From Faecalimicrobium dakarense (lineage in GTDB: Bacteria; Bacillota; Clostridia; Peptostreptococcales; Peptostreptococcaceae): 64,000 bases of DNA. Under the pieces are notes generated by a model. That model saw only the letters and a list, made by a program, of their open reading frames with translations. It searched no databases and was not told where the DNA came from. Both the position numbers and the translations under genes were made by a program. Of this stretch, positions 1 through 64,000 are shown piece after piece. The DNA lies in the NCBI RefSeq assembly GCF_000499525.1, contig NZ_HG529270.1, positions 1 through 64,000 on the forward strand, read 5' to 3'. Positions within the stretch are counted from its first letter, which is position 1, and every line of letters begins with the position of its first letter.

Positions 1-198
1 CAAGATGATTTAATAGATGCATTGACAGTAGGTGTGCTAGCATCTAAAGTAGATTCTCCAGTAGTTATAGTAGGCAATGATTTAAATGATAAGCAAGCAA
101 GTTCATTATCTAAAAAACAGCCTAAGGAGATAACTCAGGTTGGTGGAAATGGAAATGAAAATGCATTCAATAAATTAGTGAATATGTTTAAGAAATAA
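1..198 (+). CDS. C-terminal end of a CWB2-repeat cell-surface protein (partial)
   Basis: The reading frame is open from the first base and codes 65 residues before TAA, so the gene begins outside the window. The residues match the last part of the third CWB2 (PF04122) repeat of the next gene: QDDLIDAL, SPVVIVG, then EITQVGGNGNEN and a short tail ending NMFKK. CWB2 repeats bind the anionic wall polymer and hold surface proteins non-covalently to the peptidoglycan layer. The last 65 codons and the trailing 60 or so bases closely resemble those of the neighbour at 446-2455, so the two are probably tandem duplicates. The N-terminal functional domain cannot be seen. Confidence 0.9.
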   Translation, partial: QDDLIDALTVGVLASKVDSPVVIVGNDLNDKQASSLSKKQPKEITQVGGNGNENAFNKLVNMFKK

Positions 199-217
199 TC
201 TGGAGGTACTATTATAA

Positions 218-270
218 TTGTGGGTATTATTTCTATGATTAGTTTCCATCATTGAAAGACATTGGGATAA
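218..270 (+). repeat. Dispersed element A, degenerate copy 1
   Basis: It begins ATTGTGGGTATTATTTCTATG and continues with a diverged version of the conserved loop found at 2473, 3815, 15665 and 18926. The 3' CCACG arm is lost here (AAGACATTG instead), so the stem seen in the other copies cannot form. It lies at the same distance from the upstream stop codon as the copy after the paralogous gene, so it was probably duplicated along with that gene. Confidence 0.55.
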
Positions 271-279
271 TAGTATATA

Positions 280-318
280 GAGAGTACATTGAAGTGATAT
301 TCAATGTACTCTTTTATT
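280..318 (+). terminator. Rho-independent terminator (family B)
   Basis: The arms AGAGTACATTGAA and TTCAATGTACTCT flank a short loop and are followed by a T-rich run. It belongs to the group of near-identical terminators also seen at 36267, 38160, 50832 and 60112. Confidence 0.85.
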
Positions 319-445
319 TTGTTGATAAAAAATAATAAAATAAATCAAAAAAATACAAAAAATAACAATATTTATTGTGTATAATAACAGTATGTATGCA
401 ATAAGTTAATTATATTTAATTTATTATAAATAGAGGGAGAGTAAT

Positions 446-2455
446 ATGAAAAAATACAATAAAAATAGGGGGATTATATTATCGGTAGCAGTAATAGCAG
501 CTAATCTACAAATCACAACGCTGTCACACGCATTAGAACCTAATATAAACCAAACTACACTAGAAAAAAACATAGAAGAACACGTTCCACAGACTTCTGA
601 TGATACAAAATCAGAAGTAGTAGCAGTAACAAATAGAATAGAACTAATATCAGCATTAGAAAATGAAAATGTAAAAATAATAGATATAAAAAATGACATA
701 GACTTACCTGAATGGACTATTATGTATATAAAAGGAAATGGAAAAGAAATAAGAGGAAATGGGAACGAAATAAGAACAGTTAAAGATCGCGAAAATAATT
801 TTATAGAATCATCACGTATGTATGTAGAGACAGATACGAAAATAGATAATTTAAAATTGAATAAAATACAGATAAGAGTAGAACATTATGAAATAAGTTT
901 AGATATAGTAAATAATAGTGAAATAAATAATGGACATGTTCTTTTTTGGGGGGATATAACATTAGAAAATGTAAAGGTAAATAGTGGATCAATATATGGT
1001 TATGGAAATATAATTGTGAATTCAAATAAAATGAAAAATAGCTCAATAACATATATTGGAGAAAAAGGAAAAACACTAAAGATAATCAATACTGAAATGA
1101 ATGGTAAATGGTATAGTATTGCACCAATACATTCAGAATCCGGAAATATTGAATTAGAGAATGTAAAAATAATAAACCCGGGAAATCACGCAATATATAC
1201 AATGGGAAGTAAAGACTTAGGGACCAGTATAAGAATAAAAGGAACATTAGAGATAGATGATGCAAAAAAAGACGCAATAGTTTTGACTAGAGATTATGAT
1301 TGGAACACAGAAAATCCACCAGAATTAAATAAAAATCCATTAGAACTGTATATAGACGGAGATATAAAGCAAAAAGGAGATACATACACAATAAAGGCAG
1401 AAGAAGGACCATATACTAAGATATATTATGATGAGAGTAAAATAAAAAAAGTAATTGATAAATGGTCACATGTGTATTATAGCACGAAAAATAGAGAAGG
1501 AAATGAACCACAATCTACTGTACATACAAATAAATTAGTGGGAGAGGATAGATATCAAACAGCTATAAAAATAAGCAATGAAAAATCTGGAGAGGCAACG
1601 CATGAAGGATGGATGGGAGCACGAAATGTAATAATAGTAAACTCAAATTCAATAGTAGATGCACTTAGTGCAACACCATTTGCAAATCTTAATAGTGCAC
1701 CAATACTTCTAACAGAAAAAAACAAATTAAATAGTGAAACTAAAAAAGAAATATCAAGACTTGGAGCTGAAAATGTCTATGTAATAGGTGGGGAGAGTGT
1801 TGTATCAAATTCAGTTATAAATGAGTTAAAAGCTATGGATATTACTGTAGAGAGAATAAGCGGAAAAGATAGATATGAGACATCTTTAGAAATAGCTAAA
1901 ATACTAAGTGATTATATAAGACCTATATCAAACATAGCAGTTGTAAATGGAGTAACAGGACTTCCTGATGCAGTAAGTATTGCACCAATTGCAGCTAATA
2001 AAAATATGCCAATAATATTGGCATCACCAAGTGAAGGAACTAAGTTATTTGATCAATACATAAAAGAGAATAATATAAAAAAATCTTACGTTATAGGAAA
2101 TAAAGCAGCTATATCAAATGAAATAGCTAATAAACTCCCAAATCCAGAAAGATTAGGTGGAATAGATAGAAATGAGACTAATGCAGTTATATTAGAAAAG
2201 TTCTATACAGATGATAAATTAGAGAATATATTCATTGTTAAAGATGGAATGAAGAAGCAAGATGATTTAATAGATGCACTGGCAGTAGGTACGTTAACAT
2301 TTAGAGGGAATTCTCCTGTAGTTATAGTAGGAAATGATTTAAATAATCAGCAAGAAAATTTTTTATCTAAAAAACAGCCTAAGGAGATAACTCAAGTTGG
2401 TGGAAATGGAAATGAAAATGTATTTAATAAGTTAGTAAATATGTTTAAGAATTAA
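446..2455 (+). CDS. Secreted surface protein with beta-helix-like N-terminal domain and three CWB2 repeats
   Basis: This 669-residue protein is probably exported and attached to the cell wall. A Sec signal peptide covers about residues 1-30 (KKYNKNR, then a hydrophobic stretch, cut near SHA-LE). Residues about 60-330 show short repeating strands with many Asn, Ile and Gly (ENVKI, NNSEI, NSNKM), as in right-handed beta-helix or pectate-lyase-like surface proteins; no catalytic motif is evident. Three CWB2 repeats follow (about 362-460, 463-560, 566-669), with LVGEDRYQTA, RISGKDRYETS and RLGGIDRNETN marking each start. GGGAG lies 7 bases before the ATG. It probably arose by tandem duplication with the truncated gene upstream. 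The wall-anchoring role is well supported; the ligand or activity of the N-terminal domain is unknown. Confidence 0.85.
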   Translation: MKKYNKNRGIILSVAVIAANLQITTLSHALEPNINQTTLEKNIEEHVPQTSDDTKSEVVAVTNRIELISALENENVKIIDIKNDIDLPEWTIMYIKGNGKEIRGNGNEIRTVKDRENNFIESSRMYVETDTKIDNLKLNKIQIRVEHYEISLDIVNNSEINNGHVLFWGDITLENVKVNSGSIYGYGNIIVNSNKMKNSSITYIGEKGKTLKIINTEMNGKWYSIAPIHSESGNIELENVKIINPGNHAIYTMGSKDLGTSIRIKGTLEIDDAKKDAIVLTRDYDWNTENPPELNKNPLELYIDGDIKQKGDTYTIKAEEGPYTKIYYDESKIKKVIDKWSHVYYSTKNREGNEPQSTVHTNKLVGEDRYQTAIKISNEKSGEATHEGWMGARNVIIVNSNSIVDALSATPFANLNSAPILLTEKNKLNSETKKEISRLGAENVYVIGGESVVSNSVINELKAMDITVERISGKDRYETSLEIAKILSDYIRPISNIAVVNGVTGLPDAVSIAPIAANKNMPIILASPSEGTKLFDQYIKENNIKKSYVIGNKAAISNEIANKLPNPERLGGIDRNETNAVILEKFYTDDKLENIFIVKDGMKKQDDLIDALAVGTLTFRGNSPVVIVGNDLNNQQENFLSKKQPKEITQVGGNGNENVFNKLVNMFKN

Positions 2456-2472
2456 TTTGGATATACTATTAT

Positions 2473-2522
2473 AATCGTGGGTATTATTCCTATGATTCGT
2501 CTCCACCATTGAAATCCACGAA
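2473..2522 (+). repeat. Dispersed element A, copy 2
   Basis: TCGTGG at 2475-2480 pairs with CCACGA at 2516-2521 and closes a roughly 35-base loop that contains TTCGTCTCCACC and ATTGAAAT. A terminator hairpin follows directly. The loop is more conserved between copies than the outer bases. Confidence 0.75.
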
Positions 2523-2553
2523 TACTCATATCCATTGGATATGAGTATTTTTA
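2521..2553 (+). terminator. Rho-independent terminator after the CWB2 gene
   Basis: AATACTCATATCC pairs with GGATATGAGTATT around a very short loop, followed by T residues. It overlaps the last base of element A copy 2. Confidence 0.85.
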
Positions 2554-2671
2554 ATGTGTTTAAAATTTATTAAAAATTAAAGTACAATACATAAAATTAG
2601 AAACATTAAATCGAATTATATTTTACATTTTGGAAATAATAAAATAGATATTTATTAAGGAGGAAAATAAA

Positions 2672-3052
2672 ATGCAAAGAGGGAATTTAAAATGTAATGC
2701 AACTGATTGTGCGCATAACCTAGATTATGACTGTAAAGCAGGTGCCATACATGTAAGTGGACTTGGTGCAGTATCGATTGAAGGGACTAGTTGTACAAGT
2801 TTTGTAGATAGAGATAGTAGCAGTCTTGTAAATAGTCTAGCGGGAAGTCCTGAAGAGAAAGAATCATTCTTTAATAGTTCTAATAGCAGTTTTGTAAATA
2901 GTGTAGGTGATTCAACTACAAAACCATGCGATATAAAATGTGAGGCTCATAATTGTATATATAATGAAAATAAAGAATGTCATGCAGAAAATGTTGAAAT
3001 AGATGCAGACAATGCATATTGCGAGTCTTTTAATTATGAAGAACATGTTTAA
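2672..3052 (+). CDS. DUF1540 domain protein with two Cys-rich repeats
   Basis: The product has 126 residues and is Cys-rich. Two DUF1540 units are visible: residues about 5-44 (C-x4-C-x7-C, then GAVSIEGTSCTSF) and about 86-121 (C-x4-C-x7-C, ending DADNAYCESF). A Ser/Asn-rich linker joins them. The family is common in spore-forming Firmicutes and its conserved Cys pattern suggests metal binding, but its function is not established. There is no signal peptide. A strong AAGGAGG lies 8 bases before the ATG, and a terminator follows, so the gene is probably transcribed alone. Confidence 0.85.
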   Translation: MQRGNLKCNATDCAHNLDYDCKAGAIHVSGLGAVSIEGTSCTSFVDRDSSSLVNSLAGSPEEKESFFNSSNSSFVNSVGDSTTKPCDIKCEAHNCIYNENKECHAENVEIDADNAYCESFNYEEHV

Positions 3053-3061
3053 TACTATAAC

Positions 3062-3101
3062 AAAATACGCTTCTTAAAAATATTGATGGAAGCGTATTTG
3101 A
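3062..3101 (+). terminator. Rho-independent terminator after the DUF1540 gene
   Basis: AAAATACGCTTC pairs with GAAGCGTATTT across a 15-base loop. The T run is short. Confidence 0.7.
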
Positions 3102-3120
3102 ATACTTGTATTTAATTTAT

Positions 3121-3240
3121 TTAAATAAGTTTATCTTGAACAAAGGTACGTCCGTTGTCATATTTGTAGCTGCGTATAGATAAAGTTATAATTTTATCAT
3201 CTGTTGTTACTTTTATATCTGATTTAATTAGAAAAAAGAA
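3121..3240 (-). pseudogene. Short gene fragment, minus strand, C-terminal end
   Basis: Read on the minus strand, this gives an open stretch of about 39 codons ending at TAA (3123-3121), containing SDIKVTTDDKIITLSIRSY and then YDNGRTFVQDKLI. The composition looks coding, but there is no start codon or ribosome-binding site. It resembles the end of a beta-strand extracellular domain protein (DUF3298/DUF4163 or copper-amine-oxidase-N type), too short to decide. Most likely it is what remains of a deleted gene. Confidence 0.3.
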
Positions 3241-3307
3241 TTAATGATTTAGAAAATAAATAGTTCTAAATTTTGATATATCATAAGCTAATATACATAA
3301 AATTCGA

Positions 3308-3356
3308 AAATAACTATATATAAGTATTAATATTACTTATATATAGTTATTTTTTA
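3308..3356 (+). terminator. Strong hairpin with T run
   Basis: An 18-bp nearly perfect stem (ATAACTATATATAAGTA against TACTTATATATAGTTAT) with a short loop is followed by TTTTTT. Nothing intact lies directly upstream on the plus strand, so it is probably a left-over terminator. On the minus strand the flanking A run would also allow function in that direction. Confidence 0.65.
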
Positions 3357-3491
3357 TAATATATTTATCATAATATTATATAACATAGTATCAAATTATA
3401 TAATATTTTAATAGCCCAACAAGCAAAATCACAATTATGATATTAAGTAGGTAGCTATAATAATTAGCTGAATATTTAAGTATGATAATAA

Positions 3492-3796
3492 ATGAGAAGT
3501 TATACTAAAAAGAATATTAGTGAAGAAATGTTAAATAATATTAGAAATAAAATTGCAAAAGTTAATAAGGAAATATAAAATAGATTAAATACTGTTATGA
3601 ATAGTATAGTAAATAATTTGCTAAAAGAGACGTTAGATGAATTGGAGCAAGATAAATTAAACCATAAGTGAGTTATCAATAGAAAGAACAGATGTAGAAG
3701 AAGTAATTGTAATAGAAGAATAGACAATTACATTAGGTCTTAGAAGATTTATCGGATCAAGTGTGTGTAGCAAATTATATTCTTTAATAAATATAT
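3492..3796 (+). pseudogene. Decayed small gene, interrupted by three stops
   Basis: One reading frame stays coding-like across about 300 bases but is broken by TAA, TGA and TAG: MRSYTKKNISEEMLNN..., then NRLNTVMNSIVNN..., then LSIERTDVEEVIVIEE and ITLGLRRFIGSSVCSKLY. The charged, helical character continues across the stops, as expected for a gene decaying by point mutation. I do not recognise the family. No ribosome-binding site is visible before the ATG. Confidence 0.35.
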
Positions 3797-3813
3797 AATT
3801 TAAGCATTAGTTA

Positions 3814-3862
3814 ATCGTGGTTATGATTGTAGTGAATCGTCTCCACCATTGAAATCCACGAA
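3814..3862 (+). repeat. Dispersed element A, copy 3
   Basis: TCGTGG (3815-3820) and CCACGA (3856-3861) form a perfect 6-bp stem around the conserved loop (GTGAATCGTCTCCACC, then ATTGAAAT). It is followed at once by a terminator hairpin. It lies after the decayed gene at 3492. Confidence 0.75.
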
Positions 3863-3895
3863 AACTCATATCTAATAGCAGATATGAGTTTTTTA
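3861..3895 (+). terminator. Rho-independent terminator
   Basis: AAAACTCATATC pairs with GATATGAGTTTT around an 8-base loop and is followed by T residues. It shares ACTCATATC with the terminators at 2521, 18957 and 44397. Confidence 0.85.
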
Positions 3896-3913
3896 CTTGT
3901 CAAAAAAAATATA

Positions 3914-3943
3914 TTGACAAAAACAAAATAGTAGGATTATAAT
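3914..3943 (+). promoter_or_regulatory. Sigma-A promoter for the symporter leader
   Basis: TTGACA (3914-3919), an 18-base spacer and TATAAT (3938-3943): both boxes match the consensus. It lies 32 bases before the leader-peptide start and drives the attenuated symporter transcript. Confidence 0.8.
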
Positions 3944-3975
3944 AAAATAACAATTTAAAGAATGGAGGAAATATT

Positions 3976-4053
3976 ATGAAAATTACAAATTCGAAAACAA
4001 CAATAACATCACAATTTAATAGAGTACTCTTGTTAGTAGCCGACTTAATTTAG
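3976..4053 (+). CDS. Leader peptide of the symporter operon, rich in Leu/Val/Ile at its end
   Basis: A 25-codon reading frame has a good ribosome-binding site (GGAGG, 7 bases before the ATG) and sits 32 bases after a consensus promoter. It reads MKITNSKTTITSQFNRVLLLVADLI. The cluster VLLLVADLI sits directly before the stop codon, as expected for a regulatory peptide that senses branched-chain aminoacyl-tRNA supply. The stop codon region itself (TAGCAATTG, 4051-4059) is perfectly complementary to CAATTGCTA (4103-4111) in the 5' arm and loop of the terminator downstream. This is seen in the sequence; the regulatory role is inference. It is too short to be a conventional protein gene. Confidence 0.65.
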   Translation: MKITNSKTTITSQFNRVLLLVADLI

Positions 4054-4147
4054 CAATTGTGTTTATTGATATATAAATTTATATTTATTACTGTCATAGA
4101 TGCAATTGCTACATTAGATAATTGTATCTATGACGGCTAATTTTTAT
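4051..4147 (+). promoter_or_regulatory. Transcription attenuator: antiterminator/terminator pair
   Basis: The terminator is a 15-bp stem, GTCATAGATGCAATT (4093-4107) with AATTGTATCTATGAC (4120-4134), followed by a T-rich run from 4141. The alternative pairing is TAGCAATTG (4051-4059) with CAATTGCTA (4103-4111), 9 bp, which takes up the top of the terminator's 5' arm. A ribosome finishing the leader peptide would cover 4051-4059 and leave the terminator free to form. A ribosome stalled in the Leu/Val codons would leave it exposed and favour read-through. Confidence 0.65.
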
Positions 4148-4159
4148 TTTACATAAAGT

Positions 4160-4290
4160 AAGCCTCATAGAATTATTATGAGGCTATTATTATATTATTT
4201 TTGATAAAATAAGCCTCATAGATTAATATGGGGCTTTAATTATATCCTAGGTGTAAAGCTCTATATATAACTATGGGGCTTTTATTTTAT
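4160..4290 (+). repeat. Three tandem degenerate hairpins before the symporter gene
   Basis: Three stem-loops follow each other: AGCCTCATA/TTATGAGGCT (4161-4185), AGCCTCATA/TATGGGGCT (4212-4235) and AGCTCTATA/TATGGGGCT (4258-4281). Each is followed by a T/A-rich stretch. The third copy differs from the first by changes that keep G-U pairing. They look like repeated weak terminators or mRNA-stability elements between the attenuator and the gene. Confidence 0.6.
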
Positions 4291-4379
4291 ATTATAGCAA
4301 AACTTTAGCAATGGACCTATATAGGCTGTTGACCAAATAGTTATGCTAAATGAATAAATTTAACTTAGGAGGAAATAAA

Positions 4380-5888
4380 ATGCAAGAAGATAGAGAACAA
4401 TGGGGAACTAAAATTGGATTTATACTTGCTGCAATTGGATCAGCAGTAGGTTTAGGTAATATATGGAGATTTCCTTATGTAGTATATTCAAATGGAGGAG
4501 GCGCATTCTTAATACCGTATTTATGTGCCATATTTACAGCAGGAATACCACTTTTAATATTAGAATACGGAATGGGACATAAGTTTAAAGGTTCAACACC
4601 ACTTTCTTTAGCAAGAGCAAACAAAAAATTTGAATGGATAGGATGGTGGCCGATAATTAGTTCGTCGGTTATATTATGCTATTACTCAATGATACTAAGT
4701 TGGGCAATTAAATACATGACTATGAGCTTTACTAAAGCTTGGGGTCAAGATTCTAATTCATTTTTTTATAATGATTTCTTAAACTTATCAGATTCACCGC
4801 TTAATTTTGAAGGAATAGTTTGGCCGATATTAATAGGTATTGCGATAATATGGATTATAAATTGGTTTATATGTTACAAAGGAATAAAATCAGGGATAGA
4901 AAAAACTAGCAAGATATTATTGCCATCTCTATTAGCAATAATGATAATAATTGTTATAAGAGGTGTTACTTTAGAAGGTGCAAGTGTTGGGTTAAATACA
5001 TTATTTACACCAGATTGGGATAAGGTAAAAAATCCTCAAGTTTGGATAGTTGCATATGGACAAGTATTTTTCTCATTAAGTATAGGTACTGGTATAATGA
5101 TGACATATTCAAGTTACTTACCTAATAAGACTGATATAAATAACAGTGCATTTATGACTGCATTTGCTAACTGTGGATTTGAGTTTTTATCGGCTATAGG
5201 AGTATTTGCAATACTTGGAGTAATGGCTACAAGCCAAGGTTTACCTATGGAAGAAGTTGTTACAGGTGGAATAGGGCTAGCATTTATAGCTTTTCCTAAG
5301 GTATTTACAATGATGGGGATATGGGGAAATATATTAGGAGTTTTATTTTTTTCTTGTCTAGTGTTTGCAGGTATAACATCATCAGTTTCCTTAGTAGAAG
5401 CAATATCATCAGCTATAATGGATAAGTTTGGTGGGGAGCGTAAAAAAGTTGTTACATGTATGTGTTTAATAGGATTTACTGCAAGTATAGTATTTGCAAG
5501 TAATGCAGGTTTATATTTACTAGATATTATGGATAACTTTATAAATAATTATGGAATAGTTGTAGTTGGATTATTAGAAGCTTTTGTTATCGGATGGATA
5601 ATTAAGCCTAAGGTTATAAGAGAACATACAAATAAGATATCTTATTTTAAAATCGGTAAGTGGTGGGATATAATTATAAAATATGTAACACCTACTTTAT
5701 TAACAATAACCTTAGTTCAAAGTCTTATAAATGAGTTTAAAAGTCCTTATGAAGGTTATGATTTAATATCTTTATTATTATATGGCTGGGCTGTTATAGC
5801 CCTTGGAATTATAGGTGGATTATTAATTAGTAAAAAACCTTGGAAGAATAGTAAGTTAGAGAATATAAGTAGTAAGGAGATAGTGTAA
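4380..5888 (+). CDS. Neurotransmitter:sodium symporter (NSS/SNF) family transporter
   Basis: This integral membrane protein imports an amino acid with Na+. It has 502 residues and about 11-12 membrane segments. The N-terminal family signature is clear: WGTKIGFILAAIGSAVGLGNIWRFPYV, the unwound TM1 region that binds Na+ and substrate in LeuT/MhsT. I chose ATG 4380 rather than an in-frame ATG at 4350 because TTAGGAGG lies 7 bases before 4380 and nothing suitable precedes 4350. Its stop is followed immediately by the small-subunit gene. The leader peptide ends in Leu/Leu/Leu/Val/Ala/Asp/Leu/Ile, which suggests a branched-chain or other hydrophobic substrate, as for MhsT; that is inference, and the family also carries Met, Ala, Trp and Tyr. 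Confidence 0.9.
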   Translation: MQEDREQWGTKIGFILAAIGSAVGLGNIWRFPYVVYSNGGGAFLIPYLCAIFTAGIPLLILEYGMGHKFKGSTPLSLARANKKFEWIGWWPIISSSVILCYYSMILSWAIKYMTMSFTKAWGQDSNSFFYNDFLNLSDSPLNFEGIVWPILIGIAIIWIINWFICYKGIKSGIEKTSKILLPSLLAIMIIIVIRGVTLEGASVGLNTLFTPDWDKVKNPQVWIVAYGQVFFSLSIGTGIMMTYSSYLPNKTDINNSAFMTAFANCGFEFLSAIGVFAILGVMATSQGLPMEEVVTGGIGLAFIAFPKVFTMMGIWGNILGVLFFSCLVFAGITSSVSLVEAISSAIMDKFGGERKKVVTCMCLIGFTASIVFASNAGLYLLDIMDNFINNYGIVVVGLLEAFVIGWIIKPKVIREHTNKISYFKIGKWWDIIIKYVTPTLLTITLVQSLINEFKSPYEGYDLISLLLYGWAVIALGIIGGLLISKKPWKNSKLENISSKEIV

Positions 5889-5996
5889 ATGACAAGTGTA
5901 TCAATAGGATTTTTTATATTAGGAGCAACAATTCTTTGGGGTGGATTTATGGTAACTTTAGCTATAACTATTAAGAATGAGAGAAAAACAAATTAA
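5889..5996 (+). CDS. Small membrane subunit of the amino-acid symporter (MetS-like)
   Basis: A 35-residue single-span peptide (MTSVSIGFFILGATILWGG, then a second half ending NERKTN) starts on the base after the symporter stop codon. NSS transporters of the MetP type need such a tiny partner (MetS, 'methionine/alanine importer small subunit'), encoded directly behind the large subunit. The size, the single hydrophobic helix with a basic cytoplasmic tail and the position all fit. It is too short for most gene callers. Confidence 0.8.
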   Translation: MTSVSIGFFILGATILWGGFMVTLAITIKNERKTN

Positions 5997-6126
5997 GTAA
6001 TATACTAAGATATAGTAGTATTTTTTTATTTTATTTATATACAAAAATATAGAATTTCATGAGTATATAGATTTTAAATATTTGTATAATTATGAAGTAT
6101 ATAATAAATAAAAATTAAATAGAAGG

Positions 6127-6166
6127 AAAATCAAGCTTTGCAGATTCCTGCAAAGCTTGATTTTTT
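6127..6166. terminator. Bidirectional terminator between convergent genes
   Basis: A 17-bp stem (AAAATCAAGCTTTGCAG with CTGCAAAGCTTGATTTT) around a 4-base loop has T residues on one side and A residues on the other. It therefore serves both the symporter operon (+) and the DUF5692 gene (-). Confidence 0.9.
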
Positions 6167-6167
6167 A

Positions 6168-7091
6168 TTATTCAGCAAATTCTTTTACTTCTTCATAGCA
6201 TTTTAAATCTGTATAAAGCTCACCTTTATATGGATTGATTTTTGTTTTTCTTACTTTGTAGATCATATAAACAAATAATGCTACATTAGCAAGAAGTGCA
6301 ATTAAACTTACAATAAATAATGCAGTTGGATTTTGTGTTGATTTAACAGCAAATTGTGATTCATCAATAAATGCAGGGTATGTCATTGCAAACATACACC
6401 AAAGAGCAAGTGTTTGTGCACGATGTTGTAACCAAGCACCTTTCTTAAGTGTAAAAGCAGTTACAGTTGGTGCGATTAGTAATGCAATACCACAGTACCA
6501 AGCATGGTCACCTAAACAGTTATAAGTATATGCAAAGTTCCAAAGATCATAAGCGATAATCCAGAACCAGCACATATCTGGCCATAACATATCCTTGCTC
6601 TTATCTTTACTAATACAGATTCCTACCCAACCTGTGATTGTAATTATATTTAAGATACCTGCAATACCATTTAAGTAGTTCCAAGAACCACTATACAACA
6701 TTATTCCTTCAAATACTTCTTTTGTAAGGCCTAGTGAGCCAATTTGGAAATCACGAGAAACAGCCTCGAGAATATTAATTGCAAGAATTAATGGAGGAAA
6801 ATATAAAACCCATTTATGACTAGTAGCATCTTTTAAGTGACGCATTAGCCAAAAACCAATACATCCTGCTAAAGCAGAATAAACTTTTGCGTAGTGGAAC
6901 CAGTCATTTACACTAGTACCCTTAGTGGTATTAGGCCATACAAATAATGTGAGAATGATTGGTAATATTATAAATAGTGCAACCCCACCCCATTTATAAC
7001 GGCGTCCAATTTCGTTTAATATAATTAATAAAATGAAAATTAAAAATAACATAAGCCAATTAGTAATTGGTTGTGATTCAAATAAAAACAT
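6168..7091 (-). CDS. DUF5692 family membrane protein, copy 1
   Basis: A 307-residue protein with about 8-9 hydrophobic helices and many Trp residues. It is the paralogue of the protein at 11676-12611. Shared blocks are EA-x2-RDFQI (about 109-117), CISKDK, WPDM, the segment IAYD-x-WNFAYTYNC-x2-DH-x2-YCG (C192, D195, H196, C200 here) and KGAWLQHRAQTLALW (about 217-231). The clustered Cys, Asp and His inside membrane-associated sequence could bind a metal; this is inference. The family has no assigned function that I know of. It lies on the opposite strand from the hypB-hypA operon and is separated from it by a TetR gene. Transcription probably starts in 7092-7360. Confidence 0.8.
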   Translation of the reverse strand: MFLFESQPITNWLMLFLIFILLIILNEIGRRYKWGGVALFIILPIILTLFVWPNTTKGTSVNDWFHYAKVYSALAGCIGFWLMRHLKDATSHKWVLYFPPLILAINILEAVSRDFQIGSLGLTKEVFEGIMLYSGSWNYLNGIAGILNIITITGWVGICISKDKSKDMLWPDMCWFWIIAYDLWNFAYTYNCLGDHAWYCGIALLIAPTVTAFTLKKGAWLQHRAQTLALWCMFAMTYPAFIDESQFAVKSTQNPTALFIVSLIALLANVALFVYMIYKVRKTKINPYKGELYTDLKCYEEVKEFAE

Positions 7092-7360
7092 AGTGTTACC
7101 CCCCTAATTAAATATATAAAGTATTGAATCAGGATTATTGTAGCATTATTAGTTAGAAAACGAAACATATTGTTAAAAATTTGATATTTATTGAAAAGTG
7201 TGAATTTTTAGTGTTTATCATGTTCAGATAAATATTTGAATATTCAAGGATAGGGGGATAAATAGTAAGAGAATTTATGTATCTTTTAATTTGATGTATT
7301 AATATAGATTTGGTGGTATGCGCCATACTATAATTAATAATACTTTGATAAAAATTAAAA
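7092..7360. other. Upstream region of DUF5692 copy 1
   Basis: No coding sequence is apparent. It should hold the promoter of the minus-strand DUF5692 gene. GTATG-CGC-CATAC (7316-7328) is a short inverted repeat with a 3-base spacer that might bind a regulator; it stands out as the only GC-containing palindrome here. Confidence 0.35.
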
Positions 7361-7382
7361 AAGTCGCCTCATTAGCGACTCT
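7355..7382 (-). terminator. Terminator of the TetR gene
   Basis: On the minus strand AGTCGC, a 7-base loop and GCGACT are followed by TTTTTT. It lies 7 bases beyond the tetR stop codon. Confidence 0.8.
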
Positions 7383-7388
7383 TTCCAT

Positions 7389-7985
7389 CTAGTTTTGAGT
7401 TTTGAAATTAGAAAGAACTAAGTTTAATTCAAATTCCATTCTAGATTTAAGATTATAACTTCCCTCATGAAGACACCAGTCAAATATGGTACCTCTAGAT
7501 ATTCTCATAATTATCATAGTCAAATCTAATGAAGAAATAGAGCCATTCAATTCACCATTTTTTAGTGAATCTTCCACAATAGATTTAACTTCTAGTGCTA
7601 TATAACGGTCAGGTTTAGTAGAGTACTTTCCTTCTATTGAAAGTAAGTTTTTATATATTTCACTTACAAATACCCAGCCAAGCTCTTCCATCATATTAGC
7701 ACCTTCACCTAATAAAAATAATAATTTATCAAGGTTTGAACAAAAATTTCTTGTTTCAAGTCTATCCATTACCAGAATATCAACTTGCTCATAAGCTGTA
7801 TTAATTATTTCTGCTTTTGATTTGAAATGATGATAAAAAGCTCCTATTGAAATTTCTGCAACTTGACAGATATCTTGAATTTTCACACTATCAAAGCCAT
7901 TTAATTTAAAAAGTTCAGTGGCTACTTGTGTAATTCTAAGTTTGGTTGCAATAGCTTGTTTTTGTCTACTAGTTAATTTTTTCAT
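7389..7985 (-). CDS. TetR family transcriptional regulator
   Basis: The product has 198 residues. The N-terminal helix-turn-helix is typical (about residues 12-58: ITQVATELFKLNGFDSVKIQDICQ, then ISIGAFYHHFKSK), followed by an all-helical ligand domain. I prefer ATG 7985 over the upstream in-frame ATG 8012 because GAAAGG lies 7 bases before 7985 and the HTH then starts at the usual distance. The gene is divergent from hypB and lies between the two DUF5692 loci, so it probably controls this module. A candidate operator is the inverted repeat at 8147-8179 in the divergent promoter region. The inducer is unknown. Confidence 0.85.
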   Translation of the reverse strand: MKKLTSRQKQAIATKLRITQVATELFKLNGFDSVKIQDICQVAEISIGAFYHHFKSKAEIINTAYEQVDILVMDRLETRNFCSNLDKLLFLLGEGANMMEELGWVFVSEIYKNLLSIEGKYSTKPDRYIALEVKSIVEDSLKNGELNGSISSLDLTMIIMRISRGTIFDWCLHEGSYNLKSRMEFELNLVLSNFKTQN

Positions 7986-8146
7986 GACAAATACCTTTCT
8001 ATAGCACTGCAATGTTAATACAGTAAATTATATAATTATTTAGTATAGCATAAAAAGGCAAATATATAATGAAAAGTTGTGAAAGAAAATAAATGAAAAC
8101 TGTAAGTATATATTTACAAAATATGCTAAAACTGCTATATTTTAAT

Positions 8147-8179
8147 TACAGAATAAGATTCGGTGAAATTAATTCTGTA
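8147..8179. promoter_or_regulatory. Candidate operator between tetR and hypB
   Basis: TACAGAAT (8147-8154) and ATTCTGTA (8172-8179) are perfect 8-bp inverted arms separated by 17 bases, in the middle of the 279-base divergent intergenic region. The position fits a TetR or nickel-responsive repressor site. Binding is not shown. Confidence 0.4.
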
Positions 8180-8264
8180 TAAAAATGTTATAAAATTAAC
8201 AAATAGATGATGTAAAATTAAGCAAAATCGAATGGTCCATTAGAAATATTAAGGGGGGAATTTT

Positions 8265-8933
8265 ATGGAAAAATATAAAGTGATTGAGATAAAGGAAAGC
8301 GTTTTTGAAAACAATGATAAACAAGCAGATTTGCTTAGAGCAGATTTAAAGAAAGATAATACTTTTTTATTAAATTTAATGTCTTCTCCAGGTTCGGGTA
8401 AGACTACAACAGTTTTAAGAACTATTGAAGCATTAAAAGATGAAATAAAAATAGGAGTTATGGAAGCTGATATAGATTCAGATGTTGATGCCAATACCGT
8501 TTCAAAAACAGGAGCAAAAGTAATACAGCTACATACAGGTGGAATGTGTCATTTAGATGCAGATATGACCAAGCAAGGTTTAGTAGAACTTGGAACAGAG
8601 GATGTAGACTTTGTAATATTAGAAAATGTGGGGAATTTAGTATGTCCAGCAGAATTTGATACTGGTTCTTCAAAAAACGCTATGATACTTAGTATACCGG
8701 AGGGGCATGATAAGCCTCTCAAATATCCACTAATGTTTTCCATAGTGGATGTGGTTTTAATAAATAAAATTGATGCTATGGAGTATTTTGATTTTGATTT
8801 AGGTTTAGTTAAAGAATATATTAAAAAACTAAATCCAAATATAAAAGTTATAGAAATATCAGCCAAAACTGGCGAAGGTATGGATGAATGGGCAAATTGG
8901 ATAAGAAAAGAAATAAATGTATGGAATCAGTAA
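8265..8933 (+). CDS. hypB: HypB, GTPase for nickel insertion
   Basis: HypB is the GTP-dependent nickel chaperone that works with HypA in maturation of nickel enzymes, classically [NiFe]-hydrogenase. The 222 residues contain the P-loop SPGSGKTT (41-48), the switch/metal region GGMCHLDADM, ENVGNLVCPAEFD (metal-site Cys and G3 region) and the NKID guanine-specificity motif. The N-terminal CxxCGC high-affinity nickel motif and any His-rich stretch are absent, as in many clostridial HypB proteins. AAGGGGGG lies 7 bases before the ATG. It is followed by the oxidoreductase, DUF5692 copy 2 and hypA in the same direction with gaps of only 25-32 bases, so this is an operon. No hypC-F or hydrogenase subunit is near. 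Confidence 0.93.
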   Translation: MEKYKVIEIKESVFENNDKQADLLRADLKKDNTFLLNLMSSPGSGKTTTVLRTIEALKDEIKIGVMEADIDSDVDANTVSKTGAKVIQLHTGGMCHLDADMTKQGLVELGTEDVDFVILENVGNLVCPAEFDTGSSKNAMILSIPEGHDKPLKYPLMFSIVDVVLINKIDAMEYFDFDLGLVKEYIKKLNPNIKVIEISAKTGEGMDEWANWIRKEINVWNQ

Positions 8934-8965
8934 TATAATATAAAATTTTTTGGGGGGAGATTACG

Positions 8966-11650
8966 ATGGGAGTTAAAGAAAAGGTTCTTCAATTTGCAAA
9001 TCAAGTTAGCGGAAAAAAACCAGGATCTAGAGGGTACTTTGATGAAAATGATGCACGTTATAGAGTTTTAGAGCCAGTTGTAACAGATGAAATGGCAGAA
9101 GTTTTACTTTGTATGAAGATTAGACAAAAAACAACAGCTGAGAAAGTGGCACCTTTATGTGGAAAAAGTGTTGATAGGTGCACAGAGTTATTATTAGAAC
9201 TATCAGAAATAGGGGTAGTTTTTGTTAATGAAATAGATGGTATAGATACTTTCTGGTATGAAACTTGGGTACCAGGAATTATGGAAATGATGGTTAATAA
9301 TAAGGAGCAGGCTAAAAAATATCCCCAAATTCCTAAGGCATTTCATGATTATGGTGTGGAAAATGGACCAAAATCTACAGGAAGTTTTCCTCCAGGTGTA
9401 GGACTTATGCGTGTTATTCCAATAGAAACTGCCATAGATGGTGAAACAAGAAGAGCCTCATATGAGGAAATATCAAAATATCTAAATGATAGTGATAAAT
9501 TCTCTGTATCAGATTGTTCATGTCGTACAGCAAGAGAAAGTATGGGAGAAGGATGTGGTCATTTAAAAGAGGATATGTGTATTCAATTAGGCCATGCAGC
9601 TGAGTACTACATAAGAACAGGAAGAGGTAGAGAAATAACTAGAGAAGAGGCTTTTGAAATAATAAAAAGAGCTGAAGAAAATGGGTTAATGCACCAAATA
9701 CCAAACTTAGATGGTTCAGGAAAAACTCATGCCATATGCAATTGCTGTGGATGTTCTTGTTTAGCGCTAAAGGGTGGAAATATGTTTGCAAATACAGACA
9801 TGGTACGTTCTAATTATGTATCTAAAGTAGATAAAGATAAGTGTGTTGCTTGTGGTGAATGTGTAGTAAATTGCCCAACTAATGCTTTGAAACTAGGACA
9901 AAAACTATGTTCCAATAAACCTATTGTAGATAAAATAGAAAGAAAAGAGACACCAAGAAATACTAATTGGGGACCAGATAAATGGAATGAAGATTATAGA
10001 ACTAATAGAGAAGACGTGGTAGAAAGTGGAACAAGTCCATGTAAGACTGCATGCCCTGCTCATATAGCTGTTCAAGGATATATTAAACTTGCATCACAAG
10101 GGAGATACAAAGAAGCTTTACAACTTATAAAACAAGAAAATCCATTCCCAGCTATATGTGGTCGTATTTGTCCTAGAAAGTGTGAATCAGCATGTACAAG
10201 AGGAGATATAGATTCACCAATTGCCATAGATGAAATCAAAAAGTTTATAGCTGAACAAGATTTAAAAGAAGAGCATCGATTCATTCCTAAAAAGAGACAT
10301 AATTATGGTAAGAAGATTGCCATAATAGGTGGTGGACCTGCTGGACTTTCATGTGCTTATTATTTATCAATAGATGGATACAAGGTAACAGTGTTTGAAA
10401 AACAAAAAGCTCTTGGTGGTATGCTAACTTTAGGAATTCCTTCTTTCAGATTGGAAAAAGAAGTAGTTAATGCTGAAATAGAAATACTAAGACAAATGGG
10501 AGTTGAGTTTAAAACAGGTATAGATGTAGGTAATGATATTACTTTAGATGAATTAAGAAAAGAGGGGTATAAAGCTTTCTATTTGGCAATCGGTGCACAG
10601 GCTGGTAGAAGATTGAATATAGAAGGTGAAAATGCAAAAGGTGTTATCTCAGGAATAGAATTTGTACGTGATGTCAATTTAGGAAAAGATATAAAACTAA
10701 GTGGAAAAGTAGTAGTTATTGGTGGAGGTAATGTTGCTATAGATGTGGCAAGAAATGCAACGAGAGTAGGTGCAGATAGTGTAGATATGTTCTGTTTGGA
10801 AAATCGTGAACAAATGCCTGCTTTAGAAGAAGAAATAAAAGAAGCTTTAGAAGAAGAAATAGTAATAAACAACTCTTGGGGACCTAAGAGAATAATTGTA
10901 GAAAATGAAAAAGTAATAGGCGTAGAATTTAAAAAATGTATTTCTGTATTTGATGAAAATGGAAAATTCTCTCCAACGTTTGATGAAAATGATGTAAAAG
11001 TGGTAGATGCTGATTACGTTTTAATTTCAGTTGGTCAAAGTATTGACTGGGGTAATTTACTTAAAGGAAGTAAGGTAGAGTTAAATCCTAACAATACAAT
11101 AAAAGCTGATGGATTTACTTATCAAACAAATGAGTCAGATATATTTACTGGAGGAGATTCATATACTGGTCCTAGATTTGCCATAGATGCCATAGCAGCA
11201 GGTAAACAAGGAGCTATATCAATTCATCGTTTTGTTCAACCAGGACAAAGTTTAGTAAATGGACGTGACAGAAGAGATTATCATGAATTTGATAAGGAAA
11301 GCTTGCAATTAGAAGGATATGACAATATGCCAAGACAAAAACCAAATCATAAATCTGATGTAGAGACAAAAGAATCTTTCAAAGATATGCGTCTTACTTT
11401 TACAGAAAAACAAATGAAAAAAGAGACAGAAAGATGTTTAGGTTGTGGAGCTACTATTGTAGATGAATATATGTGCGTAGGTTGTGGTCAATGTACCACA
11501 AAATGTAAGTTTGATGCCATATCATTAGTAAGAAAATATGATGCAGAAGGTTTAGCTTATGAAGATATGAAACCAGCAGTAGTTAAAACAATTATAAGAC
11601 GAAAAGGTAGAATAATAACAAAGAAAGTTAAGGATGTATTTGTAAAATAA
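8966..11650 (+). CDS. Large Fe-S/FAD oxidoreductase with a GltD-like core
   Basis: A cytoplasmic 894-residue multi-domain redox protein. Order of domains: a small winged-helix-like segment (about 30-95); a Cys-rich region with a CxCR motif (C184, C186, C197, C205, then C258-C265); a ferredoxin 4Fe-4S motif (C293, C296, C299, C303); the N-terminal Fer4 domain of glutamate-synthase small subunit type (C359, C363, C398, C402, C406, C410); the FAD/NAD(P)-binding fold (GGGPAG at 455-460, GGGNVAIDVARNA further on); and a C-terminal CLGCG plus CVGCGQCTTKC cluster. Such GltD-like proteins move electrons between NAD(P)H and Fe-S clusters. Its place between hypB and DUF5692/hypA suggests it feeds electrons to the module's enzyme. 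It is not glutamate synthase: no large subunit is present. Confidence 0.8.
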   Translation: MGVKEKVLQFANQVSGKKPGSRGYFDENDARYRVLEPVVTDEMAEVLLCMKIRQKTTAEKVAPLCGKSVDRCTELLLELSEIGVVFVNEIDGIDTFWYETWVPGIMEMMVNNKEQAKKYPQIPKAFHDYGVENGPKSTGSFPPGVGLMRVIPIETAIDGETRRASYEEISKYLNDSDKFSVSDCSCRTARESMGEGCGHLKEDMCIQLGHAAEYYIRTGRGREITREEAFEIIKRAEENGLMHQIPNLDGSGKTHAICNCCGCSCLALKGGNMFANTDMVRSNYVSKVDKDKCVACGECVVNCPTNALKLGQKLCSNKPIVDKIERKETPRNTNWGPDKWNEDYRTNREDVVESGTSPCKTACPAHIAVQGYIKLASQGRYKEALQLIKQENPFPAICGRICPRKCESACTRGDIDSPIAIDEIKKFIAEQDLKEEHRFIPKKRHNYGKKIAIIGGGPAGLSCAYYLSIDGYKVTVFEKQKALGGMLTLGIPSFRLEKEVVNAEIEILRQMGVEFKTGIDVGNDITLDELRKEGYKAFYLAIGAQAGRRLNIEGENAKGVISGIEFVRDVNLGKDIKLSGKVVVIGGGNVAIDVARNATRVGADSVDMFCLENREQMPALEEEIKEALEEEIVINNSWGPKRIIVENEKVIGVEFKKCISVFDENGKFSPTFDENDVKVVDADYVLISVGQSIDWGNLLKGSKVELNPNNTIKADGFTYQTNESDIFTGGDSYTGPRFAIDAIAAGKQGAISIHRFVQPGQSLVNGRDRRDYHEFDKESLQLEGYDNMPRQKPNHKSDVETKESFKDMRLTFTEKQMKKETERCLGCGATIVDEYMCVGCGQCTTKCKFDAISLVRKYDAEGLAYEDMKPAVVKTIIRRKGRIITKKVKDVFVK

Positions 11651-11675
11651 AAATATAATAGATACGAGGTGCATT

Positions 11676-12611
11676 ATGGGAATTTTATATGAAAAAATGA
11701 CCTTTGAAGGATGGGGAATTTTCCTATTTGTATTACTTGCATTGATGGCATTCAATGAATTTGGAAGATCAACAAAATGGGCAGGTATATTATTATTTTT
11801 AATAGTACCTACATTTTTAACTATTTATGTCTGGCCAACTACAGCAGCACCAGGCAATGAATATGGAACGGGAACTTGGTTTAACTGGGTGAAAACTTAT
11901 TCAGCACTGGCTGGGTGTATTTGGTTTATGGCTCTTAGATATATTCCATCATTACAAAAGAAAAAATGGGCATTAATTCTTCCAGCAGTGATTTTAGCAT
12001 TAAATATATTTGAAGCATCTATTAGGGACTTCCAAATTTTTACTTATGGGTTAACTGATGGTGGAGTTGTAGATAATCTTTGGACAATATCTGGACCTTG
12101 GAATATTATGAATGGTATAGCAGGAATATTAAATATAATTACAATTTGTGGTTGTTATGGAATATTTATATCGAAAGATAAGACAAAGGATATGATATGG
12201 CCAGATATGATATGGACATGGATTATAGCTTATGATGTATGGAACTTTGCTTATACTTATAACTGTATATCAGATCATTCAATTTATTGTGGTGCAGCTT
12301 TATTACTTTCATGTACTATACCAACTTTCTTTATAAAAAGAGGAGCATGGTTACAACATCGTGCTCAAACATTGGCTCTTTGGATTATGTTTGTTATGAC
12401 TGTGCCTCAATTTGCTGATAGAATAGCGCCAGTTGCCACAACGCATAACAAGACAGCGTTCTTTGTAGTAAGTTTAATATCTTTAATTGCAAATGCAGCT
12501 TTAGCGATTTATCAATTTAGTAAAATAAGAAAAAATAAACTTAATCTAATAAAAGATGAAATTTACACAGATACTAATGCTTATAGAAATGTGCTTGCTG
12601 AAAATAAGTAG
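11676..12611 (+). CDS. DUF5692 family membrane protein, copy 2
   Basis: A 311-residue polytopic membrane protein, paralogue of 6168-7091 and co-transcribed with hypB, the oxidoreductase and hypA. The same blocks are present: IRDFQI, FISKDK, WPDM, AYDVWNFAYTYNC-x2-DH-x2-YCG (C197, D200, H201, C205) and RGAWLQHRAQTLALW. This is the only unassigned protein in a nickel-chaperone operon, so it is the natural candidate for the nickel-dependent or nickel-carrying component. That is inference from context and from the conserved Cys/Asp/His set. It could equally be a transporter or an electron-transfer membrane anchor. GAGGTG lies 7 bases before the ATG. Confidence 0.8.
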   Translation: MGILYEKMTFEGWGIFLFVLLALMAFNEFGRSTKWAGILLFLIVPTFLTIYVWPTTAAPGNEYGTGTWFNWVKTYSALAGCIWFMALRYIPSLQKKKWALILPAVILALNIFEASIRDFQIFTYGLTDGGVVDNLWTISGPWNIMNGIAGILNIITICGCYGIFISKDKTKDMIWPDMIWTWIIAYDVWNFAYTYNCISDHSIYCGAALLLSCTIPTFFIKRGAWLQHRAQTLALWIMFVMTVPQFADRIAPVATTHNKTAFFVVSLISLIANAALAIYQFSKIRKNKLNLIKDEIYTDTNAYRNVLAENK

Positions 12612-12637
12612 ATGTAAAACAGGAGTAGGTGAAAATA

Positions 12638-12979
12638 GTGCACGAGCTAGGGGTAGTTATAGAAGTTGTAAAAACAGTGGAAAAAGTAGCGTTAGAAAAT
12701 AATTTAACAAAAATAGATAGCGTGGTATTACAGATAGGAGAGTTATCTTCTATGATACCTAAATATATAAAAAGCTGTTTTCCAGTAGCAGTAGATAATA
12801 CAAGTTTGCAAGACACGAAGCTGAAAATAGAAGTTATACCTGCAAATGGTATGTGTAAAAGTTGCAATAAAGTATTTAATGTAAAAGAAAATAATGGGCA
12901 ATGTATTCATTGTAGCAGTAAAAGGTGGGATTTACTCAGTGGAAAAGAGTTTATAATTAAGGAAATAGTAGCCTATTAA
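12638..12979 (+). CDS. hypA: HypA, nickel metallochaperone
   Basis: HypA binds nickel through its N-terminal Met-His and delivers it with HypB. I chose GTG 12638 although an in-frame GTG at 12629 also exists, because the family must begin M-H-E and this start gives MHELGVVIEVV. AGGTG lies 6 bases upstream. The product has 113 residues. The structural zinc site is present: C73-x2-C76 and C89-x2-C92. The longer start would bury the nickel-binding His2. It is the last gene of the hypB operon; a terminator follows. Confidence 0.9.
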   Translation: MHELGVVIEVVKTVEKVALENNLTKIDSVVLQIGELSSMIPKYIKSCFPVAVDNTSLQDTKLKIEVIPANGMCKSCNKVFNVKENNGQCIHCSSKRWDLLSGKEFIIKEIVAY

Positions 12980-12981
12980 AT

Positions 12982-13026
12982 AAAATGTAGTTATTAAGTA
13001 TAAAAACTTAGTAACTACATTTTTTA
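12982..13026 (+). terminator. Terminator of the hypB-hypA operon
   Basis: AAATGTAGTTATTAAG pairs with CTTAGTAACTACATTT, followed by T residues. Confidence 0.85.
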
Positions 13027-13042
13027 ATAGGAAGATATAAAG

Positions 13043-13093
13043 TCAATATTGAAATCCACGAAAAGGATATTGATTAATCAATATCCTTTTTTG
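13043..13093 (+). terminator. Second terminator, preceded by a remnant of element A
   Basis: ATTGAAATCCACGAAAA (13048-13064) is the exact 3' half of element A without its 5' arm. It runs straight into the hairpin AAAGGATATTGATT/AATCAATATCCTTT with a T run. The 5' half of the element has been lost or was never present. Confidence 0.7.
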
Positions 13094-13234
13094 TATTTTT
13101 TTAGTAATAGATTGATTAAATAACAATAGCGAGAATAATAAAAATATATACAATATACGGTAATATTATGATAAAATATGTAATAAAAAGGGGCTAAAAT
13201 AAATCATTTATAAGTTGGTAAGAAGGGAATAAAA

Positions 13235-15634
13235 ATGTTATCTATATATAATAAAATTAGTGACTATATAATAGTATTAAATTGTACGGGGGAAATAATT
13301 TTTTGTAATGAAAGCTTTTTAAAGCGATTAAACTATAATCACGAGGAAATATTAAATTTAAATATAGTTAAAATAATAAGCGAAAATAATAATATTAATA
13401 ATATAGTAAAAGAATCTGGGGAAAAAAACGAAACTTTAGAGTTTTATTCAAAGTCAAATGAACTAGTCAAAATCAATTCAAATATAATCATAGAAGATTT
13501 TAATAATGATAAAAGTATTTTTATTATAGGTAAAGAAGTACAGTCAAAACAATATACGATGGAAATGTTAGAGGATCTTTTAGATAATATTGATACTTGT
13601 GCATTTGTTGTAGATGATTCTGGAAAGTATTTATATGCAAATAAGGTTCTTACTAATTTACTAGGCAAAAAAAGAGAAGATATTATTGGAAGTTATAATA
13701 GTGATAATTGGCATTATGATATTTATAAGGAATTTGAAAAAAATGATAGAGAAGTATTTAAGAATAAAAGCCCAAAGATATTTAATGAAAAATTATTATA
13801 TGATGATATTATTCATTGGTATAAAAGCTACAAAGCTCCAATATTTGATGAAAATGAAAGGCCTAAATATATTGTAGCAACATCTAAAAATATTGATCTA
13901 TCAAAAGCCATATCAGAAGAGTTATATAAAAACTATAATAAAGTAACAATTGAAAATGACTTTAATGAAAATAGTAAAAAGAATGTGGATTTAAATAAAA
14001 TATTAAAAAATATTGGAGAACATATACTTGATTATACAAAAGCAGATGGTCTTTCTATATTACTTTATGATAGTGATAAAGAAGGATTAGTACCTGTTAT
14101 AAAATTAAAAAATGCTAATATAAATTTTAAAAATATAGAATTTATTTCATTTAAAAAAAATGATTTATATTCACATATATATAGAAGATATTTTAATTGT
14201 ATGTTTAAAAAAGCTAAAATGCCTAATTTAGCAAGAACAAATAATAACCGTATGGATAGATTAGATTATGCTGGTAATTATGTAATGGAGTTAAATAATG
14301 AGCTTATTGGATTTATAGGTTTAAGCTATAGCAATGGCAATGCTCCTAAATTTAATAGCGATGAGTATATGAAATATGTATGTAATAAAATAGCCATGAT
14401 GATTAAAAATATCAGACTTTCAAATGAGGTATCTATTGAAAATAAAAAACGTAAATATACAGAAAAAGAGCTAGAACGGTATTTAAATGTTTCAGTTGAT
14501 TTAATAGCTGTAGTAGGAAAGGATGGATATTTTAAAAAACTAAGTTGTAATTGGTGTAATGTTTTAGGATGGACAGAAGAAGAATTATTATCAATGCTAG
14601 TTGTAGATATTATTCATCCTAAAGACTTAGAAATCTTTAGGAGCAGAAAGCAATCAGAGTATATAGAAGGTAAAACTGCTAGAGATATTATTCGATATAG
14701 GCATAAGAATGGAAACTATATTTTTCTTGAATGGAGTGGTGAGTATATAGTTGATGAAGAAGTATATGTAGCAACAGCAAGAGATATTACAAGAAAGTTA
14801 GAAATAGAAAAAGAAAAAAGAACATTAGAAGAAGCAGTCCAGCTAGAGGTTGTAAAAAATGAATTCTTTTCAAATATATCTCATGAATTTAGAACTCCAA
14901 TAAATATTATATTAGGTACTATGCAAGTGATTAACAAAAATATAGAAAAAAATAATATACAAATAAATAGCTTAAAGAAACATACTAACTACATAAAACA
15001 AAACTCATACAGATTATTAAGGTTAGTAAATAATCTAATAGATATAAGTAAAATGGATATAGGAATGTATGAGCTTAGATGTTCTAATCAAAATATTATA
15101 AATATTATTGAAGATATAACTCTATCTGTAGCAGATTATACAAAAAATAATAAAATAAATCTTATATTTGATACAAATAAAGAAGAAGTTATTACATACT
15201 GTGATCCAGATAAAATAGAAAGAATAATGTTAAATATTTTATCTAATGCGATAAAATATACACAAGAGAATGGTTTTATAAAAGTTAAAATTAACTCTAC
15301 ACAAGATGAAATAATAGTTTCTGTAAAAGACAGCGGAGTAGGGATATCAAAGGATAAATTAGATATTATATTTGATAGATTTGGACAAGTAGATAGTTCG
15401 TTTAATAGAAAATGTGAAGGTAGTGGCATTGGACTATCACTAGTGAAAAACTTAGTAGAAATGCATGGAGGGGAAATACATGCAAATAGTGAAGTTAATG
15501 AAGGCTCAGAATTTATATTTAGTATTCCGATTAAGCTAAAAGAAGAAGATAATGATAATGAATATGATGTTGATAGAAAATGTAAACATGTAGAACGATG
15601 TGATATAGAGTTTTCAGATATATATAGTATGTAA
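13235..15634 (+). CDS. Orphan sensor histidine kinase with PAS and GAF domains
   Basis: A 799-residue kinase without signal peptide or membrane span, so it is probably cytosolic. Domains in order: PAS-like (about 1-75), PAS (about 110-230), GAF-like (about 245-400), PAS/PAC (about 410-525), HisKA with the phosphorylated His in SNISHEFRTP (H550), and HATPase with the N box (NILSNAIKYT), G1 (VKDSGVGIS) and G2 (GSGIGLSLVK). The last 30 residues, with HVERCD, lie beyond the catalytic domain. No response regulator is adjacent. In this bacterial group multi-PAS orphan kinases often act on Spo0A or other distant regulators; that link is inference. Confidence 0.9.
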   Translation: MLSIYNKISDYIIVLNCTGEIIFCNESFLKRLNYNHEEILNLNIVKIISENNNINNIVKESGEKNETLEFYSKSNELVKINSNIIIEDFNNDKSIFIIGKEVQSKQYTMEMLEDLLDNIDTCAFVVDDSGKYLYANKVLTNLLGKKREDIIGSYNSDNWHYDIYKEFEKNDREVFKNKSPKIFNEKLLYDDIIHWYKSYKAPIFDENERPKYIVATSKNIDLSKAISEELYKNYNKVTIENDFNENSKKNVDLNKILKNIGEHILDYTKADGLSILLYDSDKEGLVPVIKLKNANINFKNIEFISFKKNDLYSHIYRRYFNCMFKKAKMPNLARTNNNRMDRLDYAGNYVMELNNELIGFIGLSYSNGNAPKFNSDEYMKYVCNKIAMMIKNIRLSNEVSIENKKRKYTEKELERYLNVSVDLIAVVGKDGYFKKLSCNWCNVLGWTEEELLSMLVVDIIHPKDLEIFRSRKQSEYIEGKTARDIIRYRHKNGNYIFLEWSGEYIVDEEVYVATARDITRKLEIEKEKRTLEEAVQLEVVKNEFFSNISHEFRTPINIILGTMQVINKNIEKNNIQINSLKKHTNYIKQNSYRLLRLVNNLIDISKMDIGMYELRCSNQNIINIIEDITLSVADYTKNNKINLIFDTNKEEVITYCDPDKIERIMLNILSNAIKYTQENGFIKVKINSTQDEIIVSVKDSGVGISKDKLDIIFDRFGQVDSSFNRKCEGSGIGLSLVKNLVEMHGGEIHANSEVNEGSEFIFSIPIKLKEEDNDNEYDVDRKCKHVERCDIEFSDIYSM

Positions 15635-15663
15635 AAATTAAGAAATTATATAGTAAAGGTAAA

Positions 15664-15711
15664 ATTGTGGGTATGATTGTTGTGAATCGTCTTCCCATTG
15701 GAATCCACGAA
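15664..15711 (+). repeat. Dispersed element A, copy 5
   Basis: TTGTGG (15665-15670) pairs with CCACGA (15705-15710), one pair being G-U where other copies have C-G. The loop contains GTGAATCGTCTTCCC and ATTGGAAT. A terminator follows directly. Confidence 0.75.
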
Positions 15712-15743
15712 AAAGTATTGATGCTTTTATCAATACTTTTTTT
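15711..15743 (+). terminator. Terminator of the orphan kinase gene
   Basis: AAAAGTATTGAT pairs with ATCAATACTTTT around a short loop and ends in a T run. Confidence 0.85.
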
Positions 15744-16073
15744 AGTTATCAGATACTGAATTGATAATATTATTAGGATAGTATTATACTATTGAGATAA
15801 AAATAAATCATAAATGGGGAAATAAATACATGTTTATGATAATGATAATAGATGATAATGAACATTTCAAAGCCTTGAAATTTAGTCAGATTGTACTGAT
15901 ATATATCCATCTAGGTGCAAAAAATAACCATTGAGACAACAAGTATTGCTCATTTTTATCATTAATGTTATCTTATTTGTAAAATCTAGACAAATTTTTA
16001 TGACCATTTTAAACTATCTTATTTATTTAAATACTAAAGGGATACGAAATATATTTTTATATAGGAGGAAGTT
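15744..16073 (+). other. Intergenic region with one doubtful 34-codon frame
   Basis: A 34-codon frame (15830-15934, beginning MFMIMIIDDNEHFKAL) follows GGGGA at a workable distance. It has no recognisable domain and no repeat elsewhere. The IIDDNEHF stretch faintly recalls the start of a receiver domain, so it may be a stub of a deleted response regulator. The rest shows nothing beyond AT-rich sequence and the AGGAGG of the next gene. Confidence 0.3.
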
Positions 16074-16376
16074 ATGAAAATAGGATATTATGCTGTTTTT
16101 AATTATGAGGAATATGATAAACATGAGAAAGAATATGGAATAGCCATAGAATTTCCTGATATACCAGAGTGTATAAGTTGTGCCAGGTCAGAAAAAGAAG
16201 GCCTTTTTATGGCAAAAGAGGTATTAGAGCTTGTAACCGTTAATATGAAAGTTTATGAACTACCAAAGATGAGTGAGCTTTCTGATATAAGTTTGAAAGA
16301 ACAGGAGAAAGCTTTTTATATATCATATAATACGGAAGATATAGACTTATCAGAATTTACATTCTACGATGATTAA
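16074..16376 (+). CDS. HicB-like protein without a HicA partner
   Basis: The product has 100 residues. The first 55 follow the HicB antitoxin fold: an initial strand (YYAVFNYEE), IAIEFPDIPECISCARSEKEG, then AKEVLELV. HicB proteins usually neutralise the HicA mRNA interferase from a neighbouring gene, but no 60-80-residue HicA-type frame flanks it on either strand. The C-terminal part lacks an obvious ribbon-helix-helix or HTH DNA-binding domain. It may be a solitary regulator or a decayed toxin-antitoxin remnant. AGGAGG lies 6 bases before the ATG. Confidence 0.65.
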   Translation: MKIGYYAVFNYEEYDKHEKEYGIAIEFPDIPECISCARSEKEGLFMAKEVLELVTVNMKVYELPKMSELSDISLKEQEKAFYISYNTEDIDLSEFTFYDD

Positions 16377-16455
16377 AAATTAAAAAACAACATCGAAGAA
16401 TAAATATTTATATGCTGGGGTTAAAATATGATTATAGATTTTATAAGGAGAATAC

Positions 16456-16496
16456 TTGACAGTGTCAATTATTATAGATATAATTGACACTATCAA
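16456..16496 (+). promoter_or_regulatory. Consensus promoter overlapped by two palindromic MarR-type operators
   Basis: TTGACA (16456-16461), a 17-base spacer and TATAAT (16479-16484) form a perfect sigma-A promoter. Two 13-bp palindromic boxes overlap it: TTGACAGTGTCAA (16456-16468) on the -35 and TTGACACTATCAA (16484-16496) just after the -10. The pair is itself arranged as an inverted repeat. A repressor bound here would block RNA polymerase. The MarR-like gene at 17098 is the obvious candidate. Confidence 0.8.
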
Positions 16497-16516
16497 ATAT
16501 TAAAGGAGTGACTTTC

Positions 16517-17077
16517 ATGAACAAATTAGAAATATTTATAAATGAATTATGTGGGGTTTTTAATAATGAAGATCAAATAAAACAAGAGTTAGAATCAGGA
16601 CATCAAGTTCACCCTAAAGCAAAGCATATAAATGGTATTTGTAATAGTAAAATAACTAACTTGCCTGATAATTTTGATGGATATTTTGTTATAGAAGAAA
16701 GTTATTATGAACAAGGAAAATTTAAAAACATTCTTCCTCATCTATTCTTATTTACACTTAATGAGAATAATGATATCGTGTTAACTTCTTATGAAATTCC
16801 AAATAATATTTCAAAAGAAGACTTTAGAAATGATAATGAAAATTTAATTATGGACTATAAAGAACTTAAAACTTCTTCTAAGTTTACACCTATGGTATAT
16901 AAAGAAAATAATGGTGTATATGAAGGTGAAAGTATAAGTCATTTTACTGCTGAAACAGAATTTACTTTAAAAGAAAAGATAGAAAGTGGTAAAATGTATG
17001 TGAGTGAAGTATTTAGAAAAAATGGTAAAATAACATTTGGATTTGTTGATCCTATAATTTATCAAAAAATAGATTAA
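16517..17077 (+). CDS. Conserved hypothetical protein in a MarR-regulated operon
   Basis: I start the gene at ATG 16517 (AAAGGAG 8 bases upstream) because the longer frame would begin inside the operator. The product has 186 residues, is soluble, and has no signal peptide. It reads HPKAKHINGICNSKI, FDGYFVIEESYY, LPHLFLFTLNE, then a strand-rich second half with SHFTAETEFTL. The alternating strand pattern resembles calycin/CpeT-like beta-barrels, which bind small hydrophobic ligands; I would not assign that firmly. Tight promoter-operator control and the MarR-like gene directly behind it suggest it is induced by a small molecule. Confidence 0.75.
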   Translation: MNKLEIFINELCGVFNNEDQIKQELESGHQVHPKAKHINGICNSKITNLPDNFDGYFVIEESYYEQGKFKNILPHLFLFTLNENNDIVLTSYEIPNNISKEDFRNDNENLIMDYKELKTSSKFTPMVYKENNGVYEGESISHFTAETEFTLKEKIESGKMYVSEVFRKNGKITFGFVDPIIYQKID

Positions 17078-17097
17078 GTTAGAAAAGAGGAATTTGA

Positions 17098-17510
17098 TTG
17101 TCATATAAAATACTAGGTAAATATTTATCAGATTTAAACAGAGACTTTATAAAACATCTTGATTTAAAGTTACAAGAATATAAATTAACTCTTAACATGT
17201 GGCGTTGTATGATAGTAATAGAAAAAATAAAAGTTGCAATTTAAAGGATATAGCTGAAGCATTAAATGTAGATAATGCAATCATTACTCGAAATATAAAA
17301 AAGCTTGAAAGCTTGAATTATATTATAAAAGTAAAAGGAAATAATGATAATAGATTTTTTGATTTATGTATTACAGAGGAAGGTCTATCTATTCTTAAAT
17401 CACTTAACAAATATCAGGATAGATGGTATGAAAAAATAACTAAAAATTTTAGTAGTGAAGAGTCTGAATATTTAATTAGTTTACTCCAAAAGCTTTGTAA
17501 TAATATCTAA
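17098..17510 (+). pseudogene. MarR family regulator, frame broken near 17200
   Basis: The N-terminal half runs in one frame from TTG 17098 (AAAAGAGG upstream): SYKILGKYLSDLNRDFIKH, then LTLNMWRCM, where it leaves the family pattern and soon stops. The rest continues one frame over from 17199: ALYDSNRKNKSCNLKDIAEALNV, DNAIITRNIKKLE, and a C-terminal dimerisation helix. Together they make one MarR protein of about 137 residues with a complete winged helix-turn-helix. One missing base around 17200 explains the break. It may be a sequencing error, given similar breaks elsewhere. The operators at 16456-16496 are intact, which argues that the regulator was functional recently. Confidence 0.75.
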
Positions 17511-17557
17511 GTAAATAATATTTTATTAAATATTATTTACTTACTTTGTTTTTTTAT
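17509..17557 (+). terminator. Terminator overlapping the marR stop codon
   Basis: AAGTAAATAATATTT pairs with AAATATTATTTACTT around a 4-base loop; a T run follows shortly after. The stem begins within the stop codon. Confidence 0.8.
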
Positions 17558-17623
17558 GTGTAACTGTAAAGTAATAAAATAAATAAAAATAATCTCATTT
17601 CAGACTCTTCTTCATCTTCAAAA

Positions 17624-18061
17624 TTATTTTAATCCTAGATCTGAAAGCATCTGAGATATTCCATATATCTCATCATATTTAGAATAGTAGTCCTTAAATA
17701 CATCTTCCACAGATGAATCTTGATATACTTCAAATTCGATACCTTTAAATTCAGCTCTAATACACTTTAGAGTAGTATCATTTAAATAGTTTTTTAATCT
17801 TAATATATAGTCTTTTATATCATCCTGGGGTAAAACTTTTAATTCATCAATATTTTGAGCAACTATATATGCAGATTGGTTTATTTCTTCTAAAGAAATA
17901 CTTTCATTTAATTGAGCCTTTAAATGCTTTAGCTCTTCTTCAGTAAATTCTAAATCATCTATGTTTTTGCCTTCTAAAATCTCCTGTATTTTATCTAAAA
18001 TCATAGAATCATTCCATGCATACTTACTAGAATTATCTTTATTGTTAAATTCATCGTTCAT
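17624..18061 (-). CDS. Hypothetical protein, acidic and helical
   Basis: A 145-residue soluble acidic protein, unrecognised. It is predicted mostly alpha-helical: DKIQEILEGKNIDDLEFTEEE, LKAQLNESISLEEINQ, VLPQDDIKDYILRLKNYL; the end reads YYSKYDEIYGISQMLSDLGLK. There are no Cys residues apart from one (TLKCIRAEF), no signal peptide and no membrane segment. AGGAG lies 9 bases before the ATG. It is transcribed alone, convergent with the marR operon. Confidence 0.7.
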   Translation of the reverse strand: MNDEFNNKDNSSKYAWNDSMILDKIQEILEGKNIDDLEFTEEELKHLKAQLNESISLEEINQSAYIVAQNIDELKVLPQDDIKDYILRLKNYLNDTTLKCIRAEFKGIEFEVYQDSSVEDVFKDYYSKYDEIYGISQMLSDLGLK

Positions 18062-18187
18062 TTTACAAATCTCCTAAGTTTAATTTAATGATATTATATC
18101 AAAATTATAGCATTTTATCATCATTATAAATATATAATAAGCTTGTTATGACTTAGGTTATGTGTTAACATTAGAAATAATTAATAT

Positions 18188-18223
18188 CAAGCTCTTATAC
18201 TTCTGAGTATATGAGCTTTTAAA
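18188..18223 (+). promoter_or_regulatory. Hairpin just upstream of the pentapeptide-repeat gene
   Basis: AAGCTC-TTATAC and GTATAT-GAGCTT form a stem followed by TTTT, 14 bases before the start codon and before the AGGAGG. It could be an attenuator in the leader or the terminator of an undetected upstream transcript. Confidence 0.5.
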
Positions 18224-18236
18224 CTATGGAGGAAGA

Positions 18237-18893
18237 ATGAATAATAAGCCAAAGATAGAGATCGGATTAAAATACAATAAAGCAAAAAAAATGGACAAAA
18301 ACTTTATGTATCAAGACTTAAGAAGAAGTAACTGCTATAACACTGATTTTTCAAATTCAAACTTTAATTTTACAAGTTTAAGAGGAGCGCACTTTAAGTC
18401 TTGTAACTTTTACGGGTGTACATTCAAATCAGCAGAAATAATAGGGGCGAACCTGAAAAGAAGTAAATTTAAAAATGCAAAACTTGAAAATACTATATTT
18501 GAAGGAGTTAATTTAGAAGAAGTAGATTTTTCTGGTGCTAAGTTTAAAAACGTAATATTTTTAAATACAGATATAACTAAAGCTAAGAACCTTGATATAA
18601 ATTCACCTCAGATAAAAGTATTTAAGGAAATGCCTGTTATAGATATGAGTGAAAGACTAGAAAATGCAATAAAATTTGCAATGGAAAATAAGTACGTTAA
18701 AAAATCAAGAACTTTAGATACTAAAGATGGTGGCATTAACTTTGTAAGTATAATGATACTTTTAGAAAACTTTAAAGAAAAGCAATTAATAGATGGATTG
18801 ATGTTAATTGGAGAAAGAATAGATAAGGAATTTTGTACATTAAGTTATATAATAAAAAATTTAGAAGTTTATAAATCTGAAGGTCTATTATAA
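18237..18893 (+). CDS. Pentapeptide repeat protein
   Basis: The product has 218 residues. Residues about 25-120 form consecutive A(D/N)LXX-type pentapeptides, for example NTDFSNSNFNFTSLRGAHF, GANLKRSKFKNAKLENTIF and VNLEEVDFSGAKF, which fold as a right-handed quadrilateral beta-helix. The rest (about 130-218) is helical, with VIDMSERLENAIKFAM and IMILLENFKEKQL. Some family members mimic DNA and protect gyrase (Qnr/MfpA), but the substrate here is unknown and the C-terminal domain is not that of Qnr. TGGAGGA lies 6 bases before the ATG. Confidence 0.8.
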   Translation: MNNKPKIEIGLKYNKAKKMDKNFMYQDLRRSNCYNTDFSNSNFNFTSLRGAHFKSCNFYGCTFKSAEIIGANLKRSKFKNAKLENTIFEGVNLEEVDFSGAKFKNVIFLNTDITKAKNLDINSPQIKVFKEMPVIDMSERLENAIKFAMENKYVKKSRTLDTKDGGINFVSIMILLENFKEKQLIDGLMLIGERIDKEFCTLSYIIKNLEVYKSEGLL

Positions 18894-18923
18894 TTTATAT
18901 TAAAATATAATCATTGATATTAT

Positions 18924-18962
18924 TACTGTGGTTTGTCTTAACCATTGGAATCTACGAAAAAC
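18924..18962 (+). repeat. Dispersed element A, copy 6 (shortened)
   Basis: TGTGG (18927-18931) pairs with CTACG (18952-18956) through two wobble pairs. The loop is shortened but keeps GTCTTAACC and ATTGGAATC. It runs directly into a terminator. Confidence 0.65.
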
Positions 18963-18990
18963 TCATATCGAAAGGATATGAGTTTTTTTT
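18957..18990 (+). terminator. Terminator of the pentapeptide-repeat gene
   Basis: AAAACTCATATC pairs with GATATGAGTTTT and is followed by eight T residues. Confidence 0.9.
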
Positions 18991-19024
18991 TAGTTGAAAA
19001 TTGCAAAATAAAAATGAGAAAACG

Positions 19025-19053
19025 TTGACATGAAAAAATAAATTTGATACTAT
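19025..19053 (+). promoter_or_regulatory. Sigma-A promoter of the beta-glucoside operon
   Basis: TTGACA (19025-19030), a 17-base spacer and TACTAT (19048-19053). It precedes the RAT/terminator leader of the antiterminator gene by about 35 bases. Confidence 0.75.
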
Positions 19054-19088
19054 ATAAGAAAGAACAGGATAAAAAACTGAATGTAAAC

Positions 19089-19120
19089 GGATAGTGATTG
19101 TTTAAGTACAAGCTAAACCT
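19089..19120 (+). promoter_or_regulatory. RAT site 1 (BglG/LicT-type RNA antiterminator)
   Basis: The sequence starts GGATAGTGATTGT and ends ACAAGCTAAACCT, which folds as in the BglG/SacY family: GG/CC basal pair, AGT/GCT and TTGT/ACAA helices with asymmetric internal loops. Its 3' end overlaps the 5' arm of the terminator at 19115. Binding of the dimeric, dephosphorylated or HPr-activated antiterminator would prevent termination. Confidence 0.85.
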
Positions 19121-19178
19121 ATTTATTACCCAGGGCTCATGGGAGTCTGTTTAATGTGTAATGAATAGGTTTTTTTTA
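19115..19178 (+). terminator. Conditional terminator in the licT leader
   Basis: AAACCTATTTATTAC (19115-19129) pairs with GTAATGAATAGGTTT (19158-19172), and a T run follows. It shares AAACCT with RAT site 1, so the two structures exclude each other. Confidence 0.9.
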
Positions 19179-19243
19179 ATGCAACAAATCATATTGTGAT
19201 AGAATAAATACGGATTATAGTTAATATTAAGAAATGAGGAATA

Positions 19244-20086
19244 ATGATGGTTATTGAAAAAATACTTAATAACAATGTAGTTATTACAACTGACGAAAAT
19301 AATAAAGAAATAGTAGTTATGGGAAGAGGTATAGCTTTTAAAAAGCGTACAGGAGATCATATTCCGAAGGATATGATAGATAAGGTATTTAAACTATCTG
19401 ACCCAAATATGTCAGACAAGTTTAAAGAATTAATAGCTGAAATTCCTTTAGAGTATATGAAGTTATCAGATGGAATAATTCTACATGCAAAGAAAGAACT
19501 AGGAAAAAGATTAAATGATAGTATTTATATTTCTTTAACTGATCACATGCACACAGCAATAGAAAGATCTCGTGAAGGAGTAAATGTAAAAAATGCCCTA
19601 CTTTGGGATATAAAAAGATTTTATAAAAAAGAATTTGAAATAGGATTATTAGCTTTAGATTATATAGAAGAAAAATTTGAAGTAAGACTACCAGAAGATG
19701 AAGCTGGATTTATAGCACTACATATTGTAAATGCACAAATGGATCAGGATATAAAAATTATTTATGAAATAACACAAATAATGCAAGATATCACAAATGT
19801 TGTTAAGTACCATTATGGAGTAACATTTGATGAGGAATCAGTATATTACTATAGATTTATTACACATCTAAAGTATTTTGCCCAAAGATTTCTTAGCAAT
19901 AAATTACATGAGGAAAATGAAGATGATTTATTAGATGTAATAAAAGTCAAATATAAAAATGCATATAATTGCATAGAAAAAGTAGCTGAATTTATAAATA
20001 AAAAGTACAACTATAAGTTAACAGATGAAGAAAAATTATATTTAACTATTCACGTTGAAAGAGTAGTAAGCAAAAGTATTAAGTAA
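19244..20086 (+). CDS. licT: BglG/LicT family transcription antiterminator
   Basis: The product has 280 residues: an N-terminal CAT RNA-binding domain (about 1-57: IEKILNNNVVITTDENNKE, VVMGRGIAFKKRTGD) followed by two PTS regulation domains (PRD1 about 70-165 with ITLTDHMH-like SLTDHMHTAIERS, PRD2 about 175-280 with RFITHLKYFAQR and LYLTIHVERVV). Phosphorylation of PRD histidines by the PTS sets its activity. It controls its own gene through RAT site 1 and probably the PTS gene through RAT site 2. The first ATG (19244) is followed directly by a second; GAGG lies upstream of both. Confidence 0.9.
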   Translation: MMVIEKILNNNVVITTDENNKEIVVMGRGIAFKKRTGDHIPKDMIDKVFKLSDPNMSDKFKELIAEIPLEYMKLSDGIILHAKKELGKRLNDSIYISLTDHMHTAIERSREGVNVKNALLWDIKRFYKKEFEIGLLALDYIEEKFEVRLPEDEAGFIALHIVNAQMDQDIKIIYEITQIMQDITNVVKYHYGVTFDEESVYYYRFITHLKYFAQRFLSNKLHEENEDDLLDVIKVKYKNAYNCIEKVAEFINKKYNYKLTDEEKLYLTIHVERVVSKSIK

Positions 20087-20119
20087 GATATAAATCCTAA
20101 AATTAGGTTTATATATATT

Positions 20120-22091
<1,972 letters not shown>

Positions 22092-22144
22092 ATAAAAATT
22101 CATATTTGAAGATAAAAGTATGTAATTACTTTTATCTTCAATAA

Positions 22145-23557
<1,413 letters not shown>

Positions 23558-23603
23558 TTGGTATAAAAAAGTAATTTCATCAAATGGTAAAGATTTAGCT
23601 TAG

Positions 23604-25073
<1,470 letters not shown>

Positions 25074-25090
25074 AAAAGTAGCAATTTAGA

Positions 25091-25145
25091 TAGCTGTCCA
25101 TTTATATGGTTAATATAATCATATAAATGGACAGCTTTTTTTATA
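25091..25145 (+). terminator. Terminator of the beta-glucoside operon
   Basis: A 17-bp perfect stem (AGCTGTCCATTTATATG with CATATAAATGGACAGCT) and a T run. Confidence 0.95.
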
Positions 25146-25252
25146 AAATATATTTTTATTGTAAAGCGATGTAGTGGTTTATAAATTATAGTATAATTAT
25201 TTTACTTATTGGCGAAAAATTTAAAAGTAGACATAAGGGGAGGTGACTTATA

Positions 25253-25930
25253 TTGAATAGTGTACAAGATTTATCTGTAGAATTCTCCGTTTTAGCTAAA
25301 AATAAAAAGTATGAATGGATATATAGTAATAATTTAGATTTAGAAGAGATGGATTATCTATATAATAAATTAAAATATATAGATTTAGACAAATTGGTAG
25401 ATGAAGATGCTAAGAAAGCTTTTTATATAAATATATATAACGGATTAGTTAATTATTTTATTATAAAAATGAGGTTAAAAGATTTTATACCTAAGGGTAA
25501 ATCATTTTTTAGAAATCAAAAGGCTAACATAGGCGGTTACATGTGGTCATTAGATGATATTGAACATGGTATTTTAAGAAAAAATAAAAGGCCATTAAAT
25601 TCATTTAGGTTATTAATAAAAGATGATGACCCTCGTAAGAAGTATATATTAGATAATGAAGATTGTCGTATTCATTTTGCACTTAACTGTGGTGGGAAAT
25701 CTTGTCCAGCAATTAGAGCTTATACTAGCGATAATATTAATAATGAACTAAATATTTCAGAAGAAGTGTTTATTAATTCTGAAATAGAAATTGATGATGT
25801 AAATCGTACTATAGTTACTTCTAAACTATTTAAATGGTATAGGAAAGATTTTAAGAATAGATATATATTTATTGACGAGTATAAGGGTTATAGAATTATT
25901 TATAGAGATTATAGTTGGAGTTTAATATAA
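25253..25930 (+). CDS. DUF547 domain protein
   Basis: The product has 225 residues. DUF547 features are clear: DLDKLVDEDAKKAFYINIYNG, FRNQKANIGGYMWSLDDIEHGILR, and DCRIHFALNCGGKSCPAIRAY. The family's conserved Cys/His pattern resembles that of peptidase-like folds, but no activity is established. There is no signal peptide. It starts at TTG 25253, with GGGGAGGTGA 7 bases upstream. Pieces of this gene and its promoter recur at 36190-36255. Confidence 0.85.
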   Translation: MNSVQDLSVEFSVLAKNKKYEWIYSNNLDLEEMDYLYNKLKYIDLDKLVDEDAKKAFYINIYNGLVNYFIIKMRLKDFIPKGKSFFRNQKANIGGYMWSLDDIEHGILRKNKRPLNSFRLLIKDDDPRKKYILDNEDCRIHFALNCGGKSCPAIRAYTSDNINNELNISEEVFINSEIEIDDVNRTIVTSKLFKWYRKDFKNRYIFIDEYKGYRIIYRDYSWSLI

Positions 25931-25975
25931 TAATCTCTTATAAACTAAGTAATTAATAGAGAAATATTTTATTGA

Positions 25976-26010
25976 AGGTATTATCAGAATTTGTGATAAT
26001 ACCTTTTTTA
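25976..26010 (+). terminator. Terminator of the DUF547 gene
   Basis: AAGGTATTATCA pairs with TGATAATACCTT around a short loop and is followed by T residues. Confidence 0.9.
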
Positions 26011-26187
26011 TGTTTGCCCATAATAGGCAACAACTTGACTGTTAAAGTCTACAAACTACATTAAAGAATTTCAGAAGTGGACGAATTTGCCTAATAAAAT
26101 AAAGTGTGACGCTATACGAATTTATAGCAGTAAATGTAGCAGATATATGAGATTTAGTCTATTTTAAAATATAAATATAAAAAATAC

Positions 26188-26214
26188 TTAATATATCAGA
26201 AAAAAAGCCGATAA
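26188..26214 (+). promoter_or_regulatory. Sigma-D (SigD/FliA) type promoter of motAB
   Basis: GCCGATAA (26207-26214) is an exact -10 box for the flagellar sigma factor. TTAA (26188-26191), 15 bases upstream, is a weak form of the TAAA -35. It lies 66 bases before motA. The 26011-26187 stretch before it shows no gene. Confidence 0.75.
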
Positions 26215-26280
26215 TATAAGTTATAAATTTAAAAGGCAAAGCTTTAAAAGATATGACAGTAGAAGGAGGAGCAATAAATT

Positions 26281-27111
26281 ATGTCTGGTTTAATTTTTTT
26301 AGTACTAAGTTTCGTTTTTTTAATACTAGGTTTTTTAGGTGAAGGTGGCCATGCAGCATCACTTATTTCATGGACTTCGTTTGTAATTGTTTTTGGAGGA
26401 ACGATTGGTTCTCTAGGTACATCTTTCACTATGAAACAAATAAAAAATATAGGTAGAGTTTTAAGTGTAGCTTTTACTGGAAAGTCAACAGATTTAGTAG
26501 AGCTAATTTTTTATCTTGATCATGTACTAGGTAAAGTAAGAAAAGAGGGTTTTTTAAGTCTTGAAGGTGAATTACAGGAAGATGAAAGTATGAATCCTTT
26601 TATGAAAAAAGGACTTCAATCGGCAGTTGATGGAGTGAATCCTGATGATATTAGAAATATGTTAGAAATCGAATTAGAAATGAGTTCAAAGAGACATAAA
26701 GTTGGTGCGGCTATGTTTGATTCTGCTGGAGGAACAGCGCCTACTATGGGTATCGTTGGTACTGTATTAGGATTAGTGCATGTTCTTGGAGGACTAGCTA
26801 AAGCAGATATGAATGCATTAGGTGGGAGCATATCAGCTGCATTCTTAGCTACACTTTATGGGCTTAGTAGTGCCAACTTAATATTTCTTCCAATAGCAAC
26901 TAGACTTAAAAATTTAGCTAAGCAAGAACAATTAGAAAAAGAAATTATAATAGAAGCTATATCGTTAATTCAAGAAAATGTAAGTCCAACTATTTTAAGA
27001 GATACACTTAAAGGTTTTTTAGATAAAAAAGATCAAACTAAATTAGAATCTAGATATTTTGGGGACCTAAACAAGGAGGAATCAAACAAGGAGGAGACAA
27101 AGATTGCATAA
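26281..27111 (+). CDS. motA: MotA, flagellar motor stator protein
   Basis: MotA forms, with MotB, the proton or sodium channel that drives the flagellar motor. The 276 residues have four membrane segments (about 2-20, 30-48, 153-175, 185-205) and the conserved GGTAPTMGIVGTVLGLVHVL. The large loop holds the charged region that contacts FliG. The C-terminal tail with repeated NKEESNKEE is acidic and also carries the ribosome-binding site (AAGGAGGA) of motB, whose start overlaps the motA stop. Confidence 0.92.
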   Translation: MSGLIFLVLSFVFLILGFLGEGGHAASLISWTSFVIVFGGTIGSLGTSFTMKQIKNIGRVLSVAFTGKSTDLVELIFYLDHVLGKVRKEGFLSLEGELQEDESMNPFMKKGLQSAVDGVNPDDIRNMLEIELEMSSKRHKVGAAMFDSAGGTAPTMGIVGTVLGLVHVLGGLAKADMNALGGSISAAFLATLYGLSSANLIFLPIATRLKNLAKQEQLEKEIIIEAISLIQENVSPTILRDTLKGFLDKKDQTKLESRYFGDLNKEESNKEETKIA

Positions 27112-27842
27112 AAGAAAAAAGCATGTAGAAGAAGAAGAACATGAAAATAATGAACGTTGGTTACTTTCTTATGCAGACTTTATAACACTGTTAATGATTT
27201 TCTTTATAATAATGTATGCAATGAGTAATTTAGATAAAGGAAAGTATGAAACTCTTACAACAGCTCTAAATCAAGCAATGGGTGATGGTAGTGCTATTGC
27301 AGATACTGGAAGTAAAATGGGTGGAGAAATAGGTAATGGATTATCTGAAGACGAAAAATTAAAAAAAAGTAAAAGAGAATTTAGATAAATATTTAAAGGA
27401 TAACGACCTTTCTGGTAGTGTTAGCACTACTATAGAAAAAAGGGGATTAGTTGTTAGTTTTAAAGACTCTTTATTTTTCGATAGTGGTAAGGCACAAGTA
27501 AGACCGGAACAAGTTGATAAACTTATTAAGATATGTGAAATTATAAATCAGTCTATAATAAGTGATAGCTATATAAGAGTTGAAGGGCATACCGATACTG
27601 TTCCTATGCATAATGAAGTATATAAATCAAACTGGGATTTATCAGTAATGAGAGCTAGTAATGTATTACAAATTTTAATTGATAAAGCAGGGATGAAACC
27701 AGAAAGAGTATCAGCAACAGGTTATGGAGAATATAGACCAAAAGTTGACAACAGTACAGCAGAAGGTAAGTCAATTAATAGAAGAGTAGATATATTAATT
27801 ATGAATTCACAGTTTAATGAAGTTGAAAACAATAAAAAATAA
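27104..27842 (+). pseudogene. motB: MotB, frame broken at an eight-A run
   Basis: The first frame gives the N-terminal part: basic tail, then NERWLLSYADFITLLMIFFII with the ion-binding Asp of the single membrane segment (LSYADF), ending early at 27388. The OmpA-like peptidoglycan-binding domain continues one frame over: RVEGHTDTVPMHNEVYKSNW, LSVMRASNVLQILI, GYGEYRPKVDN and INRRVDILI, to 27842. Removing one A from the run at 27361-27368 restores a single frame of about 245 residues. It is either a sequencing error or a slippage-prone, possibly switching, gene. Apart from this break nothing essential is missing. Confidence 0.85.
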
Positions 27843-27909
27843 AATATATATAAAATACCATGTTGAAATAAAACTTAACAAAGAATTGATAGTGATGAAT
27901 TACTTAAAT

Positions 27910-27945
27910 AAGTGTCTGTACAAATATGTATAGATACTTATTTTT
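27910..27945 (+). terminator. Terminator of motAB
   Basis: AAGTGTCTGTACA pairs with TGTATAGATACTT, including wobble pairs, followed by TTTTT. Confidence 0.75.
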
Positions 27946-27971
27946 ATGTCAAAAAACACTTAAAAAGTTTA

Positions 27972-28022
27972 TTGACTAATTTAGTCACAAGCAATACAAT
28001 GACAATATGACCAATATAGTCA
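27972..28022 (+). promoter_or_regulatory. Promoter with two TetR operators
   Basis: TTGACT (27972-27977), 17 bases and TACAAT (27995-28000) form the promoter. Two matching 15-bp palindromes lie on it: TGACTAATTTAGTCA (27973-27987) over the -35 and TGACCAATATAGTCA (28008-28022) after the -10, 35 bases apart centre to centre. They are the likely targets of the TetR protein encoded directly downstream. Confidence 0.75.
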
Positions 28023-28047
28023 TAAAAGTGAACAAGGAGGAGTCGTA

Positions 28048-28683
28048 TTGAATAAGACATTTGAAAACCTCAACAAGGAGAAAAAACAAAGAATAATAAA
28101 CTCAGCAATAGAAGAATTTGCAAACAAAGGATATAAAAATGCAACAATAGATAATATAGTATCAAAAGCAGATATCTCAAAAGGTTCTATATTTCAATAC
28201 TTTAAAAATAAGGAAAGTTTATACATATATATTTGTGACTACCAAATAAATATTATTAAAGATGAAATATTTAATCAAAAAGAAATTAATGAAACTGATT
28301 TTTTTGAATTATACAGACATGCAGCACACATTAAGTTTGAAATACTGAAGAAAAGTCCATATATTTTTAAATTTTTTAAAAATTTATACTCAGACGATTC
28401 AGAAGTAGCAAAAAAATGGCTAAATAATATATTTCAAAATAAAAATCAGTTAATGCTAAATTTTATGGGGGACTATGACAAAACAAAATTTAGAGATGAT
28501 ATAGATATTGATATGGCAGTAAAAGCTATCGAACTTACCTTTGATGGATTGTCAATGAAATGGATGGAAAAACTATCGTATGAAAATTATGAAGAAGATT
28601 TAAAAAGTTTATTTGATGAAGTAGAAGATTATATAAACTTTTATCAAAAACTATACTACAAGGGGGAAAATAATGTTTATTGA
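28048..28683 (+). CDS. TetR family regulator of an ABC exporter
   Basis: The product has 211 residues, with an N-terminal HTH (IINSAIEEFANKGYKNATID, then DISKGSIFQYFKNKESL) and a helical ligand domain. It starts at TTG 28048, with AAGGAGGAG 6 bases before. Its end overlaps the start of the ABC ATPase gene by 11 bases, so regulator and exporter are one operon under self-repression through the two operators at 27973 and 28008. Mechanism is inferred from the arrangement. Confidence 0.88.
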   Translation: MNKTFENLNKEKKQRIINSAIEEFANKGYKNATIDNIVSKADISKGSIFQYFKNKESLYIYICDYQINIIKDEIFNQKEINETDFFELYRHAAHIKFEILKKSPYIFKFFKNLYSDDSEVAKKWLNNIFQNKNQLMLNFMGDYDKTKFRDDIDIDMAVKAIELTFDGLSMKWMEKLSYENYEEDLKSLFDEVEDYINFYQKLYYKGENNVY

Positions 28684-29371
28684 AATCAATAACTTATGTA
28701 AGTCATATAAGACAGAGGATATAGAAACTATAGCGCTAAAAAATGCAAATATTTCAATTAACAAAGGAGAGATAGGTGTAATACTAGGTCCATCAGGAAG
28801 TGGTAAATCTACTTTAATGAATATACTTGGAGGATTAGATAGTGCTGATAGTGGTGAGGTGATTGTAGATGGTATTGATATTGCTAAATTATCAGATGAT
28901 GAATTAGTTGAATATAGACGTGAAAAGACTGGTTTTATATTTCAGTCATATAATCTTATGCCACATTTAACAGTATTAGAAAATATAGAAATAATACAAA
29001 ATATTAGCAAATCGCCTCTTGAGATAAATGAAGTATTAGAAGCAGTAGGACTACTTGATAAGAAAAATAGATTCCCAAGAGAATTATCTGGTGGTCAACA
29101 ACAACGTGTGGCAATTGCAAGAGCTGTAATAAAAAATCCGGCAATATTACTTTGCGATGAATTAACAGGTGCCCTAGATTATAAGTCTGCTATTGATGTA
29201 CTTTCTCTTGTACAAGAAATAAATAGAAAGTTTAATACTACAATTTTAATAATTACACATAATGCAGCCATAGGTGAAATGGCAAATAGAATATACAAAT
29301 TTAGAAGTGGAGAGGTTAAAGATTCCATCATTAATAATAACCCTATTGATGCAAGGGGAGTGGAGTGGTAA
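28673..29371 (+). CDS. ABC transporter ATP-binding protein (MacB/LolD type)
   Basis: The product has 232 residues with Walker A (GPSGSGKST), the Q-loop (FIFQSYNLMP), signature (LSGGQQQRVAIARA), Walker B (ILLCDELTGALD) and H-loop (IITHNA). The subfamily is that of ATPases that partner FtsX-like permeases to export peptides, drugs or lipoproteins or to sense antimicrobial peptides. It overlaps the regulator upstream and the permease downstream by a few bases. Confidence 0.92.
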   Translation: MFIEINNLCKSYKTEDIETIALKNANISINKGEIGVILGPSGSGKSTLMNILGGLDSADSGEVIVDGIDIAKLSDDELVEYRREKTGFIFQSYNLMPHLTVLENIEIIQNISKSPLEINEVLEAVGLLDKKNRFPRELSGGQQQRVAIARAVIKNPAILLCDELTGALDYKSAIDVLSLVQEINRKFNTTILIITHNAAIGEMANRIYKFRSGEVKDSIINNNPIDARGVEW

Positions 29372-31607
29372 TGAGACTAAATAAAAGTATACTACGTGTA
29401 ATGAAAGAAAACTGGGGGCAATACATAGGAATGTTATATATGCTGATACTATCAGTATTTCTGTTTGTTGCTTTAACTATTACAGCTCAAAACTTAAAAT
29501 ACAATAAAGATATGTATGTAAAAAATAATGTTCAAGAAGATTTAGAGTTTTATACTACTAATAAAATTGATAATATAAGTAAAATAGAAGATAAATTTGA
29601 TTTAAAGTTGCAAGAAACACTTGTAAAAGAACATGAATATGGTGATAAAACATTAAGACTATTTACTCCAAATGAAAAAGTAAATATTACAGCAGTACTA
29701 GAAGGTAGTATGCCACGTGTTGGAGAAATCGCACTAGATCCTCAGTTTGCTAAAGTTAACAAGTTAAATATTGGTGAAATATATCATATTGGAAATTCTT
29801 CTTATAAAATATCAGGATATATTGGTATGCCAAATTACGCTTATATACTTGAAAAAGATGGAGATATGGTTAATAACCCAAAGACATTCGGTATAGGTAT
29901 CTTAAATAAAGAAGATATGGTAAGTGGAACTTATCTGTATTCAGTGAAATATAATAACGAAAATAAAGATGTATATGAACAGTCAAAAACTCTTAAAAGC
30001 TACTTAAACAACAATGGAGTAAATATAATTAACTGGATTTACGCTAAGAACAATATGAAAATATCAATATTAGATGTTGAAGTAATGGCAATAAGCGCTT
30101 ATTCAATTATTTTACCTACAGTGATACTTTTAATAACAGTTGTACTAATAAGTATCGTTTTAGGAAGAATGATAAAAAATGAAATGGCCAATATAGGTAC
30201 TTTATATGCCTTAGGTTATAGAAAAAAGAAATAATGAGGCACTACATGAACTATCCTATAATACTCTCAGGTGCTTCAGGAGTAATTGGTGGGATAATCG
30301 GTATTATAGTACAGAAATATATATTTGATTTATTCCTTTCATTTTTCCCAATACCAGTAGAAAAAATATCATACAGCCCTATTTACTTTATATTAGGTAT
30401 AGTTTTATGTATGATATTTTCAATTATTGGAAGTTACTTATCAATTAATAAGGTACTAAAATCATCACCAGTATCACTAATGAAAAATGAAGAAAAGAAA
30501 CAGAAAGTAAATATAATTGAGAGAAAACTAAGTTTAAATAATCTTAAATTTAAAAATAAATTTGCTATAAGAGAACAGTTAAGATCAATGTCTCGTTTAG
30601 CATTTTTGGTGATAGGAGTTTCTATAGCTACAGTATTTTTAATGTATGGATTTATTGCTAAATGTTCTATGGATTATATGATAAATCAAGAAGGAAATGA
30701 TGTATTTAGCTATAAATACGAATATATATTAAAGCAATTAAGCACAGAAAAACCACCTACAGGTGGAGAAGGAGTATCAGGAGCTAAGTTTGTACTTGAT
30801 AGTGAAATGAATAATGACTTTGAGTTAATAGGTGCAAATAAAAATTCACAGATGATTAGCTTAAAGGATAAAAGTGAAAATAAAATAAGTATAGGTGATG
30901 ATAAATTTATTGTTACCTCTACAATGGCAAAAAAGTATAAACTGAGTATAGGTGATGAATTATCTTTTATTAATATAGTTGATGATAAAGAACATTCTAT
31001 AAAAATCACTGATATTGCAGAGTCTAATGCAGGAGATTATGTATTTACGTCCTTAGATAGCTTTAATCAAATAATGGGACTTAAAAAGGGTGCATATAAT
31101 GCAATTATGTCAAAAACATCTATTGAAGTTAATAAAGACTTAGTATATATGATAAACACACCAAGTAACATAACTAATATGTTAGAAGACTATATGCAAT
31201 TAATGTCAGCATTTATATACGGAATAGCATTTGTAGCATTTATTATAGGGGTAATTATAATATATGTAATTGCATCTATAAGTATAGATGAAAATAAAAA
31301 TCATATAGCTCTTATGAAGGTGTTTGGATATAAAAAGAAAGAAATAAACTCAATGATGCTAAATGGTTCAAGAATTTATGTAGTACTTGGATATATTATT
31401 GGAGTTCCTATTGGATATTCTATAATAAAACTAATATTTAAAATCTTTGAATCATTAGATATAGCTTTAGAAGCAAAACTTAATTTATCTTATGTACTAA
31501 TAGGTTTTGTTATAATAGTTCTTACCTTTGAAGTATCTAAATTTATGTGTGCAAGGAAAATTGATAAAATAGCTTTAAGTGAAGCTCTTAAAACACAAAA
31601 AGAATAG
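29371..31607 (+). pseudogene. FtsX-like ABC permease, frame broken at a six-A run
   Basis: Two frames make one permease of about 745 residues. The first (29371-30234) holds TM1, an extracellular domain and TM2 and ends GTLYALGYRKKK. The second continues from 30235 with MRHYMNYPIILSGASGVIGG and holds TM3-4, a second extracellular domain and the last three membrane segments with the FtsX block VIASISIDENKNHIALMKVFGYKKKEI. Adding one A to the run at 30222-30227 joins them as YRKKEIMRHYMNYP. The start ATG 29371 overlaps the ATPase stop (TAATG). Probably a sequencing error, or a recent inactivation. The export substrate is unknown. Confidence 0.82.
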
Positions 31608-31617
31608 TAAAATAAAT

Positions 31618-31674
31618 AAAATAACCTCTTTTGAAATATACCATATGCATGATTTCAAAAGAGGTTATTTTAAT
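31618..31674. terminator. Bidirectional terminator after the exporter operon
   Basis: A stem of about 20 bp (AAAATAACCTCTTTTGAAAT with ATTTCAAAAGAGGTTATTTT) around a 14-base loop, with A and T runs on both sides. Confidence 0.9.
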
Positions 31675-31699
31675 AATTAAGCGATAAAAGAGATAAATA

Positions 31700-31730
31700 G
31701 AAGAGCGTAGATTTTTCTACGCTCTTTTAT
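31700..31730. terminator. Terminator facing the FUSC gene
   Basis: AGAGCGTAGA pairs with TCTACGCTCT around TTTT. It is flanked by A/T runs on both strands and is the likely stop for the minus-strand FUSC gene. Confidence 0.75.
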
Positions 31731-31760
31731 TAATTAAATATAGTTAAGAATTGATATAAA

Positions 31761-33671
31761 TCAGTTTGATTTTTTTTCGCTATAACCCGAATTAGTTATA
31801 TCACGTAATATTTTAGAAACTTTTGCTAATAAAAACTTTTCTTTAAAATTATTTGTTGTCTTTATAGCTTTTGCTATTTTAGATTCCATAACATCTACAC
31901 TACTAGAAGTATCTGCACTTTTCTTTATAATAGCTAGTGCATTATTATAATCTACACTGTATTTTTCTAACAAATAGATTTGATATAAGTCATTCACTAA
32001 AATTTTATTCCTATTTATAAAAGCCTTATCCATATTTAAACCATTTTGCTTTAGGTAGTCTATTCTTAAATCTATTAAAGATGGAACTAAAGATAAAATT
32101 CCTATTACACTTGCATTTTTGTTACCTTCATTAAATAGAACTTCTTCTATCATATTTTTAGAAGCTTGCTCTTGAATATTGTTTAAGTTTTCTTTTTCAT
32201 CTGAAAGTTTACGAGAAAATACGAATTTATTAGCTATTAAAGATATAGCTATACCTATAACAACAAATACTACTCTATTTATTATAATAAAGTTAGGGTT
32301 TACAACATATAATGCAGCTGAAGCTATAGAAGATATCGTAACAAATATTACTAAATCTCTATAATCAGACATATATGACATTAAGTAACCTGCAGCGATT
32401 AACATTATAGTTCTTATTTCAGTATCAGTTATTAGATTAAATAATATAGCTATTATTACTGCTCCTATTACAGTACCTATAATTCTTTTCTTAGATTTAT
32501 ATATAGTGTATTCTGAGTGTGGTTGTGACAATGCGAATACTGTATAGACTGCCCACTCTCCATACTGTATGTTAAAAAAGTCGACAAAAAAGAATGTTAA
32601 TGCAACTACTAATCCTAATCGTATACCATAAGCGACTCTAGTAGACTTAAGATTTATAAGTCTCTTTTGAACATGTAGGCTTTTAAATTCTTGGGGAATA
32701 GATAGTTCATTTTGTATATCTTTTTGCTTATTAGGTACCTCATCATACCCTCTCATTTCTATATTTAAAACCTTAATTGTGTTAATAAAATCATATTTAT
32801 CTATAACATCTTCAATATCTAATAAATATAGATTACTTTCTTTATACTTATCCTCTAAGTAAGATACATTGATATCATGATTTTTATCTTTTATATCTTT
32901 TATAACTTTAGATATGGAATCTAAAAATTCTGAGTCTATATCTTTATCTTTCATGTTGCTTAATATCACATTTATTTTTTCTAAACAAGACAATATACTG
33001 ATTGTATTTCTTCCGCACTCTGTAAGGTGAGATTCACTTTTCCCGCTATCAAATATAGTTGATTTTAGTTGGTTTATATACATAGTTAAAGCATCATCTA
33101 CTTGTATAGTGTCTTTATTTGATTTTAACAAATCTACTTTCAGTAAAATAGCATCTAATATACCGTTAATCATTTTCTTTCTTGATTTAATTAACTTATT
33201 TTTATTAGCTAATAATTGCACAGCCATTATCATAAAGACTCCTGCAACTAAAGATAAAAGTCTCAGCGGTAATTGTGATAGTGTTATTGGATTTGCTATC
33301 ATCAATATATAGTGTAAGCCTATCATCATATTAATAGGATTTTTTAGCTCATAACTAAAATAGTATCCTATGAATGCCATTATAGCAAAGTTAAGTATTA
33401 ATCCTAATAATACATTTTGTGAAACTAAGAAAGCTGATAATCCAAGTATTAAGTTGAGTCCTATTAATCCAAATAAGTTTTTAATAGGATTTATGGTTAA
33501 ATCCATTTGTAGTAATACTAACATTAATACGATACTTGTAACCCCTATTAGTGAGTTTTCTGGTTTAAATATACTTTTGAATATACTTACTAGTAAAACA
33601 ATAACCATAAATATTAAAGTTTTAGATAAAATAAGTGATACAAGTTCTTTTTTGCTTCTCTTCATTGTCAT
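31761..33671 (-). CDS. FUSC family membrane protein (aromatic acid exporter-like)
   Basis: A 636-residue protein. It has an N-terminal bundle of about six membrane segments, a long helical cytoplasmic region (about 165-340), a second bundle of four to five segments (about 350-475, including GEWAVYTVFALSQPHSEYT and KRIIGTVIGAVIIAI, the typical FUSC sequence) and a helical C-terminal tail. Relatives include AaeB/YccS-type exporters of aromatic or organic compounds. The substrate is not indicated. AAGGGG precedes the ATG. Confidence 0.8.
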   Translation of the reverse strand: MTMKRSKKELVSLILSKTLIFMVIVLLVSIFKSIFKPENSLIGVTSIVLMLVLLQMDLTINPIKNLFGLIGLNLILGLSAFLVSQNVLLGLILNFAIMAFIGYYFSYELKNPINMMIGLHYILMIANPITLSQLPLRLLSLVAGVFMIMAVQLLANKNKLIKSRKKMINGILDAILLKVDLLKSNKDTIQVDDALTMYINQLKSTIFDSGKSESHLTECGRNTISILSCLEKINVILSNMKDKDIDSEFLDSISKVIKDIKDKNHDINVSYLEDKYKESNLYLLDIEDVIDKYDFINTIKVLNIEMRGYDEVPNKQKDIQNELSIPQEFKSLHVQKRLINLKSTRVAYGIRLGLVVALTFFFVDFFNIQYGEWAVYTVFALSQPHSEYTIYKSKKRIIGTVIGAVIIAILFNLITDTEIRTIMLIAAGYLMSYMSDYRDLVIFVTISSIASAALYVVNPNFIIINRVVFVVIGIAISLIANKFVFSRKLSDEKENLNNIQEQASKNMIEEVLFNEGNKNASVIGILSLVPSLIDLRIDYLKQNGLNMDKAFINRNKILVNDLYQIYLLEKYSVDYNNALAIIKKSADTSSSVDVMESKIAKAIKTTNNFKEKFLLAKVSKILRDITNSGYSEKKSN

Positions 33672-34086
33672 TTAATCCCCTTTATTTTTTTAGATATTTA
33701 TAAATACTATCATATGTTTTTTATTAACTCAAATTTTTAATACGGGATTTAATTGAATGATATTTATTTTAAAACGATGATAGTTCGAATTTTGATGTAG
33801 TATATGCATGTTTTTAATTTTTATATTTCGATTGATTGTGTACAAATATTGTAAAAAATAAAAAAACATAATATATAAAAAATATTTTAATATAAAACAA
33901 TTTGACATTTAAGCTTTCTAAGCGTAAAATTCCTCAATGCAAATTAAATTTGCAATTTTAACTAATTCATATTATTTGCAAAAATAAGATAACTTGATAC
34001 GTTACGATTATTATTTTAAAGGAAATATAAAAATTTTACGTATATGAAAGGAAGTGTTAAATATAGGAAATAGACTTAAAAACTTA
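33672..34086. other. Divergent promoter region FUSC/NhaA
   Basis: No gene is apparent in this AT-rich stretch. TGCAAATTAAATTTGCA (33938-33954) is a perfect 17-bp inverted repeat, probably a regulator site for nhaA. GAAAGGAAGTG near 34047 could be the ribosome-binding region of nhaA, but no ordinary start codon follows at the right spacing. Confidence 0.4.
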
Positions 34087-35266
34087 ATGAAATCAGAGAT
34101 GTTTACCAGGCGGATTACTCATAATCTCAACATTGATATCTTTAGCAATAGCAAATAGCCAATATGGAGAGGAATATCATCATTTATTAAGTTCAATTCC
34201 AATAATAGGAAAATTTAATATACATATGATAATAAATGAGTTTTTGATGGCCATTTTCTTCTTATCTGTAGGACTTGAAATCAAACATGAAATATTGCAT
34301 GGTAATCTTTCTAGCTTTAAAAAAGCTTCATTCCCTATAATAGGGGCTATCGGTGGAGTGTTAGTACCGGCAATTATATTTTTAATATTTAATGCTAATA
34401 TAGAATTTTCAAATGGAGTAGGAGTATCTATATCAACAGATATAGCTTTTGCTATAGGTATATTTATGATATTAAAGAATAAGCTTAATCCTTCATTAAA
34501 AATATTCCTATTATCTTTAGCTGTAGTAGATGATTTAATATCAATACTAGTAATAGGAGTATTATATTCCTCAGGGATAAAGGTGGAATTTTTATTACTT
34601 TCAGCTATTACATTAAGTGTACTAGTTCTTATGAATAAAAAGAAAGTAGACAATATTGCTTCATATATTATACTGGGGATAGCATTATGGTTTTTTGTGT
34701 ACTCTAGTGGAGTACATGCTACTATAAGTGGTGTATTGGTTGCAATAGTAATACCATCTAAAAAATTAAATAACTCAAAAGAAGCGATGCTAGAAAGGTT
34801 AGTGAACAAATTAGCACCTTTATGTAATCTAGTTATATTGCCTTTATTTGCTTTAGCTAACACAGCTATAAATTTAAATTTAGATATAGATTTTAATTCG
34901 GCTAATACGCTAATAACAGGTATAGTAATAGGATTAGTAGTAGGTAAGCCACTTGGAATAATGTTATTTACTTGGCTAGGAACTAAGCTTCAAATAACAG
35001 AAAAGCCAGATAATATAGACTGGTTATCTATATTATCAGTTTCATTACTAGCAGGTATAGGGTTTACAATGTCTATATTTGTAGCAGAAATAGCATTTGA
35101 ATATAGTGCTACACTTGTTAATATATCTAAGATATCTATATTATTAGCATCTGTAATATCTATTGTTGCTACTTACATTGTAGCCGTTACAGTTAATACT
35201 TATAAACAAAGAACTCTTAATTTAGATGAAGTTAGTGTTTACAAAAAAGGTATTTTTATGAAATAG
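34087..35266 (+). pseudogene. nhaA: NhaA Na+/H+ antiporter, frame broken near the N-terminus
   Basis: NhaA exchanges cytoplasmic Na+ for protons. The body (from 34133) is complete: GLEIKHEILHGNLS, the ion-binding pair VVDDLISIL with two Asp, and a hydrophobic C-terminal half of several membrane segments. The first residues, MKSEMFT, lie in another frame from ATG 34087. The expected MFTGGLLIISTLISLAIANS appears if one C of the CC at 34106-34107 is removed. The family usually has about 15 further residues upstream, and GNRLKNL fits there (34067-34086), but no ATG, GTG or TTG starts it at normal spacing. Sequencing error is the simplest explanation of the break. Confidence 0.82.
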
Positions 35267-35299
35267 AAATGTCAAAGTATAATAATACACGTTAAATAA

Positions 35300-35334
35300 A
35301 AATACATCCTTAATATTAGGATGTATTTTATATT
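35300..35334. terminator. Terminator after nhaA
   Basis: AAATACATCCT pairs with AGGATGTATTT around a 7-base loop; it can serve both strands. Confidence 0.85.
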
Positions 35335-35448
35335 AATAGTATACCAGTAGCTCTACCGATAGATTTCTTGGGAGAAGGTTGTTGATTGATATCTTCATTT
35401 ATAGAAACAATTTTCGTACTATGTGGACTTCTGAAAAGCTCCTTTTTA

Positions 35449-36099
35449 TTATTTACATAAGTGAGTATCAAATTTTAAATCAACTAATTTATTATAAGCA
35501 TCCCAAACATTATCTGGAATATTTTGCTCAATTTGAAAACCATTTTTAGAATATAAATCAATTCTTTGCAAGTCTCCAACCATAATACTTATAAATTCAT
35601 TTTTAGATATTTCACTCTTAGAATAAAACTCACAGTATTCTTCATAAGAATACATAGGTGATGTTATAACAAAATCTATCTCGGGCCATTGCTTCTTTAA
35701 AGTAGCATAAGTTCTTCTTTCTTTATAGGGTTTATCAACTATAATAAAAGATGAAGGATGAAAATTCATATTTTCCAATAGTTCCTTAGTTTTGCTAATA
35801 TTTTCACCTGTGTTACTAGCTTTATTTTCAAGGATAATTTTACCTTTAGGAACACCCATATTAATAGCTATTTGTGCAAATTTATCACACTCAGCCATAT
35901 TCCATAAATTCTTAGTGACTCTACCAAATCCACCAGTAAAAATAATTTTATCACCATATCCATCTAAAAAAAGTTGAGCGCATCTTTTGGCAACGTTTAT
36001 ATCATGACTGCCAAACCCTAAGATAACTTCAGCTTTTTCAATTTTTTCATTTAGTCTACTGTAAGACCATAAGGTTTTTGCGTAGTAATCTATATTCAT
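35449..36099 (-). CDS. YdcF/DUF218 family protein
   Basis: The product has 216 residues with no membrane segment. DUF218 features are AEVILGFGSHDINVAKRCAQ, IIFTGGFGRVT, the acid cluster KIILENKASNTGENISKTKELL, and SFIIVDKPYKERRTYATLKKQ. Members bind nucleotide- or polysaccharide-like ligands; some act in envelope synthesis, but the cytosolic YdcF has no firm reaction. AAGGAGATATT precedes the ATG. Confidence 0.85.
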   Translation of the reverse strand: MNIDYYAKTLWSYSRLNEKIEKAEVILGFGSHDINVAKRCAQLFLDGYGDKIIFTGGFGRVTKNLWNMAECDKFAQIAINMGVPKGKIILENKASNTGENISKTKELLENMNFHPSSFIIVDKPYKERRTYATLKKQWPEIDFVITSPMYSYEEYCEFYSKSEISKNEFISIMVGDLQRIDLYSKNGFQIEQNIPDNVWDAYNKLVDLKFDTHLCK

Positions 36100-36189
36100 A
36101 ATATCTCCTTATTATTGTATATCTATTTTTATTTCCTTATCTAGTATATAAAAAACGATATGAAGATATCAATTATATTTTTTATAAGT

Positions 36190-36255
36190 GGTGTAGTGAT
36201 TTATAAATTATAGTGTAATTATTTTATTATAAAAATGAGGTTAAAACATTTTATT
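36190..36255 (+). repeat. Relic of a second DUF547 locus
   Basis: The first half, GTAGTGATTTATAAATTATA (36193-36212), matches 25171-25190, the DUF547 promoter region. The second half, TTATTATAAAAATGAGGTTA and onward to 36252, matches codons inside the DUF547 gene (about 25452-25486). The two halves are joined at a shared TAATTATTTTA. This is what an internal deletion between short repeats in a duplicated DUF547 gene would leave. Confidence 0.6.
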
Positions 36256-36266
36256 GAGTGTAATAT

Positions 36267-36305
36267 AAATACCATGTTGAAGGATTATTTAACGTGGTAT
36301 TTTAT
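36267..36305 (+). terminator. Terminator-like hairpin (family B)
   Basis: AAATACCATGTT pairs with AACGTGGTATTT, followed by T-rich sequence. Its sequence resembles the hairpins at 280, 38160, 50832 and 60112. Confidence 0.75.
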
Positions 36306-36443
36306 TTTGTTGAAAATAACTTAGCTATAGTGTAAATATAAAAAAATAGAATTGAATTAGTATTATTTAAACTATTGATAAGAACACATATAAAATTTAT
36401 TTTTATTTTTGTCAGTTTTTTATGATAAAATTCGTATTAATTG

Positions 36444-36461
36444 TTGTAAAAGCTTTTACAA
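36444..36461 (+). promoter_or_regulatory. Perfect 18-bp palindrome at the sigma-factor ribosome-binding site
   Basis: TTGTAAAAGCTTTTACAA is fully symmetrical and ends two bases before the GAGG of the ECF sigma gene. As DNA it could be an operator; as RNA it would be a loopless stem and less stable. Confidence 0.5.
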
Positions 36462-36473
36462 GGAGGTATCAAG

Positions 36474-36992
36474 TTGAAAGATAAATTAATAATTAAATAT
36501 ATTAAAAAGTGCAATCAAAAGGGGATGGAGATGTTAATAGATAATTACAATGGATTAATAACATCAGTGATTCGTACACATCTTAATCCACTGCTAAATT
36601 ATGAAGAAGAGTGTATAAGCGATGTATTATTTTTAATATGGGAAAATATTGAAGGGTTCAATGGTAGGGAAAATACTTTTAAAAATTGGATCTGTGCAAT
36701 TGCAAAATATAAAGCAATTGATTACAAAAGAAAATATATATCTAAAATAAACTTAGAAATAGATTCTAACATTTCTTATATAGATGAAAATTTATTAAGA
36801 TTAGAGATAGAAGAAGAAATAAATGAGATTTTAAACTTTCTAAATGATAAGGACAAAGAACTTTTTACTAGATACTACTTAGATGGATATAAGTTAGAAG
36901 AAATAGCTATTGATACTAAAACTAATGTATCAAATTTACATAGCAGGCTATCTAGAGGTAGGAAGAAAATTAGAAAAATATTTTCAAAATAG
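36474..36992 (+). CDS. ECF-type RNA polymerase sigma factor
   Basis: The product has 172 residues: a region 2 with YEEECISDVLFLIWENIEGFNGRENTFKNWICAIAKYKAIDYKRK-type order, and a region 4 HTH (KELFTRYYLDGYKLEEIAID, NVSNLHSRLSRGRKKIRK). It starts at TTG 36474 with AAGGAGG upstream. The anti-sigma gene follows 12 bases later. The pair senses an envelope stress signal; which one cannot be read from the sequence. Confidence 0.88.
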   Translation: MKDKLIIKYIKKCNQKGMEMLIDNYNGLITSVIRTHLNPLLNYEEECISDVLFLIWENIEGFNGRENTFKNWICAIAKYKAIDYKRKYISKINLEIDSNISYIDENLLRLEIEEEINEILNFLNDKDKELFTRYYLDGYKLEEIAIDTKTNVSNLHSRLSRGRKKIRKIFSK

Positions 36993-37004
36993 GAGAGTGA
37001 AATT

Positions 37005-38145
37005 ATGATGGACAAGTTTAAAGTTTTTAATAAGGTAAAAATAGATACAGATAAATATATGGAAATAGAAACTAATAATGATGAAAATTTAAAAATAAAA
37101 ATGCAAGAAAGATTAAATTCATCAAAAAGAATGAAGAAAAAAGAAAACAACTAATATATTAATATCAACAGCTGCATCTATAATAGTTATAGTAGTAGGA
37201 ATTGGAGTAAGTAATCCTTCTCTAGCTGATAATATTATAAAAAATATCTTTGAATTTCAAACTATGTTAGACAAAATAAAGGAATCTGTTAATAATGATT
37301 CTGATATTGAGTATGATCCAGAGCATTATCCTGAAAGAGAAGAAGAAAAGAAAGAAAATCAAAAAAATAAATTAATAGCAACTCCTGTTAATGTATCAAG
37401 TAAAAGCAACGGTTTAAAAATCACTATAGATAAAGCAATGTATGATAAAAAGAAAATATACTTAGATATGAAATTAAAAACAGATAAGCCATTCAAAAAA
37501 AGTGAGTTTATAAAAGCAGTATCAGATTCTCCTTATGGAGATGGTGAGAAAAATATGTATGTAGATGATTTAGAAATGTATATAAATGAAGTTAAGCTAG
37601 ACAATTATTCATATAGTGCTGGAGTTATTGAATTTATTGATGAATATACAGTTAATCTTAGCTACTTAATAGAGCTAGACCCTAATAATGATATAGATGA
37701 TGCTAACTTTAAAATAAATTTTGGTATCAAAGAATATAATCAGAGTGATTTCGATGGTAAGATTGAAGGTAAATGGTCTTTTGATTTTAATATAAAATCT
37801 ATAGATGATGGTAAAAAGCATGTAGAGGTTAATAAAAAAGATGGAGATTATACATTAAAAAGTTTAGATGTATCTAAAACTTATGTTGAACTAAAAATGG
37901 AACTTCCTTTTCAACCTTCCCTAGGTAATCCTCATAATAACTTTATAATAGTTAAAGATGACAAAGGAAGAGAACTAGAAATGTCTGTAGGTACTGATGG
38001 AGAAAATAAAATCTATACTCAAATAAATGAATTAATTAATATAGGAGAAATTCCAAAATATATTGACGTTTTAGTATTTGAAAATTTTCCTGTTGAAGGG
38101 GAAAATTCTAAGGCTTTATCTAGCTTTAGAGTTAACTTAGAATAA
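37005..38145 (+). pseudogene. Membrane anti-sigma factor (DUF4179-type), frame broken at a six-A run
   Basis: The cytosolic N-terminal part reads from ATG 37005 (AGGAGAGTGA upstream): DKFKVFNKVKIDTDKYMEIE, ending at KRMKKKENN. The next frame continues KKTTNILISTAASIIVIVVGIGVSNPSLA, the membrane segment, then an extracellular domain of about 290 residues (ADNIIKNIFEFQ, LKITIDKAMYDKKKIYLDMKL) typical of DUF4179/DUF5643 proteins that pair with ECF sigma factors. Removing one A from 37137-37142 joins them as RMKKKTTNILIST. Whole length about 380 residues. It should hold the sigma factor inactive until a signal releases it. Confidence 0.8.
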
Positions 38146-38159
38146 ATTATTTTATATAT

Positions 38160-38198
38160 AAAGACCATGTCGAGGTAGTGATTGATATGGTCTTTTTG
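38160..38198 (+). terminator. Terminator of the sigma/anti-sigma operon (family B)
   Basis: AAGACCATGTCGA pairs with TTGATATGGTCTT, followed by TTTTT. Confidence 0.85.
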
Positions 38199-38360
38199 TA
38201 TAAAGGCAAGTAAGGTAGATTTGAATTAGTAACTATAAAGAAAGTGATATGAGATATTACGAAATAAATATGCTAAGAACAGCTCCTAAGTTATTAACAT
38301 ATATTATAACATTATATGTAGTTTTATAATATATGGTTAGTAAGGTTGGAGGAAATCAAT

Positions 38361-39674
38361 ATGATAGAGGGATTAACGGGACTTGTTATAACTAAAGAAG
38401 ATAAAAGTTATAATATTGCTCGGAGAACTGCAAATTTATATTTTAGTTACTAACCAAAGGTAATTGTATATCCTAATAATATAACAGATGTAGTTAATGC
38501 AGTAAATTGGGCAAGAAAGCAAGGAATAAATGTACGTTGTAGAAGTGGTGGTCATAACTATGAAGCATTTTCTGTGGCAGATGATGCTGTTGTTATAGAT
38601 GTTTCTAATCTACTTGATTTTGAAATAGATACTAGCGAAGGGTATATAAGAATAGGATCAGGATATACTCAAGAACAACTTTATCCTAAGATAACTGAAC
38701 ATGGATTTGCATTTGTTGGAGGAAGCTGTTTATCTATTGGTGTTACAGGAGTTACATTAGGAGGAGTTGGATTTTTACAAAGGGAATATGGTCTAGCATG
38801 TGATAACTTAGTAGAAGCAAAAATAGTAGATGCTTTTGGTAGAATAATAACTGCTAATTCATATGAAAATCAAGATTTATTTGCTGCATTAAGAGGAGCA
38901 GGTAGTAATAATTTTGGAGTAGTAGTGTCACTTACTTTAAAAGTACACCCAGTTGATAAAGTAACAGTATTGACTGCCCAGTGGCCTAAAAATAGTAGAT
39001 ATGAAGTAATTCAAGCATTTCAAGAGGTAGGAGATCATTTAGATAATAGGTATACCATTAAGGTTTCTATGACTAAAGACAATATTGGACTATATGGAGT
39101 AGGTTTAAGAAGTACAGAAAAAGAAATGGAAGAAGCTTTAGGTGCTTTATTAAAAGTTCCTAACAAAATGAATTATACAACAAAGCACATTAGTTTTAAG
39201 GAATATGTACAGAAGCGTCCAGGTTTTGTGCCTAAACCAACGGGATTTAAGATTACAGGATTACTTGCATATAAGCCACTTAGGAAAGAACCTTGTCAAA
39301 TAATGTTTGACTATTTAGATAATTCACCGCCTATACAGCCACCTATAGATATATCATTACTTCTATTGGGAGGAAAGATTAAAGAAAATGAAGGTTTACC
39401 TAGTGCCTTTCCTCATAGACATGCTAAAGTATTAGTACAAATTGATGCCCAGTGGGATCTTAAGTATAGTATGTATGCTAATGATACAATTAGATGGGTA
39501 AATAATTTAAGAAGATCCTTACTCCCATATGCAGGATTTGGATATCTTAACTATTGTGATATTAATATACCTAATTATTTATATAATTATTTTGGTAATA
39601 ATGTATTTTGGTTAAAAATTGTAAAAGAAAAATATGATCTATATAACTTATTTTATTATCCTCAAGGAATATAA
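38361..39674 (+). pseudogene. FAD-linked oxidase (BBE/PCMH family) with an in-frame stop
   Basis: From ATG 38361 (GGAGG 8 bases upstream) the frame runs MIEGLTGLVITKEDKSYN and then meets TAA at codon 31 (38451-38453) and continues in the same frame as PKVIVYPNNITDVVNAVNWA and CRSGGHNYEAFSVADDAVVID (the FAD-binding PCMH domain, with the covalent-attachment-type His), to a complete berberine-bridge-like C-terminus NYCDINIPNYLYNYFG and YYPQGI. About 437 codons in all. The stop replaces part of the expected FSKYPKVI block and is not an indel. Translation could restart inside, but the flavin domain would be damaged. Probably a real pseudogene. Confidence 0.75.
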
Positions 39675-39691
39675 TATTTTCTAAAAATACT

Positions 39692-39730
39692 TGGAATCAC
39701 TATGTTTTGATATATAGTGATTCCTTTTTT
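39692..39730 (+). terminator. Terminator after the oxidase relic
   Basis: GGAATCACTAT pairs with ATAGTGATTCC, followed by six T residues. Confidence 0.9.
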
Positions 39731-39750
39731 ATTATGTAATTTATATAGTC

Positions 39751-40014
39751 TTATTCTTCAATAATAGGAATTAAAAAAGAACTAACATATAAATTGCTAT
39801 CTGAACGTAAAGAATGCATTTCTCCTGCAGGAACAATAAAAGCTTTACCTATTGTTAATTCAACTTCTTTATCTTCTAGAACACCAAAACCTTCACCTTT
39901 AATGCAGTAGAAAATTTCATCATGCTTTGGATGTTGGTGTAAAGGCACCTTCTTATCCGAAGGAATGTGATATACCTTAGTTACAATTGACTCTTTAATA
40001 TTTTCTAAATTCAT
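39751..40014 (-). CDS. Small cupin-domain protein
   Basis: The product has 87 residues and is a single cupin beta-barrel: KKVPLHQHPKHDEIFYCIKGEG (metal-binding His, His and Glu), then GKAFIVPAGEMHSLRSD with the last His. Small cupins of this sort bind a metal and a small ligand; the reaction is unknown. It lies downstream of, and in line with, the MarR gene, so they are probably co-regulated. Confidence 0.85.
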   Translation of the reverse strand: MNLENIKESIVTKVYHIPSDKKVPLHQHPKHDEIFYCIKGEGFGVLEDKEVELTIGKAFIVPAGEMHSLRSDSNLYVSSFLIPIIEE

Positions 40015-40058
40015 TATTACTTCTCCTTTGATTAAAAATTTACTTTTTAAAATAATAT

Positions 40059-40490
40059 TTATTTATTATGTGAGTTTATATTTTCAGCTATTTCATCGAT
40101 TACTTTTTTCCATAAAGTTATTTTTTCTTCAGAAATGTCTTTAAATACGATTTTCATAATCTCTGACTCAACTAGCATTATTTTTTTATTCATTTCCTTT
40201 CCATCTTCTGTTAGATATGCTAGAAAGGATCTCTTATCTTCATTATTAGTTCCTCTTATTACAAGTCCCTTTTTCTCCAGTTGATTTAATAATCTGGTTA
40301 TATTTGTCTGGTCTTTCTTCATTCGTATAGATAATTCCTTTTGACTTATGCCCTCTTGTTCTCCTAATCTTCGAATAATCCCTGCCTGCTCTGGTGTTAA
40401 GCCATAAGGTTTAAAAAAACTCATTGCGAACTGATTAAATTTTCGCGAAGAATTATTAAAGATAAATCCTATATAATCATTAAGTTGCAT
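40059..40490 (-). CDS. MarR family transcriptional regulator
   Basis: The product has 143 residues. It has the winged helix-turn-helix of the family (about 30-100: LTPEQAGIIRRLGEQEGISQ, MKKDQTNITRLLNQLEKKGLV, DKRSFLAYLTEDG) with flanking dimerisation helices. The upstream region contains CTTGCTATAGCAATTAT near 40514, a partial inverted repeat that may be its operator. It is probably self-regulated and also controls the cupin gene. Confidence 0.9.
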   Translation of the reverse strand: MQLNDYIGFIFNNSSRKFNQFAMSFFKPYGLTPEQAGIIRRLGEQEGISQKELSIRMKKDQTNITRLLNQLEKKGLVIRGTNNEDKRSFLAYLTEDGKEMNKKIMLVESEIMKIVFKDISEEKITLWKKVIDEIAENINSHNK

Positions 40491-40539
40491 TTGAACTCTC
40501 CTTTTTAAAAGTACTTGCTATAGCAATTATAATCACTGC

Positions 40540-40923
40540 ATGTATATTTGTCAACATATGGTAAGGTTTAATACTTTTAATATATTGATATCATGGATAA
40601 TAGGACAAATTTGGTACACTCCAAGACCATTCATAAATAATAGTAATACACATTTATTATATCAACATAAAGCAGATTCTTCTTTCCCTAGTGATCATAC
40701 ACTAGCTAGTATGAGTATAGCATTGGGATTAAATAAATATAGTAGAATTATTGGAATAATATCTATGGCTATATCTATATTAATTGGAATATCTAGAGTA
40801 TATGTAGGGCATCACTACCCACAACATGTAGTAGGATCGTATATTATGGCAATTGTTTTACATACAAAGATTTTATATCATATTTTCTCTAAGGCTATTA
40901 TGATTTTAGAGATATTGATATAA
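40540..40923 (+). pseudogene. PAP2 phosphatase, N-terminally truncated
   Basis: The frame holds the C-terminal two thirds of a PAP2 membrane phosphatase (BcrC-like undecaprenyl-pyrophosphatase type): WYTPRPF (motif 1, K replaced by W-Y-T), SFPSDHTLASMS (motif 2, with the acid His) and SRVYVGHHYPQHVVGS (motif 3). The normal first two membrane segments and a ribosome-binding site are missing; the frame begins inside the MarR promoter. In motif 3 the usual Asp after the YP is replaced (YPQH). It looks like a remnant, perhaps cut by insertion of the MarR/cupin pair. Confidence 0.65.
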
Positions 40924-41019
40924 TTATTATGTTTAAATTAGTTAAAAAAGTATATTAATTATAATAAGTAATAATTATATTTAAATGAGAATCAAAAATA
41001 GTAGAAAGAAAGGCACATT

Positions 41020-41823
41020 ATGGAAGAATTAAAACTTATTGAAATTATAAAGAGTAATCCTAATATTATAAAAACTATAAATAATCCTACAGATGAGATG
41101 AAGTTATTGGCTGTTAAAAAAAATGGACTTGTATTAGAATATATAGATAATCCAACTGTAGAGATGCAAGAGTTAGCTATAGATAATAATGCTAGAGCAA
41201 TTAAATATATAGAAAACCCAACAGAAGATATGATGATAAAAGCTGTAAGTGCTGGGTGGAGTATCTTAGAATATATTAAAAATCCAACAGATAAGGTAAT
41301 CAAATTAGCAATAAATAAATCGGGATGGGCTATTCAATATGTAAAAAATCCAAGTGAAGAATTACAATTTTTATCAGTAAGAAAAAATTACGACTCAATA
41401 AAGTATATAAAAGAGCCTTATGAAAGTGTACAAGAAGAAGCTGTGAAAATAAGCTATGATGCATTAAGATATATAAAGTCACCAAGCCACAGTGCAGAAC
41501 TTGCAGCTATTAAGAATAATGAGGCGGCTATTAGCTTTATACGTAATTTGGATAAAAATAAAAAGTTAGAATTTTTAAAGGTAAATATTTTAGTAATCAA
41601 ATATATTGCAAGAGATATATCTAAAGATGAATTAGAAGAAGTATTAAAAGAAACTCTATCAAAAGAAGATACACCAGAAAAATATATTAGAGATTTCTTA
41701 AACTGCGCTACTATAGATAGAAATAGTGACACAATGCCAATGGACAAAATAATGTTTATTTATAAATATGGAAGTAAAAAGGCGAAAAAAATAGCTGTAG
41801 ATGAAAAACTAAAGATGATATAG
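41020..41823 (+). CDS. Tandem 22-residue repeat protein (DUF4116-like), with MoxR/VWA operon
   Basis: The product has 267 residues. From about residue 22 to 170 it consists of seven repeats of exactly or nearly 22 residues: NPTDEMKLLAVKKNGLVLEYID, with the fixed positions N-P-T, A-V and Y-I. The pattern suggests a helical solenoid for protein binding, similar to DUF4116-type repeats. The rest (about 180-267) is helical and less regular. The next gene begins 11 bases after it, so it forms an operon with the MoxR ATPase and VWA protein and may be their substrate adapter. AAAGG precedes the ATG. Confidence 0.75.
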   Translation: MEELKLIEIIKSNPNIIKTINNPTDEMKLLAVKKNGLVLEYIDNPTVEMQELAIDNNARAIKYIENPTEDMMIKAVSAGWSILEYIKNPTDKVIKLAINKSGWAIQYVKNPSEELQFLSVRKNYDSIKYIKEPYESVQEEAVKISYDALRYIKSPSHSAELAAIKNNEAAISFIRNLDKNKKLEFLKVNILVIKYIARDISKDELEEVLKETLSKEDTPEKYIRDFLNCATIDRNSDTMPMDKIMFIYKYGSKKAKKIAVDEKLKMI

Positions 41824-41834
41824 GAGAGATACAA

Positions 41835-42965
41835 ATGAATTTTATAGAGACATTAAAAAGCGCTGACTTAGTACTAGCAACAAAAGAAGTACCTTTAGTA
41901 GTTGGTGAAAGTGGAATAGGAAAAACAGCTTTAGCAAAGAAGTTAGCTTATGAAAATAACTGGAGCTTAATTGTTATTGATGGAAACTTACTTAAAGAAG
42001 GTGAAATAGGTGGTCTTCCAACTGTTGAATCTTATACAGTAACTAATGCTAATGGAGATAAAATAGAAAAGAAAACTACAGTATATGCTGTTCATAATAA
42101 GTTAAGAGAAATTGATGAAGAAATATCTAAAGGTAAAACAGTACTTTTATTTATAGATGAGATAAACCGTTGCGAACATACTGTACAACAAGAACTTATG
42201 AACCTAATATTAAATAGAGAAATAAATGGATATAAGTTAAGTGAAGATGTAAAAATCTTAGCAGCAATGAACCCATCAAGTAAATATGGCTCAGATTTTG
42301 ACTATCAAGTTGTAGATATGGATGCTGCTCAAGAAAATAGATTTGTTTGGTTAAATATGGAACCGGATTATACACAGTGGCTAAATTGGGCAATAGGTGC
42401 AGGGATTGAACAAAAGGTTATAGAGTTTATTTCAACATTCCCAGAATATTTAAACAAAATAAATGATGGAGACGTAAGAGCAACTCCTAGAAGTTATGAA
42501 AGAGTTTCTAAAAGTTATAAAGTTTATAAAGAGCAAAAAGATAGAATACCAAAAGCTGTATTTTTAAATGTTATAAAAGGTAATATAGGAAAAGTTATTG
42601 CCCAGGAATTTATAAGTTTTGTTGAAGCAGATTCTAGTCCATTAATATCTTATGAAGATGTTTTTTTAGGTGATACTTTAAGCTTAGATGTTGTAGATAA
42701 AGTAAAAAATGAAAGTCATACAAGACTTTATTTATCAGCAATGAACATTTTAAAAGTATTAGAATCTAATATTAAAAATGGCAATGATGATTCAAATGAT
42801 TATATTAATAGATTTATTGAATTTTTAAAATTATATCCTATAGATTTAATGGTAGGCATTATGAAGGATATTAAAAATAGTTATTTAGAAGTATACAAAA
42901 TAGCTATAGAAAATGAAGAATTTGTAGAAGCTTACTTTAAATCTTATAGTTTAATAAGGGGATAA
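41835..42965 (+). CDS. MoxR-type AAA+ ATPase
   Basis: The product has 376 residues: Walker A GESGIGKT (24-31), Walker B LLFIDEINR, sensor 1 ILAAMNPSS, and the MoxR-like insertions, followed by a helical domain. MoxR ATPases assist the assembly or metal loading of target proteins together with a von Willebrand factor A partner. That partner is encoded next. AGGAGA lies 6 bases before the ATG. Confidence 0.88.
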   Translation: MNFIETLKSADLVLATKEVPLVVGESGIGKTALAKKLAYENNWSLIVIDGNLLKEGEIGGLPTVESYTVTNANGDKIEKKTTVYAVHNKLREIDEEISKGKTVLLFIDEINRCEHTVQQELMNLILNREINGYKLSEDVKILAAMNPSSKYGSDFDYQVVDMDAAQENRFVWLNMEPDYTQWLNWAIGAGIEQKVIEFISTFPEYLNKINDGDVRATPRSYERVSKSYKVYKEQKDRIPKAVFLNVIKGNIGKVIAQEFISFVEADSSPLISYEDVFLGDTLSLDVVDKVKNESHTRLYLSAMNILKVLESNIKNGNDDSNDYINRFIEFLKLYPIDLMVGIMKDIKNSYLEVYKIAIENEEFVEAYFKSYSLIRG

Positions 42966-42968
42966 GCT

Positions 42969-44381
42969 ATGGAAACTTATTTTGATAAACAAACAAAAGA
43001 CCTTTATGAAAAAGCAAATGAGATTATTAATACTTACTCTGTGTTAAAAGCAAATCGTAAAGGTGAGAAATTTGAGATAGATATACCAAAAGATTTTAAG
43101 GATGAGTTTTTTAGTCTTGTAGATAAAGTTAATTTAAGTCTTATGGAAGAAAAAGATAATTTCTATGGATATTTTCTATTTCAAATGGCAAGGGATATAA
43201 AATTTGATATAAGTAGCCCTACAGGGATAAATTTTAAAGGAGCTAAATATGTTATATATTTTAATCCATTAATATTCTTAAATCTTAATATGAAACAAAT
43301 GGAAACTACAATTAAGCACGAAATTCTTCATGTAGTATCTATGCATTTAGTAAGAGCAAAAGAGTTAAAAGGCAAGTATAGTACACTAGCTATTAATATG
43401 GCTATGGATATAGTAGTAAATAAATATTTAAATAATCTACCACCGTATTCTACTACTTTAGAATGGGTAAATAATAAGTATCCTTCTTTAAAACTTGAAC
43501 CCTACGAGCCTTTTGAATACTATGTAGAAAAAATTCAAACTGAGTTAGATTTACAAGAAGTAGATGAAGATGGCGAAGAGGTTGATAACCATGAAAATGA
43601 AAATATAGAAACTGATTATAACCCAGAACATACTCATGATATTTGGGAAGATTCAGATGATATAGATGAAAAGACTATTAAAGAATTTACAGAGAAATTT
43701 GTTAATACTTCTCAAAAAGGTAAAATACCAGAATATTTAGAAGGCATGATATCAGCACTTAAAAATAGTAAGAGTGAATTGCCTTGGAATTTATATCTTA
43801 AAAAATTAATGGGAACAATTGAAAGTAATAAGAAGAAAACTATAACAAGAAGAAATAGAAGACAGCCTAACAGATTAGATTTAAGAGGTGAACTTAGAGG
43901 GCATAAAGCAGAAATAGCTGTTGCACTTGACATAAGTGGAAGTATTAGTGATGAAGAATTTAAACAAGCTATTAAAGAAGTTCTTAATATAGTTAAAAAT
44001 TATAATCATGAAATTACCATTATAGAATGTGATGATGAAATTAGGCGTGTATATAAAGTTAAATCTGTAAAGGACATAAAAGATAGACTTAATATACGCG
44101 GAGGAACTAAGTTTACACCAGTTTTTGAATATGCTAATAATAAAAAGAGTAATTTATTAGTTTATTTTACGGATGGAAAAGGTGAAGATAGACTGAAAGT
44201 AATACCTAGAGGGTATAAAATTTTATGGGTTATTTCTGGAAGAGGAGATAATCTTTCATTAAGAGAAAGTTATGGAGCAGTTAAAAAGCTTAGCAAAGTT
44301 GAAGTAAAAGAAAATGCATTAGATATTAGTGATGTTAGAGATGATGGATATTCAATGGCTAATCAGTCTCCACTTTTATAA
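42969..44381 (+). CDS. VWA-like protein with HExxH motif (DUF2201)
   Basis: A soluble 470-residue protein. Its N-terminal half contains a zinc-peptidase-like KHEILHVVSMH (H117, E118, H121), characteristic of the DUF2201 N-terminal domain. An acidic linker follows (about 195-240, rich in Glu and Asp). The C-terminal VWA domain carries the MIDAS motif DISGS (D321-S325) plus RGGTKFTPVF and VYFTDGKGE. In such pairs the AAA+ ATPase acts on targets that the VWA protein recognises. What is handled here is unknown. The gene starts 3 bases after the ATPase stop. Confidence 0.85.
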   Translation: METYFDKQTKDLYEKANEIINTYSVLKANRKGEKFEIDIPKDFKDEFFSLVDKVNLSLMEEKDNFYGYFLFQMARDIKFDISSPTGINFKGAKYVIYFNPLIFLNLNMKQMETTIKHEILHVVSMHLVRAKELKGKYSTLAINMAMDIVVNKYLNNLPPYSTTLEWVNNKYPSLKLEPYEPFEYYVEKIQTELDLQEVDEDGEEVDNHENENIETDYNPEHTHDIWEDSDDIDEKTIKEFTEKFVNTSQKGKIPEYLEGMISALKNSKSELPWNLYLKKLMGTIESNKKKTITRRNRRQPNRLDLRGELRGHKAEIAVALDISGSISDEEFKQAIKEVLNIVKNYNHEITIIECDDEIRRVYKVKSVKDIKDRLNIRGGTKFTPVFEYANNKKSNLLVYFTDGKGEDRLKVIPRGYKILWVISGRGDNLSLRESYGAVKKLSKVEVKENALDISDVRDDGYSMANQSPLL

Positions 44382-44396
44382 ATATTATTATTTAAT

Positions 44397-44431
44397 AAAA
44401 AACTCATATCAATAAGATATGAGTTTTTTAT
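44397..44431 (+). terminator. Terminator of the MoxR/VWA operon
   Basis: AAAAACTCATATC pairs with GATATGAGTTTTT around a short loop. Confidence 0.9.
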
Positions 44432-44451
44432 GGTTACAAAAAAGTAACTGA

Positions 44452-44552
44452 TTGACAAGTTAAAGGATAATCTATTATAGTAATTATATAAAGGTAAGAA
44501 ATCTTATCAATAGAATATATATCTAAATTGATAATGAAAATCAATATATAAT
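44452..44552 (+). promoter_or_regulatory. feo promoter and Fur-like box
   Basis: TTGACA (44452-44457) and TATAGT (44476-44481) form a promoter with an 18-base spacer. ATTGATAATGAAAATCAAT (44527-44545) is a 19-bp inverted repeat close to the Fur consensus. It lies about 45 bases after the -10, in position to block transcription under iron-replete conditions. Confidence 0.65.
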
Positions 44553-44584
44553 AAAAATAAAAATGGATATAGGAGAAATAATAA

Positions 44585-44809
44585 ATGAGTACTTTAAAAG
44601 ATATAAAAAATGGTGAAAGTGCTAAAGTAAAAAAAATTCTAGGTCAAGGGGCAATACGTAGAAGAATTATGGATATGGGAATCACTAGAGGATGTGAAGT
44701 GAATATCTGTAATATTGCTCCTCTAGGAGATCCTATTGTTATAAATGTAAGAGGATATGAATTATCACTTCGTAAATCAGATGCAGAAATGATAGTTGTA
44801 GAAGACTAA
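44585..44809 (+). CDS. feoA: FeoA, ferrous iron transport accessory protein
   Basis: A 74-residue SH3-like domain protein: GESAKVKKILGQGAIRRRIMDMGITRGCEVNI, then DPIVINVRGYELSLRKSDAE. FeoA is a small cytosolic partner of FeoB. AGGAG lies before the ATG; feoB follows 33 bases later. Confidence 0.92.
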   Translation: MSTLKDIKNGESAKVKKILGQGAIRRRIMDMGITRGCEVNICNIAPLGDPIVINVRGYELSLRKSDAEMIVVED

Positions 44810-44842
44810 GTAATCATAATACTTGAAATAGGGGGAGATTTG

Positions 44843-46987
44843 ATGGGATATAAAATAGGATTAGTTGGAAACCCTAATAGTGGTAAAACAACTATATTTA
44901 ATGAATTAACAGGTTCTAGACAGTATGTAGGAAACTGGGCAGGAGTAACAGTGGAAAAGAAAGGTGGTCAATTACGAAATCATAAAGATGTTGAAATTAT
45001 AGACTTACCGGGGATTTATTCACTTTCTCCATATACAATAGAGGAAGTTGTAACTCGTAAATTTATGTTAGAGGATAAACCGGATGCAATTATAAATATA
45101 GTTGATGCTTCGAATATAGAAAGAAACTTATACTTAACTACACAAATATTAGAACTTAATATACCAACTATAGTAGCTCTTAATATGATGGATATAGTTG
45201 AAAAAAGAGGATATAAAATAGATATAGATAAGCTATCAAAAGAACTTGGTTGTAGGGTTGTTGAAACTAAAGCACTTAAAGGTGATGGAGTTAAACAATT
45301 GGGAGACGAGGCTGTAAAGATAGCCAAAGAAAAGAAAATTAGTAATTTTAAAGTTAATTTTTCAAAGGAAGTAAATAGTGCACTTAAGTCAATTGAATCT
45401 TTAATAGAAAAAGAGAATGTATTAAAAGAAGATATTGATAAAAGATGGTTTGCTATTAAGACTTTTGAAAAAGATGAAGCTGCCTTTAAGGAAGTAAATT
45501 TATCAGAAGAAGGTACAGAAGAATTAGACAATATAATTAGTAGATGCGAAAAAGAATTAGATGACGATGGAGAAAGTATTATAATATCAAATAGATATGA
45601 TTTTATTGAAGGAATAATATCTAGAATTGTTAAAAACAGAAAAAAGAAAGAAAATACATTTTCAGATAAAATAGATAAGATTTTATTAAATCGTATTTTC
45701 GCTTTACCAATATTTGCATTTGTCATGTGGTTTGTATATTATATATCAGTATCTAAAATAGGGCTTATTGGAACAGACTGGATTAATGATGTATTATTTG
45801 CAGAAATTATTATGGGTAATGTAGAAACATTACTTAATGGTCTACATGTTTCTCAATGGTTAATAAGTTTAATTAATGACGGAATACTTGCTGGTGTTGG
45901 TACAGTAATTAGTTTTATACCTCAGGTTGCGTTATTATTCTTTTTCCTTTCAATATTAGAAGATTGTGGATATATGGCAAGAGTAGCACTTTTTATGGAT
46001 AAAATATTACATAAATTTGGTCTTTCAGGTAAATCATTTATACCAGTTTTAATGAGTTCTGGTTGTGGAGTTCCCGGTATAATGTCAACTCGTACTATGG
46101 AAAGTGAAAGAGAAAGAAAGATAACAATAATGGTATCTACATTTGTTCCATGCTCTGCTAAATTACCTATTATAGCTTTATTTGCAGGGGCTATTTTTAA
46201 AGGTTCATCATTAGTAGCACCATTGGTATATTTTTCAGGGATTATAATGATTATAGTTTCGGCGTTTATAATAAATAAAAGTAAACTATTTAAAGGGGGG
46301 AGATCTCCATTTGTTATGGAGCTTCCTCAATATCATGTTCCAAACTTTAAAAATGTATTATTAAATGTTTGGGAAAAGGTAGTGTCATTTATTAAAAAAG
46401 CATTTACAGTAATAGTATTAGCATCAGCGTTTATATGGTTTACAAGTTCATTTAACTGGACTCTACAAATGGTTGATGCTAGAGAAAGTATATTAGCGGA
46501 TATGGGTAAAATAATTGCACCAATATTTGCACCACTAGGATTTGGGAACTGGCAATCTGCAGTTGCTTCAATAACTGGATTTGTTGCTAAAGAAAATATA
46601 GTAAGTACTTTTGGAGTATTATTTGGTATTAGTAATGCTGCAGAAACTGATGTTGCACTACTTCATAATTTAGCAGGAATGTATACTGGTGCTAGTGCAT
46701 TTGCATTTATAGCATTTAATATGTTTAATCCTCCTTGCTTTGCAGCGATGGGTGCAATAAGAAGAGAGATGGGTAATTGGAAGTGGACATTTATAACAAT
46801 TGGAATACAAACATTTGGTGCGTATCTTATTGCTCTTTTAATAAATCAAGTTGGTAGTTTCATAATGGGATATGGAAGCTTAACTGGTGCTATAGCGTCA
46901 ATAGCAGTAGTTGGTACAATAATTGGAGCTATTATAATGAATTCAAAAAAAGTAAGTGAAAAAGAAGCTATTAGTGAAGTAGCTTAA
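44843..46987 (+). CDS. feoB: FeoB, ferrous iron transporter
   Basis: The product has 714 residues: an N-terminal G domain (GNPNSGKT at 9-16, DLPGIYSL, NMMD) coupled through a helical GDI-like region (about 165-270) to a membrane domain with about 8-10 segments, including the conserved metal-path blocks VPCSAKLPI and SGCGVPGIMSTRT. It imports Fe(II). I prefer ATG 44843 over the in-frame TTG 44840; GGGGGAGA lies 6 bases before. It is probably repressed by Fur through the upstream box. Confidence 0.95.
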   Translation: MGYKIGLVGNPNSGKTTIFNELTGSRQYVGNWAGVTVEKKGGQLRNHKDVEIIDLPGIYSLSPYTIEEVVTRKFMLEDKPDAIINIVDASNIERNLYLTTQILELNIPTIVALNMMDIVEKRGYKIDIDKLSKELGCRVVETKALKGDGVKQLGDEAVKIAKEKKISNFKVNFSKEVNSALKSIESLIEKENVLKEDIDKRWFAIKTFEKDEAAFKEVNLSEEGTEELDNIISRCEKELDDDGESIIISNRYDFIEGIISRIVKNRKKKENTFSDKIDKILLNRIFALPIFAFVMWFVYYISVSKIGLIGTDWINDVLFAEIIMGNVETLLNGLHVSQWLISLINDGILAGVGTVISFIPQVALLFFFLSILEDCGYMARVALFMDKILHKFGLSGKSFIPVLMSSGCGVPGIMSTRTMESERERKITIMVSTFVPCSAKLPIIALFAGAIFKGSSLVAPLVYFSGIIMIIVSAFIINKSKLFKGGRSPFVMELPQYHVPNFKNVLLNVWEKVVSFIKKAFTVIVLASAFIWFTSSFNWTLQMVDARESILADMGKIIAPIFAPLGFGNWQSAVASITGFVAKENIVSTFGVLFGISNAAETDVALLHNLAGMYTGASAFAFIAFNMFNPPCFAAMGAIRREMGNWKWTFITIGIQTFGAYLIALLINQVGSFIMGYGSLTGAIASIAVVGTIIGAIIMNSKKVSEKEAISEVA

Positions 46988-47016
46988 TAATATATTTACA
47001 AGGGTGTGATGTTAAA

Positions 47017-47178
47017 ATGGCAACATTTATTATAGGTGCTATTGTTATAGGATGGTTAGCATTTACTGCAATAAACTTAATAAAAAAGATTAAAAGAGGC
47101 GAGAGCTCTTGTGGATCTGGTTGTTCGGGTTGTAGCTCATCAAGATCTTGTAACAGTGGAGTTAAGTCGAAAAAATAG
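47017..47178 (+). CDS. FeoB-associated Cys-rich membrane peptide
   Basis: A 53-residue peptide: one membrane helix (TFIIGAIVIGWLAFTAINLI), then a basic stretch and a Cys-rich tail CGSGCSGCSSSRSC. Such a peptide is often found after feoB in Firmicutes and may bind Fe(II) or act like FeoC; its precise role is not established. It belongs to the feo operon (30 bases after feoB, AGGGTG upstream). Confidence 0.85.
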   Translation: MATFIIGAIVIGWLAFTAINLIKKIKRGESSCGSGCSGCSSSRSCNSGVKSKK

Positions 47179-47189
47179 ATAAAATACAA

Positions 47190-47220
47190 AAAGAACTGAT
47201 AAGAAATCAGTTCTTTTTTA
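47190..47220 (+). terminator. Terminator of the feo operon
   Basis: AAAGAACTGAT pairs with ATCAGTTCTTT around a 5-base loop, with T residues after. Confidence 0.9.
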
Positions 47221-47394
47221 TATATTAAGAGATTATAAAGTAATTCTCCAACATGTGGCTAAAATTATCTGATTTGTGAATAAGTTATAATCCCAATATC
47301 TAAACTTGAGCAACGGACGCAGTCGTTGGCGACATTAGCGAAGCGAATTTTATTATTGGCATTTAAAAATAATTAACAACGGTGCTACTATTTA

Positions 47395-47410
47395 ATTAGC
47401 ATATGCTAAT
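47395..47410. promoter_or_regulatory. Perfect 16-bp palindrome before the NifX-like gene
   Basis: ATTAGCATATGCTAAT lies about 33 bases upstream of the ATG and could be the operator for the DUF134 HTH protein encoded next. The stretch 47300-47345 just before it (GCAACGGACGCAGTCGTTGG and onward) is unusually GC-rich for this window and forms a small CAACG/CGTTG hairpin; I cannot assign it. Confidence 0.5.
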
Positions 47411-47442
47411 AATAAAAATTAAATTTTAAGGGGGATGTTAAA

Positions 47443-47798
47443 ATGAAAATAGCAGTTTCAAGTGAAAAAATTATGTAAGTGGTCATTTTGGTCACTGTGA
47501 AGGATTTGAAATATATGAAACAGAAGGAAATAAAATATTAAAAAATGAATTTATAGAAAATCCAGGCTATAGACCAGGATATTTACCAGTATTTTTAAAA
47601 GAATTAAATACAAATGTTATAATTTCTGGTGGTATGGGAGATAAAGCACAACAATTATTTGCTAATAACAATATAGAAGTAGTAGTTGGAGCAAAAGGAC
47701 CTAGTGATGATGTTGTAAAAATGGATATAGATGGTAAATTAAAGTCAACAGGAAGTGTTTGCAAAGAACATGCACATGAAGGTCATTGTAACGACTAA
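47443..47798 (+). pseudogene. NifX/NifB-like dinitrogenase cofactor-binding protein, frame broken at an A run
   Basis: The frame from ATG 47443 gives MKIAVSSEKIM and stops. In another frame it continues VSGHFGHCEGFEIYETEG, VIISGGMGDKAQQLFANNNIEVVVGA and a His/Cys-rich end (CKEHAHEGHCND). Adding one A to the run 47465-47470 joins them as SSEKNYVSGHFGH, the standard start of the family. Whole length about 118 residues. Such single-domain proteins (PF02579) bind Fe-S or Fe-Mo-like cofactors; in non-diazotrophs the role is unclear. It is followed by a DUF134 regulator, a common pairing. Confidence 0.82.
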
Positions 47799-48015
47799 GT
47801 TTTTTAGATATTAATAAAATAATAGAGGAATTGCTACAATACATATATAACTTTATATGTATAACTTTAAAGTTATATACACAACTGGAAATAGTAAATG
47901 AAATAAACATAAATTGAAAATCAATTTTATATTTATTTTAAATGTTTTAGATGTAATAGTATAATTTATATATTATGTTTATAGAACTATGTACCAGGTG
48001 TAAGGAGGAATCAAG

Positions 48016-48456
48016 GTGGCAAGACCAACAAAGGTTAGAACAGTAGATTTTTTCCAAAAAGATACATACTTTGCTCCTATAGGAAAGCCAAAGTGTGAAA
48101 TAGAGGAAATAAATTTAAAGTTAGAAGAACTTGAAGCAATGAGACTTAAAGATATTGAAGGACTTAATCAAGAGGAATGTGCAAAGAAGATGAAGGTATC
48201 TAGACAAACCTTTCAAAATATTATAGATGCTGCTAGGCAAAAAGTAGCAATTGACCTAACTCAGGGGAAGGCTATAAAAATAAATGGAGGGAATTATAGA
48301 GCAAAATTCTGTAAGTTTAAGTGCCTTGATTGTAGAAATATTTATGAAATAAATTATGAACAAGATAAAGAAAAGTGCCCTTCTTGTAGTTCAGAGAATG
48401 TACTTTGTAGTAAAAAATCAGATATTTGTAAAAAATGGTGCGATAAAAAGAAATAA
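48016..48456 (+). CDS. DUF134 (UPF0251) family HTH protein
   Basis: The product has 146 residues: N-terminal ARPTKVRTVDFFQKDTYF, then an HTH region with LNQEECAKKMKVSRQTFQNI, and a C-terminal zinc-ribbon-like segment (CLDCRNIYEINYEQDKEKCPSC). It is probably a DNA-binding regulator of the adjacent cofactor-binding gene. It starts at GTG 48016 with AAGGAGG upstream. The family's target and signal are not known. Confidence 0.85.
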   Translation: MARPTKVRTVDFFQKDTYFAPIGKPKCEIEEINLKLEELEAMRLKDIEGLNQEECAKKMKVSRQTFQNIIDAARQKVAIDLTQGKAIKINGGNYRAKFCKFKCLDCRNIYEINYEQDKEKCPSCSSENVLCSKKSDICKKWCDKKK

Positions 48457-48475
48457 TTCAATATAGATAAGATAT

Positions 48476-48533
48476 AAAAGCAATAAAAAGGTATTACTAT
48501 AATTCAATAGTGATATCTTTTTATTGCTTTTAC
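48476..48533 (+). terminator. Long terminator after the DUF134 gene
   Basis: AAAAGCAATAAAAAGGTATT and AATAGTGATATCTTTTTATTG form a stem of about 20 bp with internal mismatches, followed by T-rich sequence. Confidence 0.8.
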
Positions 48534-48711
48534 ATAAATCATTTCAATGTAAAAATAAAAACTTTACTAAATATATTACATATTAATTTTTTATAATGTT
48601 TATTTACATATATTAACTATTTTAAGGATTATTTAAGATTTATGTTAGCAAGAGTTAAAACTTAAGGATTATTATATGAGATGTAGAAAATAAAAAATAG
48701 GGGGAGAACAA

Positions 48712-49812
48712 ATGAAAAGAAGATATTTAATTACAGGTTTTTTAATAGCAACATTAGCTTTAGGTGGTTGCACTAATACAGGAAATAAAACTGAAAACAA
48801 TAAAAATGTAGAACAAACGCAAAGTAATACTAAGTCAGACCCTAAGGAAGTTTATATATCAGATTTAGGTGTTAAATATATTATGCCTAAAACTTGGGAG
48901 AAAGCGGGAATTCAAGAAACTATATTTGAGGAAAATGAGATGGCATTTCAATTTATAAGTTCCCAAGACCTTAAATCAGTATCTGAAATGACTAAGAAAA
49001 TAGAAAGTAAAAAGGTTGAAGATGAAGGGGTAATAGATGAAGAAGCTGAAGGAAAATTAATGGATCAATATATGAAGAAGATGAAGAACATAGGATATAT
49101 AGCTAAACTAGACAAAAATAAAGCTAGTGATTTATTAAAGTCTGAAGAATATTCAAAGTATAGTAAAAAAGATAAAATAGGTGAAATGAATAATTATGAA
49201 TACTACTTTATATATAACGATAAGGTGGATGACAGTAATTTATCAGATGCTTCTAAAGCTGAATTAAAAAATATTGAATCTTCTATAAATGAATTTAAAG
49301 AAAGTATAAAGATAGTTGACCCAGCAAAAGAAAAGCCTAATAAAACTGTTGAAAAGGCAGAAGAACAAACATTAAACGGAACTGTAGAGTTTAAATCAAA
49401 AACTATACAAGGTAAAAATATAGATAGTTCTATATTTAAAAATAATAAGCTTACAATGATAAATATATGGGGAACATACTGTGGGCCATGTATAGATGAA
49501 ATGCCAGAACTTCAAGAATTATATAAAGAAGTGAAAGCTAATAATGTTAATGTTATCGGAATTGTATCAGATACTCCAGATGAAGAAAATGAATTATTGG
49601 CTAAATCTATACTAGATAAAACAGGAGCTAAATTTGATAATGTAATACCAGATAAAGGTTTATATGAATGGATAAGTAAAAATGTTAAAGGAACTCCGAC
49701 TACAATATTTGTAGATAAAGATGGTAAAATAGTAGGCTCTGCTTTAGTAGGATCAGCAAGTAAGGATGATTATAAAGCTAAGATAGATGAAGTGTTAAAA
49801 TCTATTAAATAA
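48712..49812 (+). CDS. TlpA-like thioredoxin-fold lipoprotein
   Basis: A 366-residue lipoprotein. It has a type II signal (KRRYLITGFLIATLALGGC, Cys20 acylated), an N-terminal part with YISDLGVKYIMPKTWEKAG, a charged linker (about 205-220) and a C-terminal TlpA/ResA-type domain with the redox pair C257-x2-C260 (WGTYCGPC) and the cis-Pro loop KGTPTTIFV. It would reduce or exchange disulfides at the outer face of the membrane. It is the first of three co-transcribed redox genes. Confidence 0.88.
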   Translation: MKRRYLITGFLIATLALGGCTNTGNKTENNKNVEQTQSNTKSDPKEVYISDLGVKYIMPKTWEKAGIQETIFEENEMAFQFISSQDLKSVSEMTKKIESKKVEDEGVIDEEAEGKLMDQYMKKMKNIGYIAKLDKNKASDLLKSEEYSKYSKKDKIGEMNNYEYYFIYNDKVDDSNLSDASKAELKNIESSINEFKESIKIVDPAKEKPNKTVEKAEEQTLNGTVEFKSKTIQGKNIDSSIFKNNKLTMINIWGTYCGPCIDEMPELQELYKEVKANNVNVIGIVSDTPDEENELLAKSILDKTGAKFDNVIPDKGLYEWISKNVKGTPTTIFVDKDGKIVGSALVGSASKDDYKAKIDEVLKSIK

Positions 49813-49839
49813 ATTTGTATATTGAAGAAGGTAATTTCT

Positions 49840-49977
49840 ATGAAAGAAAAATCAGTAAGATATATTGTATTAGTTATTAGCATTTGTTTTATAGTAGCTG
49901 GGTTATATAGAGGTGAGGTTAAAACAGTTTTTAAAAAGGCTGTTAATATATGCTTGGAGTGTATAGGAATTGGATAA
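49840..49977 (+). CDS. CD1871A-family CXXC membrane peptide
   Basis: A 45-residue peptide: basic start, one membrane helix ([16 protein letters not shown]), a short helix and CLEC near the end. Its size and the CXXC match the CD1871A family, which lies between a TlpA-like and an NapH-like gene. It overlaps the next gene by 8 bases. GAAGAAGG lies 8 bases before the ATG. A role in passing electrons between the two neighbours is inference. Confidence 0.75.
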
Positions 49978-50821
49978 GAGAAATTTAACACAATTAATTG
50001 CTACTATACTAACTAATGCTAATTTTAAAGGTTTTATAGAAAAAGGTATATACAAAGGAGATACTAAAAGACTATGTGTACCAGGGCTTAACTGTTATTC
50101 ATGTCCTGGTTCATTAGGATCATGTCCTATTGGGTCATTGCAAGCTGTTGTTGGAAGTATAAAATATAGCTTTTCTTATTATGTAGTTGGGATTATGACT
50201 TTATTTGGAGTGATATTTGGTAGATTTATATGTGGATGGTTATGTCCATTTGGATTTTTCCAGGATTTACTTTATAAAATTAAGATAAAAAAGATAAAGG
50301 TAAATAAAAAACTAGATAATAAATTAAAATATCTAAAGTATTTAATTTTACTGTTATTTGTAATAATACTGCCAATGTTTTTAACAAATGAATTCGGAAT
50401 ATCCAAACCATATTTTTGTGAATTTATATGTCCAGCAGGTACATTAGAAGGAGGTATACCTTTAGTACTTCTAAATGAATCTTTAAGAAGAACTATTGGA
50501 TTTTTATATGCTTGGAAGCTATTTATACTTATATTTATTGTAGTATTATCAATATTTGTATATAGACCGTTTTGTAGATATCTTTGTCCATTGGGAGCAT
50601 TTTACTCAGTATTTAATAAATTTAGTTTTTATAAATATAAGGTTGATGAAGAAAAATGCACAGGATGTAAGGCTTGTTCTAGAAAATGTCATATGAATAT
50701 AGAAATTTATAAAAATCCTAATAATATAGATTGTATAAGATGTGGTGAGTGCGTTAAGGCATGTCCAAGTAATGCAATTGACAAAGGATTTATTATAAGA
50801 GATAAGGCCACTAATAAATAA
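49970..50821 (+). CDS. NapH/RdxA-like 4Fe-4S membrane protein
   Basis: The product has 283 residues and about four to five membrane segments. The two CxxxCP motifs are present ([20 protein letters not shown]) as well as a Cys-rich N-terminal loop ([21 protein letters not shown]) and two C-terminal 4Fe-4S motifs ([25 protein letters not shown]). The family passes electrons across or along the membrane, as NapH does. It starts at TTG 49970. Together with the TlpA lipoprotein and CXXC peptide it may supply reductant to the extracytoplasmic thioredoxin. Confidence 0.88.
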
Positions 50822-50831
50822 TAATTATTAT

Positions 50832-50871
50832 AAAGACTACGTTGAAGTGATATTCAATGTAGTCTTTTATA
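50832..50871 (+). terminator. Terminator of the redox operon (family B)
   Basis: AAGACTACGTTGAA pairs with TTCAATGTAGTCTT, followed by a T-rich stretch; almost the same sequence as at 280 and 60112. Confidence 0.9.
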
Positions 50872-50973
50872 GTTATAAAAATATAATGATATAGGAAAAA
50901 TATGGTATATTGTTAAGTGTATAATATAAAAGTAAATAAAACAATAAATAGCACATTAGGAGCATAACAAAAG

Positions 50974-52164
50974 ATGATTAATAATATAAATAAAAATTCA
51001 TATAATATGAATCCATATAACACAGATACTATAAAACCTAACAATGAAACTAAACAAACGCAAAATAGTTTTAATGAAATAGAAAATAGTGACTTTTTAA
51101 ATAAAATCAAAGAACAAATTAAAGATGCAGAATTAATAGCTATAAAAATGATTAAAGGTGAAAGACTGACTTCAAAGGAACAAGGTTTTATAACTGAGAA
51201 ATATCCTGATTTGAAACAATTAGCAGAACAATCATTAAAAGAAAGTAAAGATTTGAAAGAGCAACTAAAAAATCTTAATACAGATGAAGAAAGAACTGAA
51301 ATTTTATCTAAGGCAGTTAGTGATTTAAAAACTATGGCTAAAAAAGGATTATTATCAGAAGTTCAAGTTAAAATTAAAATGTCATCACTAGAAGAAGTTG
51401 AAAAGTTTTTAAAGACAAGTAAATTAGAAAATAAAAAAGCAGAACTAATAGCTACAAAGATGGTTAAAGGAGAAAAACTAACTACAAAAGAACAGCAATT
51501 TATAAATGAAAAATACCCTGATATAAAACAACTAGTAGAACAATCATTAAAAGAAAGTAAAGGTTTAAAAGAGCAACTAAAAAACTTTAAAACAGATGAA
51601 GAAAGAACCGAAGTTTTATCTAAGGCAATTAGTGATATAAAAACTATGGCTAAAAAAGGAGTATTATCAGAAACTCAAGTTAAAATTAAACTTTCATCAT
51701 TAGAAGAAGTTGAGAAGTTTATAAAGACAAGCAAATTAGAAAATAAAAAAGCAGAATTAATAGCTGTAAAGATAGTTAAAGGAGAAAAATTAACTACAAA
51801 AGAACAGCAATTTATAAATGAGAAATATCCTGAGATAAAAGAATTAGCAGAAAAATCACTAAAAGAGACTAAAGACTTAAAAGGACAACTAAAAAACTTA
51901 AAAACAGATGAAGAAAAAAATCAATTATTATCTAAGGAAATTAGTGATATAGAGGTTATGGCTAAAAAAGGATTAATTTCAGAATTTCAATTTAAAATTA
52001 AGATGCTATCTATAGAAAAAATAAAAAAAGATAATGAAAAAGATAAAGAATCAATTTTTAATATAAATCCATATATATTTGCAAATTTAGAATATTCATT
52101 AGGAAATTTGACTGGTGTATTAATTTTTATAGTAGTAATAATAGCTTTTTTATATATTATTTAA
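50974..52164 (+). CDS. Tail-anchored protein with three 104-residue repeats
   Basis: The product has 396 residues and is unrecognised. Three copies of a 104-residue helical unit begin at A52, A156 and A260, each starting AELIA-x-K-x-KGE; the DNA repeats with an exact 312-base period. Each unit contains EKYP-x-K-LAEQSLKES, TDEERTE and MAKKGLLSE. There is no signal peptide. The protein ends with one hydrophobic helix (LTGVLIFIVVIIAFLYII) at the very C-terminus, so the repeats would hang in the cytosol from the membrane. It lies before cheV, with its own region of about 108 bases between. Function unknown. It may be a membrane-linked coiled-coil scaffold. Confidence 0.75.
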   Translation: MINNINKNSYNMNPYNTDTIKPNNETKQTQNSFNEIENSDFLNKIKEQIKDAELIAIKMIKGERLTSKEQGFITEKYPDLKQLAEQSLKESKDLKEQLKNLNTDEERTEILSKAVSDLKTMAKKGLLSEVQVKIKMSSLEEVEKFLKTSKLENKKAELIATKMVKGEKLTTKEQQFINEKYPDIKQLVEQSLKESKGLKEQLKNFKTDEERTEVLSKAISDIKTMAKKGVLSETQVKIKLSSLEEVEKFIKTSKLENKKAELIAVKIVKGEKLTTKEQQFINEKYPEIKELAEKSLKETKDLKGQLKNLKTDEEKNQLLSKEISDIEVMAKKGLISEFQFKIKMLSIEKIKKDNEKDKESIFNINPYIFANLEYSLGNLTGVLIFIVVIIAFLYII

Positions 52165-52272
52165 TAGAAATACTCTAGATTTATTAAGAGCGTCCGTATA
52201 TAAGCATAAGTAATAATATTTTGATAGTTATAAAATTTATAATATAGAAGTTTATAATATAGGAGGCCGTTT

Positions 52273-53202
52273 ATGAGTTTTTCAGAAAATACAAGTCAGA
52301 CAAAAATACTTTTAGAATCAGGAACTAATGAACTTGAAATTATGGAGTTCACTATTTCAGGAGAATTATTTGGTATAAATGTAGCAAAAGTTCGTGAGAT
52401 TATGATGGTTCAAGAGGTAAAGCAAATGCCAAATGCACATGATGTTGTGGAAGGTGTATTTAGATCAAGAGATGAAATTATCACTGTAATAGATTTGGGA
52501 AAATATTTAAATATTCCTAAATCTGATGATTCAAGTAAGGACATATTTATAGTTACTTACTTTAATAAGTTAAATGTTGCTTTCCATGTTGATTCAGTTG
52601 TTGGTATTAACAGAGTTTCTTGGGAGGAAATAAATAAACCAGATAGAGTTATTTATGGTGGAGATGAAGGTGTTGCAACAGGTATTGCACAATATAAAGA
52701 TAGACTTATAACTATTTTAGATTTTGAAAAAATAGTTGCAGAAATTAGTCCTGAATCTAGTATTCAATTTGAATCTATAGAAAAATTAGGTGAACGTGAA
52801 AGTAGTGATAAAACTATATTAATTGTAGAAGATTCAATGTTACTTTCTAAACTAATAGTTGAGTGTTTACATAAAGCAGGATATAAAAATACTGTTAAAG
52901 TAGATAATGGTCAAGAAGCATGGGATTATTTAGAAGAATGTAAAACTTCAGGTGATCCAATTGAAAAGCATGTTTCATGTATAGTATCGGATATTGAAAT
53001 GCCGTTAATGGATGGACATCGATTAACAAAACTTGTTAAAGAAGACAGTGCTCTTAAAAAAATTCCACTAATATTATTCTCTTCTTTAATAAGTGAAGAA
53101 ATACATATTAAAGGTAAAGCACTTGGAGCAGATGAGCAAATAACTAAGCCTGAAATAGCTAATCTTGTTAGCATTATTGATAGATTAACAGAGGCAGTAT
53201 AA
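52273..53202 (+). CDS. cheV: CheV, chemotaxis coupling protein
   Basis: CheV couples chemoreceptors to the CheA kinase and adapts through a receiver. The product has 309 residues: a CheW domain (about 15-160: LEIMEFTISGELFGINVAKVREIMM) and a receiver domain (about 177-305) with the phosphorylated Asp D240 (SDIEMPLMDGH) and conserved Lys (ITKPE). AGGAGG lies before the ATG. It goes with the motAB genes upstream as part of the motility set. Confidence 0.93.
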   Translation: MSFSENTSQTKILLESGTNELEIMEFTISGELFGINVAKVREIMMVQEVKQMPNAHDVVEGVFRSRDEIITVIDLGKYLNIPKSDDSSKDIFIVTYFNKLNVAFHVDSVVGINRVSWEEINKPDRVIYGGDEGVATGIAQYKDRLITILDFEKIVAEISPESSIQFESIEKLGERESSDKTILIVEDSMLLSKLIVECLHKAGYKNTVKVDNGQEAWDYLEECKTSGDPIEKHVSCIVSDIEMPLMDGHRLTKLVKEDSALKKIPLILFSSLISEEIHIKGKALGADEQITKPEIANLVSIIDRLTEAV

Positions 53203-53255
53203 TAAAGCAATAACACCAAATGATATTGTAATTAAATAAAAAAATGACTTATATA

Positions 53256-53290
53256 AAAGGTATTGACTAAAAAGTTAATACCTTTTTTAG
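53256..53290 (+). terminator. Terminator of cheV
   Basis: AAAGGTATTGACT pairs with AGTTAATACCTTT around a short A loop and a T run follows. Confidence 0.9.
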
Positions 53291-53381
53291 TTAGATATAT
53301 TACTTAAATTTAAATTATTTACTTTTTTATGCTTGAAATATGAACTATATAAGTGTACTATTAATATAATAACGTGGAGGT

Positions 53382-53566
53382 GATTAGATAAAATGAAGTG
53401 TTAATCTTATTCAAAATAATTAAAGATAGTTCAGATAGGTTTAAAAAGCATTTTTTACATGCTTTATTAATAGAACCTAAAACTACTTTAGATTAAGAAT
53501 AGGATTACATGTTATAGATATCACCACGTGGAAATAGCTAAATATAGCTTTATTTCAGTGTTTTTG
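53382..53566 (+). promoter_or_regulatory. ABC-F leader: tiny upstream frame and terminator
   Basis: GGAGGTGAT (53377-53385) is a strong ribosome-binding site for ATG 53393, which opens a frame of only three codons (Met-Lys-Cys-stop). About 120 bases later GAAATA and TATTTC (53531-53536 and 53551-53556), extended by CAC/GTG, form a hairpin followed by TTTTT, a likely terminator. A tiny frame before a terminator and an ABC-F gene is the layout of antibiotic-induced attenuators. A second small frame (MPKTSL, 53638) with a facing hairpin AAGGGAGTTTT/AAAACTTCCTT lies right before the gene. Confidence 0.55.
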
Positions 53567-53663
53567 AATACTTATAATCATATCTTTCTTAATATTAAAG
53601 TAGTTAACAATTACTTAAATTTAAGGGAGTTTTTTTATGCCTAAAACTTCCTTATGATAGGAG

Positions 53664-55232
53664 ATGATTATTATAGCACAGATTAATATAAATAACTTAA
53701 GCTTTCAATATGATACCCACGGTGAAGATATATTTAAAGATGTATCATTTTTAATAGATACAAATTGGAAATTAGGACTAATTGGCCGTAATGGAAGAGG
53801 AAAAACAACTTTTTTAAAACTTCTTATGGGAGAATATGAATATAGGGGACATATTTCAAGTACAGTAAAATTTGAATATTTTCCTATTAAAGTTGAAGAT
53901 AAAAACCAGACAGCTTTAGAAGTTGTAAGACAAAGTATTGCACCTTTTAGTATTTGGGAAAAACAAATGGATGAATATATTAAAATTCCTGAAAAAATTG
54001 ATATGTATGGAGAAGTTTTAGAAAAATTTATAGATAATGATGGTTATACAATTAATGAAATAATAGAAAAAGAAGTACGAAAAATTGGATTAGAAGCAGA
54101 TATTCTTAAAAGAAATTTTGAAACTTTAAGTAGTGGAGAACAAACCAAATTACTTTTAGTAAGTTTATTTTTAAGGAAAAATCATTTCCTTTTAATTGAT
54201 GAGCCTACAAATCACTTAGATAGTGAAGGAAGAGAAATTGTAGCAAAGTATTTATCTAGTAAAAAAGGGTTTATAATTGTATCCCATGATAGAACTTTTT
54301 TAGATAATATTATTGACCATGTACTTTCTATTAATAAATCTAATATAGAAATTCAAAAGGGAAATTTTTCAACATGGCAGCTTAATAAAGATAGACAAGA
54401 TGAATTTGAAAAAAATGAAAATGAAAAATTACAAAAAGATATTAAAAGACTTAGTGAAACTGCAAAACAGAAATCATCATGGTCTAATAAACTAGAAGCT
54501 ACTAAGACAGGAAATGGTCCATGTGATAGAGGATTTATTGGACATAAAGCAGCTAAAATGATGAAGCGTGCTAAGTGTATTGAAGCTAGACAAAACAAAG
54601 CAATTGAAGAAAAATCTAAGCTTTTAAAGAACTTAGATATAGCTGATAAACTAGATTTTTCAACCTTAAAAAGTGAAGATGATGTATTAGAAATTAAAAG
54701 TCTTAAGATAAATTATGATGAAAAAGTAATTTTAGATTCTTTAAGTTTCAATATAAAACAAGGAGAAAGAGTTTGGCTTAAAGGTAAAAATGGATGTGGA
54801 AAGTCTAGCATAATAAAATTATTAATAGGTGAAGATATTTCTTATACTGGATATATTAAAAAGACAGATAAAATATCATATATTTCCCAAGAAACATCTT
54901 TTTTAAAGGGTAGATTAGATGATTTTATTAAAGAAGAAAAATTAAATAGCCAACATTTAAAAAGTACACTTCACAAACTTGGATTTGAAAATATTCAATT
55001 TGAAAAAGATATAAAAGAGTGGAGTGAAGGGCAAAAGAAGAAATTACTTATAGCTAAAAGCTTATGCGAAAAAGCTAGCCTTTATATTTGGGATGAACCA
55101 CTTAATTTTATAGATGTTATATCAAGAATACAAATAGAAGAACTTATACTTAGCGAAAAACCTACAATGCTATTTGTAGAACATGATAATTATTTTGGAG
55201 AAAAAATAGCTACAAAAACAATAAAACTTTAA
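53664..55232 (+). CDS. ABC-F ribosomal protection protein (Lsa/Vga/CplR-like)
   Basis: The product has 522 residues and two nucleotide-binding domains, no membrane segments: Walker A GRNGRGKTT and GKNGCGKSS, signatures LSSGEQTK and WSEGQKKK, Walker B FLLIDEPTNHLD and LYIWDEPLNF. The linker (about 240-335) is helical, as in antibiotic-resistance ABC-F proteins that displace drugs from the ribosome; length and sequence recall the Lsa/Vga group (lincosamides, streptogramin A, pleuromutilins). Drug range is inference. The start is uncertain: TAGGAG touches ATG 53664, so it may be served by coupling to the short leader frame. Confidence 0.85.
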   Translation: MIIIAQININNLSFQYDTHGEDIFKDVSFLIDTNWKLGLIGRNGRGKTTFLKLLMGEYEYRGHISSTVKFEYFPIKVEDKNQTALEVVRQSIAPFSIWEKQMDEYIKIPEKIDMYGEVLEKFIDNDGYTINEIIEKEVRKIGLEADILKRNFETLSSGEQTKLLLVSLFLRKNHFLLIDEPTNHLDSEGREIVAKYLSSKKGFIIVSHDRTFLDNIIDHVLSINKSNIEIQKGNFSTWQLNKDRQDEFEKNENEKLQKDIKRLSETAKQKSSWSNKLEATKTGNGPCDRGFIGHKAAKMMKRAKCIEARQNKAIEEKSKLLKNLDIADKLDFSTLKSEDDVLEIKSLKINYDEKVILDSLSFNIKQGERVWLKGKNGCGKSSIIKLLIGEDISYTGYIKKTDKISYISQETSFLKGRLDDFIKEEKLNSQHLKSTLHKLGFENIQFEKDIKEWSEGQKKKLLIAKSLCEKASLYIWDEPLNFIDVISRIQIEELILSEKPTMLFVEHDNYFGEKIATKTIKL

Positions 55233-55246
55233 ATAAGTAATAGAAA

Positions 55247-55284
55247 ATAAAACCGTATTGTAAAAAATCAATACGGTTTTTTAT
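55247..55284 (+). terminator. Terminator of the ABC-F gene
   Basis: AAAACCGTATTG pairs with CAATACGGTTTT, with T residues after. Confidence 0.92.
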
Positions 55285-55469
55285 TATTAATATCTATAAA
55301 ATACTGTAAAATACTTACTTACAAAACTTTTATAGTTGGTGTTAATAAAATATCAAAGTATTCTTTATGACCAAAACTTATTTTAAATTTCCATAATATT
55401 TTAATGTATTTAGTTTGCTGATATTATCTAACTATAGTAAATAATTATCAAAGAGGAAGGGTGAAATTA

Positions 55470-56642
55470 ATGAATTATTTTGAAGAAAGCTTAAAGTTAC
55501 ATGAGGAAAAAGTTGGGAAGATTGAAGTAATAAGTAAGATAAAAGTTGAAACAAGAGATGACTTAAGTTTAGCTTATACACCAGGTGTTGCAGAGCCTTG
55601 TAGAAAAATTCATGAAAATGAGGAAAACGTATACAAATATACTTCTAAAGGAAATTTAGTTGCAGTTGTAACAGATGGTTCAGCAGTTCTTGGATTAGGA
55701 AATATAGGACCAAAGGCTGGACTTCCTGTAATGGAAGGGAAAGCGATACTATTTAAAGAATTCGCAGGAGTAGATGCATTCCCAATATGTCTAGATACAA
55801 ATGATGTAGATGAAATAGTAAAAACTGTTAAGCTTATAGCTCCTGGATTTGGAGGAATTAATTTAGAAGACATAGGAGCTCCTAGATGCTTTGAAATTGA
55901 AGAAAGATTAAAGAAAGAACTTGATATACCTGTATTTCACGATGACCAACATGGGACTGCAATAGTTGTTTTAGCAGGCCTTATAAATGCTTTAAAAGTT
56001 GTTGAAAAGAAAATGGAAGATATTAAAGTAGTAGTAAATGGTCCTGGAGCAGCAGGAACTGCAATAACAAAACTATTATTATCTTCTGGAGTTAAAAACT
56101 TAATTGTTTGTGATAAAGTAGGTATTCTTTATAGAGGAATTGAAAACGTTGATAGTGCTAAAAAAGAACTAGCTAAGATTACCAATCCAGATAATATTCA
56201 AGGTACTTTAGCTGATGCATTAGTAGATGCTGACGTATTTATAGGAGTATCTGCTCCAGGGATTGTGACTAAGGATATGGTAAAAGCAATGAATAAAGAT
56301 TCAATATTCTTTGCAATGGCAAATCCAACTCCAGAAATTATGCCTGATGAAGCTAAAGCAGCTGGAGCAAGAGTAGTAGGAACAGGGCGTTCAGATTTTC
56401 CAAACCAAGTTAATAATGTGTTAGCTTTCCCAGGAATATTTAGAGGTGCTTTAGATGTTAGAGCAAAAGAAATAAATGAAGAAATGAAAATAGCAGCAGC
56501 TTATGCTATAGCTTCTATGATAAAAGATGAAGATTTAAATGAAGATAATGTAATTCCATATGCATTAGATAAAACTGTTGCAGATAATGTAGCTGAAGCA
56601 ATAAAAAAAGCGGCAATAGAAAGTGGAGCAGCAAAATTATAA
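55470..56642 (+). CDS. NAD(P)-dependent malic enzyme
   Basis: Converts malate to pyruvate and CO2. The product has 390 residues, the short bacterial form: AYTPGVAEPCRKI (start of the malic N-terminal domain), VVTDGSAVLGLGNIGP, catalytic/metal region GGINLEDIGAPRCFEIE and DDQHGTAI, NAD-binding GPGAAGTA. I start at ATG 55470 because AGGAAGG lies 9 bases before it; the longer frame opens with GTG 55461 inside that site. The organic acid permease follows 24 bases later, and a CitA-type sensor behind that. Confidence 0.92.
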   Translation: MNYFEESLKLHEEKVGKIEVISKIKVETRDDLSLAYTPGVAEPCRKIHENEENVYKYTSKGNLVAVVTDGSAVLGLGNIGPKAGLPVMEGKAILFKEFAGVDAFPICLDTNDVDEIVKTVKLIAPGFGGINLEDIGAPRCFEIEERLKKELDIPVFHDDQHGTAIVVLAGLINALKVVEKKMEDIKVVVNGPGAAGTAITKLLLSSGVKNLIVCDKVGILYRGIENVDSAKKELAKITNPDNIQGTLADALVDADVFIGVSAPGIVTKDMVKAMNKDSIFFAMANPTPEIMPDEAKAAGARVVGTGRSDFPNQVNNVLAFPGIFRGALDVRAKEINEEMKIAAAYAIASMIKDEDLNEDNVIPYALDKTVADNVAEAIKKAAIESGAAKL

Positions 56643-56666
56643 AATAAAAAATGGGAGGGAATTAAT

Positions 56667-57638
56667 ATGCAAATTCCAATTAAGAAAACACTTGATAAAA
56701 TTCCAGGCGGTATGATGGTTGTTCCACTTTTTTTAGGGGTATTAGTTAATACATTTTTCCCAGAAGTTTTAAAAATTGGTGGTTTTACAACTGCATTATT
56801 TGGGCCAAAAGCATCATCAACAATTTTAGCATGTTTTATGTTTTTAATTGGTTCACAAATCAATTTTAAATTAGCTCCAAAGGCATTAAAAAAAGGTGCA
56901 TTATTAATAGTAGGAAAATTTGTAGTAGGTGCTGGAATTGGTATATTTGTAGGTAGAGTCTTTGGACCTGCTGGAGTATTAGGTTTATCACCATTAGCAA
57001 TTCTTGCTGCATTAACAAATTGTAACGGTGGGCTATATGCATCTCTTGCTTCACAATATGGTGATGAAACTGATGTAGGTGCTTATGCTTTACTTTCTTT
57101 AAAAGATGGACCATTCTTTACATTAGTTGCATTAGGTGCATCAGGACTTGCTCAAATTCCTATGATGTCACTTGTAGCAGTAATGATTCCAATAGTAATA
57201 GGTATGATTTTAGGTAATCTTGATTCTGATATGAGAGCTTTCCTTGGAAGTAGTAAGTTATTATTAATACCATTTTTCTCATTCCCACTAGGGGCAGGAA
57301 TGAATCTTGAAACTATTGTAACAGCTGGTGGACCTGGTATATTATTAGGAATAATAGCATCTTTAACTGGAATAGGTGCTTATGTATTATTAAAAATATT
57401 TAAAGAAGAACCTATAATTGGTTTGGCAACAGGATCAACTGCAGGAAATGCTGTAGCAACTCCAGCAGCAGTTGCATCAATAGATCCAACAGTAGCGACT
57501 ATAGCAGCAACAGCAACAGCACAAGTTGCAGCAGCATGTGTAGTATCTGCCATTGTTTGTCCATTTATTGTCTCTTACGCATTTAAAGTGCTTAGAAATA
57601 ATAAAATGAAAAAAATGAATAATGAAACCACTGCATGA
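56667..57638 (+). CDS. KdgT-family permease, probably for malate or a related acid here
   Basis: The product has 323 residues and about ten membrane segments. It belongs to the 2-keto-3-deoxygluconate permease (KdgT) family: IPGGMMVVPLFLGVLVNTFFP, LTNCNGGLYASLASQYGD and GSTAGNAVATPAAVA. KdgT itself carries KDG, but no KDG kinase, aldolase or pectin gene is near. It is translated behind malic enzyme and before a CitAB/DcuSR-type two-component system, so malate or another carboxylate is a more likely substrate. That is inference from context. Confidence 0.82.
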   Translation: MQIPIKKTLDKIPGGMMVVPLFLGVLVNTFFPEVLKIGGFTTALFGPKASSTILACFMFLIGSQINFKLAPKALKKGALLIVGKFVVGAGIGIFVGRVFGPAGVLGLSPLAILAALTNCNGGLYASLASQYGDETDVGAYALLSLKDGPFFTLVALGASGLAQIPMMSLVAVMIPIVIGMILGNLDSDMRAFLGSSKLLLIPFFSFPLGAGMNLETIVTAGGPGILLGIIASLTGIGAYVLLKIFKEEPIIGLATGSTAGNAVATPAAVASIDPTVATIAATATAQVAAACVVSAIVCPFIVSYAFKVLRNNKMKKMNNETTA

Positions 57639-57670
57639 TAAAAAATAAAGTGAATTAATAGATATTAAAT

Positions 57671-57788
57671 TAAACACGGAAAAATAAAAGACAATAATGA
57701 AAGAAGTACTATATAATAGGATTGAAGCTATTCCTATATTAATACTTTTATCTGTATGTATGGTCTTTTATGATTCCGTGTTTTTTAA
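57671..57788 (+). terminator. Long imperfect hairpin ending in a T run
   Basis: Bases 57672-57680 (AAACACGGA) pair with 57775-57783 (TCCGTGTTT); inside, ATAAAAGAC pairs with GTCTTTTAT and TATATAATAGGA with TCCTATATTA. The structure is about 110 bases long with internal loops and ends in TTTTTT. It is much longer than the other terminators of this window and may be an eroded mobile hairpin now used as terminator. Confidence 0.6.
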
Positions 57789-57832
57789 TTGTAAAATTTA
57801 TATTTTAATATACTAAGGTTGAGGTGATTAAT

Positions 57833-59436
57833 TTGAAAAAAAAGATGAAGCTACAAACAAAGCTTACGATACTAATTATTATAGTAGTGTTTATTTCCAT
57901 ATCTATAATAACCTTTTTTGTTGCCTCATGGATGAATAGAAATATTGAAAGCACAGCTAAAACTAATGTTATGAACGTAGCTGAGATGGTAGCAAATTCT
58001 AGAGAAATAATAGATGAACTTAATATAAAAGATCCTAATAAAAAGATTGGATCATATATTGATAAGCAGTTAAAAACATTAGAAAAAATTGAGTATATAA
58101 TAGTAGTTGATAATGATGGAATCAGATATTCTCATCCTAATTCAAATATGATAGGCAAAAAATTTGTTGGTGGAGATGAATTTAGGGTAGTTAAAGAAGG
58201 AGATACATATATTTCTAAGGCTACTGGAACACTTGGAAAATCATTAAGAGCATTTGCTCCAATATATGATGAAAATAGTAAAGAGATAGGTTTTGTTTGT
58301 GTAGGTACACTTATACAAAGTATTGGAGAAACTAAGCATATGGCAATATTATATATAATATTGACTTCTTTGGGTGGGTTGACAGTAGGTATAATAGGAG
58401 CATTTATGTTAGCAAAAAATATAAAAAATACTTTGTTAGGACTTGAACCGGAAGAAATAACAAGGCTTTATAATGAAAAAATGGGAATTTTAGATGCAAT
58501 TTATGAAGGATTAATAGCAATTGATGATAAAGGAAAAGTTACACTTATAAATGATTCAGCACTAAATATAATACACTATGAAGACAGGATTAATAAAAAT
58601 GATATTATAGGTAAGAACATAGAAGATGTCCTTCCAACAACCCATCTGACTACAGTAATTGAAACAGGAGAAAGTGAATTTGATAAAGAACAAAGAATAA
58701 ATAATACTGTAATAATGACTAATAGAATTCCTATAAATGATAGAGGTAAAATTGTAGGAGCTATTGCTACATTTAGGGATAAAACAGAAGTTACAAGACT
58801 AGCAGAAGAACTTACAGGAGTAAAAAAAATGGCATGGTCACTGAGAGCTCAAAACCACGAATTTATGAATAAACTTCATACTATTGCGGGTTTAATACAG
58901 CTTGAAGAATATGATGAAGCTCTACAATTTATATCTTATGTAGCTAAAACTAGAAATGAAATAAGCTCTATATTAAATAAAAAATAAAGGACCCATCTTT
59001 ATCAGCAATATTATTTTCAAAGTATAATAAGGCTGAAGAAAGCAGAGTTAATTTTAAAATAGATGAAGAATCTAGTATTAATAGGCTTCCAAAGTATATG
59101 AAACCTGATGAGATTATATCAATAGTAGGTAACTTGATTGAAAATTCATTAGATGCAGTTAGTAATGATGGAAGTGGAGAAATTTACATAAAAATACTAC
59201 AACAAAATGATTATATTGAAATAAAAGTTAAGGACAATGGTCCTGGAATTAAAAGTGAATATATAGATAAAATTTATGAACAAGGCTTTACTACTAAAGA
59301 AGGTCAAAGAGGACATGGTATGTATATTGTAAAAGAAATAATAAAAAATGCCAATGGAAAAATTGAACTTAACGTAGATAAAGGTGTTACTTGGAGTATT
59401 ACTATACCTATGGTAAGGAGTGAAGAGTTTGATTGA
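57833..59436 (+). pseudogene. CitA/DcuS-type sensor histidine kinase, frame broken at an A run
   Basis: The N-terminal frame (from TTG 57833, GAGGTG 6 bases before) holds TM1, an extracellular sCache-like domain of about 140 residues (VDNDGIRYSHPNSNMIGKKF, the citrate/C4 family pattern), TM2, a PAS domain and the histidine region AQNHEFMNKLHTIAGLIQ, and stops at ISSILNKK. The ATPase domain (59000-59436) follows in another frame with NLIENSLDAV, VKDNGPGI and GHGMYIVKEI. Adding one A to 58979-58984 restores a frame of about 535 residues. It senses a carboxylate, probably malate or citrate, and phosphorylates the next gene's product. Sequencing error is likely. Confidence 0.85.
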
Positions 59437-60103
59437 AGTAATGATTGTTGAAGATGACCCAATGGTAAGAGAAATAAATTCAAAGTTTTTAAAAAGAGTG
59501 GAAGGCTTTAATTTGTATAAAGGGGTAGGAAATCTTACTGAAGCTAAGAAATTTATTAATATAAGAAAGCCTGATTTAATATTATTAGACGTTTTTTTAC
59601 CAAATGAAAATGGCATTGACTTTTTAAAATGGCTAAGAAGTGAAGAAATTGGTGTTGATGTAATATTAATTACTGCAGATAAGACTATAGAAAGAGTGCA
59701 AGAAGCATTTAGGTATGGAGCTATAGACTATTTAATAAAACCATTTGATTTTGAGAGATTTAAAGAGGCACTTATTCAGTTTAAAGAAAGATACTATGAG
59801 TTTAAAAAAGGAGATGAAATTGAACAAAGTGCATTAGATAAATTAATTTCAAATAATAATTTAGCTCAAGAATCAGAAGGACTTGCAAAAGGATTTAATA
59901 AATATACTTATAAATCTATATGGGAAGAAATTAATAAAAGAGATAAGGAATATTTCACATCTGAAGAACTTTCAGAAAAAATAAAGGTAGCTAGAGTTAC
60001 AGTTAGAAGATACCTAGAATATATGGAAAAAGAAGGTCAACTAGAAAAGCTAGTTGAGTATGGAAAAGTAGGAAGACCACAGCATAAATTTAGAAAATTA
60101 TAA
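59429..60103 (+). CDS. Response regulator, CitB/DcuR type
   Basis: The product has 224 residues: a receiver domain (1-115) with the phosphorylated Asp D54 (LLDVFLPN) and Lys (IKPF), and a C-terminal HTH (SEELSEKIKVARVTVRRYLEYM) as in CitB/DcuR. I start at TTG 59429, because AAGGAG lies 8 bases before; GTG 59420 would sit inside it. The gene overlaps the kinase by 8 bases. It should activate the malic enzyme and permease genes upstream. Confidence 0.9.
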   Translation: MIEVMIVEDDPMVREINSKFLKRVEGFNLYKGVGNLTEAKKFINIRKPDLILLDVFLPNENGIDFLKWLRSEEIGVDVILITADKTIERVQEAFRYGAIDYLIKPFDFERFKEALIQFKERYYEFKKGDEIEQSALDKLISNNNLAQESEGLAKGFNKYTYKSIWEEINKRDKEYFTSEELSEKIKVARVTVRRYLEYMEKEGQLEKLVEYGKVGRPQHKFRKL

Positions 60104-60111
60104 AAGTAATT

Positions 60112-60150
60112 AAAGACCACGTTGACTTAATGTTCAACGTGGTTTTTATT
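60112..60150 (+). terminator. Terminator of the two-component operon (family B)
   Basis: AAAGACCACGTTGA pairs with TTCAACGTGGTTTT around a short loop, with T-rich sequence after. Confidence 0.9.
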
Positions 60151-60322
60151 ACCTAAAATATATTATTTATAAACACTTAGATATAGAAAAATGTAGAAAT
60201 AAATAAAGGGGATAAATTTGAATTGTAGAAATCATATATATAACTGTAGAAATTTAAAGTATTTAATAACTTTAAATAAATTTTACTTTTATATTTTTAA
60301 ATGTTCAAAATGGAGGGGTATT

Positions 60323-62209
60323 ATGAAGAAAAAAATATTTTCAATGATGGTAGCTTTCTTAATGACAATTAGTTTATGCACAAGTACAATGACAGTATTT
60401 GCTCAAGAAAAAGTAGGTAACTATGGCGAATATGCATATGACACTTTAAAGTATATTGATAAAAATCTTCGTGAAAGAAAAGCAGGAAGTGAACAAGAAC
60501 TAAAAGCTGCCAATTACATAAAAGAAAAACTTGAATCAGCAGGATATAAAGTTACTGTTCAGCCATTTGAGTTTGAAACAAAAAAGGGAGAAAAAGTTAA
60601 AAGTCAAAATATTATTGTAACAAAACAAGGTGATTCTAATAAAGAAGTTGTAGTTGGAGCTCATTACGATAGTGTTGCAACAGCAGGCGTAGATGATAAC
60701 GGTTCTGGTACTGTTGTAAACTTAGAAACAGCTATAAGAATGATTGATGTTAAAACACCTTATACAATTAAGTTTGTATTCTTTGGAGCTGAAGAAGTTG
60801 GTCTTAAAGGCTCTAAGGCATATGTAGATTCAATGACACAAGATAATATAGTTTATATGGTAAATATGGATTCTATGTTAGCTGGAACATATAGCTATAT
60901 ATATGGTGGTAATTACAATGAAAAAACTAAAAAGGTAGAAAATGCTTGGCCAGTTTATCAGACTATGGAAATAGCTAAGAAGTTAAACTTAGATATTCAT
61001 TTAAATGATACAAAGTTAAATTATGATTATCCATCACCTACAACAGGTAACTGGAGTGACCATGCAAGCTTTAGAGATTTTACACCATATGTATATTTTG
61101 AAGCTGCAAACTGGGAATTACCAGATGACCCTAAAAAACCAGAAGAAGGAAGCTCAGGAGCTTATGAAACTGAATCTGGAGAAGTAATGCATGTTCCTGA
61201 AAGAGATGATTTAACTTTTATAGAAAATGAGTGGAAAGACCATGGTAAAAACACAATAAAAAAATACTGTACTCTTTTACCAGAAATGTTATTAAAATTA
61301 AATCCTCCAATAAATGAAAGTAAGATTGTAGGAGATTCAAGATATTCAACAGCAGTAAAAATAAGTAATAGAGGATGGGAAAATGCTGAAAATGTAGTGA
61401 TTGTAAATTCAAGCGCAATATCAGATGCTATTTCAGCAACACCTTTTGCAAAATATAAAAATGCTCCAGTACTTTTAACACAAAAAGATAAGTTAAATGA
61501 TGAAACTAAAAAGGAAATAACAAGATTAAAAGCTAAAAATATTTATATAATAGGTGGAAGTGAGGTAGTATCAGAATCAGTAATTTCACAACTAAAATCT
61601 ATGGATGTTAATGTAGAGAGAATAAGTGGAAACACTAGATATGAAACTTCACTAGAGATAGCTAAAAAATTAGGTGATGTATCTGAAATAGCCGTTGTAA
61701 ATGGAATTTCTGGATTATCTGATTCTGTTTCAATAGCACCAGTTGCAGCAAATAAAAATATGGCAATAGTACTATCTTCACCTAGTGAAGGAACAAAAGT
61801 ATTTAGTGATTTTATAAAGAATAAAAATATAAAAACTTCTTATGTTATAGGAAAAGAACAATCTATTTCAAATGATGTAGCAAATAGCTTACCTAATGTA
61901 AAAAGATTAGGTGGAGAAAATAGAAATGAAACAAATGCAGTTATTCTTGAAACTTTCTATAACAGTAAAGATTTAAATAATATATTTGTTGCAAAAGATG
62001 GAATTAAAAAGCAAGATGATTTAATAGATGCATTAGCAGTTGGAGTATTAGCTGAAAAAGAAAACTCTCCAGTAGTTATAGTAGGAGAGAAATTAGATGC
62101 TAAACAAGAAAAATTATTATCAACTAAAAATCCAAAAGAGGTAACTAAAGTTGGTGGAAATGGAAATGAAAATGCATTTAACCAAATAGCTAATATGTTT
62201 AAAAATTAA
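60323..62209 (+). CDS. Secreted M28 zinc aminopeptidase anchored by CWB2 repeats
   Basis: The product has 628 residues. The signal peptide covers about 1-29 (KKKIFSMMVAFLMTISLC, cut after VFA). The M28 domain (about 32-320) has the di-zinc ligands H114, D125, the catalytic E157 with E158 (FGAEEVG), Asp of VNMDSM and His of WSDHASF. Three CWB2 repeats follow (about 335-628: IVGDSRYSTA, RISGNTRYETS, RLGGENRNETN). It would cut peptides at the cell surface. I chose ATG 60323 (TGGAGGGG 7 bases before), since the longer frame from 60218 has no ribosome-binding site and would mask the signal. Its C-terminal part resembles the CWB2 region of the genes at the left edge. Confidence 0.93.
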   Translation: MKKKIFSMMVAFLMTISLCTSTMTVFAQEKVGNYGEYAYDTLKYIDKNLRERKAGSEQELKAANYIKEKLESAGYKVTVQPFEFETKKGEKVKSQNIIVTKQGDSNKEVVVGAHYDSVATAGVDDNGSGTVVNLETAIRMIDVKTPYTIKFVFFGAEEVGLKGSKAYVDSMTQDNIVYMVNMDSMLAGTYSYIYGGNYNEKTKKVENAWPVYQTMEIAKKLNLDIHLNDTKLNYDYPSPTTGNWSDHASFRDFTPYVYFEAANWELPDDPKKPEEGSSGAYETESGEVMHVPERDDLTFIENEWKDHGKNTIKKYCTLLPEMLLKLNPPINESKIVGDSRYSTAVKISNRGWENAENVVIVNSSAISDAISATPFAKYKNAPVLLTQKDKLNDETKKEITRLKAKNIYIIGGSEVVSESVISQLKSMDVNVERISGNTRYETSLEIAKKLGDVSEIAVVNGISGLSDSVSIAPVAANKNMAIVLSSPSEGTKVFSDFIKNKNIKTSYVIGKEQSISNDVANSLPNVKRLGGENRNETNAVILETFYNSKDLNNIFVAKDGIKKQDDLIDALAVGVLAEKENSPVVIVGEKLDAKQEKLLSTKNPKEVTKVGGNGNENAFNQIANMFKN

Positions 62210-62227
62210 TATATTTAATATTTAAAG

Positions 62228-62262
62228 AAAACACATTGATAAATTTATCAATGTGTTTTTTA
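62228..62262 (+). terminator. Terminator of the M28 peptidase gene
   Basis: AAAACACATTGATA pairs with TATCAATGTGTTTT around a 4-base loop. Confidence 0.93.
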
Positions 62263-62377
62263 CTGTAAAATAATTTTAAAATATTATAAAAATAAACTTA
62301 TTTCAAATCATTAATAAGGGTATATTAATTTAATAGAAACAAGTAATTAAAAATTTTAAAATAGATAAGGAGAAAAA

Positions 62378-63850
62378 ATGAATAATAAAAAAGATGTTAT
62401 AGAAATGGGATGGAATTTAGATAATAGCTATACTAAATTACCAAAATCATTCTATAGTGAAATCAATTTAAATCCTGTACCATCACCAAAATTAGTTATT
62501 CTAAATTATCCCTTAGCAAAATCTTTAGGATTAAATAGTGATGAACTTAAAAGCTATGATGGTGTTTCAATACTTGCAGGTAACAAAACTATAGAAGAAG
62601 GTGCTTTTATTGCTCAAGCTTATGCTGGACATCAGTTTGGACATTTTACAATGTTAGGAGATGGAAGAGCATTATTAATAGGGGAGCAAATAACACCTGA
62701 TGGTAAAAGATATGATATTCAACTTAAAGGTTCTGGGAGAACTCCATATTCTCGTGGAGGAGATGGAAAGGCAGCACTTGGACCAATGCTTCGTGAGTAT
62801 ATAATAAGTGAAGCTATGTATGGTCTTGGCATTCCAACTACACGTAGTTTGGCAGTAGTAAAAACTGGTGAACCTGTTTATCGTGACAGTAAAAAAGAAG
62901 GTGCAATATTAGCTCGTGTAGCTTCTAGTCATATTAGATTTGCTACATTCCAATATGCAGCAAACTTTGGGAGTGTAGATGATGTTAAGGAATTAGCTGA
63001 TTACTCATTAAAAAGACATTTTTCATATGTAGAAGATGATGAAAATAAATATATTAATTTACTTAAGGAAGTAATAAAAGCTCATGCTAGTCTTGTTTCA
63101 AAATGGCAAAGTGTAGGATTTATACATGGTGTTATGAACACTGATAATATGACTATTAGCGGAGAAACTATTGATTATGGTCCTTGTGCTTTTATGGATA
63201 CTTATAATCCAGATACTGTATTTAGTTCTATTGATACTAGAGGGCGTTATGCATATAAAAATCAGCCTATAATGGCGGAGTGGAATTTATGTAGATTTGC
63301 TGAAACTTTATTACCATTATTAAATGAAAATCAGGATGAGGCTATAAAAATAGCTCAAGACGCTGTATCAAATTTCTCTAGTTTATATTATTCAAATTGG
63401 ATATCTAAGATGAGAAACAAACTTGGAATATTTAATGAAGAAGCACAAGATAAGGCTATAATTGAAGATTTACTTAGTATGATGGAAAAGTATAATGAAG
63501 ATTATACTAATACTTTTATATCTTTAACTTTTAATAAAAATAAAGATAAAGGTATGTTTATTAAAGAAGAATTTGAAAATTGGTATAATGTATGGATTGA
63601 GAGACTTAAAAGACAACCACAGTCAGAGGAAGAAGTACATCAATTAATGAAAGAATCTAATCCATCAGTAATTCCAAGAAATCATAGGGTTGAAGAAGCT
63701 TTAGATGCTGCTGATAAAGGTGATTTTAATGTTATGGGAAAACTTCTTGATGTTATTTCAAGACCATATGAACATTCAAAAGACCAAGAAGAGTATTCGA
63801 AGTTACCTAGTCCTTCAAGTTGTCCTTATAGAACTTTCTGTGGAACATAA
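62378..63850 (+). CDS. selO: SelO, protein adenylyltransferase (YdiU/UPF0061)
   Basis: SelO is a pseudokinase-fold enzyme that transfers AMP to Ser/Thr/Tyr of target proteins. The product has 490 residues, the normal length. Family blocks: [60 protein letters not shown], and [20 protein letters not shown] (the catalytic loop and metal-binding D-Y-G). It ends CPYRTFCGT; the C-terminal Cys/selenocysteine position is occupied by Cys, three residues from the end. AAGGAG lies 6 bases before the ATG. Targets here are unknown. Confidence 0.93.
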
Positions 63851-63923
63851 TAATACAAATAATATTTTTAATAAATAAAAATGAAAGGAGACTGTCAAAT
63901 ATAATGCTTTGACAACTATAATT

Positions 63924-64000
63924 ATGTTCAAGGAAAAAGTTGTGTCACTTATTGCAATATTTTTTATAGGAAGTACTATAATAGGTAGTTGTGAAGAGAA
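63924..64000 (+). CDS. Start of an exported protein (partial, start uncertain)
   Basis: From ATG 63924 the frame reads MFKEKVVSLIAIFFIGSTIIGSCEE to the window edge. This is a typical signal sequence, and IIGSC could be a lipobox. AAAGGAG lies about 33 bases upstream, too far, so the true start or frame may differ. The product cannot be named. Confidence 0.4.
   Translation, partial: MFKEKVVSLIAIFFIGSTIIGSCEE

Follow-up and report, generated by a model that had tools for sequence, protein, structure and literature searches.

An operon of HypA/HypB, an IsrA-like oxidoreductase and DUF5692 in Faecalimicrobium dakarense, with a candidate role in reducing conjugated polyunsaturated fatty acids

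Introduction

A gene pair for the nickel metallochaperone HypA and the nickel-insertion GTPase HypB, in a genome with no match to a [NiFe]-hydrogenase, raises the question of which enzyme receives the nickel. We have addressed it for a locus of Faecalimicrobium dakarense, within the first 64,000 nucleotides of contig NZ_HG529270.1 (assembly GCF_000499525.1; hereafter the window). The original prediction, made from the sequence, held that the module may be undescribed and that its nickel step involves the membrane protein DUF5692. The neighborhood of oxidoreductase, HypA/HypB, TetR and DUF5692 is, however, already present in Kronen et al. 2023 (PMC10134865), who gave this type of oxidoreductase the name IsrA (putative isoprene reductase), reported HypA, HypB, TetR and DUF5692 near 988 IsrA homologues, and argued that IsrA is the nickel client.

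We favor, with moderate confidence and from gene content and genomic context, the reading that the operon would be an inducible, TetR-controlled system that reduces conjugated C=C bonds in polyunsaturated fatty acids and in which IsrA would be the nickel client. Biohydrogenation of dietary polyunsaturated fatty acids in the gut and rumen decides the trans and conjugated fatty acids found in milk, meat and the host. If the reading is true, HypA/HypB pairs in genomes with no hydrogenase would gain a client, and with it a candidate for one more nickel enzyme, while DUF5692 would be placed in a functional setting for the first time.

Results

The operon runs from hypB through the gene for an 894-residue Fe-S flavoprotein and DUF5692 copy b to hypA, with gaps of 32, 25 and 17 bases, and upstream of it lie a TetR gene in divergent orientation and another DUF5692 gene, copy a (Table 1). 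Among relatives, Romboutsia lituseburensis DSM 797 (L122) also has the operon. Gene set, order and coordinates are as they had been predicted. Both DUF5692 proteins pass the PF18948 cut-off of 27 bits (467.7 and 437 bits), and HypA passes that of PF01155 (101.9 bits vs 28.9) and falls short of the TIGR00100 equivalog cut-off (82.4 bits vs 88.1). The hypA open reading frame spans 12629-12979, and a GTG at 12638, the alternative start that gives Met-His-Glu, is the more likely true start. The TetR protein has a weak likeness to FadR (E 5.4e-5). Seven terminator-like stems were found where 2.3 were expected. The promoter-like site upstream of hypB is weak evidence, because the scan gave fewer sites (24 in total, another 10/12 site lying inside a gene) than the shuffled sequences did (43.9).

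Table 1. Positions of the operon, its flanking genes and associated signals in the window.
Feature	Position	Strand	Evidence
Terminator-like stem after DUF5692 copy a	6127-6164		
DUF5692 copy a, 307-aa membrane protein	6168-7091	-	PF18948 E 2e-140
Terminator-like stem after TetR gene	7357-7385		
TetR-family regulator	7389-8012	-	TetR_N E 2.3e-12; divergent from operon
Promoter-like site 5' of hypB	8113-8141	+	10/12 consensus, extended -10 (TG before -10); consensus scan only
hypB, nickel-insertion GTPase	8265-8933	+	TIGR00073 250.7 bits, above cut-off of 121.2
IsrA-like oxidoreductase, 894 aa	8966-11650	+	Pyr_redox_2, Fer4_20, Fer4
IsrA N-terminal region, proposed Fe-S/nickel site	8966-9835	+	Cys184, 186, 197, 205, 258, 260, 265 invariant
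IsrA FAD/NAD(P)H domain, residues 450-746	10313-11203	+	Pyr_redox_2 E 2.9e-30
DUF5692 copy b, 311 aa, predicted helical membrane bundle	11676-12611	+	PF18948 E 4.5e-131; AlphaFold2 mean pLDDT 90.5
hypA, nickel metallochaperone	12638-12979	+	PF01155 E 2.7e-29; Met-His-Glu start, two CxxC pairs
Terminator-like stem 3' of hypA	13060-13091	+	

The predicted lack of a hydrogenase was borne out. The [NiFe]-hydrogenase large subunit (NiFeSe_Hases, PF00374) has no match anywhere in the assembly, which is 99.96% complete and 3.28% contaminated, and matches 5 of 14 control genomes; urease alpha (PF00449) has no match in the assembly either, and matches four of the 14 controls. No HypC, HypD, HypE or HypF gene lies near the operon, and the genome contains a single HypA and one strong HypB match together with four weak CobW-type matches. 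As no hydrogenase was found, HypA and HypB probably act in a nickel step for which the operon itself holds the genes.

The oxidoreductase has the approximately 900-residue architecture of IsrA clade 9 (PMC10134865), with a Cys-rich N-terminus, Fer4_20, a GltD-like FAD/NAD(P)H domain and C-terminal 4Fe-4S cysteines, and, as in the published isr operon, its gene adjoins hypA and hypB in a genome with no [NiFe]-hydrogenase match; its likeness to IsrA rests on this architecture and these neighbors. The operon differs from the five-gene one of Acetobacterium wieringae, which lacks DUF5692 but has a second hypA and a gene for a 4Fe-4S ferredoxin, in that it has a single hypA, includes DUF5692 and contains no ferredoxin gene, and it thus falls outside the strict isr gene set. 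IsrA relatives adjoining DUF5692 are 47-96% identical to the window protein, and all 42 sequences compared, some of them near-copies, keep the seven cysteines of the N-terminal region. The middle domain is shared with the GltD/NfnB/AegA family, but the protein scores 290 bits against the GltD equivalog cut-off of 471.75 (TIGR01316), reaches the cut-off of none of the 25 NCBIfam families listed, and has additional N- and C-terminal cluster regions, and neither GltB nor NfnA is encoded in its operon. Searched by profile against the PDB, the N-terminal region gave no convincing relative (best E 0.03, a winged-helix regulator). The model of this region (pLDDT 75.1) is winged-helix-like in its first part and poorly predicted at the Cys258-265 end; Foldseek found nothing for it at 0.001, and VIA-align returned only winged-helix proteins, at Z of 7.5 or less and over the first part.

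The pairing of this enzyme with the chaperones has been published; what is new here is the linkage of IsrA and DUF5692 to a PAI-type fatty-acid isomerase. We chose 40 DUF5692 stretches, spread over genera, from 68 places outside the window, so that the share of DUF5692 among them is set by construction; weak and fragment matches were left out of the counts, and neighbors were counted by tblastn (60% of query) because ORF calling is poor in high-GC loci. These stretches contain 32 IsrA genes, 29 with HypA nearby, 27 with HypB and 17 with a PAI homologue within 6 kb. HypB is missing near five and HypA near three; either some of these enzymes may do without nickel, or their chaperones may be encoded elsewhere. 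A PAI family gene is present in 18 of the 40 stretches, and a degenerate IS481 transposase-like protein accompanies PAI in all 17 neighborhoods that contain both IsrA and PAI. The partner gene belongs to the same family as the polyunsaturated fatty acid isomerase PAI of Cutibacterium acnes (2b9w): the homologue at locus L080 aligns with it over its full length (8-420 to 6-423, E 2.1e-68), and a distant homologue beside the module matches it at E 1.4e-19.

The association recurs among 398 genomes of the phylum, the window's own included, where PAI (scored from at most four candidates per genome) is found in six, DUF5692 in 11 (one by a fragment) and IsrA of at least 890 residues in eight. All six PAI genomes carry DUF5692 and five of them IsrA, seven of the eight IsrA genomes carry DUF5692, and all eight PAI places have IsrA or DUF5692 at a distance of about 2 kb or less. 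Fisher P values are 9e-12 for IsrA with DUF5692 and 9e-11 for PAI with DUF5692, and by genus, with counts tallied by hand, 4e-10 and 5e-9; since the genomes are related, the P values are too small. Neither the window's genome nor 13 other genomes of its family, 12 of them with DUF5692, has a PAI match, and the fatty-acid substrate proposed for the operon is therefore carried over from relatives.

DUF5692 itself ranges well beyond this module. The best 80 of at least 554 confirmed DUF5692 loci, which lean towards copy b, include 71 with no IsrA within 10 kb; IsrA is near nine, HypB near seven and HypA near six, and 33 of the 80 end at contig ends, with IsrA at four of the 47 uncut ones. The expected tie between DUF5692 and hypAB across genomes is thus real, but only in part of the DUF5692 range, most of these 80 loci having no IsrA, HypA or HypB nearby. 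Twenty-two of 30 genomes with solo DUF5692 loci have no IsrA match, and the solo carriers among the best 80 loci include aerobes such as Arthrobacter and Rhodococcus. A TetR-like gene is often near solo copies (two clusters, of 13 and 5 loci; three tested), and the one beside DUF5692 in Bacillus (L130) matches FadR best, at 67 bits vs a cut-off of 200. In a quick tree built from 127 DUF5692 rows, some of them near-copies, IsrA linkage changes state at least five times on well-supported branches.

Two DUF5692 motifs had been singled out in the original prediction. The Cys-x2-Asp-His-x3-Cys motif is present in both window copies but variable in the family (Cys in 30, Asp in 14, His in 20 and Cys in 16 of 35 rows), and the other, given as E-x4-RDF, has the spacing E-x3-RDF (E in 32, R in 30, D in 20 with E in 15, and F in 26 of 35). 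Residues kept in at least 97% of the 127 rows are N27, E28, R31, K73, N110, E113, N143, N146, D172, D177, W189, N190, Q227 and R229. No PDB entry matched a DUF5692 profile at E 1, and the best Foldseek match of the model had E 0.11, none reaching 0.001. VIA-align gave a best Z of 9.2 (yeast Ste2) and values of 7.8 or less in the other rows, to seven-helix receptors and rhodopsins, which is within what the tool gives as common for helical bundles.

Discussion

The organization of the operon suggests how conjugated fatty acids could be reduced. HypB and HypA would load nickel into the Cys-rich site of IsrA, which would receive electrons from NAD(P)H by way of FAD and the 4Fe-4S clusters, and linoleate would pass through conjugated linoleate to a trans-monoene, serving both detoxification and as an electron sink. 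DUF5692 would not be a nickel protein but a partner in the membrane, where it would act on the fatty substrate or present it. The PAI linkage opens both the gene set and the substrate to experiment.

We take Clostridium bifermentans and C. sordellii to be members of the family to which F. dakarense belongs. These two and C. sporogenes convert linoleate through conjugated linoleate (CLA) to vaccenate, as summarized in two reviews (one citing Verhulst 1985), and we count this in favor of fatty-acid reduction, together with the response of A. wieringae IsrA to isoprene, itself a conjugated diene, which was the highest observed (LFC 10.70; PMC10134865). The proposed reaction is that of the conjugated linoleate reductase of Butyrivibrio (Hughes 1982, Fukuda 2007, as cited). 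That enzyme, which is described as associated with the membrane and as using NADH 1:1, and which has been purified and sequenced (Fukuda 2007, as cited), may belong to another family than IsrA. Within the titles, abstracts and passages of open-licence PMC papers, none joins this operon to fatty acids or names biohydrogenation genes in clostridia.

The part played by DUF5692 allows several models. A tentative but plausible one makes DUF5692 a carrier, flippase or docking subunit in the membrane, from which IsrA would receive fatty acids or some other lipid and which would have other clients elsewhere. The predicted helical bundle, the coexistence with PAI and the resemblance of solo DUF5692 genes with TetR-like neighbors to efflux units are consistent with this, although no transporter fold is prominent in the structural comparisons, and the identity of copy b to its closest copies in Bacteroidota, Spirochaetota and most Clostridium (68-80% among the best 80 loci) is high for a carrier.

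Alternatively, DUF5692 could itself be a membrane-bound isomerase of the linoleate double bond, or of a related fatty acid, that feeds conjugated dienes to IsrA, with solo copies only isomerizing. Membrane-bound linoleate isomerases are described in reviews for Butyrivibrio and C. sporogenes, a B. fibrisolvens genome yielded no isomerase gene, PAI is unmatched in the window's genome and its 12 DUF5692-bearing family relatives, the conserved polar and aromatic residues look enzymatic, and TetR-like genes often lie near solo copies. We nonetheless regard this as rather unlikely: more than half of the IsrA loci hold PAI and DUF5692 together, so DUF5692 is not a simple replacement for PAI, it has no fold match to an isomerase, and aerobes carry it. 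The most far-reaching version, in which DUF5692 would be the membrane-bound linoleate isomerase of anaerobes and would form with a nickel-Fe-S IsrA-type reductase a complete two-step biohydrogenation operon, and a new nickel enzyme class for the unactivated conjugated dienes of fats, is more doubtful still.

A different substrate for the operon, such as isoprene, a terpene or another conjugated hydrocarbon, is also rather improbable in our estimate. The isoprene response of A. wieringae IsrA is in keeping with it, and Kronen et al. (PMC10134865) assign distinct functions to other IsrA clades and propose terpenes, which we count against fatty-acid reduction; however, the same authors found no isoprene reduction in four other Acetobacterium strains, even though IsrA homologues are encoded in such strains (PMC10134865), and the linkage to PAI speaks for fatty acids with long chains. 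A role of DUF5692 in handling nickel, or in membrane redox chemistry that depends on nickel, as first suggested by its operon with HypA and HypB, is very improbable, and we have discarded it as a nickel protein on the poor conservation of its Cys/Asp/His motif, the few IsrA, HypB and HypA genes near its loci and its solo occurrence in genomes with no IsrA match.

Oleate hydratase is described as a neighbor in two Acetobacterium (PMC10134865); among ORFs of 500-640 residues none was recognized here, in a weak test that used short motif strings. The module's components are rare on plasmids: among 72,556 plasmid records, DUF5692 is present on two, the IsrA N-terminus on one, and PAI-like genes on two other plasmids.

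Gene content of the operon

The run of hypB, an oxidoreductase gene, a DUF5692 gene and hypA that the original prediction described is real, with gaps of 32, 25 and 17 bases on the plus strand, and so are the flanking TetR gene and second DUF5692 gene, both on the minus strand. A consensus scan places terminator-like stems 3' of hypA, TetR and the flanking, minus-strand DUF5692 gene, and a promoter-like site 5' of hypB, a class of site that is overall more frequent in shuffles than in the sequence. The operon lies between a sodium symporter of the SNF family (window positions 4350-5888) and a histidine kinase with a PAS domain (13235-15634).

Coordinates of the operon genes and of associated genes in other sequence stretches (L-numbers)
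Feature	Location	Strand	Remark
hypB	8265-8933	+	HypB family, above cut-off
oxidoreductase (IsrA-like), 894 residues	8966-11650	+	
DUF5692 (within operon)	11676-12611	+	PF18948
hypA	ORF 12629-12979; start more likely GTG 12638, giving Met-His-Glu	+	Pfam cut-off passed; TIGR00100 score under cut-off
TetR gene	7389-8012	-	
second DUF5692	6168-7091	-	PF18948
companion gene	L080:6979-8016; L075:15406-16473; L084:14337-15332; 15 other stretches		present beside PAI in 18/18
distant DUF5692-like gene	L081:8692-9549; L183:11052-11945; also L113, L116, L117		

The window belongs to contig 47 of a 3.73 Mb assembly (completeness rated 99.96%) that holds one HypA, two DUF5692 copies, and one strong HypB match together with four weak CobW-type matches. 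The whole assembly, too, has no match for the [NiFe]-hydrogenase large subunit; neither urease alpha nor a homologue of the Cutibacterium acnes polyunsaturated fatty-acid isomerase (PAI) was matched there. Other Peptostreptococcaceae with DUF5692 include Romboutsia lituseburensis, Paraclostridium benzoelyticum, P. ghonii, Terrisporobacter mayombei and T. petrolearius.

The original prediction took the module as possibly undescribed, but one paper (Kronen et al. 2023, PMC10134865) already reports this kind of enzyme with HypA, HypB, TetR and DUF5692 neighbours, under the name IsrA, and finds that isoprene induces it in Acetobacterium wieringae. The genome of that species has no [NiFe]-hydrogenase, and its isrA gene adjoins hypB, a ferredoxin gene and two copies of hypA. 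The authors propose nickel at a Cys6 site, and the neighbours of 988 IsrA homologues include HypA (0.73), HypB (0.56), DUF5692 (0.40) and TetR (0.21). DUF5692 is mentioned once in that text, where we found no role assigned to it, and a search of open-licence PMC papers found the word in no other. By architecture and neighbours, the window enzyme is a putative member of the IsrA clade.

A fatty-acid isomerase homologue beside IsrA and DUF5692

What is new here is the presence of a PAI homologue and an IS481-like companion gene beside IsrA/DUF5692 loci. The 40 stretches sampled around DUF5692 contain 32 IsrA genes, within 6 kb of which lie HypA (29), HypB (27), the PAI homologue (17) and the companion (17), the last two always together and neither alone; an eighteenth stretch, L080, has both with DUF5692 and without IsrA. 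The PAI protein of L080 can be aligned over its entire length (E 2.1e-68) with 2b9w, which we take to be the C. acnes linoleate isomerase PAI, and a distant homologue in L084 matches it at E 1.4e-19. The PDB lists 2b9w as a putative aminooxidase; published abstracts describe the reaction that the C. acnes enzyme catalyses. The companion is probably a domesticated transposase acting as a regulator, judging from its sequence: three proteins tested resemble IS481 transposases (E 8e-42 to 3e-24, all under the cut-off), and the catalytic triad is degenerate, with the first catalytic Asp in 7/18 and the second, expected within a TDNG motif, in 0/18.

Across a phylum sample of 398 genomes, the window's own included, DUF5692 occurs in 11 (G365 having a fragment), IsrA as an open frame of at least 890 residues in 8, and PAI homologues in 6. 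Genomes shared number 7 for IsrA and DUF5692, 6 for PAI and DUF5692 and 5 for PAI and IsrA, with Fisher P values of 9e-12, 9e-11 and 4e-9; by genus the first two are 4e-10 and 5e-9, and kinship makes all of these too small. Open frames of 361-438 aa that share 26-40% identity with the N-terminal region of IsrA occur in 22 of the 398 (L212-L232 and two further places); 21 genomes besides the 8 with IsrA have nothing but such shorter matches.

On a quick tree of 127 DUF5692 rows, the label solo (no IsrA nearby, which for some rows may reflect contig ends only) changes 11 times, against a shuffled mean of 39.2, IsrA without PAI 9 times (28.0) and IsrA with PAI 4 times (16.2), of which at least 5, 5 and 3 changes respectively are forced by well-supported branches. 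The IsrA/DUF5692 partnership has therefore arisen or broken up several times, a pattern that genes working together would be expected to show.

Proposed substrate and mechanism

Fatty acids are suggested as substrate because of the PAI linkage and the physiology of biohydrogenating species. Reviews describe the conversion of linoleate via CLA to vaccenate by C. bifermentans, C. sordellii and C. sporogenes. In Butyrivibrio fibrisolvens JW11, growth started only after the conversion of polyunsaturated acids to vaccenate. Since the window's own genome has no PAI match, we infer a fatty-acid substrate for its operon by extension from PAI-bearing relatives.

In the mechanism we propose, NAD(P)H would reduce FAD in IsrA, and electrons would pass via a 4Fe-4S chain to the N-terminal site, which nickel would reach through HypB and then HypA. 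There the nickel could bind or activate a conjugated diene, with the monoene formed by two electrons and two protons, and DUF5692 may isomerise the fatty acid or deliver it in the membrane. Across 42 IsrA sequences, near-copies included, Cys184, 186, 197, 205, 258, 260 and 265 of the N-terminal region never vary, and the cysteines of the remaining clusters vary little or not at all (Cys315 98%).

DUF5692 beyond IsrA

A nickel role for DUF5692 itself, as originally predicted, is disfavoured both by its neighbours and by its residues. Among the best 80 of at least 554 named loci, IsrA accompanies it in 9, HypB in 7, HypA in 6 and the window's TetR type in 5; contig ends cut 33 of the 80, and IsrA is present in 4 of the 47 uncut. 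Arthrobacter, Cryobacterium, Rhodococcus, Glaciecola and Ferrimonas are among the carriers in this set. In 22 of 30 solo-locus genomes nothing matches the N-terminal region of IsrA at E 1e-20, and the remaining 8 carry such a match at another place (the raw tally, 10/32, includes two loci picked for having IsrA). The Cys-x2-Asp-His-x3-Cys motif does not hold as a family feature, many members having lost it in the alignment. Residues kept in at least 97% of the 127 rows include N27, E28, R31, W68, F69, K73, N110, E113, W142, N143, N146, D172, W175, P176, D177, Y186, W189, N190, Y193, Y195, Y204, W225, Q227 and R229; by eye, this set suggests an active site or a pocket for lipid headgroups more than a metal site. 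The structure model is confident (pLDDT 90.5); structure comparisons with it and a profile search of the PDB gave no convincing fold relative.

A family of proteins of about 260-300 aa, distantly similar to DUF5692, adjoins DUF5692 in 10 of the 80 named loci, mostly in Eggerthellaceae, and adjoins IsrA in L113, L116 and L117. DUF5692 also lies on two plasmid records, CP117684.1 (L202, Latilactobacillus curvatus) and OY725877.1 (L203, Subdoligranulum variabile); on the latter an IsrA N-terminal match begins about 3.1 kb upstream of it. A MAG of the marine gammaproteobacterium Moritella (genome of L167) carries two IsrA N-terminal matches in tandem (L246, G561:C5:148206-152665), neither of them within the 21 kb that surround its DUF5692.
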